NCBI RefSeq assembly: GCF_022201045.2
Contig: NC_068561.1
Coordinates: forward strand, 23,256,501 to 23,320,500
DNA: 64,000 nt
From: Citrus sinensis
Lineage: Eukaryota; Streptophyta; Magnoliopsida; Sapindales; Rutaceae
Direction: 5' to 3'
Part shown: positions 1-64,000 of the stretch, one piece after another
Layout: the number at the start of each line of letters is the position of its first letter
Position numbering within the stretch: the first letter of the stretch is position 1
Notes under the pieces: generated by a model
What the model was told of the DNA's origin: nothing
The model's input: the letters and a program-made list of their open reading frames with translations, nothing else
Database searches by the model: none
Position numbers and translations under genes: made by a program

Positions 1-903
1 AGCCTCACATGGTTCACCATCGAAACTGAATATGATGACCACAATTGCAGAACTTATGGTGCTAAGGCCCTCTTTGGAGAGGATGAGATCATATTCCAGC
101 TCATATTTGATATTCAAAATCAGGCAATTTGCACTTACCAACCTGACACACGACTATCAAAACACTTCAAGCTTAAACTTCAACTAATCAGTACTAGAGA
201 ACTACTTATAAGCCAACACATTACCTAGGAAACAAAAGGAATTTTCACTTCCACAATTTTACAATATTAATAAAGCAAAAATTAGGACAGAAAACCAAAA
301 GGAGGAAACTCTCATCATCAGGCTGGTGCATTTTCAAACATTTAAAGCACATTGGTATGATTTTTTCATCCTATTCTAGTTACTATATCTGCTTTTCCTA
401 TCTCTTTATTTCCCTTTTTTATCCTTTTCCCCATTGTTGAATTCTTTGGTGCATTGATTAATTTGCTGCCAACTATTTCGACAAGAGATAGTAAAACACT
501 TAAAGCAAAACAGAACAACTTCTTTGTTAACAGAAAAATGCCTCAGTAAGGCAGTGATGTTTACATATTTTAGAAGCCACAAGGTGGTCATTTATCTTCT
601 TACAACTAATATATTGATGGTTCACATCCATTACACATAATTAATTCTATACGGAGATAACAAACATTCAGGAAGCAAAAATGAAAATTTTAAAGAAGCA
701 ACAATCCAAAGGAAAACAAACTGCATAATTGCGAACTGAACAAAAACTGCTACTCTCAAGATTTGTAACTGAAACTTTAAATAAGAATTTATATACATAC
801 ATTTCTATAATACAAACATTTTATGAGGTAGAAATAAATTAATTTCACAACTAAGTTGAGCTCTATCGAAGATCATAAAGGCAACGGAGTAAGAAGTTAC
901 ACT
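1..903. other. Left-edge spacer / 3' flank, no supported gene
   Basis: AT-rich DNA downstream of the trihelix gene stop codon. A frame on the + strand is open from base 1 to about 229 but has no ATG and no family I recognise; it could be an exon cut by the window edge. Nothing else can be supported here. Confidence 0.5.
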
Positions 904-2058
904 CTACATGAATTCAGAAGGCGAATTGGCATCAGGCTTTCCACCATCCCCCAATCCTCCAGGATGCTGCAAATTCTGCAAAACCTGCGGCGGTAATGCT
1001 CCCAAACCACCACCCAAACCATCATTTGCCGAACCAAAAAACTGACATATAAGCCTAGCCATAACCCCCAGAATCTGCAATTGGTTCTGGCATGCATCTG
1101 CATACATTTGCATCATGGACTTCTCATGCTCAATCTGCAAACCCAACATCTTCTCCCTCCACTCCATTTCCTCCTCCTCCCTCTTCTCCTCCATTCTCAT
1201 CCTCCTCCTCCTCTCCTCATCCAATTCCAGTTCTACCCTAACTCTTCTCTCGTATTCCCTCCTAGCCCACTTCAACTCCCTCTCTTCTAACTCCCACTCT
1301 TTACTCTCCAGAGCCTCTTCTCTCTCATCTCCCCTTCTTTCCATCCTAAATCCCATTTCTCTCCTCTTTTCCTCCCCCTCGATCACACCCTTTTCTCTCA
1401 CAAACTCCCTCTCTCTTCTCTTATCCTCCCTCCTCATTACCACATCCCTCAAATCCAAAACTTTAGCCCCAAGTAACCCAAGATTCTTACTTTCTCTAAA
1501 ACCCTTTTTCAATTTCTTATTTTTCACAATACCCATTTCGCAAATCTCCCTTTCCACTCCAAATTCACTCTCACTCTCCATTTTCTCCCCACTTTCTTCC
1601 TCCTCCTCCACCTCCTCCTCATCCTCCTCCAAATCTTCACTGTCAATCCCAACAAGCCCCAGATCACAACAATCCTCAAACAAATCACCATTACTCACTC
1701 TCTTCCCCTTAACCTCAAGCTCCACATCACCAAACACCTCCTTGTACTTCAAAAAATTCTCCCAGTGATTCTCCCCGTCTTTCCAATTAAACTCATCATC
1801 AGAAATTCTAATCTTCTGCTTCACACCCAAGTACTGGTGCCTCATGTTCTGGACTTTGATCGACACGTCCCGCCAGGACCACTTAAAGGGGAAGCTCACT
1901 GGGTCCTGCAGGTGATGCAGGGAATTAACGTGGTCGGCGATCGGCCGGAACTTCTTCTCTCGGGTCTTGAGCTTGGATAGTGTGCCAGAGTTGAGGAGAT
2001 CGGAGTATTTGGTCAATAGGGTCTGCTCTTCTAACTCTGACCACTTCTTTCGCTTCAT
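904..2058 (-). CDS. Trihelix-type DNA-binding protein, single exon
   Basis: Uninterrupted 384-residue protein. The N-terminal ~100 residues start MKRKKWSELEEQTLL and contain spaced aromatic residues (W7, then FKWSWRDVSIKVQNMRHQYL and NWKDGENHWENF), the pattern of plant trihelix or Myb/SANT-like DNA-binding domains. A strongly acidic run (EDLEEDEEEVEEEEES, about residues 140-155) follows, then a long Arg/Glu-rich coiled coil (about 200-320), and a Gly/Pro-rich tail ending PSEFM. This layout resembles the intronless Arabidopsis trihelix genes around At1g21200/At1g76870/At3g10040. Likely a nuclear transcription regulator; target genes cannot be inferred. The ATG is the first in frame and sits directly before the conserved basic start. 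The codon-rich GAG/AGG coiled coil gives a long antisense open frame, which is a shadow. Confidence 0.8.
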   Translation of the reverse strand: MKRKKWSELEEQTLLTKYSDLLNSGTLSKLKTREKKFRPIADHVNSLHHLQDPVSFPFKWSWRDVSIKVQNMRHQYLGVKQKIRISDDEFNWKDGENHWENFLKYKEVFGDVELEVKGKRVSNGDLFEDCCDLGLVGIDSEDLEEDEEEVEEEEESGEKMESESEFGVEREICEMGIVKNKKLKKGFRESKNLGLLGAKVLDLRDVVMRREDKRREREFVREKGVIEGEEKRREMGFRMERRGDEREEALESKEWELEERELKWARREYERRVRVELELDEERRRRMRMEEKREEEEMEWREKMLGLQIEHEKSMMQMYADACQNQLQILGVMARLICQFFGSANDGLGGGLGALPPQVLQNLQHPGGLGDGGKPDANSPSEFM

Positions 2059-4900
2059 ATTTTCTGCAGAATTTTGAGGGTTTGGTTTTGGTTTTTAGTT
2101 GCAGGGAAGGGAGATTGAGCAGTCAGCAGAGACCAGAGAGGAGATTTGATGATGGGCTGTCTTAGGAAAGACAAATGTTCAGACCTTTTTTCTTAAAAAT
2201 ATATATATATATATAAATTATTCTTTTGACTGATCGGACTAGGTGAAATTTCGTTTTGGCAGTCGGAAGTTTTTGTTTTGAAAATATACATATATTTTTC
2301 TAAATTATGTGAATGATAATTTATTAATAATAATTATAGAAAAAATGGAAACTGTTCTCATTGAGCTCTAGCAAACTTAACAATGTAAACTTATTTTAAA
2401 TATTATTAAAAGTATTTCATCTAAATAGTTTCATGAATAATATTATTCATCAAAAAATAAAATTACTCTCATCCTAGTTAAATAATACAAGTAACACGAA
2501 AATATAGTAAATTATTTTAAATAATATAAAAAGAAATAATTTGATTAATGTCCATTTCTTGATGACATATTAATTAAACTTGATTTTAATTTAAAATTTT
2601 AGCAATAATTTTAATGATATAAAGTTAATGACTTAAGATTGCGTTGAAATTCTAAGTGAACAAGTTTAAATTGAAAAATCCCTCACCTTATAAATATTTG
2701 ATGAAAAAAATGAAAGAAAATAATTTATAGAACTTTGGTCAGAATAATTGATAGATAGATAAAGAGAGAGACTCCATCCATAAAAATTTGATACACAAAG
2801 ACCACGAGTATCTTGGGCCGGGATTCCAAGACTTCGGCATCCTTGTTCTGCTCGAGCTAGAGGCCAGAGCAAGGCATGCTTTTCTCTGTCGAAGCATACC
2901 GAGCCCCTCCCAGCTCTAAGCAAAGTTATCTGGGCCCAGTTTAAGAATTTTCCACTTTTTTTTTTCTTTTTTTGGGAGGAAAGAATTCTCCCCTTTGACT
3001 TAAAAAGAAATGCAAAAATTCATGTAAAAACTAAAACGAAACCAAACAGTCCACCAAACATTCCAAATAACGTAAATATTTGAAATAATTACATTATGCT
3101 GTTATAGAAGTTGCTACAAATTCCTACTAAAAGAGAGATAAGAAGCAGTTACATGTGATAAAATTTTGTTAGGGGTAATTTTGTATATAGATGATGTAAT
3201 AGTTCATTATGGTCATTTTTGGGATTGAGGTGCTGTAATTTTTAAAATACAACTGATGTGGAAAAAAAATTATAAATATAAAACAAAAGTTAATAATATG
3301 TAGTAAATATAAGATTTAAATAATAGTTTTGACAAAATTATTAAACATATAATAGCTTTTTTATTATATAAGTGAAAAATTATATTAACATAACTTTCAA
3401 GTTACAGCAGTTAGTGTTTACCAAACACTTTAGTACTATGACTTAAAAGATACAGTTATCTAACTTCAATTCCAAACGCATCATATATCTTTCACTCCGA
3501 CAAGATTAGATTTTAAATTAAAAAGAGAGTTACGTTACATTTTCTTGTCAATTTTGAACATCATAAGAGATGGACACATACATAGCATATGAAAGAACTT
3601 TTTAACATTTTAAATGTAAAGTCTCTTTTCCGCTGGTTTTTCTTCATCTTTTGAAGGTTGTTCAACCACCACCCCCCCAATATTTAAAATATCAAATTTA
3701 CGTTGAAAATAAGGATGATGATTCATTGATCTACTTGACATCACCTCTTATTTGACCACAAAAGGTGAATTACAAATTTTAAAGTCATAGTACTAATGCC
3801 ATTGCAAGCCCCCCACATCAATCTATTTAGTTAAAAAAATCGAAAAAAGAAATTTCGCCTAAGAGGAGTTGACGTAAAGTGCATATTATTGCTCAATTAT
3901 GAAATTTAAATTTATAAATTGTATGCTTATTTATTTTAGTGGTTGGACTATTCAATGTGATGCTGATTTTCAACATATTATGCTTCCTCATTTTGTTTAC
4001 TTATTGATGTGACATCATATGTATTATTATTTGAGTGCTAATATGTTAATAATTAACAATAAAATCAATTCATATTATACATGTGATATTAAATGGTTGT
4101 TGATATTTTAATAAAATAACGTTTATTTTTTGTCTGAAATCTAAACATGTCTAAATTTTGTAAAAGTCTGAATGGATCAAAATACGAATATTTAAATAAA
4201 ATATATTTTTTAAATATCTAAATATAAATGACATTTTTTTTATTTTTATAAATAAAAACATCTTAAATATAGTTATTTGACATTTATGTCCTTATAAATC
4301 AAAACAAAAAAGGCATTAAGTTTTATAGTTTATGAAATGAGTATATTTTATAAATAAATTTTTGAAATATAATATTTACTTATTATTCAGATATTTTTTA
4401 TTCAGGTAAAAGTACAAACATTTTATTTATTCTATTCAAATATAAATGTCAGAAATTAGTCATAAGTTACAAAAAATGAATAAGTAAAATTTGAAAAAAA
4501 ATCTAAAATTAATAAAATTTCAAATTTCAAACATTTAACAGACAAGTTTTAAGTATTTCAACTAAATATATCAATTAAGTAAACATATCATCATCGATTT
4601 TAGAGAAGAGTACAATCCCCGATAATATTAAAATTTGGCAGGTTTATTTGTTACTTTGAGTAGATTTATTCAACAAGGAATAGATTCATCCGATTGTTCG
4701 AACAAATATAAGTAGATTTATAATGTTATATGAAAAAAAAAATCTTATACATTAAGGTGTATATAATAAAAAAAAATCGATATAAATTAACATGTGGTCA
4801 TTTTTCGAATTATATGTTTATGGTGTGGGCCAAATTTTAATTTTCACTTCCAAATTTTAAACAACGTCAAAGTCAGACTCGAAATAGTTGATACTCCAAG
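2059..4900. other. AT-rich intergenic region between divergent genes
   Basis: Spacer between the trihelix gene (-) and SOS4 (+), so it holds both promoters. It has a TA microsatellite at about 2202-2215, many A/T runs, and one GC-rich island at about 2808-2940 of unknown origin. I see no coding exon or clear transposon ends. Confidence 0.6.
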
Positions 4901-4920
4901 TCCGACGCAGATTCGGGGGC

Positions 4921-4926
4921 CACGTG
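4921..4926. promoter_or_regulatory. G-box / ABRE core CACGTG upstream of SOS4
   Basis: The sequence gccaCGTGgaa centred here is a perfect CACGTG G-box, about 130 bases upstream of the TATA-like element and about 400 upstream of the SOS4 start codon. G-boxes bind bZIP and bHLH factors and are common in ABA and stress promoters. That would fit a salt-tolerance gene, but binding is inferred. Confidence 0.4.
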
Positions 4927-5053
4927 GAATTAAATTCCTAAATTACCCCAACCCTCTCTACAACTCACGGTCATTTAATTCGCGAAAACGGAATCCAGCA
5001 GTTGCAATTCAGTAATTTTGACAAGCAGTCTACGTCACGCTGCTAAGATCAAC

Positions 5054-5060
5054 TATAAAA
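5054..5060 (+). promoter_or_regulatory. TATA box candidate for SOS4
   Basis: TATAAAA in the context aacTATAAAAacc, about 270 bases upstream of the SOS4 ATG. It is the best TATA match in an otherwise mixed-composition promoter and would give a 5' leader of about 240 bases. Confidence 0.4.
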
Positions 5061-5326
5061 ACCATTCAAAATACATCATCTTTGAAATGCTGTCTACGCA
5101 GGAGTTTCTCAGCAGTTGCCGTCCTTGTTTGGGCACTTCCCGAAAAACTCACGTTTTCCGGTAAAATATAATAAAATATATAGAATTCAAATATTTTCTC
5201 GGGGAATCTTCCTTTCAAATCATTATTTATTGATATGCATTTTTTATTTATTATTTTTTGATCTGAGCGGGCTTGATAGCAGCTTCCGATTGGATTTGTA
5301 GGAGGAGAAGCTCGAGCATATCAGGA

Positions 5327-8300
5327 ATGGCGCCTCCGATTCTCTCATTGGCTTTACCTTCGGAGACTGGTCGAGTTTTGAGCATACAGTCGCATACTGT
5401 TCAGGTACCTATCTTATGTGTTATTCTGTTTGCTTGCTGATAAACTCGAAGCATTGTTTTTTTAAGAAGCTCAAATTATTTATTTATTTATTTTGACTTG
5501 TTAATCATTGTAATTTACTTGATTGACTTTTGTGTGAAGTTACCGTCGTTTGCATGTAATTTGGAAGTAGCTTTATCATTGAATTTATGAAATAATAGAA
5601 CAGAGGCACTCAACTAATCATCGTCCCGTTTTTTCTAAAGGCTTTCTTACACGTTATTTATGATGATAATTTCATTTTAAGAATAATTCTTCTATTTAAT
5701 TATGTCATATTTTGTAATACGAAGGATTAACTGTATACTAAAGTCACTGCTTGTATATTTTGTTCTAGGGGTATGTTGGAAATAAATCAGCTGTCTTTCC
5801 TCTCCAACTACTGGGCTATGACGTGGATCCAATCCATTCAGTACAGTTCTCAAACCACACAGGCAAGCTGCTTACATTACTACTCAAAAACAGTCTCAGA
5901 ACTCTGAGGCCTGACATATGGTGCGAGTCATTCAATCTGTATAAGCGCAGGCATAAACTTGTGGCACAGTTTAGTCTAGGTTTTGGTTTAATCAATCTGA
6001 AAATTATGCAGGATACCCAACTTTCAAGGGCCAAGTTTTGAATGGACAACAATTATGCGATTTAATAGAAGGACTGGAAGCCAATAATCTATTGTACTAT
6101 ACTCATTTATTAACAGGTATGCTGCATTAGCTGTGTACGTTAGTTTTGTGATTCTTTAGAAATTAGTGTACGTCAGTGATGTCCTCCTTTGGCATTTTGG
6201 TTTTTCCATTTGCTTGCACACTATTGTTGTCTGCAAAATCCATTTCATGTCCGTTGCTTTTGAATGATGCTGGCTGTTTCCCCGATTCAAGTATAAAACA
6301 ATGTACTTAAGCATATATTTATCTCTTCTATCTCATACTGCTTCAAATATTGAGTCTCATGGCAATTTTTACATCAGAAACGCACCATTTTTAGCTATTG
6401 CTGAAGTGTTCTTTTCAGTACTATGCTTTTTGGCAATCTGACTTCTTTTACTGCCACCTCAACGGTTTCATTTCTAGTCTATTTGGAACCTTCATGTTCT
6501 GTTTTGACTGGTGCATTGCAGGTTATATTGGTTCTGTTTCTTTTCTGAACACGATACTGCAAGTTGTTGAAAAGCTTCGCTCTATAAACCCAAATCTGAT
6601 ATACGGTAGGTTTTGTATATTCCTAATGTCATTGGGATATCTAAATATGGTTTGCAATTACATATCCTGTTGAATTTTCGTCCATCTTGATTCTTGACAT
6701 GCCTATGAGCGTAGCAAATTATTTTTGTGAAGTCTCAGTTACTGAATTTAAGGATAAGGACGTTATCAACCTTCTGTCAGGAATTTTTTTTCCCTCTACA
6801 ACGTTAAACATATGACTGTATATAAACATATATGTATCAAAAACTGTTTTTTAATTCATTTGATGTTATTATGTTAATATGAGGTCTTATTAAATGTTTT
6901 CTCTGAAAAAAATGGTAAAAGAAGTCTTGAGAGACATGAATAATATCTATCCTGGCTTGCAGCTGCTTCTGCAGAGAAATTTGTAGCAGGAACGAGTCTT
7001 TTGTTAGCTTAAGCTGTGGTGTAAAAATGGAAACACAGACATTGTTCCATGTGCCTATTTACCACATCTGTCCTAAGAGGACAATAGTAATAATAAATTA
7101 TATGCATCTTTTCTGAATCTTGCCTCCTTTGTCTAGTTTGTGATCCAGTGATGGGTGACGAGGGAAAGCTCTATGTTCCTTCCGAGCTAGTATCAGTATA
7201 CCGTGAGAAGGTGAGCAATCCAATTACATATATTGGGTACCTGTTTATATATCTGTTACATGCTACTTGTAGAAAGTATAAAGTAGTAGTTTGACTCTCA
7301 AATGCTTAAGTTTATAACTATACCTAGAACTGCGAATTTGATGTGTGTGTTAGATCCTTTAGATTCAACAGCTAGGGTGAGCAATCATTATTGCATTTGG
7401 TCTTAATATTGCCTCAATTCTATAATGATGCGTTGATGTAATTGTTAAATATTTAATTTAAAACTTTTGTTATGATCATTCATTTTGATGTTACTTCTTG
7501 TAATCAGGTTGTTCCAGTGGCCTCAATGTTGACCCCTAATCAGTTTGAAGCAGAACAGTTGACTGGTTTCAGGTATTTCCGGACACTACAAGTAATGTTG
7601 GTTAAATTACTATGGTCAGGATTTGTTCCTATGTTGTATTTCTCTAACCATATGTTAATGGTTCAAAAAAATCTCTTTTTACACGATTCGCTTGTTTGTT
7701 GACTGAAAAATTTCTGAGAATATATTACAATGCACATATTGGCAAATGGGAGCTGCTAGCTTAGAGCTGATAGAGCTTTTTCCTTACAAATTGTGTACAA
7801 AGAAGCAAGTAATTATCAAGTGGAGGCTTTCTTTTTCCTAATGTGTGCTATTTACTGACTTCTATTGAAAGCTGTGATCCAATGGCAAGAATAGGCATTT
7901 TATTGGGCATAAATATTAAGCTTCGGTCTACAATAGCCAATGAAGAGGCCATTGGCTAAAAGAAAAGTGGAAGAGAAGCTAGGACCCACTGGCACATCAA
8001 TCTCTCTCTTGATTGCAGCTGGATTTAATTGAGCATCCTTTGCTGTTTTGTCCTCTTCGCTCTCATTTTCTCCAATTGTATTTATTCTGTGGCACTCTGT
8101 GTATGCATATGGGTATTTGACGGATTGGTTTCGAGCTTCCCAGTTTTTGGTTAGGCTGCATTCTACATTCGCTGGGAATTTATTAGTACTAGGAGTTGTG
8201 TAGGTATTGTTTGTTAAGAATTAGGATATGAATTTATTGTGTGTTGTGGCTTCCCATTGAAGTCCCTTTTGCACCTTTTGGCAGGATTTCCTTGTGTTTT

Positions 8301-11300
8301 TAACTAGTACAATTTCACACCTGAGTTTTATATTAGATATGACGAGAAGGAGCTCTGCTTTTTCTGTTTATTGGGCACTCATTGCAGTCACTCTTCAGTG
8401 TTCTGAGAAGATTTACTTTTCACAGGATTGGGAGTGAAGCAGATGGGAGGGAAGCTTGTAAGATTCTTCATGCTGCTGGACCTGCAAAGGTACTTTTTTC
8501 TCCCCTGTTTTGATCTTTAATCAAATCATACCCTAGATCTTAACACTTCTTTTTCATTGCAAATTTATTTTCTTGCTTGCTTAGTTTTGTTTCTCTAATC
8601 TCTATATCATGGTACCTTGATAAATTTTTAATTATATTCCTGGGGTGTAGGATTTGAAGTTACAAATTTTTTTCACTGTTAAGATCGATCTTCCCTGCCT
8701 TTTCCTTAATATTTAGTGCAGTTTTACACCATGGGAGAAGTTTTGACTAGATTCTTAAGCCTACTTGGAAAGAAGCATACTAAGATGAACAGAATATAAC
8801 ACTGCTGAACGACCTGATGGTAGAATTTGCATTCCATAAAAAGAAAGGGATTTATATCTTTGAGCTATCTATGATATGTGCTGACTAATCTGAAATTTCT
8901 TAGTCCAATATAATTTCAGGCTTGAAAGCTAAGGTAAATAAACAATATAGATGGCATATGTCATATACAATTAGGGATGGCAAACAAACCCGGACCCGGA
9001 TGATCCGGACCGGGTTTAACCCGTACCGGATTTATGAAATATCCGGATCCGGATGCATTTTTTCTAACCCGGATGAATCCGGGTCCGATTCCGGGTTTAC
9101 CTAAACCCGGATTTCCAGAACCCGGACCCGCATTTTAATGTTTTTAATTATTTAAATAAATAATTTTTAATTGTTAGTTGTAAATATAAGAGCAAAAAGT
9201 AAGTGAAAAAACAAAAGCAGCCCTAAAAATCTAAGCCTCACGGGCTCAAACCAGCCGCATCTCTCATCTTCCTCATCCCCTATCATCAAGGCAGCCACCT
9301 CCTCTAACCACACCAGCTCTGCAATCTCTAGATGTCTGAAGCTTCTCTGCTTCATCGTCTCTCTTCTCTACTCCAGTTTTTTGTTCGGTAATGGCAGGAG
9401 GTACTGTGGTAATTGAGGCTTTGTGAGTCACTTAAGAATGGGAAATTCTTCTTTTGTTTGTTATGAATGCTTTTGTGATTTGTTTTCTTTACTGTTTTAA
9501 AAAGGTTGCTTAGTTACTTGAACTGCAGTATGATTGTTGATTTAATGGACTGCTCTTTGCATTTTATTTGTTTTTACCAAAGATGCAACGTGCTGAAGAT
9601 ATTGATTTTGGGGGAAAAAGTCTGGGTTTAGAACCCGCAATCTGGGAACCCGGACTTTTCCGGGTTTAACCCGGATCGGACCCGGATTAAACAAATACGG
9701 GTTTTACCCGGGTCCGGTATAATGAATTGGTCGTCCGGGTCCGGAACCGGGAAGGCCAAACCCGGACCCGGACCCGGATTTTGCCATCCCTATATACAAT
9801 TTAGAGTTACTTGTCCCTCCCTCCCCCCACGCAAAACCCCCTCCACCAAAAACCCCCCTCCCCACCAAAAAAAAAGGGAAAAAAAAATGAAGAAGGAAGA
9901 AATGTGCCATGCAATTAAAGGACATCCTTATTATAGAATGATTGTGTTTTGTAGATATGCAATTGTTTTACTTTTGTCAGAAACTTGTCTGTGATTTGCA
10001 CATAGATGTACTTTTCTCTCTCTTGCCCCACTTTTATTAACATAGTTTCTGATCATATCAGGTTGTGATCACAAGCATAAATATAGATGGCAATCTTTTC
10101 CTGATTGGCAGTCATCAGAAGGAAAAGGTAGGCCCATTATGTGTTAAGGGCTTGTGGTTTTAATCATTTTTAGGTTAATTGACTGCCTAATAATCGGTCA
10201 AGTTTGAGAATATGTGTCAGCATTACCTTATTTGGTTGTCATGTGAATGTGCATTACACCATTAGATTTTCTGGATATCATATTCATAAAGAAATGTTCT
10301 ATAACAGATAAGCAGCATGGTGTTTATTGTCACCAAGCTCATTTATTAATCCTTTGAGAGAAAAAAGCACATTTATTAATGCTCACAAAATTTCATACAA
10401 ATGTTACTTGCATGCATCCATGCCTACGTACACTTTGTTACCTATTATATATTATTACACATTCTTGTCTCCTTAATACTCAATAATTTTTTAAAATTAA
10501 CTATTTGTTAAATATACAATGTCCATCTATCATTGGTGCTTGTAGCTAAATGCCTTCTTTCGTCCCTTGTCCTTCATTCATTCTTTCAGCTATTATATTA
10601 CATTCACATTTTCTACTTCAATGAAAGTGCACACTTGAGAAGTGATACTAAATTAGTAAATTACATTTAAAAAAATATATTTTTGGGCTGGTGCTATTTT
10701 ATTGTGCAATAATTGGCACAAACAGCTACAAACCATTATATGATTTTTGCTCCTGTCCATTTTTTTCACTTGTGTTATTCTTCTCAAAATTTTTTTCATG
10801 CCATAAGTGTTCTCACATTTGTTTAATGTTGTGATTTATTAGTGTCAGCACATTGTGCATATGGTAATAATCATTGACTAAAACTTTAAGTTATAGCATT
10901 CAAAATGCAGATAATCTTTTCCGCTCACTTAAAATTTGCAGGGTCAGTCTCCGGAGCAGTTCAAGATTGTGATACCCAAAATTCCTGCATATTTTACAGT
11001 ATGCAAACTTTCATCATGATTAAGAAATGATATGGTTATTTTTTTGATGTGAAGATTAATGCACCACATGAAATACTACTTTAACATGTTGCCTTGCATA
11101 TGAAACTTACATTGTTACATATGATGCTTATGCTTGTAGGGAACTGGTGATCTAATGACTGCACTCCTGCTTGGATGGAGTAATGTAATGCCCTTATAAT
11201 GTTTGCAAGTTCAAGTCAAGTGAATGCTCAGAAAAGTTTAAATAATAATGTTATTTATCTGATTGTTTTTTCTCTGCTGTTCAGAAATATAGGGACAACC

Positions 11301-12283
11301 TTGACATTGCTGCTGAGCTTGCAGTATCAAGTTTGCAGGTATTGCTTTTGCTTATGCCTTGAGTTGCCGGAATGTTCTGTAGGTTTTGAATGTAGTTGTA
11401 TCTAATATCATGGGAAATTACAGTAACACTTGTGTGTGCACTCAAAGTTTTTGCAAAGGGAATTGAATTCTTGACCTCTTACTTCCACTGATGAGACCAA
11501 ATTGACCGGGCTTTCCCTTCAGGAACAAGTTTGTTCTTGTCTAGAACAGCTCGAAATGTAGTGATAATCCAGCCTGCACTCAAGAGGTTAGGGTTGTTTT
11601 GAGAGGGCCATTATTAAAAGCATGCTGCAGAGTTGTTTTCACTCTGTATCTCATGGAAATTTTATTGAATCTTAGAGTGTGGCCGCATAGGGAATTTGCC
11701 AGCTCTACTCTTTCTTCTTGGTAAATCTAAAACCTTGAGGCGTTGACTGGACATTGTTTAAAATTTTGAACTTTTTGAACATGCGTACTGCTAGAAGAAA
11801 TCAGATTGAAGTAATGAAATTTTGTGATAGCACCAGCAGATATAATCAGTGAGGAATATGAAATCCTTGAAAATATAGAGGCCATATAGAACTGTGATAG
11901 GACCACAACCACTTATATTTTGAATTTGGCGGTTTGCTGGGGCAGCATGCTCCTCCTTGGATGATTGCATATTCATCCTCCCACTCTTTATTGTATATAC
12001 GTTGCCTCCCAATCCTGATGTAAGCAATATCTGATAGCAAGACATTTGTATGTTAGTAAACATTCTTATCAACTAAAGTAGCCGATGCCTAAGTATTTGA
12101 CTTATATATTAATTGATTATTGGATGTCACCAATGCTTTCAGGCTCTTTTACAGAGGACGGTGAATGACTACGTTACCGCTGGATTCAATCCCCAATCAA
12201 GTAGTTTGGAGATCCGATTGATCCAGAGCCAGGATGACATTCGGAACCCACAAGTGAAATTCAAGTCTGAAAAATACAACTGA
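5327..12283 (+). CDS. SOS4: Pyridoxal kinase, SOS4 orthologue (12 exons)
   Basis: Phosphorylates pyridoxal, pyridoxine and pyridoxamine with ATP in the vitamin B6 salvage pathway; Arabidopsis SOS4 is needed for salt tolerance and root-hair growth. Exons: 5327-5404, 5769-5862, 6012-6116, 6522-6605, 7137-7210, 7508-7572, 8426-8489, 10062-10127, 10942-10998, 11140-11184, 11285-11338, 12143-12283. They sum to 927 nt (308 aa, the usual length without a transit peptide) with all phases matching. Family landmarks: [30 protein letters not shown], the metal/ATP region [16 protein letters not shown], and the PfkB-type GTGD motif with the catalytic Asp at about residue 233. The second intron uses a GC donor (G|GCAAGC at 5863). 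Intron 7 holds a hAT element. The start is the ATG giving [17 protein letters not shown]. Confidence 0.95.
8964..9800. mobile_element. Non-autonomous hAT element with TSDs in SOS4 intron 7
   Basis: Element body 8972-9792 (821 bp) starts TAGGGATGGCAAA and ends TTTGCCATCCCTA, a perfect 13-bp terminal inverted repeat of hAT type. It is bounded by a perfect 8-bp target-site duplication TATACAAT (8964-8971 and 9793-9800), the size hAT transposases make. Both subterminal regions are packed with CCCGG/CCGGGT repeats in both orientations. The interior has a short CT-rich stretch but no transposase frame, so movement would need a trans-acting transposase. Intact ends and TSD suggest a fairly young insertion. 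It lies wholly within the intron, well away from either splice site. Confidence 0.93.
11405..11520 (-). mobile_element. Possible tRNA-derived SINE fragment in SOS4 intron 11
   Basis: On the minus strand the order is a box-A-like TGGTCTCATCAGTGG followed about 20 bases later by a box-B-like GTCAAGAATTCAATTCC, the spacing of an RNA polymerase III promoter as in plant SINEs. No clear tail or target duplication was found, so limits are approximate. Confidence 0.35.
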
Positions 12284-12660
12284 ATGGATGATATTTATAC
12301 TTATTGAAACAGAATCAATTTCTATAGGGTGCATTTGTACTATTTATTTTTGACAGTTTTGGTTATTTAAACGCAAAAATGTTCCTTTATATGTTCACAT
12401 AAAAGAGCCGAGAGCAGCGATGTAACGCTGGTTGCTTTGTACTATGGCATGGAGGAAAAATTCGATGAAATTTGAAATTTTAATGTACTAATATGGGAGA
12501 GTTTAAGCAATGAGTGATTCTGAGGTACTGGTACTACCGCCACTACTCGATGCTTCATAGCCTGTTTTGTTAGAAAATACTGGGCCCAATTGGCTAAGAT
12601 TGATGGCAGTGTACCCACCAAATTCTGTCTCAACAGTTAAATTGATTTTCAAGAGGATCA
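12284..12660. other. SOS4 3' flank
   Basis: Sequence after the SOS4 stop codon, including the presumed 3' UTR. No coding frame or repeat could be supported. Confidence 0.5.
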
Positions 12661-12662
12661 TG

Positions 12663-12788
12663 CTACGGTACAACTATGGCACCGTGCCACAGTTGCATCT
12701 AGTCGTTGGATGCAGTTGGATTGGTGGAGTCTACTGGCATCCAACGGCTAGATGAAACTGTGGCACGGTGCCACAGTTGCACCTAAGG
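12663..12788. repeat. Near-perfect hairpin, MITE-like fold-back
   Basis: Left arm 12678-12713 and right arm 12736-12772 are reverse complements with only a few mismatches over about 36 bp (GGCACCGTGCCACAGTT is shared by the arms), separated by a 22-base loop. Pairing extends outward on both sides (CTACGGTACAACT against CCTTAGGTGCAACT) to a stem of roughly 50 bp. It is probably a small fold-back MITE; if transcribed it would form a long double-stranded stem that could feed small-RNA production. It lies about 380 bases past the SOS4 stop. Confidence 0.75.
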
Positions 12789-12839
12789 TTTCCCCTTTTC
12801 AAGATTGTATTTCAAAATTATTTGAAGAAAATGGTATAT

Positions 12840-13357
12840 AAATTATAGAATTATTATCATTTAACTACTTTGAGAATTGTAATATATTAAATGACCATAA
12901 GACTATAAGAAGTATTATAATATGTTATTTTACTTTTATATTTTTATAAAATTTATCATTTTATTACATTACCTTAGTTGACTAATAAAATATTAATTTT
13001 ATTTTTGAAATAAAATATCAATTTTATTTTTGAAATAAAATATCAATTTTATTTTTGAAATAAAATATCAATTTTATTTTTGAAAGAAAATTAAACAAAT
13101 AAAGGCATCAGATTTTAGAATTACAAGCTTAGAGGAATTATTTTTAGCTGGTTTATATTTTTAAATTTATAATATTGTAATGCTTTACATGTTATTTATT
13201 TTTTTAATAAAAAAATCTATTAAAGAATAAAATTAATATTTTATTAGTCATCTAACTGGCTAACTAATGGTAACAATGAAATTATAATAAAATGATAAAT
13301 TTTGTAAGATATATTATAATTTTTAAAGTAGTGAAATGATAATAGCACTAAATTATA
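12840..13357. repeat. Large fold-back element with internal 25-bp tandem repeats
   Basis: The left part (ATTATCATTTAACTACTTT ... TGACTAATAAAATATTAATT) is repeated in inverted, diverged form on the right (AATTAATATTTTATTAGTCA ... AAAGTAGTGAAATGATAAT). The centre carries four copies of a 25-bp unit (12991-13015, 13016-13040, 13041-13065, 13066-13090; core ATCAATTTTATTTTTGAAA). This is the architecture of a fold-back transposon or long-TIR MITE. No target duplication was identified with confidence, and no coding frame is present. Confidence 0.65.
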
Positions 13358-13669
13358 TGTGACATATTAATATTAATTCAAATTTCTTTTCACTTAAAAT
13401 GATACAAAAATTTTATCTGTTCATTACTCTTTTATTTGATCAATAGGGCAAATCCCAAGTCAAATGGACTATTTTTTTTTACCTACAATTAAAAAAAAAA
13501 GGTTAAAATTTCATTAACTCAAATTAAATATTGTAATTTTAACGAACCACGGTTGCAACAAAGAGGCTTCTGGACTCCACAGACCACGCTCAGCAAACAA
13601 AACAAACACTTAGAAAGCTCTCGAGCCAAGCTCTGAAATTTACTAATTTCATAGAAAAGGGGGGAAAAA

Positions 13670-16600
13670 ATGGACCCAGAAGCGGCATTAGAGCTCGTAA
13701 AGCATGGAGCCACGCTTCTCCTTCTCGATGTTCCTCAATACACCCTTTTCGGCATTGACACCCAGGTAACAAAATTTCACAACTTTAAAGTTTTAGGTAC
13801 TAAAGTTTCTCTGTTTTTCAATAAATTTCTATTACTTGCAGATGTTTTCAGTGGGGCCTTCTTTTAAGGGTATCAAGATGATTCCTCCTGGAGTTCATTT
13901 TGTGTTCTACAGCTCATCAAGCAGGTTAGGATTTTTCTCATTAATTGTTGTCACTGATTTTAGCATTGGCTAAGTTTTCAAAAGATTTCTTGATTATGCA
14001 TGTCAAGCATCTCAGAGTCCATGGATTATTTTTTGACAAACAAATCTCTGGAGAATCTACTGAAGAATTTTTTTCTTGCAAAAATCTTCTGTTTCCTAGT
14101 AATATGTTTATGACGTTTTCTGCCTTTTTTTGTTTTTGTATCAATATCTTATGCTTCCTTTTGGATGCAGAGATGGTAAGGAGTTTTCTCCAATCATTGG
14201 CTTCTTCATCGATGCTGGCCCTTCAGAGGTGATTGTTCGTAAGTGGGATCAACAAGAGGAACGCTTGGTCAAAGTATCAGAAGAGGAGGTTTGTTTATGT
14301 AATTAATACATACTATGTAAAATGAGTTTTGCCTAAGGATTGCCTATCCAATAGAGCGAAATTGTTAACATCAAGCCCCATAAAATCTTTAAAGCTTGTG
14401 TCATACTAGATGTAATTGTCCTGAGCTTCACTCTGCCACAATTAAGTGGCAAGAGTCCAATTCTAATAGGCAAGTGCAAACCTTCACCGTTCTATGACTC
14501 TTCATGGTTTTCAAATTTTGTTTGCAGGGATTAGATATGCAACGAAAAAACTTTAGGTTCGGTTATAACATTAATGATGGGAGAATACTAATCTCCTTGA
14601 GTTAATTTTCTTCATGTACTATCTAGTTGAGGCACTTTTGAGAATTAAGTGACGTGACCTCAATTTGGCAGACAAGTTTTGTTCCCACTTGTTGTTTTAC
14701 TCATATTTCTTAAGACAGACGGGAGTCTTAGTCAACCTGGAATTGTCTCTAAATAACATAATTTGTAATTATTCATATTGACATTTTTGTCTCTTGTTAT
14801 ATTTTGAAATGTGATTTAGCTTAAGGTAGGGTATTATGGATAAATGACATGCTTCAAGACTCAAAGAAGAGCTGTAATACTTTTATCAGTTGAGCTAAGG
14901 TCAGCTGAAACTGAAACAAAGTGATATCACATTTTTATAATTTGGCCTGTCTTGGCTCTAGATTCTTATTGGCTTGGAATACGTTCAGGGAAATTAATCA
15001 CTAATCTTTAAATATAAGCTTGTCCATGCCTGCATCCGACTTGTCTTTCTATCACATCATTAGTCAGATCTTGGTCCAATTCCCATCCAGTGTTCATAGA
15101 TGTTGTTCATATTTCCTATTTTAATTGTTTCTTAATTTTGATTATTTGTTCCATAATTCAATTTTGTTTCTGTGTTCTTTTCATAAACTTTAAGGAAGCA
15201 AGATATACTCAAGCAGTATGTAGTTTGGAGTTTGATAAACAGCTTGGTCCTTATACTCTCAGCCAGTATGGAGAATGGAAACGGTTGTCTTCTTATATTA
15301 CAAAGAGCATTATTGAACGGATTGGTATGTTCTACTTTTCATATGCACAACCTAGTTGACATTACCAGATGCCTTTTCACATTCTTATGGCCTTTGCAGC
15401 ATGGTTTATGTTTAATGACTTGATGCCATTAACGCTATATGCATTTTCTGTAATTTCCATATTCTTTTCCGTCTTCTGCTTGTTGGCTTTAGTTTCTCAT
15501 CTGAATATCAGATGCCTAATCTGCTTTAATAGTTCGATCCAGTTGATATGTCTAAGCTTTGTTATTAGAATCTTCATCTGCATTTATGTTGTAGTGTTTG
15601 TTTTATCCCTTGGGTCTGGCCATGATTGATGTAGAGGAATTGTTCCACTGAATGGTTGAAGAAATGTGAATAATTATTGTTTGTATCTGCTGTAGTCAAT
15701 TGTGCACATCATTTTCATTCATTTGGTTGCACTTGCAGAACCCATTGGAGGAGAAATAACTGTCACAGCTGAATCTGGAATGATGAAAAACACTCCAAAA
15801 TCAACAATGGAAAGAGCTCTGGATGAGCAACTAAAGACTAGTAAGTTCACAGCAAGCGTTGACAGTAGTCAAAAGAAAGGTTGTTACTACACATCAATAC
15901 CCCGAGTTGTTAAGTGCAGAGGAATGCAGGGGGAAGAACTCACTTCTCTGAATCTTGACAAGGCAAGCATCAACATATATGGCTTTTAAATCATTACCAT
16001 TCCTTGACAGAAACTCTGGATTATTGAATATGCTGATTTTGGGTATATGATTTTATTATTCTGTTCAGACAGAGTTACTAGAGAGCTTAATAACAAAGAA
16101 TTATGGAGGTTCTGAAGACACGCTTCTCGGGGAGCTGCAATTTGCGTTCATAGCATTTTTGGTAAGCACATGACTAAAATACATTTTGATATGTTTAATA
16201 TTGTCAGATTTTTGTGACACCTGAGAATCATGCAGATGGGGCAGTCCCTTGAAGCGTTCCTGCAGTGGAAGTCTTTGGTTAGCCTTTTATTTGGTTGCTC
16301 TGAAGCAGTAAGTATTGATTTGTTCCCCTGCATTCCGCTGGCCTATCAACTCCTGTATTTGTGAGATTGTAGTCTGCCCTTTTGGGTTCTTTTCACCTGG
16401 ATGCCATTGAGATTTTGAGTGGAAAAAGAAAATTGTTCCAGTCCGGAATTTTTTTTGTTTCTTCAGTTTAATCTGTATTCTACAGTTTCTCTACTTAGTA
16501 TTTTCTTTCAAAAATGCATCCCATCAAACAGCTTTCTCTACAAATTTCTGGTTTCATACTTTCACATTGAAATTCGACTGAATAAAAAGAACTATAGCTG

Positions 16601-18770
16601 TAGTTATCGACTAAGAATTTGCTGCTTTTCTTCTCAACCCTTTATCAATTCAACTTCTTACATACTAATCAGGAGAAGAGTAACTCCAGAATTGGGCATT
16701 GAATAACCATTGTTAAACAAATTTGGCACTACCTCTTGAAGAGACTGAACTTCATGAAAACTTAAAACCAAGAAACTGACAATTCTTATAGATACTATAG
16801 ATTCATGTTCTCTTCGAAAAGAACCTCTTGACATCTGGATGTAGAGTCCTAGTGTTCTGCGTTCAAATATAATAGACTGATTCTCTAACTATGGCATTGA
16901 TGCAGCATGGTAGCATTCCTAGGATGACTGTACTTCGAAAATTCTAATTCTAATTTTCCATCCTTCCCTGTGATAATTTTGAACCTTGATTTGGCTTGTT
17001 ATTTCACTTTTCTTACATGCTCAGTTCAAATTTTTACTTTTTGCAGCCTCTCCATACGAGGAGTCAGCTATTCACGATGGTAATATTCTGCATTAATAAT
17101 CATTTGTTAAGTTTTTTTGTGGCTTATTAAGGGAGGCAGTGTTTGTTAGGATGCGAATATTTGTGGAAATGTAGTAAGCAAGTAAAATCAACTTTATGAT
17201 CTTAACTTCGGTTTCATTTTGGGTCCCTATGCAAGTTAATAGGCCTCCCTATTGTACCCATATCATAGTTCCAGACCACGCACTTTAACTTATTAAGGTA
17301 ACGTTCTCCATTCTTGTCACAGTTCATTAAGGTCATCTACTATCAACTGAAATATGGACTTCAAAAAGATCGAAATGGTACAGAGACAGGAGCATCAGCA
17401 CTATTAGATGATTCGTGGCTGTCTGCTGATAGTTTTTTGCACCATCTTTGCAAGGTAATTAAAACTGTTAGGTGCTTTATTGTGCTTCAATATGAATGTA
17501 CTTCTTTGCATGAGTGTGTTGCTATACTGAAATTTTGGCATTGGTTATCTTCTTGTTATATTCTAAGGTTTCAGTGCTGTAGTAATTGTTGGTGAACTCA
17601 GTGAACTTGAAATTGATGAGACCAGTGAATGCTATGTCATCTTAAGTTGCATTTATTTTTTGTATATTTCCGTGACGTGGCATATTAATTAACTGTAAAA
17701 TTAAATTGCAGGATTTCTTTGCGTTGATACAAGATGCTTCTGTTGTTGATGGAGATCTTCTAACATGGGTAAGTGCAAAGCACCTGTGTCACCTTTAAAC
17801 TTCTTATAGTTGTTCTGAACGAAAACTGTACTGCAAAATACTCAAATAACTCAGCCATCTCAGCATTTTTATCTGAACATGTGTAATCAATCTTTCCTGA
17901 TTCTTCATTGACTTTCTTGAAAGTTATATTTTGTGCACCTGCCACACCTGGATTCTGAAATTCTCTAATAACCTTCCCCCTTGCCATTAGTTTGGATATT
18001 GACTTCTTAAAGAAGCCGATGAGTCCCATCACCTCTTGTTTTTGATGATATCTGAAAGGAATGAGATGGCCTCAGACATTTCTTAATGCGAGAAAGTTTC
18101 CAGGTTTACTTTTCTTATCTACTTCCATTCTAACTGACAAGTACCTGGAGTGAGCTGGTCGGGTTGCTTGCATCAGGTTACTACCATATATGTTTTCCCG
18201 AAACAATCACAAGGGCTAATAAATTGCACATTGTTGTGCTAGTATTAGTAGCTCAGAATTAAATTCTAGAATGCGATGATGTTTTGCTTTATTATATTTG
18301 TGTTGGACATGTTATTCTTTATAAGGATAATCATTTACTAGCCGCCAATCTTTATTGCTCTGTATCCAATTGTCTGAGAACTTGAGAATCTCCACTGGTG
18401 TGCCATCCTTAAAAATTTTCACCTTGAACTACGAAGATTTTAATTTTTTTAATGAACAGTCTTTATTGTAATTTCTAACTAGATAATTTGAGTGCAAAGT
18501 CCTAAAATATTTTAAGTCATTTCACCCTTTGCAGACAAGGAAACTCAGAGAGCTGCTTGAGAACAGTCTGGGATGGGAATTTCAGCAGAGCAGTGCTATT
18601 GATGGAATGTACTTTGAGGAGAATGATGAGGTCAGTATCCCTCCCTATCAAATTCTTCTGTTTGCCTGTTACACGCATGTGTGGACACATTTACCCATGG
18701 ACAAAAAAACTCACTCATTTTTTTGCAACATGTGCAGTATGCTCCCGTGGTTGAGATGTTGGATGAGTAA
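13670..18770 (+). CDS. AAR2: Splicing factor AAR2 homologue (12 exons)
   Basis: AAR2 is a U5 snRNP assembly factor that holds Prp8 in a precursor particle until Brr2 replaces it. Exons: 13670-13765, 13842-13924, 14171-14288, 15195-15324, 15739-15962, 16069-16161, 16236-16307, 17047-17079, 17323-17454, 17712-17768, 18535-18630, 18738-18770; total 1167 nt, 388 aa, phases consistent. Family landmarks: the N-terminal ALELVKHGATLLLLDVPQ, FGIDTQMFSVGPSFKGIKMI, PGVHFVFYSS, the middle YGEWKRLSSYI, then the alpha-helical C-terminal domain (GELQFAFIAFLMGQSLEAFL, QWKSLVSLLFGCSEA). The protein ends in the acidic PVVEMLDE. Intron 5 has a GC donor (AAG|GCAAGC at 15963). The ATG is the only one in frame before the conserved block. 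Confidence 0.95.
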
Positions 18771-19795
18771 AGTTGTGTTGAAGTTGCTTCAGTTCATACC
18801 ATCAGCGCGTGGGCTATCTCTACCACATCATCTATATTCAACAGTTTGTTCACCTAGCAATGGGAAGAAAAATAGTTGATGAATATTAGAGAAGGCTCTT
18901 AGCTAGCATTTTCATTCTCACCACTGTTCGCTTCTCTAGAGCTATCGGTTATTGTTCAAATGATGTGATTGCCCCTTGATCTGTCATTAATCTTGTATCA
19001 TCCTCTTCTGATTGGTGGGATGGTCTTGAGGATGTATGTGCAACTTCAGAAGAAAGTCGACTGGTGGATGTAGACTGATCAGGCAAAGCTAAATGTGTCG
19101 TGTGGATGCCTGCGATATTTTCATATTTCGCTTTGTAAATTAATCATGGAATTGACTTGAGACTTAAGTCTCTCCCCAAATAAGGTGTGTGTTTATATAT
19201 ATAGAAATTTTTTAATCTCGGATTTTAAAATGTAAGAAAATTTGAGAAAGTTTTGAAACTGCACATATTTTGCTTTATAAATTAATCATGGAATTGACTT
19301 GAGACTAAAGTGTCTCCTTAAATAAAGTGAGTGTATAAAAAATTTTTAATTTAAGATTTTAAAGTGCGGGGAAATTTGAAGATATATATATATATATAGA
19401 TATATATATATATATATATTCTAGCTTTAGATCATTTCAAATTGATTGTTTCTTGGTTTTTGTTTGATTAAAGTTCCTAAACTACTATAAAAGGCAACAG
19501 TATTTTATGATTTAATACACTATGAAAAATGATAAAATAAATATAAAAGCCATTGATCTTCACAGATTAAAAAAAACCTAATTCATTCGGTTTTATGTGG
19601 CGGAGGCCATGACGTGGAAATGATAAGTTTACAGAGGTTATTTCGTAAGTGTATAATTCTGAGGGGGTGGTACGAAAATTTACTAAATGATAAAATGTCA
19701 TTACAGACCCTTCTCTTTCCTAAAATCTCTTTTGGCCTTTGGGTGATTACCGTTTAAGGAATGGTTATTTGCTAAAGAGAAGTTTGGCATTCTAA
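18771..19795. other. Spacer between AAR2 and the acidic-protein gene
   Basis: AAR2 3' flank followed by low-complexity DNA: a diverged direct repeat at 19128-19380, a TA microsatellite at 19382-19420, and the promoter of the next gene. No coding exon is seen. Confidence 0.55.
19128..19380. repeat. Diverged tandem duplication, unit about 130-140 bp
   Basis: The block beginning TTTGTAAATTAATCATGGAA and running through GACTTGAGACTTAAG to ATTTTAAAATGTAAG is repeated directly as TTTATAAATTAATCATGGAA ... ATTTTAAAGTGCGG. It is followed by a long TA repeat. The ATTTTAAAGTGCGG-AAA segment also occurs at about 36698-36715, so this may be part of a dispersed element. Confidence 0.5.
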
Positions 19796-21216
19796 ATGAT
19801 GGCCTGGACGGTGCGTTCCCGCCTTTCCCACTTTCCGTCACTCTTCAGAACCGCAAAATCTCAATCACCGCCAACACTTGCAAGGAGGTAAGTCTCTTCC
19901 TTTCACTACGCATATTGGTTGCTTTAGAGCTGTGGTTTTAGTTCTAAATTTCGTTGACAACTTCTAAAGGTACTTTTTGTTTCACCTGTCAGAATAGAAT
20001 CTCTCTCTGATTCCGTTGCTGGCAGCTCAGGAAATCATATTCTTGGTGGGTTTGGCTCAAATTTTCTCGGTTAGTAAAAAACCTGTTAAGAGGTTTTTGA
20101 TGGTGATGGAAGCTTTTTTTGTATTACAGTCTTGGTATTTGTAGAAAGTCCTCAATGAATGCATTCACTGAATCTTTCTGTGAAATTTCCTGTGAATATT
20201 TGATAAAGCTTTCATCTTTTATGCTTGGTATGCATTACAGTATCTTACAAGATAAGCATCCTCTGATTGGACTCATGACTTGAGGACTATTATCATTTGT
20301 CAGTGGGATTTTAGAGTTATCTATTTATGCTTGCAGCATGGATTTACTTGCTGTACATATGTATTTGGTCGTTCATCTTTGAGTTATATGCACATGTTAT
20401 GTACATATATTTGATTGTTTTGTAGTATCTCGGTCATATGCTCGTAATGGACGCAAACATTATGATCTGTTTGGCGATGCAAGACCAGGTGATAAGAATT
20501 TTAGGGACACTTGGAAGAAAGAGATTGACGAAGAGGATTGTGTGTGGACAGGAAGTGAAGATGAGAGTGACTCTGAGAAGGGTCAAAGTCGTCTAGAAAA
20601 GGAGATCAGGAAAGTCAGACAGAAGGCAAAGGAGCACTCAGACCTAATTGATGCTGATGACAGTGATGAGTTACACAGCGTGTGGTCTGGAAGTGATGAG
20701 GAGAAAACTCTCTGGACTGGCAGTGAAGGTGATGATGATGATGATATACCTACAGAACCCTACCCAAATGAAGCTAGTGACAAGTATATTGATAAATTAT
20801 TTGAGTTTGAGGAGAAACCTAAATATCGAACTATCTCGGAACTTCTGAAAGCTGAAAACGAACCAGAAGAGTTGTCCCCTGGAAAGCAAGCCAGGAAACT
20901 TGCAGTTGAGAATGCCTTGAAGAAATTAAAGAAAGGGCCAGATGGGCGCTACACCAATGTGTGGGAAGTCATGAGTGATATAGACATCTTAATAGGAGCA
21001 TTTGAAAATATTGTCTCTGGACCAGAGTATGAGGAGCTTAGAAAGGGTGGGCCAAAGAAATTGAATATGCAGTTTTTCAAAGATATACAGGCACGTATGA
21101 GAGATCCAAACTATAAATTCTCACCTGAGTTGAAGTTGAAACCGAAGAGCAAATTAGTTCCAAGAAAGAAATGGCAGAAGACACAATCCAGACGAAGGAA
21201 AGCACAAAGGCGCTAA
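19796..21216 (+). CDS. Acidic protein of unknown function, probably organelle-targeted (3 exons)
   Basis: Exons 19796-19887, 19993-20069, 20426-21216 join in frame to 960 nt (319 aa); a second in-frame ATG lies immediately after the first. The N-terminus (MAWTVRSRLSHFPSLFRTAK) is rich in Arg, Ser and hydrophobic residues with no early acids, as in mitochondrial presequences. A conserved-looking LFGDARPGDKNFRDTWKKEI precedes an acidic middle with three short repeats: VWTGSEDES (W97), VWSGSDEEK (W143), LWTGSEGDD (W153). The C-terminal half (about 190-319) is a basic helical region ending KKWQKTQSRRRKAQRR, which could bind RNA. I do not recognise the family and assign no function. The 3' part of the last exon is duplicated downstream as a pseudogene (24812-25105). 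Confidence 0.8.
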
Positions 21217-22418
21217 GAATTTTTTTTTTTTTTTTCACCTCGTGTACTATGATAGTTAAAACAAGTTAGTTTTTCCATGAGTAATGAAAGCATAACACAT
21301 TTGTTTTTTGTTTCATTCTTCTCTATAATTTTTATGTCATAGTTCTTTATGTTGTCTTTATCCAATTATTATCATTTAATTTATATTATTCATGCTAGCT
21401 GTGGCTGAGATAGAATCCATTAATATGTTTACCACCTTTTGTCCAAGTATGTTAGAATTTGCTACGTATTAAATCTTTGAACTTTCGGTTGTAATGACTT
21501 TCATTGTTTCTCAGCTCTGTGTGGGCAATTTATTTCCTCGGGTCGTATGCATATACAAAATTAACTGCAAGAATATATGTGCTGTCAATAGATTGTGGGA
21601 ATCGTCATTTTCAGTTTGGAGGATCTTAAACTAACAGGAGTGTTTTAAAATCAAATTAAATCTTCACGTTTTGTTTGTCTTCAGCTGTCTGCCGCTCAGA
21701 ACGTTTGGCCTTGCAGCTACTTCATTATCCTTCAGCGCGCAAGTTATATGTGGGCAGCAACTAAACAAATTGCTCACAACATAATTGCCTGCACATACAA
21801 AGACGTACTGCATGAAGATTGGAGAGAGAAATGAAGTGTTAAAAGTGCAGCTAATTTTGACTTTGGCTCATATAATTGACATGAAGGGGCGGCATGCACC
21901 TGTTCTTGTTATGCAGAAAGTGTTGCCAGTTGCCACATGCTGGTTGCTACGGCCGGTTAGATTTGTTGCTTCTCTGAGACTCTGACATCAATATATATAT
22001 ATATATTTGGCTAACATGTCCTTTAAAATGAAGTTAAAGATTAAAAAAACTTCGGTTTCAATTTAAACAACATCCTTTTTTTTTTCCCATTGTCATAAAG
22101 GTTGTAAATTTTACATGTGTCATTACTTTATAGTTTCGCAGTAACTTAGAAAAAAAAATGAAATTTCAATCAAAGTTTATTGATTAAAATTAGACTAGAT
22201 TAACTTTTTAAAGATTCGCAAATTCGGGAATGATTGAGTCTAATATTATGGATAAATCAAGAAAAGAAATTATCTTATTAATATCAACTCGAAAGAAAGA
22301 CAAACAATTATTTACGAAGAGTTGCTTGATGTTGCTTAAATCCTAATGCCTAACTTATTACACTTGAAAAAAATACGAAAACCCACAATGATCCTCAAGT
22401 CTAAGAAAATATTGCTAG
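21217..22418. other. Duplicated non-coding spacer (unit 1)
   Basis: 3' flank of the acidic-protein gene and then beta-glucosidase 3' flank. Its blocks are found again, more diverged and interrupted, in unit 2 (25106-25275, 26522-26669, 27346-27510, 28851-29576). A TA microsatellite lies near 21992-22005. No gene is seen. Confidence 0.7.
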
Positions 22419-24552
22419 TTACTGGTCCCGTTGCAGCAGCTGCTTAAACCAGTACGCAGACATTTTCGGAGTCCTCTTAAGGGTGTCGAAATCAACATAA
22501 GTGATGCCGAATCTCGAACTGTATCCTAATAACCATTCAAAATTATCAAGCAATGACCAGGCAAAGTACCCAGTTACATTTGCTCCATCATCAGCAGCCT
22601 TCTTCAACTGGCTTATATAATCTCGGTAGTAATTTACTCTTGTGGTGTCGTGTAATAAGTGGTTCACTGTGTAATTGCTCGGATCATCCATGCCGTTTTC
22701 GGACAGCATTACAATGGGGTTGCCATAGCGCTCTTTCACATACATCAAAGCATTATACAAACCCCAAGGAACAATGTAAAGCCACCCAGAATTTGCCCTT
22801 GGACCAATTGGTACTCCATTACGGTCATCTGCAATATCAGATAATTAATTAATAGAGAAATAAGTAAATTCAAAGCCGATAAGCATATATGGAGAGGGCT
22901 TACAAGCATAACCAGCATCCCAATCGTTCGCGTAACTGGAGATGTTAGACTTGGGCCAAGGAGGGTCAAACATGTAGTAACTGGTGTATTGGTTCACACC
23001 CAGATAATCAAATGAACCCTGCACCATCAAAACTTCTTCTGGTGTAAATTTTGGAAGTCTGTCCCCCACATTTTCTTGCATTGTTCTTGGATATTCGCCG
23101 TATGTGAGAGGGTGTAAGAACCTGTACATTTTAATTTTGCATACATTTTTCACATTAACGGACTAAATCAAATTGGTGATTTCAACTCATGACGAGAATA
23201 GGATTTATACCATCCAATGTGGAAATCTCTTGCCCTTTGAGCTGCCAAGTTGTCGGCTTTTGATCTAGTATGAGGTTCATACCAAACAAAGTCCAACAGA
23301 ATTCCAATTTTCCCTTTTTGTGTTTCCTGCACAAGTTAAACATTCATTTTCAATCAATCAATCTTTTTGAGAAGTAAATTAAGCTAACTTTCACATTAAA
23401 ACGGCAAACATCTTACTTGATATTTTTCACGATATCTTTGCACAGCTGCTGCATGAGCTAGAATCATATTATGGGCAGCAATATATGGCTCTGTTCCTGA
23501 GTTTCCATCTGTACAGTTGTTAACTTCTTTGCTACATCTTGATGGAGGATTACTGCCGTCGTCAAATCCAAGTGCAGCAATGACTCTTGGTTCGTTAAAT
23601 GTGTACCAATTTTTAACTCTATCACCAAATGTCTTGAAGCAGAAGTCCGCATAATCCGCATAGTCCTTTCTGGAAGATTAATAGAATATCCATCGCGACA
23701 GACAATTAATTCATAGAATTAATATTGTGAAGGTAAAAGGAGTAACAACTTACACGACTTGGCAGTCGAGCAATCCGCCGTATTTTTCTTGAAGGGCTAA
23801 TGGCATGTCATAGTGGTACAGATTTGCATATGGAGTAATCCCTTGCTCAAGCATGTAGTCGATCAATCTATTGTAATAATCAACTCCCTTCTGATTCACT
23901 GTCCCTGTTCCCTCTGTAAAAATTTAGAAAATTTTTTACATCGATACATTATTTCACTAATATATGAGGGATAAAAGAAAATGGAAAAAAGAAAAAAAGC
24001 GATAACATCAACATACCTGGGAAGATTCTTGACCATGAAATAGAGAACCGATATGCATCAAAGTTGAGATTTTTCATTAAATCTATATCTTCCTTGTATC
24101 GATGATACTGATCAACAGTAACATCAGCAGTAGCATTGTTGGCGATGTGTCCTACAATTCAATCAGAGAATGCAAGAAAGCAAATTGAGGACACAACACT
24201 AAGATATTAAGAAACAAATACTGCAACCAAAAACATGAAAATAAAAAGTTAATTAGAAAAGTTATGTAGTTAGTTAGTTACCTGGTGTGTGAGCATAGAC
24301 ATCCCAAATGCAGGGCCCTCTGCCATCTTTGTCAGCCATTCCTTCAACTTGATACGCGGATGTTGCCGTCCCAAACACAAATCCTTCCGGAAAACTTTTT
24401 CTGCTCAACCCGCCTGTGTCAAATCCGTCGTTACATGCTATGCGTGCATTTTCGGAATCGTATCCTTCAATGCAATTTATCCTTCTGGAATGTGCAAAGT
24501 TGCACACAAGGAACAATATGAGAGCATTGAGTACATAAGCCTTCTTCGTCAT
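22419..24552 (-). CDS. GH1 beta-glucosidase, BGLU44-like, tandem copy 1
   Basis: Secreted family-1 glycoside hydrolase that splits beta-D-glucosides or mannosides by a retaining mechanism. Exons (minus): 24282-24552, 24017-24151, 23754-23913, 23417-23669, 23211-23326, 22904-23121, 22419-22828; 1563 nt, 520 aa. A signal peptide ([22 protein letters not shown]) precedes [15 protein letters not shown]. The acid/base is Glu215 in YTFNEP and the nucleophile Glu428 in LSENGMDDP; Ser replaces the usual Thr before the nucleophile, as in the BGLU44 group. [13 protein letters not shown] forms the aglycone-side conserved block. Compared with copy 3 it lacks two introns (inside [10 protein letters not shown] and SEN|GMDD). 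A TATA box candidate lies at 24623-24630. Its substrate cannot be told from sequence. Confidence 0.95.
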
Positions 24553-24622
24553 GCCGTTTGATTTTAGCTTGATGAAAACTGAAAAGGATTTGTTATGATG
24601 AAAGTACCATGTGTTGTTAGTC

Positions 24623-24630
24623 TATATATA
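24623..24630 (-). promoter_or_regulatory. TATA box candidate, beta-glucosidase copy 1
   Basis: TATATATA about 70 bases upstream of the start codon. The same element is kept at 31757-31764 in copy 2, although copy 1 has extra bases between it and the ATG. Confidence 0.45.
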
Positions 24631-24811
24631 GGAATTAATTGGATAAGGTCTAAGATTATATTTGAGTAAGTTTGAAAGATTTACTATGGACCTGTTAAAA
24701 TGAGTGCGGACTTTGTCATTTCAGAATCATTTTGAATCTTGAAAGGATAATGTAGTTAACCATTTAATCCATATTCACACTTTTTATGGTGAATGTGGTT
24801 AAATGATTGGT

Positions 24812-25105
24812 GAAATTAAAGAAAGGGCCAGATGGGCGCTAAACCGATGCGTGGGAAGTCATGAGTGATATAGATATCTTAATAGGAGCATTTGAAAATA
24901 TTGTCTCCGGACCAGAGCATGAGGAGCTTAGAAAGGGTGGGCCAAAGAAATTGAATATGCATTTTTCGAAGATACACCAGCACGTATGGGAGATCCAAAC
25001 TGTAATTTCTCACCTGAGTTAAAGTTGAAACCGAAGAGCAAAGTGGTTCCAAGAAAGAAATGGCAGAGTGCACAGTCCAGACGAAGGAAAGCACAAAAGC
25101 GCTAA
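24812..25105 (+). pseudogene. Truncated duplicate of the acidic-protein gene (3' end only)
   Basis: Matches 20922-21216 at roughly nine bases in ten and ends at the same stop codon (AAAGCGCTAAG). It lacks the promoter, exons 1-2 and the start of exon 3. It also has an in-frame TAA (CGC TAA ACC where the parent has CGC TAC ACC) and small indels near the ATGCATTTTTCGAAG region. It cannot make the parent protein. Confidence 0.9.
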
Positions 25106-25275
25106 GATCTTTTTCACTAATGTCCTTTGATAGTTAAAACAAGTTACTTTTTTCATGAGTAACAAAAGCATGTTATATTTGTTCTTTGTTTCATTTTTTT
25201 TTTAATTATCATAATTCTTTTATGTTGTCTTTATCAAGTATTATCATGTAATGTATATTATTCAAGTTAGCTATG

Positions 25276-26021
25276 TGGCACGCAGTGGCGGTGCCAGAAA
25301 TTAAACTTAGCTGGGGCTAAGTTTAAATAATATTGTAATTTTAAAAAGTTCAATAAATAACAAGTATCAAAAATAAAAATTCACTAATATATTCAATATA
25401 TTTATAATTGATCTCGACGTGTTTTCATATGTTAAAAACGTTAAAAAATAAATTTATCATCAAGAATACAAAATAATTTTTTTTTTCTACATGTGTAATA
25501 ATAACATTACTCAATTATTAATCTCTAGTTCGATTTCACAAACGATTTTTCACAAAATTCATAGTTGAAAATGTCTTTTACTACTGTAGTTATGACAACT
25601 AGTAAATTCAATGCTAATGTTATCAATAAGCAAATTAATGAATACAATTTATCTTTTTTAGTATCAACTATTTTTCTTATTAGCCTATCAATCTCTTTCA
25701 ATTTTGAAAATTTGTTATTAGAAGCCACCTATGTAATGTAAACATCAAATTAAATTTTAAATATCATAAAATTCATTGAAGAAAAATCATTTTGATAAAT
25801 TCAATAAGATAAAATAATTTCTTTTTTTTTGTGCGAGGAGAGTTAGCGTGCAACGAATCTCAAAATAACAATTTCTTTGTGGGTTGAAAGTTAAACATAA
25901 ATACTTAATATTTTGATTATTTTTTAATTTTAATAGTGACTTTTATGGTAAATGAGGTAAATATTAAATTAAATTTGTAAAATTTGAAAAGTCAAGCCCC
26001 CTAGTCCCAACGTGGCACCTC
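25276..26021. mobile_element. Probable non-autonomous DNA element inside unit 2
   Basis: About 746 bp absent from unit 1 at the equivalent place (TAGCTGTGGCTGAGATAG in unit 1). The ends carry a short inverted similarity: GGCGGTGCCA near the left end, and GGAGGTGCCA on the opposite strand at the right end. CTATG occurs on both sides and may be a target duplication. The interior is AT-rich with no coding capacity. The GTGGCGGTGCCAG-type terminus resembles many plant hAT-like elements, but the ends are too worn to assign a family. Confidence 0.5.
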
Positions 26022-26022
26022 C

Positions 26023-26521
26023 TATGGTGTCACGGATGAGTGTTTGCGCAGCAAACCCATGCGGCACTTAGACAACCTTTACCAAATGTTGCTAAGTAAA
26101 CTTTGAACTTCTCGACTAGTTAAACCTAGAGGTTTTTGAAAAGCTAGAGAGAAAAGAGAGCAATGGAGCCGAATAAGGAAACTTGTATTGCTTACAAAAG
26201 AGATTACAAGCGAGCTTACAAGTGTTTGAGTTGTTTGCTCTAAGCTTGTTACTCAAATGCTAAATGGCATGCCCTATGTATAGGGGAGGCTTGCCAAGCT
26301 CTAGAGATTCTAGAGAATTCTACCACATGCCTAGAATTTTAGATATTTACATAAGCTAAAAATGTGTGGAGCATTCTAAATTATTTACAAACTCAAATGT
26401 GCTAGAGTTGCCTCGAACTTTCCGGAATCGGGCCAAGCTAGCACTCTTGGCCTTGTCTTGGGCTCTTGGCCTGGAATTGTGGGCAATTGGGCTATTAACT
26501 TGGGCGGTCCGCAACATATGG
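26023..26521. mobile_element. Solo LTR with 5-bp target duplication
   Basis: A 489-bp block (26028-26516) starting TGTCACGG and ending CGCAACA, i.e. TG...CA, flanked by the direct repeat TATGG (26023-26027 and 26517-26521). It has no internal coding region or second LTR, so it is a solo LTR left by recombination. It lies at the right edge of the preceding element and is absent from unit 1, so it is younger than the duplication. The superfamily is undetermined. Confidence 0.85.
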
Positions 26522-26664
26522 CTGAGATAGAATCCATTAATATGTTTACTACCTTTTCCAAATGTGTTAGAATTTGATACATATTAAGTCTTTAGAGCTT
26601 GTTTCGATTGTAATGACTTTCATTGTTTCTCTGCTCTGTATGGGTAATTTTTTTTCCTCCAAGT

Positions 26665-27350
26665 TGTATTGACGCCAGACACAATAGATGAGAAAACACA
26701 ACGTCACACATCCAAAAAATCACAAGCTCACCTGCTCAGCAAACAACAAAAGGATACAAAAAAAATAAAAATTCACCACCTAAAGTTGTTAAGCTAAGGA
26801 TACATGGCTTAAAATACTCATCACTCAATGGAATCCATCAAAGAGATACAGAGTTTGATAATAACTCAAAATTCATCTAATTCCCAAAATTAATCTCTAT
26901 CTTTGGTTTACAACTACATAAGCTTAAATAACTTTCTTGGAAGAATCCTCCAAGCATAGATATACTACAAAGAAACCTTTCAAATGACTTGACTTCAAAG
27001 ACCAACATTAAAGCTAGACATTAATAAAACATTGGTATGCTTAAAACACAGCAAAGAGCATTAAAAAAAGTCCAAGTCCCGAAATATTCTTCTTGACTCA
27101 AAACTGAACAGCCTGCACTTAACTGATCATAACTTGTTGTAGAAAGCTCCAAATTTAGATTAGCCATACATCATTTCCAATGATGTATGGCTCGAAATTT
27201 AATTCGATTTCATGTAGTACAGTTTAATTCCTAAAAATGCCCCTTCTGTGCAGAATTTCTGCTCACTTGATTAAAGTAAGAACTTGACCTGCACTTGATA
27301 TAACTTGATTACCAAATATTTCAAACGCCCCTGTGTGCTGTGTTATGTAT
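26665..27350. mobile_element. 676-bp insertion with 5-bp direct repeats in unit 2
   Basis: Unit 1 reads CGTATGCATATACAAAATT; unit 2 has the same flank split by 676 bp (26670-27345) between copies of TGTAT (26665-26669 and 27346-27350). The block starts TG but ends TA, contains no useful reading frame, and could be a worn solo LTR. The class is not settled. Confidence 0.6.
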
Positions 27351-27719
27351 ATCAATACAAAATTAACTGCAAGAAATATATGTGCTGTCAATAGACTGTG
27401 GGAAGCGTCATTTTCAGTTTGGAGGATCTTAATTGAAATTGTCACGTTCTCTTTGTCTCCGGCTGTCTGCCGCCCAGAACATTCTGGCCTTGCAGCTACA
27501 TGATTATCCTTCATTTCACATGGGATATAAAGTTCAAAAGGGGGAAAATATCTAAAACAAAAAGGAAATAGAATTCACAAGTGATAGTTTGACTCTTGAA
27601 CTAAACTTTTGTGGAACATTGCCTATTGTGAAGCTATACTCAATTGTTCTCTCTCTTTCTAAACCCGGAATTTTATTTTTATTTTTATTTTTTCCGGATG
27701 CACAAATATTTCTTCCTGC

Positions 27720-28783
27720 TCAATACAAGGATGGTGGAATCAAACTGAAGCCGAACTCGTTGTATTGAGGGATTGGGTTCATCATCTGGGGTCGATGTGC
27801 GTTAGCATGCATCATCTCCATAGATGGATGTCTATACTGATACCATGGAGTTTCATTTTCATAGCCTGTCCTCCTTTCATAAAAGTCTTGAAAACCACAA
27901 AAGTTCTGGTCTCGTGGGCCAATAAAATTTGCACCATTGCCAGGGACCATCATGGAACTCATGTCAACCTCTGCATCAGGTTTGTCTTTATAGTCTCCTA
28001 CATAGTTATTTTCATTTGTTGCTACCATCGAATTCTCATCATTCTCACTTCTCACAGCTGCCATTTCCACATTCTGGCTGAGATGGTTACTAAGACCCCA
28101 CTGATCTTGTACATCATTGCCTAAGGACTGGGGAAACATGTAGTGAGTTTTGGGGGCATTCATGCCGTTGATTCTGTTACCGTCATCTATGATGAAATTG
28201 CCTTTTCCTTGGTTAAGTATCTGATAGTAACTTGGAGACAAAAGCTCCACATATTTGCCTGACCTCACCAACTTTTTGATCAAAATAGCTGAGTCTACAT
28301 TGCCTGAAACTATGACCACCTGATTTTCTGCATCTATGTGCACCGAATAAACACCTGTAACCAATTGAAAGAGAAAGAAACATCACTACTAAGAAAATAA
28401 ATGCTAAACATGCTTATATGAAACGTGCTTTTGAGCAAAAACCTCTTTGGAAGAACACAAGGAAGTACTTAAAAGAACATAATCCTTATCAGGTGATTTT
28501 CTTGCATTATAATAAAAAATTGACAACAGAATGGAAAAAGGTTATTGTGCCTTCTATTTTACGGAGAAGTTTCTTCACCTTCTGCTGGCAGCCTTGACAG
28601 TGAATGTGCACTTTGAGAACATGCCTCTGTAAAGCCAAACCAATACAGGATAAAATTTTTTTATCAGTGTTGAGATAAAACAAAATTTCAGAGTACGTGG
28701 ACTGAAAAAAAAAAATGAAGTATGAAAAGAACCAAAAGGGCAGAGACCTGGATCTGCAGGAACTCAACGCCATTTCTTGACAT
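27720..28783 (-). CDS. Heavy-metal-associated (HMA) domain protein, HPP type (3 exons)
   Basis: Exons (minus) 28748-28783, 28551-28626, 27720-28354; 747 nt, 248 aa, phases consistent. The HMA domain begins VLKVHIHCQGCQQKVKKLLR with the metal-binding CxxC at Cys22/Cys25 and continues GVYSVHIDAENQVVIVSGNV. The rest is a low-complexity Asn/Met/Pro-rich tail ending FSLIPPSLY. There is no C-terminal CaaX box, so it is an HPP rather than a prenylated HIPP. Such proteins bind Cu, Zn or Cd ions or act as metal-dependent adaptors. Intron 2 needs a weak GC donor (AAG|GCACAA at 28550). The gene has no counterpart in duplication unit 1. Confidence 0.8.
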
Positions 28784-29576
28784 TTTGAAGCTTGCTTGAT
28801 CAGTGTTGATACAATAGAAGATTGTGAAGTGTGTCAACTGATAAAAGTGCTCAGTGCACAAGCTATATGTGGGCAGCAACTAACAAATTGCTCACAACAT
28901 AATTGCCTGCACATACTAAGACGTGTACTGCATGAAGATTGGAGGGAGAAATGAAGTGTTAAAAGTGCAACTAATTTTGACTTTGGCTCACAGAATTGAC
29001 ATGCAGAGGCTGCATGTGCCTGTTCTTGTTATGCAGAGAGTGTTGCCAGTTGCCACATGCTGGTTGCTACGGCCGGTTAGATTTTTTGCTTCTCTGACAT
29101 AAATTTTTTTTTTTCTGCTGAAATGTCCTTTAAAATCCAAGTTAAAGATAAAAAAATCTTGATTTCAATTTAAGCAACACGATCTTTTTTTTTTTTTTCC
29201 CCCATTGTCATAAAGGTTGTAAATTTTACATGCGTCATTACTTTATAGTTTCCCGGTAATTTAGGGGGAAAAAAAGAAATTTAAATCAAAGTTTATGTAC
29301 ATTCGTTATAAACTGTCTAAATAATAATGATTAAACTTAAACTAGATTAACTTTTTTTAAAGATTCGCAAATTCGGGAATGATTGGGTCTTACATTACTG
29401 ATCAATCAAGAAAAGAAGTTATCTTCCTAATATCAGCTTGAAAGAAAGACAACCATCAGGAACAATTATTTACGAAGAGTTGCTTGATGTTGCTTAAATC
29501 CTAATGCCTAACTTATTACACTTGAAAAAAATACGAAAACCCACAATGATCCTCAAGTCTAAGAAAATATTGCTAG

Positions 29577-31710
29577 TTACTGGTCCCGTTGCAGCAGCTG
29601 CTTAAACCAGTACGCAGACATTTTCGGAGTCCTCTTAAGGGTGTCGAAATCAACATAAGTGATGCCGAATCTCGAACTGTATCCTAATAACCATTCAAAA
29701 TTATCAAGCAATGACCAGGCAAAGTACCCAGTTACATTTGCTCCATCATCAGCAGCCTTCTTCAACTGGCTTATATAATCTCGGTAGTAATTTACTCTTG
29801 TGGTGTCGTGTAATAAGTGGTTCACTGTGTAATTGCTCGGATCATCCATGCCGTTTTCGGACAGCATTACAATGGGGTTGCCATAGCGCTCTTTCACATA
29901 CATCAAAGCATTATACAAACCCCAAGGAACAATGTAAAGCCACCCAGAATTTGCCCTTGGACCAATTGGTACTCCATTACGGTCATCTGCAATATCAGAT
30001 AATTAATTAATAGAGAAATAAGTAAATTCAAAGCCGATAAGCATATATGGAGAGGGCTTACAAGCATAACCAGCATCCCAATCGTTCGCGTAACTGGAGA
30101 TGTTAGACTTGGGCCAAGGAGGGTCAAACATGTAGTAACTGGTGTATTGGTTCACACCCAGATAATCAAATGAACCCTGCACCATCAAAACTTCTTCTGG
30201 TGTAAATTTTGGAAGTCTGTCCCCCACATTTTCTTGCATTGTTCTTGGATATTCGCCGTATGTGAGAGGGTGTAAGAACCTGTACATTTTAATTTTGCAT
30301 ACATTTTTCACATTAACGGACTAAATCAAATTGGTGATTTCAACTCATGACGAGAATAGGATTTATACCATCCAATGTGGAAATCTCTTGCCCTTTGAGC
30401 TGCCAAGTTGTCGGCTTTTGATCTAGTATGAGGTTCATACCAAACAAAGTCCAACAGAATTCCAATTTTCCCTTTTTGTGTTTCCTGCACAAGTTAAACA
30501 TTCATTTTCAATCAATCAATCTTTTTGAGAAGTAAATTAAGCTAACTTTCACATTAAAACGGCAAACATCTTACTTGATATTTTTCACGATATCTTTGCA
30601 CAGCTGCTGCATGAGCTAGAATCATATTATGGGCAGCAATATATGGCTCTGTTCCTGAGTTTCCATCTGTACAGTTGTTAACTTCTTTGCTACATCTTGA
30701 TGGAGGATTACTGCCGTCGTCAAATCCAAGTGCAGCAATGACTCTTGGTTCGTTAAATGTGTACCAATTTTTAACTCTATCACCAAATGTCTTGAAGCAG
30801 AAGTCCGCATAATCCGCATAGTCCTTTCTGGAAGATTAATAGAATATCCATCGCGACAGACAATTAATTCATAGAATTAATATTGTGAAGGTAAAAGGAG
30901 TAACAACTTACACGACTTGGCAGTCGAGCAATCCGCCGTATTTTTCTTGAAGGGCTAATGGCATGTCATAGTGGTACAGATTTGCATATGGAGTAATCCC
31001 TTGCTCAAGCATGTAGTCGATCAATCTATTGTAATAATCAACTCCCTTCTGATTCACTGTCCCTGTTCCCTCTGTAAAAATTTAGAAAATTTTTTACATC
31101 GATACATTATTTCACTAATATATGAGGGATAAAAGAAAATGGAAAAAAGAAAAAAAGCGATAACATCAACATACCTGGGAAGATTCTTGACCATGAAATA
31201 GAGAACCGATATGCATCAAAGTTGAGATTTTTCATTAAATCTATATCTTCCTTGTATCGATGATACTGATCAACAGTAACATCAGCAGTAGCATTGTTGG
31301 CGATGTGTCCTACAATTCAATCAGAGAATGCAAGAAAGCAAATTGAGGACACAACACTAAGATATTAAGAAACAAATACTGCAACCAAAAACATGAAAAT
31401 AAAAAGTTAATTAGAAAAGTTATGTAGTTAGTTAGTTACCTGGTGTGTGAGCATAGACATCCCAAATGCAGGGCCCTCTGCCATCTTTGTCAGCCATTCC
31501 TTCAACTTGATACGCGGATGTTGCCGTCCCAAACACAAATCCTTCCGGAAAACTTTTTCTGCTCAACCCGCCTGTGTCAAATCCGTCGTTACATGCTATG
31601 CGTGCATTTTCGGAATCGTATCCTTCAATGCAATTTATCCTTCTGGAATGTGCAAAGTTGCACAGAAGGAACAATATGAGCGCATTGAGAACATAAGCCT
31701 TTTTCGCCAT
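29577..31710 (-). CDS. GH1 beta-glucosidase, BGLU44-like, tandem copy 2
   Basis: Near-identical copy of the gene at 22419-24552, at a constant offset of 7158 bases, so no net indel occurs across all exons and introns. Exons (minus): 31440-31710, 31175-31309, 30912-31071, 30575-30827, 30369-30484, 30062-30279, 29577-29986; 520 aa. The only protein changes I see are in the signal peptide (MAKKAY for MTKKAY; LFLLCNF for LFLVCNF), so the mature enzymes should be the same, with catalytic Glu215 and Glu428. The promoters differ: copy 1 has about 15 extra bases before the TATA box, and substitutions rise sharply upstream. Expression may therefore differ while activity does not. Confidence 0.95.
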
Positions 31711-31756
31711 GCCGTTTGATTTTAGCTTGATGAAAACTGAAAAGGATTTGTGAGTC

Positions 31757-31764
31757 TATATATA
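31757..31764 (-). promoter_or_regulatory. TATA box candidate, beta-glucosidase copy 2
   Basis: TATATATA about 50 bases upstream of the ATG, matching the copy 1 element in the same GTCTATATATAGGAATTAA context. Confidence 0.45.
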
Positions 31765-31943
31765 GGAATTAATTGGATAAGGTCTGAGATTTTATTTGAA
31801 TAATTTTGAAAGATTTACTATCGACCAGTTAAAATGAGGGTGGACTGTCATTTCAGAATCATTACGAATCTTGAAAAGATAATGTAGTTAACTATTTAAT
31901 CCGCATTGACACTTTTTATGGTGAATGTGGTTAAATGGTTGGT

Positions 31944-32874
31944 AGATAGGCCAAATTTGAACCTTTTGCTTTTAGAAAGGAAAAAAAAATCCGAATGGAT
32001 GAGGATTAGGGTAAAAAAATGGCAAGGTACAAATGGATGAGGAAATGATTAGGAACTAATACTAATAATATGTCAAATTCGCACCATCTACTTAGAGAAT
32101 AGAATCTATGCATTTCTTAACTCTGCTTAGCCAGCTTTAAAGAGCACCTGTGAGTATAGTTTATATTATTATATAATTTTAGTCAACCACAAATCAAATT
32201 CATATATTTATGGTGTATTTTATTAGACGGGAATCGGATATAAAATGAGCAGAGGATCTTGATGATGGCAGCAATTTTTTGGCATCGTGCTATCACACAA
32301 GCCTCTAGTCAGACAAAACCAGAATCATTGTTAAAATTTATAGGCTGCTACTTTATATAGATCGAGATAACATAAATCTAAATTTTCAGCTTATTTTGAT
32401 TTCAAATGGCAGTCCGCACCACAGTATGCCTTCACTTATTCTGCTGAAACTATGGTTGTGGTCTGAGTCCTTCGGACCACTTAATTTCTCGCACGAATTT
32501 TAGATTAGTTTAATCTTTGGACTTATTTTTCAGTGCTTTATTTGCATTTACAAAACCTCAATTAACTTAAAAACTGCTGGATTATCTTTTTATTTATGTA
32601 ATTTTCAATTAGTTTCTTTTATCCTTCCTATGCTAGAAATTGTGGGAAATCGGCCAAAGAGAGAGAGAGAGAGAGAGAAAAAAATGATTTAAATTCACTA
32701 TGATATATTTTATTATTGATTTAAATGTAACCATAGTATCTCATAAAGATACAGAATGATTTGATTCTACTATGATTTTAACAACCAACTCAAGGAGAAT
32801 AATTCAAAATAAAATCTAAACTTATCCAAATCAATTAAAATTAATAATCTCAGAGGCTTATTCAAATGACTCCC
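31944..32874. other. Spacer between head-to-head beta-glucosidase genes
   Basis: Shared upstream region of copies 2 (-) and 3 (+). AT-rich, with a GA microsatellite at about 32657-32678. No coding exon is seen. Confidence 0.6.
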
Positions 32875-32882
32875 TATATAAA
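32875..32882 (+). promoter_or_regulatory. TATA box candidate, beta-glucosidase copy 3
   Basis: TATATAAA in CCTATATAAACC, about 40 bases upstream of the start codon of the third beta-glucosidase. Confidence 0.5.
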
Positions 32883-32919
32883 CCTATAACAAAGTGAGGA
32901 CTTTCATCAAGCCAAAAGA

Positions 32920-35191
<2,272 letters not shown>

Positions 35192-36644
35192 CAACATTTT
35201 CTTAGGCTGCTAGGCTTTTCTAGTGCTTTGGTACTTTCAGGTGTGTAGGCATAATAAATCAGGCTTTAGGTTTAAGCATCCTCAAGTTTTCGTAAATAAG
35301 TGTTGTTTATGTTTTTGTGGTTTTCACGCAGATGTATAATCAATAATATAACTTCTTTCCTTTTCCGTCAGTCTCTTCTTTATTGATGGTTGGTTTACTA
35401 CATTTTGATTTCAGTGTTCGTTACGGTAAATTAAACACAACATGAGAAGGAATTTTATTGATGGGACTTTTGGTAAATAACAGCCCTTCAATTAATGTTG
35501 ATCTTTGGTCAATGAAATTCCCCATTTGGACCCATATCTGGGACGGTGCTGCTTCGGCTCTGCGTACAAATCTTTTCGCTCCCATTTAGTTGGTGAAGAA
35601 TAAACAATTCAAATATCTTCCTTTTTCAATTGGAATTTCAATGACATTTATTTTTTTCCTTTAACTGTTATATGATACTGTGAGCCTTTCAATTTAGTGG
35701 ACAATTTTTTATAAGTAAACAGTTTTAAAAAGGCATCAAGTCTTTGGATATGAATTTCTTTTCTAATCACCAAAGGTTATTCCAAACCAAGGGTGGTGCC
35801 CCCATAATCAATTCCCCTTTTTGGGCATAATATAATAGTGTACATAAATTACTTATTTATGATTACTTAGCGGCGACATGCGGCAACTTGAACTAATTGG
35901 CCAAATCGATTTTGACGCATATGTGGCCAATTTGATTGCATTTGATCGGATAAAGATCGGAATGGTTAATAATTTTAAAGCTTATCAACTTGATGTAGTA
36001 ACTATAAAGTATCAGGGAAATGTTGGGATAAGGTTAATATTTAAAATAGTTTTGTTAAAAGGCTTTTAATTCATCATTTTAATAATGTAAACGACGTCAT
36101 TCCATTAAAACTAAAGCCAGAAGTTGCGGAAATGTCACTGAAAATTGGAAACTGTGTCTGCCATGCATTAGGGGGTTAGGGCCCGATAATTTGTTTGAAC
36201 ATCTTTGTTTTTCTTTCTGATTCGTATGAAATTTGCCGCCGTTGGAAAATAATATGAGCCTGAATACAAAACAACACAGGCATGGTTGAAGCTGAACATG
36301 CGTCCTGATCACAAATTTAATTGTGCAAAAGATCAAATAATAGTAATGCTTAATTAAATTTGTTGATGGCAAATACCATGGCCACTCACTAGTGTGTTGC
36401 CTTATTCCTTCTATTTGAGGTGGGTAAACGAGAATCTTGTTCTTATCTCCAAATCTAAGATCTATTATTAAATATTGTCTCCCCGGCTCTTTAAATTACC
36501 ATTACTAAGTCAACAATCATATACTCTTCATCAATTATTTTCCCCAATTCCAAGCCTCGGAAAAGAAATTAATTCCTTATATTAAATTTAGCAACTGAAG
36601 ATCTTGTTGTTGGATGTATTCTCATACACACATATATATATATC

Positions 36645-36680
<36 letters not shown>

Positions 36681-37358
36681 AATGTTCCGGTTCAGAATTT
36701 TAAAGTGCGGAAAAGTACGAAAAATTTATAAAACCGCATGATTTTAAAAATTTAAAACTGTAAGCTTTTAAAGCCGTGCGGTTTTAAAATTTTTCCGCAC
36801 TTTCTTACATTTTAAAATCATTGACCAAAAAACTACTATATATATATAATGCAAGTAAAGTTCCTAAGGATAGGTCTAAGGAACTAAGAAATGATGAAGT
36901 GAGAATTCGGAAAAAAAAAAAAAAATCTTCGCCGGACCCCTTATTTTAATTTCAGCACTTTTACTTGAAAAAGTTGAGAGAAAATAGGGAAACTGAAGGG
37001 AAGCATCATTGCTTGAAGTACAATCATCATGTACTAGCTCCATAAGAACAAACTTTCTCATCGTTTTTCCCTTTAATTACTTTTAATTACCAAAAGCTAG
37101 TGTGCATCAATTCCTTCCTGATCATGGTCTCTCTTTCAGCATATAAAGTAAAACTCTTTAAATTGGAAGATTTTCTTATAATCTGTACCGTTATAAATGT
37201 ACACATATAAGATTTTTTTAAACTCGGAAGAGTTCATATTAGGAGAAAATTCTCGCAACATTATATTATAATATATATATATATTACAACTCTGTGTGAA
37301 GGAAATTTTGCCTTGAAAATCATTCGTCACCTTCACAAAATTAGATAACTAATTTTCC
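35192..37358. other. Convergent spacer between beta-glucosidase 3 and HIPP
   Basis: Holds the 3' flanks of both genes. Notable: a GA microsatellite at about 36652-36680 next to TA runs, followed by a self-complementary block (about 36700-36830, GTGCGG/CCGCAC and AAAACCGCA/TGCGGTTTT pairs). No coding exon is supported. Confidence 0.55.
36683..36850. repeat. Small imperfect inverted-repeat block with TA-rich flanks
   Basis: GAATTTTAAAGTGCGGAAAA on the left is answered by TTTTTCCGCACTTTCTTAC on the right, and AAAACCGCATGATTTT by GCCGTGCGGTTTTAAAA inside it. The block sits between (GA)n/(TA)n and CTATATATATA. It could be a MITE; no certain target duplication. Confidence 0.45.
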
Positions 37359-38662
37359 TTACATAATTGAACATGCATTCACATTATCATCGCTGAAGAT
37401 GGAAACAAGATTATCCTCAGGGGCGTTGGTGGCCGGAAAAGCTTGAACAACATTACGAACATAGCCGGCGGGTGCCCTCTTATCATAGGCACCAGGAGCA
37501 TAAGGATAGTGAACAAGATGTTGAGGGATATAAGGCCAAAACTCAGCTCTCTTGCCCGTACTCTTCACTCTCTTTAATACCTTGTTTGGCTCAACGTAGC
37601 CACTCACCGTCACCCGGCTTTGCTTTCGGTTCACTTCTACACTTTTCACTCCTGCATATATAGAATCGGAAATTAGTACTCTTTACCTTGATCTTTTTTG
37701 TGATATATATAAAATATACATAAAAAGGCTGGAATCAATCACTTAATTTATTTTTTTTTTCCTTCTTGCTCAAGATTGATATGAGCAGAAGATACTGTAT
37801 ATTCTTCAATAAACAGAAGAGCTGATGAGGACACAACTAAAAAAGAAAATAAAATAAAATTGTGTAAGCCTATGTATATAATAAACGATACATAAGCTAA
37901 AATTTTCTTTCTTTCATCTATTTTAATAGAAGCTTGCTATATCGATAAACCATATTATGATTCATGAAGCCAAATATATCTCATATATTATATCAAATCT
38001 TGTGCTTTTATTACAAAAGCTATGCTATCCGCACCAAAAATACTCTTCCAAAGTCAAAAAAGAAAACAGATCCTCAAAGGCGGCGATAATAGGTTCGTTT
38101 ATTTCCAAGTTCCAACTTCTTCTTGTAGATTTCAAATTCAACTCAATTAAAAAGATGCTTTTATACGTATATAAAACAAGTTCTCCAATCCGGGGCTATA
38201 ACCGTTATAAGTGCTAAACAGTAATGCACAGGTCAAATTCATATCTTAGAATGTGCAGATATCCGTGCTGAAGAAAGACTGTGCAGTGATAAGTAAGAAA
38301 ATTTCGATTCATAACGGCAAAACAGAAAAGAGAGAGTGTTGAACAATTCTTTGCCCAGAATAGAGCTTCATGATACATGGCACCTTTCATGGAGTTAACA
38401 GCATTTTTTACTCTTCTTTCGCAGCCGTCGCAGTCCATTTTCACTTTGATCTCAACTGTCTGAGAAACAAAACAAAGAAACATAACAAGTAAAGAGCAAA
38501 CAAAAAGCACGAGAGTGAAGCAGGCAGAAAAGAGAGAGCAAAAAGAAAGCAGTTAACTGCATGCATATTGCTGCTTTTGCTAATGGGTACCTGCATTGCT
38601 TTGCGCTTGCTCCTCGTGCTGGTGACAGTGCAAAAGTTGGAGAGATAATCAAGGGCTCCCAT
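37359..38662 (-). CDS. Heavy-metal-associated isoprenylated plant protein (HIPP20-22 type)
   Basis: Exons (minus) 38591-38662, 38384-38459, 37359-37651; 441 nt, 146 aa. It begins MGALDYLSNFCTVTSTRSKR, the signature start of the HIPP20/21/22 group. One HMA domain follows (TVEIKVKMDCDGCERRVKNA) with metal-binding Cys34 and Cys37, then SVEVNRKQSRVTVSGYVEPN, and the family motif AYDKRAPAGYVRNV. The C-terminus NACSIM is a CaaX box, so Cys143 should be farnesylated and the protein held at membranes. Group members are linked to Cd tolerance and to stress and pathogen responses. Intron positions match the other HMA gene in this window (both interrupt the Gly codon after the first domain half), but the two proteins are only distantly related. 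Confidence 0.93.
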
Positions 38663-39246
38663 AGTTTTGCTTCTCTTTATCAGAAAGCAAACCAAACCAA
38701 AGACAATGATACAGGCTATATGCTTTCGGAGACTTGGCTACTTATATAGAGGAATGTCCGATGTATTAAATAATAAAAAGATGTGTAACCAGACACTGTC
38801 TAGGAAAATAAATAAATATTGATAAATGCAGAGAGAAAGAATTTAACTCAAAAGATTAAGGCAGAAAAAGAAGAGATCCATAAACCATGCTAATGTGACC
38901 CAAATATCATGAGAGGGGACTATCTTTTTTGGCTCTCCTCTTAAATTTTTTATTTCTGTAAGATAATGGGAAACTGTTGTAAAGTACTTTTATGTTTGCT
39001 TTCAATTTTGTTCAATGAGTGTGGCTTTGCTTTCCAATTATTTATTGTAAAGAAACCACAATAATGGTTTCTACTGGTGGGTTATATACATGGATTGAAA
39101 GATCACAAGGAATTTTTCAATTTTTCATTGTGAGTTCTGTTCCAATTCTCGGTGATCGTCTCAATCATTGGCTTAGATTAATCCTAGATAATTTGTGGGC
39201 ATATCTAAGCCAAGTTATAAAACGATGGCCTTATTACCAGGATTTT

Positions 39247-39318
39247 GAATTTGATCTGCATTTATCTGTTAAAAAGACTTCGGAATTTGGTCTTCATCTA
39301 TCTGTTAAAAAGACTTCG
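39247..39318. repeat. 36-bp tandem repeat, two copies
   Basis: Two adjacent 36-bp units share CATCTATCTGTTAAAAAGAC-type sequence (CATTTATCTGTT in the first) and end AAAAAGACTTCG. The unit length is a multiple of three and lies in a frame open for about 109 codons, but nothing else suggests a gene. Confidence 0.6.
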
Positions 39319-39574
39319 GAATCAAATCCTTATCAACTAACATTTTGACCAAAATTCAAGCGAAAATGTGGATACTTGTTTATCATAACATTTGAGTGAT
39401 AACTAGGGATGATTTTTTTTCCCCCTTTTTTAAGGATTGCGTTATTGAAAACTAAATTTATTCCAACTATGCCAGTGTGCAGGTTCAAACCTTAAACCTG
39501 TTTTATGAATCGAAAATTTTTAAAAGCATCCAATAAATTAAAATTTAAGATGATAATTACTCTTCATAATTATT

Positions 39575-39670
39575 AAGACTTTTATGCGGGTGTCATATAA
39601 CTATGACAATTGGGGTTCAAATCCCTCTCATATAAATGGAGAAGAGATTAATTGTTATTAGGCTAAATAA
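39575..39670 (+). mobile_element. Possible SINE fragment
   Basis: GGGGTTCAAATCCC is a very good RNA polymerase III box B. It is preceded about 30 bases upstream by a weak box-A-like TATGCGGGTGTCATATAA. No tail or target duplication was established. Confidence 0.35.
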
Positions 39671-41418
39671 TTATAAAAAAATTTATAATAAAGATGTTTA
39701 ATCTCCTTTTTATTGTTTCATTTGGTCTTTAAAAAACTTTGATTCCAAACTTTATATATTTATGACAATAAAATCGTGGGTTGTCTTTCAAAAGTTTAAA
39801 GATTGAGCTCTTTCAGTGATGCGCTGGAACCGAAAGACAAACATGCATTACCATCCAATATTGAGGCTTCTTTAGAATATTGCTAATTAACTATGTATTA
39901 CTAAATTTTTGTTGTCAATCATTATGATTTGCCAACTTGGTTCCATTATTTTTCCTTGATTTTTTGAGTTTCTTCTCTGATTCAAATAAATTTAAAATTT
40001 TAAACAATACAGAACATATTCATTTCTTTTTTCTTTATAGTAAAACATTTATAATTTAATACTTAATAAATTAATAGCCTCATTATATAACAATTTTTTG
40101 CAGTCCCGACTTGGCCAAAGAGCTAAACAAGATAATATTTTTTTTCTGAAAATCCTTATACAACTCCGTGATTCCATCCATGTCATAAATTAATAATCTA
40201 CTAAAATTATAAATATAATTATTATGATATTTTATTAGATAAAATATGTTTCTACTCTTATTGAGTTTTGTTTTTTTAAATTTAAATATAGTTAGATCTC
40301 ATTTTTTATTTTAGTTATTGCTTCTAAAAATTCTAAATTGTTTTCGGTTAATTTTAATTTATAGGGATTTTACTATATTTCAAGTGGAGCGTATTAAGTT
40401 CGTAGAAGGATGAGTAGTCCTCTATTACTCAAGAAACAAGCTCTTATAAAGTATTCATATATCATGAGCTTCATCTGTCATTTAAAAATATTAAACGTTT
40501 GTTAATTTCAAATTTGTGGTTTCTGAAATGAAAAAAAAAAAAAAAAGGATGTCTTAAGAATGGCGTTATAAACATAGAATATGTGGTTTCGGTAACGTTT
40601 GTTACCTAAAATAAGAACACAGAGAGCATGTTTAGTATCGTTTTCAAAAATGAGTGTAGCGCTAAAACATCTGACAGGGAAAAAAAAAAATTGACTGATT
40701 TGTTGATGGATCCAAAGTCCAAACAGCCAGTTTGTAAAGGCAAAAATGAAAGTGTTAACAAGAAAGCAACCGTAGATATGAGTTTATAAAGGCAAAGTGG
40801 GACAGAAAGCAAGATAAAAAAATTTCATTTGGGAGAGTCGTCCCAAGTTCATAGATTTAGAATTAATTGACAGCAGATATGGTGGGTCTGTAGAGGCAAA
40901 GACATCCAACTGGAACCAGAAATGAATCAATCATGTCATCTGAAGAACAAGTAAAGCACGAACTTTGTTGATTGAATTTAAAAACCAAAAGAATATTTTG
41001 CTTTCTTTAGAGGTCTTACTTACAGCAAGTTGTCAAATTCTTTCTGGGGACAGCTTCACTCATACTATATCAAATGTTATTGATTATCTTACGACAGTAT
41101 AACCAAAAATATACTTGAATGAAAATCAAAGCACCAAAGTTTTGCAGCAGCCACCTGAGTAAACAAATGGCATAACAAGAAAACATACGAGGGGCAGAGT
41201 CTCCTTCAAAATCATCGATACAATTCTTTTCTCAACAAAGTTACAAGAATAATTAACAATAACAACTGATGATTACATATGCATATATTGAAAAACAATG
41301 AAAGAATCCAAAAGAAGGAAAGGAACCAAAATAATAGCAAAATAATTAAGTCAACCAATTTGCTCAACTTTAAACTTTACCCGCATATTAAATTTCCTCA
41401 GATGATATGCCTCCTCTA

Positions 41419-44400
41419 CTATAGTACCTTTAGTTTTTTACCTCGTAAACCATTCCAAAAGGCAGCGGCACTCACTGCCTTCTTCCCAGGAAGCTGAACT
41501 TCCAATACCTAGTTGAATACCAATGTAACATGATGAGCAAGTCGAAAGACAGGCTAGCATGTGCAGTTATTTTTCCACAATATCATAGAATATGCATTTC
41601 ATACTCAAAAGTCTGTCTAGATTACTGGAGAACAAGCAAAAGACATATCACATACCTCAAGCGCAGTACACTCTCCACATGGAACTACCAGTGCATCCTT
41701 TTTGAATGTGATGCCATCTACTTCATTGGTCTGAATGTTGGGGCAAACTCTTGTAGTAATTATCTTTAGTTCTACGATACTTTGCTGACCATTTCTGTCA
41801 TCCACGACCGCCATTTTAGCTCGTGTTCCTGGCCACCCTGCAAAGGCCCGAACCTAGAAGGCTGTGTATCATCACCACAAACCAAAATCATAATAAAAAG
41901 GGGCCAAGGTTACCTTATTATGAAGAACAACAGCTTCTTCATCGAAGGACAGCCATGACTCCTCAGTAGTTATCTACAAGAATGAAATCTAAAATTTGAG
42001 CGAAGTATGGGGCACTAAAAACCATATTAGGGCGACTCACCCTACTGTGGTAAACTAAATAAACACTCTTGATGATAGTACTTATCTATTTTAACAATTT
42101 TCTAATTCCACCATTTTCAATAAGCAAACGACATTATTGGGGAAAGATTTGCAGCCAAGTACTGCATGATACATCTAATACCACATCATCTGCTACTGTG
42201 TGCAAGTGAACTTTGAAAAAGATGACACTTGTTTTAAAAAGTTTTACCCAAACAAGAACCACTTCATAACCAGGAGCTACTCTGTTTAGAAAAGCAAGCA
42301 CGAGGTTTTACTCTAGCTCAGAGTAGCTCTCTGAAACCTCACAAGCGAACACCAGCAGAAAATATTTTACTGTTTAACCAACATATATGATGCCTTGACT
42401 TATATATATCAAGGAGAATTTTTATCCATCTCCAACACCAACACATGAAACTCAGAAAAGTCTACCTTTGGAGCCAAGGTGGCTTTAGAATCATCTTGAG
42501 GTTGTGCTTTCACCCTAGCTGACCCATCTAATATAGAAGGAAGCTCACGTATAAGAAGTTCAGAACCTGCATATATAAATAGGATTAACAATAACCAAAC
42601 CAAAGAGTTTATTGAATCTGCCGATAAGGTATGGTTCTATGGAAAAATTGAACAACAATATAAGTGGCAGACAACATGCTCGTTAAAGAACTTGTGCTGA
42701 TAAATCATGTATACAGCATTTTTAGGCGAGACAAACTAATACGCTGCAAGAGTGTTCAAGTACAAAAACTCAGACACAAAAAGATAATGTAGGTCCAGAA
42801 AATGCACAGATGCTCGAGGTAAGTGAATAGTAACAAAAAAGAGAATAGAACCACCTTCAGAAAAGAGCAATACTAGTAACTCTGGTGCCTGCATGCAAAC
42901 CAGTGTAAACATCAGTCAAGAATGCTTAAAAAGCATTAATCTCCTTTTAAGAAGAATGAATCACGTAGAAACCAATTGATAGCATTTAGTTCTTAGGTGC
43001 CATTCTATAAAATTGGGCCAAGCATTATGGATTAACTGAATCCTAAAAATCTTCTTTAAGTCATTAACACTTCAATGTATTCCACATAAACAATATCCGT
43101 ACCTTAATTTGGTCATCAACTTCCATTTTCTCCCGGGCAATGACAGGTCCAGCATCAAGTGCTCGGACGGAAAATGCCAGTGATACTCCTGTTTCTTTAG
43201 CTCCATCCTAATACAGAGGCTAAATGTACTTATACAACTTGCAAGGGAAGTATAACAATTCAAATATTAGATTAAAGACAAATTAAGCCACCTGCAATGC
43301 TCGTTGAACAGGAGCAGCACCACGATAAAGTGGCAGCAGACTGGGGTGTATATTAACAGTACCTGAGAGAATTACTTACACTTAAAACTTTGAGAAACTT
43401 CTATAGCAAATTTTCCGTTATACAACAAATAATAGCAATAGGTTTGTCACATGAAATAAATTTTTCTTTTTCATGATTGTCGATAACTCTCCCTTTTAAA
43501 ATGGAGATGTTGAACATTTTTATTTACTGGTGATTTATGACCAATAACTTCACGTTTAGTATCTAAAATCCAAGGAGTGGCCAAAGCCAACAAATGAGAC
43601 ACTGTACATAAAATAACTAGGCAATCACAATTTCAGAATTCTGCAATATGATGGAATTAAGGTTTCAATGGAAACAAAAGGAGTATCATGTGAACCAGTC
43701 ATTGCTGGCCAAAAAAAAAAATAAATAAAAATAATTAACAGAGGTTAGATTTCTTTTAAAAATTAGATTATGCCTTTGACTATGCAGACATTATTGCCCC
43801 TAATTAAGCTTTTATAATTATCTCTTTTCTGATAACTGCAGTCCAGAGCAATAGTAGCAACAAGTCCAAGAAGATTACACTGGCATCCTCCAATAATCAG
43901 AAAGGGATTATAAACTTTTGTACCTTCCAATAATCATATAAGGAAATATCCAGAACATTTTAAGGCTATTAGTGCAACCACAAATACAACAAGTTGATAG
44001 AAATGACTTGTTTATCTGGAAATTATCAAAGAAGCAAAATTCTCAAGATTGTTAGAAGAAGTATATTTCACTAACCCATTGGTGGAATATTGAGGAATTT
44101 GCTTGGTAAAATATTCCCATAAGCTGCTGTAATGCAAAGTTCGGGCTGCAGAGCTCTTAAATTGGACAAGAAAGCATCCTGCATAAAAATAGAAAATGGT
44201 TTATCTTCACCAAGTCGGGGATTCAAATGAAGAGAGAAATTCCAATGGAAACGATGTAAACAAGGTTACGAACGGAGAAAGAAAAACTTTCCCAGCTTCC
44301 TAGCTCAACAGACAACAGAAACTCAAGTTTAACATTATAATAGTGAAATTTCAGAAAGTCGTTCAAATATGTGTTAACATATACATAAAAACTTTAACAA

Positions 44401-45071
44401 CTTCAAGAAGCACACTGCTTCTTTATCCCTTGACTCCAGATAACAAACCAATTGATTATTCAACTCATAAAAGTTATTCAAAGCAGAGTCATCAATTACC
44501 TCACCAGCCCTTTCAGGCGTGAAGATGAGGTCAGCAGGAAAGCCTCTGTCAAGAGCATACTGCGCTACTGGAGAAGGCAACACCTTTCTACCTCTATCTC
44601 TTCTAGAAGGAGGCTGAGTAACTATTGCTGCAACCTAGACCATACAAAAAATGTAACCCATAGAATACAAGAACACAATACTTTGATTTGATGGTAACCC
44701 AAGAAGCAAAGAAGCTCTTTCGCATATCAATGCAACACAATGCGGCATCGTCAGCTAGATTAAGAGTGAGTTAAAGAAGCTGAAGAGCGAATGAGTACCT
44801 CGAAAATGGAATCGGGTGAGGAAGAAGCGTTGAACAGAGTGTCAAGAACATTGACAGACACCTAAAAGTAAAGACCAAGCCATTTCATGAGAAATTGAAA
44901 AAAGAAAAAAAAGAAAAAGAATTATTAGAACATTCGAAAAAGAGTTGCCTGAGGAGAGCCCAAGAAGACGAGGGGCTTTTTCCTCGAAACAGAAAAAGCG
45001 GAAGGTGTTGTTGATGATGTTGCCGGGCCTTTGAAGCAGAAGAAACGTCTTATCATCAACGAAGAATTCAT
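41419..45071 (-). CDS. Mitochondrial methionyl-tRNA formyltransferase (11 exons)
   Basis: Transfers a formyl group from 10-formyl-tetrahydrofolate to initiator Met-tRNA for organelle translation. Exons (minus): 44949-45071, 44799-44861, 44500-44634, 44076-44178, 43292-43362, 43103-43207, 42855-42888, 42466-42566, 41914-41973, 41656-41853, 41419-41508; 1083 nt, 360 aa, all phases consistent. The N-terminus MNSSLMIRRFFCFKGPATSS is presequence-like and precedes the Rossmann start LVFLGSPQVSVNVLD. Catalytic residues: Asn145 and His147 in NIHPSLLPLYRGAAP and Asp183 in ALDAGPV. The C-terminal domain (from about residue 250) includes VRAFAGWPGTRA and ends FWNGLRGKKLKVL. Intron 1 has a GC donor (CAG|GCAACT at 44948). 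Confidence 0.95.
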
Positions 45072-45811
45072 TTCTTTTGTCTTTTCGTCTTCAACGAGAC
45101 CAGAGTGAAGACTGAAGAAATTGGAACTTCATCCATAAGCTTAGTGACGGTGAGAGTGCTTTATTCAAAATGATATTAAAAATCCAATCTAATTTTTGGA
45201 GGTTTCCAACCTAATCATTCATTAATTATTAGATAAAGTTTTAATTATTTACCCTAAAAAAAAAAGATATTTTTCATTAAATTAATTATAAATTTCTTGG
45301 GTTAATGCTGCATATTTTTAGTTACTTAATCAAAGTCAATTGGAAATTATTTTTTTTTAAAGGAATTCAATTTGATTTAAGTTTAAATAAACTAGATGAG
45401 TTTTCAGCGAAAAGAAACAAAACCGAATGAAAAAGAATGTTTATTAAAGTTAGATTGAATTTTTTCTTTTTTTTTCCCCAAAAATTATGAATATACCCAA
45501 GATAAGCCGGATCATTTTTCAAAATATTTCGAGTGATTAAAACATTTCAAAAATATTGCGTATCTCGTGTTTTATTATTTAAGGGGGGAAAAAAACACAT
45601 AAAGCTCTGAATTTTTTGAGCCAGAAAACTGTGACATAATAGTATGGCTAATTTCACAAATGAATTATTATTCCCCTTCATTATTCAGCGGCTCAACTTA
45701 ACCCCCAATGTAGCATCTATGCTAATTACACACAGTGGTTGCACTGTAACTTACAAGTTGCATTCTAACACCCTACATCATCGGATGCTTTCTGCTTTAC
45801 AAGGACTTTGA
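45072..45811. other. Spacer between the formyltransferase gene and the HMG-SINA gene
   Basis: AT-rich sequence with several A/T runs. It contains the formyltransferase promoter and the 3' flank of the next minus-strand gene. Nothing else is seen. Confidence 0.55.
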
Positions 45812-48800
45812 TCAAGAACAGTCTAAACTAAATTCTGTAGAATTCCATATACAAACTTCCAAGTTTAGCTCCCCGAAAGAACCAAGAAAACGAGACGGGA
45901 TGAGAAGAAAATCCATTGGAGGAAAACCTTCCACCAGTCCAGGAAAATTCTCCGTCAATGATTTTAATCTGAGGCAGCTGATTCCTCTTCCTGCTACAAG
46001 ATCATACAGATACTTCACCTTTGATGAGCTAGGGCTAATGCAAGTTATCATTACTGTATTCCCAATATTTTCAATGACACACTTGATGAGGAGAAAGAGC
46101 ACACCATCTTCCTCTGCTTGGAGAACGAGGAATTCTTCATCAATCCTTAAAGAGATACTCAAAGGGTTATTATATCTAAATCGCCTTCCTGAATCCCAGT
46201 GTTTGCTGCTGAAGTGTAGTGACAATTGTTCTGAAGAGCCGACAAAGTTACAGGATAAAAGAGGGCATGAACATGGTGCATACATGCACGTTTCTTCATG
46301 GTCATTATTCTTGGTGTAATCCACTGTTTCATTGCAACCATACTCTCTGTTTCGGCAGACAGATCGGACAGAATCAACAACTGACTCAATGTCCCCACAG
46401 ACTACGCTCTGACTCTCAAGAAAATTTGGCATATCTACCTGTCGATGTATCCAAGAAATTTATTGTTCTAAATAGCAAATCACATCTTATAAGAACTGAA
46501 GCAAGGAATCAAACTCATCCTCAAATGAACTTATCAAATAAGTCAACATTCATTATTTCAAATTTGAGGGTTCCAATCTAGTAAACTGTCAATTTCATTA
46601 AGCCGACCCTAGTCCCCCCCATAGATAGCCCTTGTACATGAATTTCTGTGGTGTTTGCTTTACATTCTGGTGCAGGTCTCTCAATAATTTATTTATTTTA
46701 CTTACCATGCACTACACCTCATCCCACCCCCAAATTAAACTTATCACCTCCAAAGTTGCCATGTGGAATTGAACTCTTAACTTCTTGCTTTCAGTCTTTC
46801 GCTGAAAGAGGCCAAACCAACTGGATTGTAAACCAAAGGACCTCTAATTTTATTTATACTACTAAGTTTCTTATGTATCATAATCACTATCATGTTTTGC
46901 AAAGAATGACAAACAGCAATAAGCCCAGCCAAAAAATAGAATCACAACAGCTGGTAAACACTATGGTAGACATGACGTGCATGAGGGACTAGACTATTTC
47001 CCACTTTAATTTGCTTTTCCCTTGCAAAAATACTTATCATTCTCCCTATCAGCGTCAAGTGAAAGGTGGGCGGAAATAGGTATTGCATTCCAACATATAA
47101 ATTAGAAACGGGGGAGGGTGGAGTAGAGGAATTGACTACCTCATCTATAGCAATATCTCCATTTAGTTGTTCTTCGTTAGCCTACAAAATAGTCAAGCAC
47201 AAGATTTAGATTATTGCTGCATTGTACTAAGCAATAAAATGAAATATTAATGTAACTAGGTCGTTAAAAATCAAATGGATACCTCATCTCTGTTAGCAGG
47301 ACCATGCTCTCCAGTACTTGTTTTGCACAGTGGAAGACCACCTAGTTGACCTCTGTGCTCTGCTGACTCCATACCAAAACACCTCTCCTTGCAAATCACC
47401 TGCAAAGGACCAGCTAACTTAATAATTCATACATAATCTAAGGCAACATGCATTGTAAATGTAAGTGTACCTTCCCAGATCCATAGCCACCAAGCTCTTT
47501 TTCTCGTTTTTCTCTCTCAGTAATCTCTTCCTCTCCCCAAGAAGATAAGCATGGAACAACGGTTGGGGCCAGAGCACTAGACCCCTCAATAGAGATGCTC
47601 TCATAATAAAAAAGCTGTGGATATTTCAGCAACAATCTACGACAAATGAAAATAAATATAGACAAAAACATGCTTGCAGAGATAGTTCACCTGGAGAAAC
47701 AAAAGACAGCCACCAACAGCACGTTGCTTTCCTTGACGATAACGAGAAACCTCCCGAACTAGTCGGTCAAGTAAGAATTTACCCCAGTTGTACTGATGGA
47801 TAACATCCATATTCGTCAAAAAATGGAGGAATGAAGGGCTTACATCCAGTCTGGCAGTTGGGGATAGAAGTGTACCCAATGCATAGAGTACAAATGATCT
47901 TTTGAAGTCTTCTCCTGCTTCTGGAACTGCCAACCGTTCCTCTAGAAGGCGCACTGATATCCCATGATTTGTAGCATTATAACTATGACGCAAGTTGGCA
48001 ATTAAGTCATCAGGCCCTGAGTTCACCACATCCTTGCCGCAAGCTGCTAATCCCATTACAAATTCCACATCTCTTGGGGATAAAGGAATGCATTCACCAC
48101 AGATATCCAAGCTACGTCGTGTAGTATTAAACCTCTCCAGTAGCCAAAGGCACAAGCTACGACGAAGAGTTCGGCACCTAAGAACAAGGAGGCTGCCAAA
48201 TCCCATGCTTCTCACTGCAGCTCTTTGATCTGTTGTGAGGCGCTGTAGCACATTGAATAAGCGGCCAGGAGAGCATCTTGTGACTAGTTTTGTCTGCAAT
48301 CATGCAAGCTTTATGATTTTTCAGCTGCAGAACATCAACAGTGTCTAGAAAGTAAAATTACCTGTTTCCTTGGCTTTGGGGCACGGGCAGGAGCTGTACT
48401 TAAGTAATCATCCCACACTTCTCGAGCATGCCTAGTATATTTTGCTTTTTCCTCATGGCTCATTGACTTCCAAGCATGTGATGCTGCCTTTGTGGCCTGA
48501 AATAGAACAGTCATTATTTCCAATTATTTCCTTCAAAGCATTATATCGGAAAAGGAGACTGTCATCAATTTCAAATGTAAATCAAGAAGCTCACAGCTTT
48601 GAGGCCTGAGGACTCAGGATGGGAAGCACTGTACTCCTTAATAAATTCTCGGCTTCAAAATTCCAATCGATATGTAAGTATGGCAGTTACGTAATTAAAG
48701 AAGAATGAGCTAAGACAATGGATATTGCACTTTTAAGAAACTAATTTTTACCTAAAATACACCCATGAGCATGCAGGACGAGGAGTGCCAACTTGCTTCT

Positions 48801-49352
48801 TCTTTTTCTTCTTTTTTCTCTTCCCATCTAGTGCATGCTCTTCTGCATTTTTCTTTACCAATGCAGCATCTGCTTCACTTGGTACCTAACATATATTTTG
48901 CATATCAAAAACTCAAGCAAATACTTTACAACATAATACTTGATGCTTCAACATAATAAATAGTATCACACTATGGGGCACATAAATAAAGCTGCTTTAG
49001 CCAATATAAAGCATTCCTCAAGAACAGCAAGCTCTTCTGGATGGTACCTTAGGACATGCTGTCCAACATTGTACCAATGATTTTGCGATCATCCCATAAT
49101 TCTCTTTCTTATACTAATCAACCCAACACTTTTCAAAGACAAAACAAAACATAAACTCATACTGACACATTAATTAAACAACTAAAACACGTACAAGAAA
49201 CCTTCCTAAAAACATGCTTTTGTGGGTTGTACCTTATGCTGTTAAAAGTTGTACCTTTATCTGATTAAGTTTAACAATTTATTGAACAAATAATTCAAAG
49301 CACATATACAAACTAAAAAGAGAGTTTAAGAAAAAAAGAAAAAAAAAACCAT
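45812..49352 (-). CDS. HMG-box + plant-mobile-domain-like + RING-less SINA domain protein
   Basis: Proposed exons (minus): ATG at 49350-49352 (tentative), 48752-48885, 48595-48652, 48362-48496, 47691-48293, 47471-47614, 47283-47399, 47140-47181, 45812-46438. They keep frame throughout and give about 620 aa. Residues 24-32 are a Lys/Arg run, a likely nuclear signal. About 38-100 is an HMG box (WVYFSREFIKEYSASHPESS, then HAWKSMSHEEKAKY). About 111-360 resembles the region of plant-mobile-domain/Ulp1-type proteins (IPLSPRDVEFVMGL, NWGKFLLDRLV, CLLFLQLFYYE). Residues 413-620 are a SINA (SIAH) zinc-finger and TRAF-like domain (CRNREYGCNE, HEETC, CSCPLLSCNF), but no RING precedes it, so ligase activity is unlikely. 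Function unknown. Alternative: two adjacent genes, with the SINA exon separate. Confidence 0.65.
46640..46850 (-). mobile_element. tRNA-derived SINE in an intron of the HMG-SINA gene
   Basis: On the minus strand a box-A-like TTGGCCTCTTTCAGCG is followed about 30 bases later by AGTTCAATTCCACATGG, a box B, and then GGCAACTTTGGAGGTGATAA. That is a tRNA-like head followed by a non-tRNA body as in plant SINEs. Limits are approximate and no target duplication was identified. Confidence 0.5.
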
Positions 49353-50485
49353 TTCAGTAAGATGACGAAAGCTTGCAATTGACGCGACCAGGAAAAGAAG
49401 ATGAGACCACAGAAGCCAAATTAGGGTTAGGATTTGGGTTCCAAAACTGGTAATTGAGAATCAAGTGCCCATAAAATGGATCTAGAGATGACAGAATTGG
49501 ATCCTTCGCCAATCTTCTTCGCGTCTGCTCTACAGAGTCGCGGCAATTTTTTTCTCATGCTGTGAGGTGTTGTACTTTCAGTTGAATTTTGATTTTGGTA
49601 ATGACATCAGTGATCCCTATTTTTTTATGTTTTCTGATATGAATGCATAGTTTTTCCAATTTTGTCAATAAGTTCCCTGCTGGGTGCTGATATGGGTAAA
49701 CTACACTTGAATCCTTATTATTTAGAAAAAATAAAAAATTCCCATAGTTTTCAAAATCAAGCAATTAAATCCCTATTGTTTGTAAAATCATCACACAAGT
49801 TCTTGACCTGATCTCGTTAGTAGATTTTCACACCGTCAGGGTATATACGTCTTTTTATTGATACGTTTTTCAGATTCTTGACAAAATGATTGTTAAACCT
49901 CCAACGTACAGGGAAAAAGAAAAGAAAAAACTCTTTTAATGTTTCTAAATATGTAATCCTTTCTTAGAAGCATATTCCATTTGTTTATAAAAAAAAAAGT
50001 AATTTTTTTTTAATTTTTTACGATTCAAGATTCAATGGCAATTACAATATGTTTTTTTTTTTTCGGTGTTAAACGTAACTTAAGCCCTCTTACAAAATAA
50101 TGTTACCACCAGCTTAATAAAAAATAATGCTACACGAACTTAATAAAAGTTATTAGAATTTGGGTTCTGATTTTGCGCGTTGGAAAATGGAGGTTAAGTT
50201 AAATGTTTGTTCTGACAATTAACCAAATGCTCCATTCAAGCTTATACTTATATCCACTAAAATTTTAAAGAATGTAAAGGGGCAGCAAAAAAGCATGCAC
50301 ACCCATCGCTATAATATTTGGGTTTGCTTTTTGGAGAGATCTAACTCTGATTACAGATTAAAAGATATTACAGGTAAATAAATTTAAAAAAAAAACATAT
50401 ACAAATCCAAGTCAAAGCAACGAGAGGAGATTAACTTATTATTCTTAAGGTAATTCAATAGGAATACGTGTAGATAACAATGCAA
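49353..50485. other. Spacer between the HMG-SINA gene and SINA-like gene B
   Basis: Contains the presumed 5' UTR and promoter of the HMG-SINA gene, then AT-rich DNA and the 3' flank of gene B. No coding exon is seen. Confidence 0.5.
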
Positions 50486-52024
50486 TTAACGTAACCAATG
50501 TGGTAACCTATCCTTAAATATGCAGATTTTCAAATTAAGCCGCCCATCAGTAGCATCCAATAGCCATGGCACCAAAGGGAAACCCAATTTAGGAAGGTTA
50601 TCAAGCTGCTTTTTAGAGCTCGAAATGGCTGACCTGAATGTAAGGGTAGAGACATTATTGGATCCGAAACTTACACTGATCTTATATTCGTTTCTCGCCT
50701 CTCTCGATGAAGAAATGCAAGATATCGACAGTCCATTTTGCTGTTGATTACTTCTTGCATTGTGGAGAACGAACAATATGTTGTCATCTCTCCCTTCTAG
50801 AAGAACTAGGAACTTGTCATTCTTAGCATCTAGCCTAATACTGAAATCTTGATCGTACCGAAATAGTACGGATGAATTTTGATGTTGAGCTCTGAAGTGT
50901 TGATACAACTGGCTGGATGATCCGAGGAAGTCGCATCCCGAAAGAGGGCATGAGCATGGGGAATGTTTGCATGCCTTTTCGTGATCATTTTTCTCAAGGT
51001 AACCCAGCGTTTCGTTGCAGCCGTATTCAGCATTCTTGCATGAAACTGATTTCACCGATTCTAAAAGTTTCTCAATCACTCTGTTGCGAGTATAAGCAAT
51101 TGGCGAACGGTCGAAGGGACAGCTGTCATTCTTAATTTTGCTTCGGCAGGTTGTGCACACCATATGCCCATTTTCACACTGTATGCATATATAAAGATTA
51201 ATGTTATCGGACAGTACTATATTTCATAGAATATACATACAAGAAACTTAGTTGGTCCAACTCGGCAATCGAAACAAAATATTCAACATGTTGTTTCTCT
51301 TTTTTTTTTTTTTTTTGGTGGTTGTTGTTGTAAATTAATAACAACTGTTGGGAGTCAAAATATAATAAAAGAATAAAAAGTTAATTCGAGATTTTTTCGG
51401 TGTATTAAATTATATGGTATCCGAAGACCACATTGAATCTGACTAATTCAGATTCGAGCCGGGTAGGACTATTAGGACGGCAAAACTCTCCCAATAAATA
51501 TTTAATGCTGCTGCATTCTCAAGTCTCGAACCGAGAACCTTAATTAAGTTAGAACAGCCCTATATCAATTGATCTACGCTCTTGTTGGTTGAAGCTAATT
51601 AGAAATTGTAAAACACTAAAACATCTACGCTCTTGTTGGTTAAAACTAATTAGAGATTGTAAAACACTAAAACATATAGAATTTTTCTAATATCAGGAAC
51701 TCAGATCATGAATTTCACTCACATGCATGAACAATTTTTAATATACAAATTTTCTGTTTGCTCCACTAACCACACTATGTAGGCACTCTGATTTTTTTCA
51801 TTGATTTAAAAAAAAAAATTCATTAGGAAATAATAATCTAAACCCAACTGAAAATTGAAGAAAGCAAAACAAAACAAAAGAAACAAACAAACCTGATAAA
51901 CAGGAGGGCGGAATGGTCCAAAGCAAATGGGGCAATCAAGAAAATCTGAATCGGCTAGAGTTATAGAAACAGATCCACTCCTACAAACTCTTTTGGCAGC
52001 TGGTGCTTCATGCTCTTCCTGCAT
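50486..52024 (-). CDS. SINA-like E3 ubiquitin ligase, gene B (altered RING)
   Basis: Exons (minus) 51893-52024 and 50486-51178; 825 nt, 274 aa. Exon 1 starts MQEEHEAPAAKRVCRS and leads to SVSITLADSDFLDCPICFGP. The intron falls just before the CENGH codons of the RING, the usual site in this family (also used by gene C). RING ligands seen are CPIC, CENGH and CTTC, but the final pair reads CPFDR where CPxC is expected, so the last cysteine is replaced by Asp. The SIAH finger follows (CKNAEYGC, HEKAC, CSCPLSGC, HFRAQH) and then a beta-rich TRAF-like domain to the end. SINA proteins normally pass ubiquitin to substrates bound by the C-terminal domain; this one may be weak or a decoy. An upstream non-coding or missing exon is possible. 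Confidence 0.82.
51375..51592 (-). mobile_element. tRNA-derived SINE in the intron of SINA-like gene B
   Basis: On the minus strand it starts ACCAACAAGAGCGTAGATCA, has a box B GGTTCTCGGTTCGAGACTTG, and continues through CCTACCCGGCTCGAATCTGA to a T-rich end. This is the layout of a plant SINE. The 5' edge is duplicated together with host flank (51573-51674). No clean target duplication was found. Confidence 0.55.
51573..51674. repeat. 51-bp tandem duplication at the SINE edge
   Basis: Two adjacent 51-bp units (51573-51623, 51624-51674) both begin TCTACGCTCTTGTTGGTT and end TGTAAAACACTAAAACA, with a few mismatches. The unit joins the SINE 5' end to flanking DNA, so it arose after the SINE inserted. 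Confidence 0.8.
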
Positions 52025-53619
52025 TCTTCGTCTGTCCTCAATGTTATTCTGAAGAGTACAAAATATAAGTTGTATTACTAAAGTTATCTCTTTTAAGATT
52101 ACTATGACTCTTTTTTTTTCATATATATAAACACTAATCACCAAATCTTAAAAGAATCCTATTTCAACGGAAACTGGTATTCTGAAATAATTAAAACACC
52201 AACCAGTTTGAATGATAAAATTCTAAAATTAATTTTTATTAATCAAGTTCAGAGAGATATACTTTAAATTTAATACGGTAGATCCCATGTGTAGTTCTTG
52301 TTCTAAAGTAAGAGCCACTACATTAAAATTAAAAGAAAAATGTGTATAGATCAGACTCATCACCTCAACATGATTAATTAATAGGATTGATTAATAAAAT
52401 ACAATCAAGTGGGTTCATCAAGTAGGTCCTACTGTGGAACACTAATTCTTTATTTTCAAGTTATAATTTGTAACATTAAAGAGGTTACAGAGGTAGAACA
52501 ACCAAAGTCTAACTCCACTAGTTAATGGACAGCTTTTCAAAGACTTCTATATATATATATATACACGTAATCAATCGAACACTGTTTAATCAAAATATAA
52601 TCACATATCACATGATACAAATAGGTATTATAATTATTTAAAATAATTAATATTAATCACTTGAAAATCTTAACATGAGTATGTTACAAATTTTTTTTCC
52701 AGACAAAACAACAATGCCGTAAGCTTTACATACGTCAAATGATGTGATCAAATGATGACTGGTAGCATTACGTGATAACTAGTAAAGCCAATTCACTGAT
52801 ACCACATATGATCGACGATAAGTTCAAATAATAATAATAATAAAAAGCATTACAATCCTCAAACCTAGAAAAGAATTAGTGTTCTGCTTAGGGGTAAGGC
52901 TGATACCACTTATATATATTTAGAACTTGTCTCTTTTTGGTGTGGTTCTGCTTAGGGGTAAGGCTGCAGAAGTACAGAAAAAATCAATGATTGGATTCCT
53001 AAAATCAAGGCTATCCTCCAATTAAATTATGAAGCGATTCGAGAGAGATATAAAAATCTGTAAGATAATCTCTTGATTGCCCTTTAAGCATGTTTTGGAA
53101 TGCGATGGATAAAGATTCTTTTCTTGTTTTTTGCCTTTTTGTCTTTCTCCTCTGGCATAGTTATCGGCTGGAAGAAAGACAATTAATAGTGGATAGAAAA
53201 TACGGACACCGTTTTTTTGTTTATTTTTAAAAAATAAAAAGTTTAAAGCACTGTGTCCATGCACCAGTTGCACTTGGCTCACTAAGTTATTACATGGAGG
53301 GAGCCTAATTTTCGGACTCTCGATTAAAATTGGTGCAAGTGGTAGTCCATAGCTCATAATAAAAAGTATCTCAATTCTCCTTTCACTTTCAAATTCACAA
53401 TGTTACCCACTACCCAGAAGCCAGAAGTGCTTAAATCTCAACAGAATACTTGCAAAACAGCAAAAGTCACTTTCATAGATTGCAATTTGCTTCATGTTTC
53501 TGTTTTAGATAATTAACAAATAAACAGTGCTGCTGCAAATTGCAACCAAAGTTAACGTTTCAAAGGAGAAGTTTCAAGCCGATAATAAAATTAACAAACT
53601 GCATGAAGCAATTACAACA
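52025..53619. other. Spacer between SINA-like genes B and C
   Basis: AT-rich DNA with a TA microsatellite (about 52550-52562) and a direct repeat of GTTCTGCTTAGGGGTAAGGC at about 52881 and 52945. No supported exon. Confidence 0.5.
52881..52968. repeat. Short direct repeat, two copies about 63 bp apart
   Basis: GTTCTGCTTAGGGGTAAGGC plus TG occurs at about 52881-52902 and again at about 52945-52966, separated by AT-rich sequence. Origin unknown. Confidence 0.6.
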
Positions 53620-55757
53620 TTACTTCTTTGGATGCTGAATGCGGACCTCCAGATTCAGCTGCCCGTAGGAACCAAAGAAATCAGATGGAACTAAAAGCGA
53701 CGCCACTGAAGGAGGGTTATTTTCATCCCAGTTTTGGATACTCTTTGTGCAAGAATTGAATTTATAGGCAGCTCCTCCTGACTTAGCCACAATAGAGTAG
53801 ACGATCCCTCCTTTGCATGGTGGGGCAATGCAATTTACAGAGATTCTATAGCCATGAGGTTCAGTACTATTGTTGAGAATAAACAGATCGCCATTTTTCT
53901 CTTCTTGAAGAAATATAAGGTCATGATGAACACTTAAGGTAATGCGTAAGACTTTATCATACACAAACTCTTCTGCAGCATGCTTGTGTACACCCCTGAA
54001 ATGTTGGTATATCTGATTGAATGAGCCAACAAAGTTGCAGGCTGCAAGAGGGCAGGAACACCGTGCATGGTGGCAAGCCTTTCCATGATCATATTTCTTG
54101 CTATAACTCATTTTTTCCTTGCACCCATGGTCTTCATTTTCACATGTTACTTGAATTGATTCTAATACTTTCTCCATGGCTATACTACGGCTATGGCCAA
54201 TGGGTAAACGACAGCTGGGGCATTTATTCATAAGTTCAATGCAGCAACGATTGCAAACAATATGCCCATTTCCACACTGAATTTGCCATGCATACATACA
54301 AAAGGATATCATCAGATTGTATTTAGTATCTGATATAATGTACAGTATGGAAGAATATCAAGAAGAAATTAGTCAAAAATATTGAACAAATATATGGATA
54401 CTTATAACAGTGCCAGATATAGTACAGTATTTGGTACTGAAAAACTTTATAATTTCTATTGATGTATTGGAGAGTCAGTAACAGCCACACCCATGTCAAT
54501 TAGGGAAAAAAGAAGAAAAAAAATCCATGAGAAGTACAATACACATCCACAACTCCGCAGTCCATAAGTATTAACAATTCCTACATAAAAAAACAAAAAT
54601 ATGTAAACCCAGTGTATGCATGCAAAGAAATAAATATTAAACACATAGCTAATTACCTAAAAGTGTGAATAGTCATGAATCAAATGACTTACTTAATCCT
54701 TTCACAAACAAATATCTGCAGATTCTGCATCCCTTATTGATACTAGTAATGTGGTGATCTACCTCAGCAACACTTAACAACGTAAATATGAAAGAACTAA
54801 ATGAAATAAAGCAATGAAGTACGGTAGTACACAGAACAAAATGACATACACAGAAGAAAGCACTCTAGCCACCGCGAAGCAAAATAAGTTGAAAATGAGC
54901 ACTTCTTAACATTCAACTCAAGAAAACAGTTGTTCACTGTAGCTAATTAATTGTGCATCGATAAACAGTTTTCCAAGTTACAACAAATCAACATGCATAA
55001 ATGTTCTTCAAGTGGCAAAATAAGATTAAATCATAAAAATTTACAGTCAAATGAGATATAAGCAGGGCACATTTTGGACAAAACAGCAGATTTACATAGA
55101 AATGATCTAATATTCAGTTGAGCCATCAGACAACTAAAGAAAATGAGAGATTTACAATGCAAACTACCTTTAGGTCTCAGGTAAGACTAGAAAGAATAGC
55201 TACTACATGAACACAAAATCCCTAAAAGCAACAAGCTTCTTTCTTTATGTGAGGATACTAAAAGCACAAGAAACACCACAATAAAACTCAAAACCCCAAA
55301 ATATCAAAGAGGCGAATGAAAATCCGCTTCACTTCATGCATACCAAACATAACCAACTGACATTATCTTCAATTCTTCATAAAGGAAAGAACTTTCAAGA
55401 GGAAACATACCTGATAGACAGGAATAGTCAAAGGCTCATAGCAAACGGGGCAATCAAGAACTCTGGATCGTTTAGTGTCACAGAAACCGGCCCATTGTTA
55501 CTACGTTTCACATGATCAGCCGTCTTGTTTCCTTTGCCGCCACCGCCTTTATCAGCAGCTCTGGTTTCTTGTGCACGTGCTTGACGTTGTACAGTAGGAA
55601 CTTCTTCTTCTTCTTCTTCTTCTTCTACTTCTTCAGAATATTCAGACTCATCAAGATCTCGTTGACTGCTCCTTTGTCTCTTTGGAAACCTGCTGCTACT
55701 TGCTCCTCCTCCTCCTCCAACTGCATATACTAATCCAAACCTTACGTTTTTTTCCAT
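53620..55757 (-). pseudogene. SINA-like E3 ubiquitin ligase, gene C (frameshift before the RING)
   Basis: Exons (minus) 55411-55757 and 53620-54276. Exon 1 encodes a Gly/Ser-rich start (MEKNVRFGLVYAVGGGGGAS), an acidic run (SEEVEEEEEEEEVPTV) and the family motif PVSVTLNDPE. There one base is missing compared with gene B: GAT CCA GAG TTC TTG ATT GCC against GAT TCA GAT TTT CTT GAT TGC. The shift destroys the first RING cysteines, and exon 1 is 347 nt where 348 would keep frame with exon 2. Exon 2 is open and well preserved: CGNGHIVCNRCC, CPSCRLPIGHS, the SIAH finger (CENEDHGC, HGKAC, CSCPLAAC, HFRGVH) and a TRAF-like end. Either a recent null allele or an assembly error; without the shift it would be a complete 3-domain ligase. 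Confidence 0.8.
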
Positions 55758-56133
55758 TTCTCCTGCTGCGTCTCTCCCAGAAGAAACGGAGATAATCTAC
55801 TTTGTACTGAGAAAAGTGAACTACAAGACTATTAAAATCTCCTTTTTATCCTTGGGGATCTTTAATTTTACCACCATTCCTGCATGCTGCACATTTGCCG
55901 TCTCTTGGACAAAGAATTTGTTGTAAACGAGGTGAACCTTTGTAGCTTAAATACGCCATGATACTGCTTCCATTCATAAAATCAAGCTACATGTTTTAGA
56001 GCGAGATTATGAAAGAATCACGGCATATGAGATGATTTTATTGCAGTTGCTTTACAAGTATTCATTTCAATTTGGTCATGCCAATGATCTAAGTAATTTT
56101 GTGTAAATACTAACTTTTATTTTTTTGATATAG
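55758..56133. other. Promoter-side spacer of SINA-like gene C
   Basis: About 375 bases between the gene C start codon and the left target duplication of the copia fossil. It should hold the gene C promoter. No other feature is seen. Confidence 0.5.
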
Positions 56134-56138
56134 TAATT

Positions 56139-56363
56139 TGAAGAAACGTGTTTTCATTTCTTAAATAAAGCATTATACATTGAGAGTTATTTATAGATGC
56201 AGAGGCTACATTTTTTCAAAGATTACATATGTGAATACGGAAGGAAATGTGTCAATCCGTTCGGCGCGGATCTTGTCTTTGACAAGTGCAGATTACCCCT
56301 TTGACAAGTGCAGATTCTGTCTTTGAAAGCTTCATTCAACGCCGTTTTATTTGATTCTCAACA
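56139..56363 (-). repeat. 3' LTR of the copia fossil
   Basis: 225 bp, on the minus strand starting TGTTGAGAATC and ending TTTCTTCA. It carries one extra copy of a 22-bp segment (TTTGACAAGTGCAGATT type) compared with the other LTR. Confidence 0.93.
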
Positions 56364-59300
56364 CTCCCCCTCAAGCTGGTGCATAGATGTCTTGCATACC
56401 CAACTTGTCTAGGAATTTTGTAAATGCCCTGCTTGAAATGGCCTTCGTTAAAATATCTGCAAGTTGATCTTCTGATCGAATTTTCGGCAGTTCTAAGATT
56501 TTTTCATCTAATTTCTCCTTGATGAAAAATCTATCTACCTCCACATGTTTTGTTCGATCGTGTTGAACTAGGTTATGAGCAATATCTCGTGCAGCTTTGT
56601 TGTCACAGTATAGTTGTATTGGTTGTTGTGATGGATAGCCCAAATCGTTTAAGATAAAACTTATCCATAGCCCTTCACATATCCCAAGGGCCATGCCTTG
56701 ATATTCTCCTTCAGCGCTCGAACGGGCAACGACATGTTGTTTCTTGCTTCTCCATGTGACAAGGTTTCCTCCCACAAAGGTAAAGTATCCTGAAGTAGAG
56801 TGTCTATCACTAACTGACCCGGCCCAATCTGCATCAGTATAAACTTCTATGTTGCTGTAATCTTCATTTTTGGAAAATAAGATTCCTTTTCCTGGATTTG
56901 TCTTCAGGTACCTCAGGATCCGCATTACTGCTTTCATGTGTTGTTCTCCGGGATTATGCATAAACTGGCTTACAACACTCAATACATAAGCAAGATCTGG
57001 CCTTGTGTGGGACAAGTACATCAATCTTCCAATCAGCCTTTGATATCTTCCTTTGTCTACTGGAACTTGGTCTGAAGTAATACAAAACTTCAGTCCTTCT
57101 TCTATTGGGGTGTCAATAGGCTGACAAGCTGTCATTCCCGTTTTGTGTAATAGATCTAAGGCATATTTCCTTTGAGACAGAAAGATTCCTCCCTTAGATC
57201 GAGAAACCTCAATTCCAAGAAAGTATTTTAAGGCACCTAAATCCTTCATCTCAAACTCTCTTGACAAGTACTTCTAAAGAGCCTCTGTTTCTTCCTCGTC
57301 GTTGCCTGTAACTACCATATCATCCACATGGACAATAAGGGCAGTGATTTTACCTTGTCGTTTTTTAATGAATAAGGTATGATCTGAATTGCTTTGGTTA
57401 TACCGAAAACGAACCATAGCCTTTGTGAATTTCCCGAACCATGCTCTTGGGGATTGCTTCAACCCATACAATGATTTCTTCAATTTGCATACTTTCTGAT
57501 TGAGTCGTTCTGGTCCACTGCATCCTGGTGGCAAATCCATATAAATTTCTTCAGACAAGTCTCCATGGAGGAAAGCATTCTTTACATCGAACTGTTGCAC
57601 TGGCCAATCCAAGTTGACTGCTAATGATAATAAGATACGAATAGTATTAATTTTTGCTATCGGTGCAAATGTATCAGTATAATCAATCCCGTAGGTTTGG
57701 GTGTAACCCTTAGCTACGAGTCTTACTTTGTATCGTTCAATAGAGCCATCTGCTTTGTATTTTATAGTGTAGATCCATCGACAACCCACTGGTTTCTTTC
57801 CTGGTGGAAGATCAACTAGTTCCCATGTTTGATTTTTTTGAAGAGATCTCATTTCATCATTCATAGCCGCTTTCCACTTTGGATCTTTTAAAGCTTCCTG
57901 CACACTGTTAGGAATAGATACAACAGATAATTGATTCACAAATGACTGATTTGATTCTGACAAGCGATGGTTAGACACAAAATGACTCATAGGGTATTTG
58001 ACTCTACTAGAGAAGTCAGGCTCATATGTGGGTTTAGGGATACCTCTATTTTGACACTGGGGAAGAATTCTTCTGATTGGACTTGTGGTAGGAACATCCT
58101 CTGCAGACGATTGGTTAGGTATTTCTTCATGTGACTCATTCTCGATTGCAGTTGTGTCTGAGTTATTGTGCTCCCCAAATGTGTCTTCACATATCTCAGC
58201 CTGCGAATCATCACCTTTTGCTTTTCCAGTATCTTGAAGGTTTACTATCTCAATGAAAGATTGACTTTCTTCAGGTGGAAGATATGTAAGAGTATGAATT
58301 TCCTCTTCATTATACTCCCCTTGAAATTCAGACTCTGACAAGTAGTACATGATATCTTCATGAAAAACGACATCCATGGTGATGTATATTTTTCTTGATG
58401 GTGGATGATAGCATCGGTATCCCTTTTGATGTAAGGAATACCCTACAAACACATAACGTAGTGCTCGAGGAGATAATTTGTCTTGTTGCGGCAAATGAAC
58501 GAAGGCAACACAGCCAAACACATGTGGGGGCAGATTCGGCACATTTGGTGACATAATTGCATCATTCAGAACTTGGAAAAGAGTCTGGAATCCAAGGGAG
58601 CTTGATGGTGTTCGATTGATCAAGTATGCTGCGGATGCCAGTGCTTCTCCCCAATAAGATAATGGCATGTGGGCTTGGATTAGTGATGCTCGAACAACTT
58701 CTAGTAAATGTCTGTTTTTTTGTTCAGCAACACCATTTTGTTGGGGTGTCCCCACACAAGTGGTTTGATGGACAGATCCTTGTGATTTCAGAAACTGTTG
58801 AATTGCTGTGCTCATATACTCGCCTCCATTATCAGTATGTAGAACTCGAATTTGTGTCTGAAATTGAGTTGTCACCATCTTATGAAATCTTTGAAATAAA
58901 GAGTTTACTTCGCCTTTCGATTTCATCAGAAAAATCAATGTCATTCTGCTACAATCATCAATAAATGAAACAAACCGACGAGCACCTCCAATTGTAGAAA
59001 CTTTAGATGGCCCCCATACATCAGAATGTACTACCATAAAAGGAACTGGATTTTTATTTAAGGACAATGGAAAAGTAGTTCGATGGCTTTTTGAAAGTTC
59101 ACAAACATCACATTTAAAGTTACAAACATCAAATTTCAGAAACAAACTAGGAAATATTTTTTTTAAGTAACCAAATGACACATGCCCTAAACGTCTATGC
59201 CATAACCAAATTTCTGATTTCCCTTTTTTTATGGAACTATCTGCGACTAGTGCGGGGCTTAGCTTTCCAGTGTTTTTTGATGACATCTCCAAGTAGTACA

Positions 59301-60732
59301 AGTTGCCTCGTCTAATACCATAACCAATTGTTTGCTTCGTTTGGATGTCCTTAAACACACAATGATCAGGCCAAAAAATTACAACACATGATAAGTAAGT
59401 GGTTAATTGAGACACAGATAAAAGATTATAATCTAAAGATGGAACAATTAACACAGCGTCTAAATTTAATTCATTTGTGAGTCGTAAAGATCATTCCCCA
59501 ATAACTGAGGTTGTGGTTCCATTTGCAGTGGAAATATGTTTTTGTGAAGATGGTTTCAATTGAGAAACTTGTCAAGAATCAAAAGTCATATGATCAGTTG
59601 CCCCATAATCAATTATCCATGTACTATTAATAACAAGTGTAAGAGTTTTAAGGGCCTTACCTGGACTGACAGAGGCTGCGATTTGCACTGAAGATTCTTT
59701 TCTAAGATCTGTAGTGGATGTGGATTCAGCTACTGCAGTTTTTGATCCATGCTTGGTGTTCTTCTTTCGAGTATCCCACCAATCAGGATATCCAATGATT
59801 TCAAAACATTGTTCTTTCGTATGACCCTTCTTTCTACAATGAGTGCAATGGAGTGATGACTTATCAACAAACTTCCTTTGAGGCTGCTGTCGTGCTATCA
59901 TAGCAGACGTTTCTAAGTCGACCTTCTTGCTTAGTTTGCTTTGCCGTATATCTTCTCTTCGAATCAGAGAATAATATTCTTCTAAGTCTGGGATAATGTC
60001 TTTTCGTAGAATTTCTCCACGAACTTGGTCAAATTCTTCATCTAGCCCAGCAAGAAAAATGTGCACTCTCAATCTTTCAACAGACCTTCTGTATATTACA
60101 ACATCTTCTGGATCCTTCATGACCACTTTATCTCGGTGATCAAGTTCTCGAAATATTTCAACCAATTCTCCATAGAATTTTGAGATTGGTTGTCCATTTT
60201 GCTTGGTAGAGAATGCCTTCTGGTTTAGAGTGAAAACTTGTAATTCATCGCTTTCATCATAGAAGGCTTTTGATAATGCATCCCAGATTTCGTATGCTGT
60301 AGGAATTCGTAAATATCGCTTCATGATCTCCGGAGACATGGATATGAGTAACCATCTTTTTACTTTTTGGTTCTCACTATACCATTTCTCATATTCCTTT
60401 GAAGATTCCTCAAATGGCTTTGTGCTGCTACGAATATATGAGAGTTTTTCTCTTTCTGCAAGATGCATCTCCATTATGTGAGACCAAACATCGTAGTTTG
60501 TCTTAGTGAGGATAATTCCAGCATTAAATACTCCATCAGATTGAACAGATTGAATGACAACAGGACTAGATTCAGTTGGAGTTTTCTCCATTTTTTTTGT
60601 TTTTTTCCTTTTCTTTTTTCTCTTTTTTTTTCTTTTTTTTCTTTTTTTTTTGTTTTTTTATTTGTTTTCTTTTTTTTTGTTTTTTTTTCGTCTAGATTGA
60701 AAGAAGAAAAAAAATAACCTTTTTAGGTAACA

Positions 60733-60948
60733 AAACGACAGGTCGTTTGACCACTGCTTGCCAAACCGACATGTCAGTTATGGTAGAATATAAACGACAT
60801 GTCGTTTTAATCCTACTGCACTTCTGGAGACTAAGCGTCACGTCGTTTTATCTCTAATTTAAAAACGACATGTCGGTTTTAATATAACAAAAAACGACAC
60901 GTCGTTTTTTGACTACCGCACTTCTGAGATAAAAACGACATGTCGGCT
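60733..60948. repeat. Seven near-palindromic AACGACATGTCGTT boxes in the copia leader
   Basis: Copies at about 60733, 60763, 60792, 60833, 60861, 60890 and 60931. Each is a 14-18 bp near-palindrome around CGACAYGTCG, spaced roughly 29-41 bases apart, and they lie between the 5' LTR and the gag region. Repeated boxes in leader or U3 regions of plant copia elements can be transcriptional control sites; that role is inferred here. Confidence 0.85.
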
Positions 60949-61349
60949 GACGTCTTCTTTAACCTCTGGAGCGCGTGAGAGCACGTGAATGATGACAGTG
61001 GCGCGTGGTTGACTGGCCGTGGCTTCGGGTGGCGCGTGGGAATGTGTTTAAATGCGAAATTTTTACAGTTTCCTCACTGAAAACTGAGAATTGTGATGGT
61101 GTTCTTGGTTTTTGAGGAAAACACTCTCGGAAAATTGATGGGATTGTTGATAAATTTGTAAACTCAAGTTTTTTACGTATGGGTGGCTTGTTTCTTGATC
61201 GGCATAGATATCTATAATGGTAGGAATGGGTTTAAGAAAGAAAATGGTGGGAAAAATGGTTGTGGGAGGAATTTGGTTTCCTCTGTTTTTGTTACAAACA
61301 GAGCAGCGGAACTTGAAGAAACTTGAGCGTATTCATGGCTCTGATACCA

Positions 61350-61552
61350 TGAAGAAATGTGTTTTCATTTCTTAAATAAAGCATTATACATTGAGAGTTA
61401 TTTATAGATGCAGAGGCTACATTTTTTCAAAGATTACATATGTGAATACGGAAGGAAATGTGTTAATCCGTTCGGCGCGGATCTTGTCTTTGACAAGTGC
61501 AGATTCTGTCTTTGAAAGCTTCATTCAATGCCGTTTTATTTGATTCTCAACA
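61350..61552 (-). repeat. 5' LTR of the copia fossil
   Basis: 203 bp, matching the 3' LTR apart from about three substitutions and the absence of the 22-bp extra segment. It is followed on its inner side by the initiator-Met primer-binding site. Confidence 0.93.
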
Positions 61553-61603
61553 TAATTATCAACTTTTAAATAGGAGTAAGGAGAAGCTAGAACATATTGT
61601 TGC

Positions 61604-61641
61604 AGTCTTGTAGTCTTGTAGTCTTGTAGTCTTGTAGTCTT
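61604..61641. repeat. 8-bp tandem repeat AGTCTTGT, about five copies
   Basis: Five head-to-tail copies of AGTCTTGT, about 50 bases outside the copia target duplication. A minisatellite-like slippage product. Confidence 0.9.
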
Positions 61642-61757
61642 GGAAAGAGACAAGATATTCAAACAGATATTTTAAGGGAAATTTTAATATATGTTATGAT
61701 GTCAGTTGTATAAAAAGTAGATAACGTTATTATATATATATATATATATAAGTGGGT

Positions 61758-63114
61758 GTAAGTGATGTGTTCATAATTTATCTATTATTTTAATACTTCT
61801 TTAACTTAATTTTAGGTTAAATTATATCTTATTATATTAATTTTATCTTAATTTTTATATTTTGTTATTTTAGGTACAATATGGGATTAAAGAGGAATAA
61901 AATGGGAATATTCAGGAGGAAATCACCTTGAAGGAATTAAAAAGGGAAAGAAATAAAGAGAATTAATTGGAACAAGTCACAAAGGATCTAATTTAATTAA
62001 TCATTAAGCATGCTTGTACGTGGGGCAGCATTTGAAGAATTAGTTTTCAAAGAAAATATGGCTTGCACGTGAACTTGGGCCTTTTGATTTAGAAATATAA
62101 TGGCCTAAGATTGTAAAGGTGGGGTCGGCAATTTTAATCCTTTTCATTTAAGGATTTAAGAAGCCACAACATTATAAAAGGGCAAAGCCAAACGGAAGCA
62201 AATAAGGAGAAAGGCAGCCGCACAAGGAGAATGATAAGAGCCAAGAGAAAATAAAGAGAAGAGCAGCAGCCGCAAGTTTGGAGCAAAACCGAGAGCAGCA
62301 GGAATAATTTGGAGCAGGAGGAAGATGCATTAATTCTTAAGTTTTTCTTTTCCTCTTCTCTATTATCCTGTTTGAATGTTTTTAATTAAATTTATGGATT
62401 CTCTTTATATTCCCATGAACTAATTTATTTTACTAGGGCTACGATGTAGCCTAACTATGAAGATTTAATTCCATAAATCTATGTTATTTTTAATTAATTA
62501 TTCTATGATTGAGTGTTCATTATTGTACTTAATGCTTTTAAATATCTGGCCAATATTTGAATGATTTGAGGATACATAATGAGACCGAGAGGAGATTTAT
62601 GTATTTTTGATCTATGTAATGGATACCATGAATTGAACGAAAGACAGAGATGTGCCAACGTGATTTGTGCAATTTTATCTAAGAATTTCCATAGAACTTA
62701 ATGAATCTTTGCATATTTAAATTCACATAGAGATATAGTGGGTTGATATGTGGAGATATTTTTGATATTACTCGAGAGAGGATATTGAATAAATTAGGGA
62801 AATTCACTGTCAACATGGGTAATAAACTTTAATAGCATAGATGGAGGATTAAATTGGATTGGTTATGGTGAAATCGAATGTCCTAGTGTTTTAATCTCTT
62901 GGTGATTTCTATTACTGCTTGCGTCTTCATTTAATTTTTAACATTTTATTTTATTTAACTTTAATCTAAATTCGCCTAATCGGTTGTTCAAATAAAGCAG
63001 GGTTAGAATAATTTCGGTAACTAATAGGATATACAATCTCTGTGGGACGATACTCTACTCTTCATTATATTACTTGTGCCGACTAGTAGACTTGCTAATT
63101 TACGCAACAGTAAG
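61758..63114. mobile_element. Solo LTR, 1347 bp, with 5-bp target duplication
   Basis: Body 61763-63109 starts TGATGTGTTCATAATTTA and ends TTTACGCAACA (TG...CA). It is flanked by GTAAG at 61758-61762 and 63110-63114. The tail contains CTCTGTGGGACGATACTC, a sequence type typical of LTRs of plant Ty3/gypsy-like elements. No internal region remains, so it is the product of LTR-LTR recombination. The exact family is not settled. Confidence 0.85.
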
Positions 63115-64000
63115 TTACAATACATGTAACTTAGTACTTGCCGTGCATGTATATATATAAAGACAGAGTATAAATGATGTAAAATTCTTTATTTAACTAG
63201 ATAATTTCAAAAGGCCAGTATATTATTGTATTGAATAGTCATATTAATTTAATTATATAACTAGTTATGCGATGTTAGCTATTTTGATTATAAAATAATA
63301 AATTATTATTTAAAATATATAATATAAAATTAAATATTCTGTAATTAATTTATTTTTTAATTTAAATTAATTCATAGTTTAATTATTTTTTTATTTACTA
63401 ATAATGTTAACATTTTAGCACTAAAGACAATGGGTTTATTTTTCTAAATAAAAAATATATAATTTCTTTTTCTTTCAAATTTAATGTGAAAACTAATAAA
63501 GCAATTAATTTTTACATTTAAAAATAAAATCACCTCTCTTCCCCTTTCCTAAAACCAAACACCGCCTAAGAGTGAATTAAGGCAGTGTTTACTTTCTGGA
63601 GTGAGAGTGTGGAATGTGGATTCCTCCCACTCCAGTGTTTACTTACCTTAAAAAAAGAGGGAGTGGGAGTGGGAATCCACTCCCCCCTTTTCCCATTTTA
63701 TCCTTATAAAAATAAATAAATAAATAATATCATATTTATTAAAAATAATAATTATATCATATTTATTTTAATAAAATAAAAAATAAATATTATATTTAAA
63801 TTAATAATATTAAACATTAATTTTAATAAATATTAATTAATTATTTAATTAATAATAATAAATATTTTATTCTAAAAAAATATTAATTTTGTACTATATT
63901 ATCAATAATAATATTTCATTTGTGTTGCTATTATTAATAATTTTTATTCACATAATTTAAATTTAAATTAATAAAAAATTATGATTTACATAATTAAGAA
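63115..64000. other. AT-rich right edge with possible MITE terminus
   Basis: Very AT-rich DNA. From about 63580 a GGCAGTGTTTACTTTCTGGA block is followed by its own inverted echo (CACTCCAGTGTTTACTT), resembling the end of a plant Harbinger or hAT MITE that would continue past the window. No coding exon is seen. Confidence 0.4.

Follow-up and report, generated by a model that had tools for sequence, protein, structure and literature searches.

We describe a candidate gene in the Citrus sinensis genome in which the HMG-PMD unit of a transposon accessory gene, that is, an HMG box followed by a region like the plant mobile domain (PMD), appears to have been joined to a RING-less SINA half, and we put the probability of such a host-transposon fusion at this locus at about 0.55. 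What would be new at this locus is the SINA junction; transposon-host fusion genes as a kind are already known, and vertebrate host-transposase fusion proteins are the counterpart of such a plant protein. The window, meaning the whole stretch of 64,000 nucleotides that was analysed, corresponds to C6:23256501-23320500, and the genome searched comprises 300 Mb in 11 contigs.

Gene Model and Predicted Domains

The candidate gene runs from 48885 to 45812 on the minus strand as eight exons in one uninterrupted frame, which bears out the chain of eight phase-keeping exons proposed in the initial annotation, where the strand was left unnamed. With a tentative ATG exon placed in front, the resulting nine-exon model (Table 1) encodes 620 amino acids in 1,863 bases without stop or frameshift. 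All eight introns are GT-AG, seven being of phase 0 and one of phase 2. The start is tentatively placed and is the least certain part of the model: neither exon 2 nor exon 3 offers an in-frame ATG or any methionine, and the start codon at 49352 is therefore a proposal.

Table 1. Exons of the candidate gene, its last intron and the exons of the two neighbouring SINA copies (positions in the window)
Feature	Position	Strand	Content
Exon 1 (tentative)	49350..49352	-	ATG followed at once by GT donor; 5' UTR would lie upstream of it
Exon 2	48752..48885	-	Lys-rich stretch; first part of HMG box; phase 2 at end
Exon 3	48595..48652	-	Middle of HMG box; enters in phase 2, leaves in phase 0
Exon 4	48362..48496	-	End of HMG box
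Exon 5	47691..48293	-	PMD-like region, 201 aa
Exon 6	47471..47614	-	PMD-like region continued; last residues GGYGSGK
Exon 7	47283..47399	-	Linker; self match only in genome search; in-frame coding score highest of the three frames
Exon 8	47140..47181	-	Acidic linker, 14 aa
Intron 8	46439..47139	-	701 bp; no detectable RING exon
Exon 9	45812..46438	-	SINA zinc finger and TRAF-like region, RING-less, stop codon; array member S0
S1 exon 2	50489..51178	-	Second half of RING, zinc finger, TRAF-like region
S1 exon 1	51893..52024	-	First half of RING; spliced S1 scores 47.3 bits for Sina_RING
S2 exon 2	53623..54276	-	SINA neighbour
S2 exon 1	55411..55706	-	RING exon split across two frames (frameshift)

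By Pfam, the predicted protein carries an HMG box (HMG_box PF00505, residues 36-102, profile positions 2-67 of 69, 35.2 bits against a cut-off of 25.4), a PMD-like region (PF10536, residues 184-337) whose 34.7 bits fall just below the cut-off of 34.9, and a SINA zinc finger (Sina_ZnF PF21361, residues 432-492, 45.6 bits against a cut-off of 32) that scores 47.5 bits when exon 9 is tested separately. The earlier reading of these three parts in a single frame largely holds, with the PMD score as given. Comparison with solved structures returned SIAH1 and SIAH2 at residues ~432-492 and HMG proteins at the N-terminus, the best of the latter being NHP1 (E 1.3e-4). Pfam gave no match to Sina_TRAF or to Peptidase_C48 (Ulp1) in the candidate protein, and none to Sina_RING in either the protein or exon 9. 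The TRAF-like end was detected with a profile of six array members (exon 9 included), which matches the substrate-binding chains of SIAH1 and SIAH2 from end to end, 10 of the 11 matches reaching position 213 of the 222 in the profile. Of the features of SINA/SIAH proteins, the zinc finger and the TRAF-like domain are present in the predicted protein and the RING is absent from it. AlphaFold models were too poor to use (pLDDT 37.7 for exon 9 with two paralogs from the window, 43.7 for exon 5 alone).

The SINA Half and Its Tandem Array

Exon 9 belongs to a tandem array of seven SINA copies on the same strand at C6:23302315-23330308, four of which lie outside the window; an eighth, weak SINA match lies on C2, and the GTDB genomes searched with the SINA exon held no relatives. 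The copy most similar to it is S6 (44% identity), which lies at the opposite end of the array. All six other members, S1-S6, possess a first RING exon, and the intron after it has a phase-0 acceptor ahead of the second RING half; the start of exon 9 is also in phase 0. In the candidate gene, both halves of the RING are wanting. A search of 45.8-50.48 kb with the first-half RING exon of S1-S6 did not find it, the best of 127 weak matches having a chance-like E of 0.052, and exon 9 shows a 24-column (24-residue) in-frame gap in the second half of the RING, with a few unrelated residues (VDMPNF..) before it. The RING had been annotated as replaced by unrelated sequence; its absence is confirmed, and it was lost, not swapped for another domain. 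Two full SINA genes had been placed just upstream; the one at 50.5-52.0 kb has an open frame, and in the one at 53.6-55.7 kb the RING exon is broken across two frames. Decay is found across the array (window 50486-55720, L037 and L038): besides the S2 frameshift, the RING exon of S4 contains a stop, exon 2 of S5 contains two stops, and the RING exon of S5 has lost a cysteine. Between S2 and S3, at window 57277-59490, lies the frame of a Copia-type retrotransposon (RVT_2 186 bits, integrase core 50 bits).

One Gene or Two

The junction between exons 8 and 9 was assessed by splice-site and coding scores. The acceptor of exon 9 at 46438 is the top-scoring AG in 47139-46380 and falls in the 97th percentile of the 290 AGs in 4.2 kb, and the donor of exon 8 falls in the 89th percentile of 246 GTs. 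The coding model, trained without exons 7 and 8, gives them +0.52 and +0.40 bits per codon, and read-through beyond exon 8 scores -0.10. The codon usage of exon 9 is weak, at 0.05 bits per codon in its own frame and 0.09 in the best frame. Judging from splice signals and coding scores only, exons 2-9 on balance probably form one fusion gene; since the splice scorer draws on background frequencies and the coding model is small, the balance tilts towards one gene but stops short of proving it.

The strongest rival, which we consider a substantial minority possibility, is that a domesticated HMG-PMD gene ends in 47139-46439 (AATAAA at 46854) and that a separate RING-less SINA gene starts there, with TATAAATA at 46858 as promoter, perhaps a 5' UTR exon to 46706, and translation from the ATG at 46432, six bases inside exon 9. 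Intron 8 indeed holds a donor stronger than that of exon 8 (GTAAGT from 46705) together with TATAAATA from 46858 and AATAAA from 46854, which would allow exon 9 a promoter and a 5' UTR exon of its own, and a stand-alone RING-less SINA protein is known in SINA2 (PMC6048857, available text). Against this, both motifs are short, AT-rich words, with AATAAA present at four places in the intron, the C-terminus that read-through past exon 8 would add is non-coding in composition, and exons 7-8 and the acceptor of exon 9 suit a gene that continues. Intron 8 also contains, at 46699-46824, a 126-base diverged low-copy repeat with one other copy (74% identity to C8:8824208); inspection by eye shows a stretch resembling a tRNA-type B box, and we take it to be perhaps an old SINE.

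The HMG-PMD Half and MULE Accessory Genes

The PMD exon (exon 5) has many relatives in the genome. Among the 150 of 175 candidates that were scored, at least 129 match rows reach E <= 0.001, some of them being pieces of the same gene; the best non-self match among the rows scored has 39% identity, and many rows elsewhere in the genome contain stops. The HMG exons, in contrast, match only themselves bar one row at E 0.93, as do the linker exons 7 and 8 without exception. IMG/VR, searched with the PMD exon, yielded no relatives.

Four PMD relatives were extended to 9.9 kb each (L039, L040, L041 and L042). Three of the four contain a MULE transposase ORF on the opposite strand (L039 100.4, L040 102.8 and L041 108.5 bits), two of these three ORFs with a FAR1 domain above the cut-off; L042 showed no ORF of >= 140 aa that resembles a transposase. 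The one Ulp1-type ORF scanned, that of L041, matches Peptidase_C48 at 32.2 bits, and by eye similar Ulp1-like stretches are present in L039 and L040. In L039, L040 and L041 the transposase and the HMG/PMD-like/Ulp1 accessory gene on the other strand form a convergent, tail-to-tail pair.

The exon plan upstream of the PMD exon was read by eye in eight loci, L009-L016, from a fetched set of 14 non-self loci that also includes L017-L022. In these eight loci the first exon stops in phase 2 within helix 1 of the HMG box, a short exon follows, and a phase-0 intron precedes the (F/W)K motif (KxxxxFK-type), which is the plan of the candidate; the candidate differs in having an intron between HMG and PMD that L009-L016 lack. 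The boundaries LFLQ|LFY and GGYG..|V were likewise found again, by eye, in relatives. L010 and L014 are among the relatives with stops. When four spliced transposon N-termini were scanned with Pfam against the HMG cut-off of 25.4, one passed (L014, 29.4 bits), two fell short (L011 23.8 and L015 21.3 bits) and L012 gave no HMG match. Among host HMG_box exons above cut-off (n = 4), all four run through profile position ~31, an intron site in the candidate and its relatives, and three also run through position ~12, as read from single exons with intron-to-profile positions mapped by hand. Five scanned pieces of transposon relatives that hold the PMD region gave no match to PMD, and two transposon relatives matched DUF1985 at ~13 bits, far below cut-off.

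From these sequence comparisons, HMG and PMD are most likely one transposon-type unit that is common to FAR1/MULE accessory genes and was not joined at this locus. The HMG part of this reading draws on place, intron phase and Pfam, the candidate HMG exons giving no direct match to the HMG regions of the transposons at E <= 1. Since HMG-like and PMD-like exons occur together, in the same phases, in MULE accessory genes, only the junction of exon 8 with exon 9 would be new. Three separate captures are rejected on the same co-occurrence. The annotated assembly at this locus of three parts, HMG, PMD and SINA, is not supported, the first two being already paired in MULE accessory genes of this genome. 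What survives of the exon capture then proposed is that a transposon-related, putatively DNA-binding N-terminus adjoins a RING-less SINA half in frame, at a phase-0 junction like that of the SINA RING intron, which is what capture of an exon requires.

The direction of the exchange may also be reversed, an old host HMG-PMD gene having been captured by MULE elements; this would fit a fusion at this locus and alter only its history, and we regard it as rather unlikely. The HMG score is higher here than in the transposon copies tested (35.2 versus at most 29.4 bits), and capture of genic PMD-C by MULEs has been proposed (PMC5418596, in the text available), but the transposon form is multi-copy and stands before Ulp1, whereas the form here is single-copy.

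Surroundings and Coding Constraint

Transposon Ulp1 pieces compared with the window gave a best E of 0.38, away from the candidate gene. Transposase and Ulp1 pieces together gave, apart from the PMD exon itself and the match described next, nothing under E 0.09 on the window. At 19601-19813, 26 kb from the gene, there is a weak match to a MULE transposase tail (E 0.003) that contains stops and is perhaps due to chance or an old remnant. In the search for terminal repeats, the inverted repeats found in 44800-50500 were all short and mostly A/T tracts. Because no transposase or Ulp1 match lies nearby, the candidate gene looks domesticated and outside a living element, and a living transposon is rejected on this absence together with the short A/T nature of the inverted repeats. 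Downstream, at 44071-44265, a formyl-transferase-like exon (22.4 bits against a cut-off of 26.1) marks a gene on the same strand.

Exon 5 (201 aa) and exon 9 (208 aa) are both free of stops, and their paralogs in the genome reach 39% and 44% identity, respectively. Codon position 2 is less diverged than position 3 against every paralog compared (seven for exon 5 and six for exon 9), a pattern that, with the open frames and the paralogs, exceeds what chance would give. Position 3 is the most diverged in 13 of 13 comparisons (6/6 for exon 9) and position 2 the least in 12 of 13 (5/6 for exon 9), the exception being S0 with S4, where positions 1 and 2 stand at 0.432 and 0.443. When exon 9 was altered at random in simulation, at 10-25% of its sites, only 5.5 to 0.15% of the copies kept a frame free of stops. 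On these simulated rates and the codon-position pattern, a plain pseudogene is rejected. That the locus holds decaying pieces, namely a dead accessory gene beside a SINA pseudogene with neither making protein, is therefore very improbable: the in-frame stops or lost RING cysteine of S4 and S5, the frameshift of S2 and the stops in many PMD rows elsewhere speak for it, but the intact 1,863-base frame, the rarity of stop-free simulated copies and the divergence at codon positions 3 and 2 all speak against it.

Proposed Origin, Function and Relation to Known Systems

For the favoured host-transposon fusion we propose the following course. A FAR1/MULE accessory gene encoding HMG box, PMD-like domain and Ulp1 SUMO protease, or its host progenitor, would be the source, and would have landed within intron 1 of one SINA array member or shortly upstream of that intron, so that the phase-0 donor of the accessory gene could be spliced to the phase-0 acceptor of the second SINA exon. 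The SINA zinc-finger/TRAF-like half, itself RING-less, would then stand where the Ulp1 catalytic half was, and exons 2-9 would be spliced to a single mRNA. It is possible, and we hold it tentatively, that a single expressed protein results in which the SUMO-protease half has been exchanged for a RING-less SINA half, making it a chromatin-tethered ubiquitin adaptor. In such a protein the HMG box may bind or bend DNA and, with the PMD-like domain, may hold the protein on DNA, leaving the SINA C-terminus to bind substrates and to dimerise. In rice, SIAH proteins both homodimerise and heterodimerise (PMC8786996, available text), so ligase activity could come from dimers with RING-bearing neighbours; the C-terminus might thus pair with RING-bearing SINA proteins such as S1, leading to ubiquitination of chromatin-bound targets, or alternatively the protein might act as a RING-less decoy that blocks ubiquitination. 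By analogy with these systems a DNA-tethered, RING-less SINA adaptor acting through heterodimers is conceivable, and as a specific mechanism we consider it doubtful.

The closest known systems each share part of this architecture. With the Ulp1-bearing accessory genes of the KI-MULE/KIU type, the candidate has in common an HMG-like box before a PMD-like exon and the intron phases, as these are seen in the MULE loci here; it differs from MULE accessory genes in being single copy, in having no Ulp1 or transposase found nearby and in being followed by a SINA half. In KI-MULEs, Ulp1 is in reverse orientation to the transposase (PMC2528002, available text), an arrangement also present in the MULE loci of this genome. 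According to the available parts of the respective papers, MULE-borne Ulp1 genes include KIU genes, which are associated with related elements losing their silencing marks (PMC13317346), and PMD-C genes are present in MULE elements (PMC5418596). Plant SINA/SIAH-type E3 ligases of the SINA-like subfamily share with the candidate the SINA zinc finger, the TRAF-like region and membership of a tandem array; the candidate lacks both halves of their RING and, if fused, has the HMG-PMD unit as its N-terminus. Arabidopsis SINA2 is likewise a SINA protein without a canonical RING; the text available describes it as N-terminally truncated, makes no mention there of an HMG-PMD part, and reports E3 activity in vitro, perhaps via a B-box-like finger (PMC6048857). 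PMD proteins fused to protease, kinase or phosphatase domains occur, and MAIL3, which combines a PMD with a PP7-type phosphatase, resembles the candidate in joining a PMD to a host enzyme-related domain (PMC7156037, available text); compared with fusions of the MAIL3 type, the partner here is SINA, an HMG box is present and the PMD lies just below cut-off. The literature listed, part of it as partial text, gave no description of an HMG-PMD-SINA protein, of an HMG-SINA fusion or of an HMG box in Ulp1-bearing MULE accessory proteins, and returned nothing that pairs the HMG box with the plant mobile domain, the SINA family with HMG, or SINA-like with citrus.

The MULE loci also point to some Ulp1-bearing accessory proteins with an HMG box in front of their PMD-like domain, which bears on how these proteins find DNA. 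If the fusion is real, the locus would be an exon-level case of a DNA-transposon accessory gene becoming a host gene, in which phase-0 introns on both sides would permit the swap of a SUMO-protease half for a target-binding half of the ubiquitin system.
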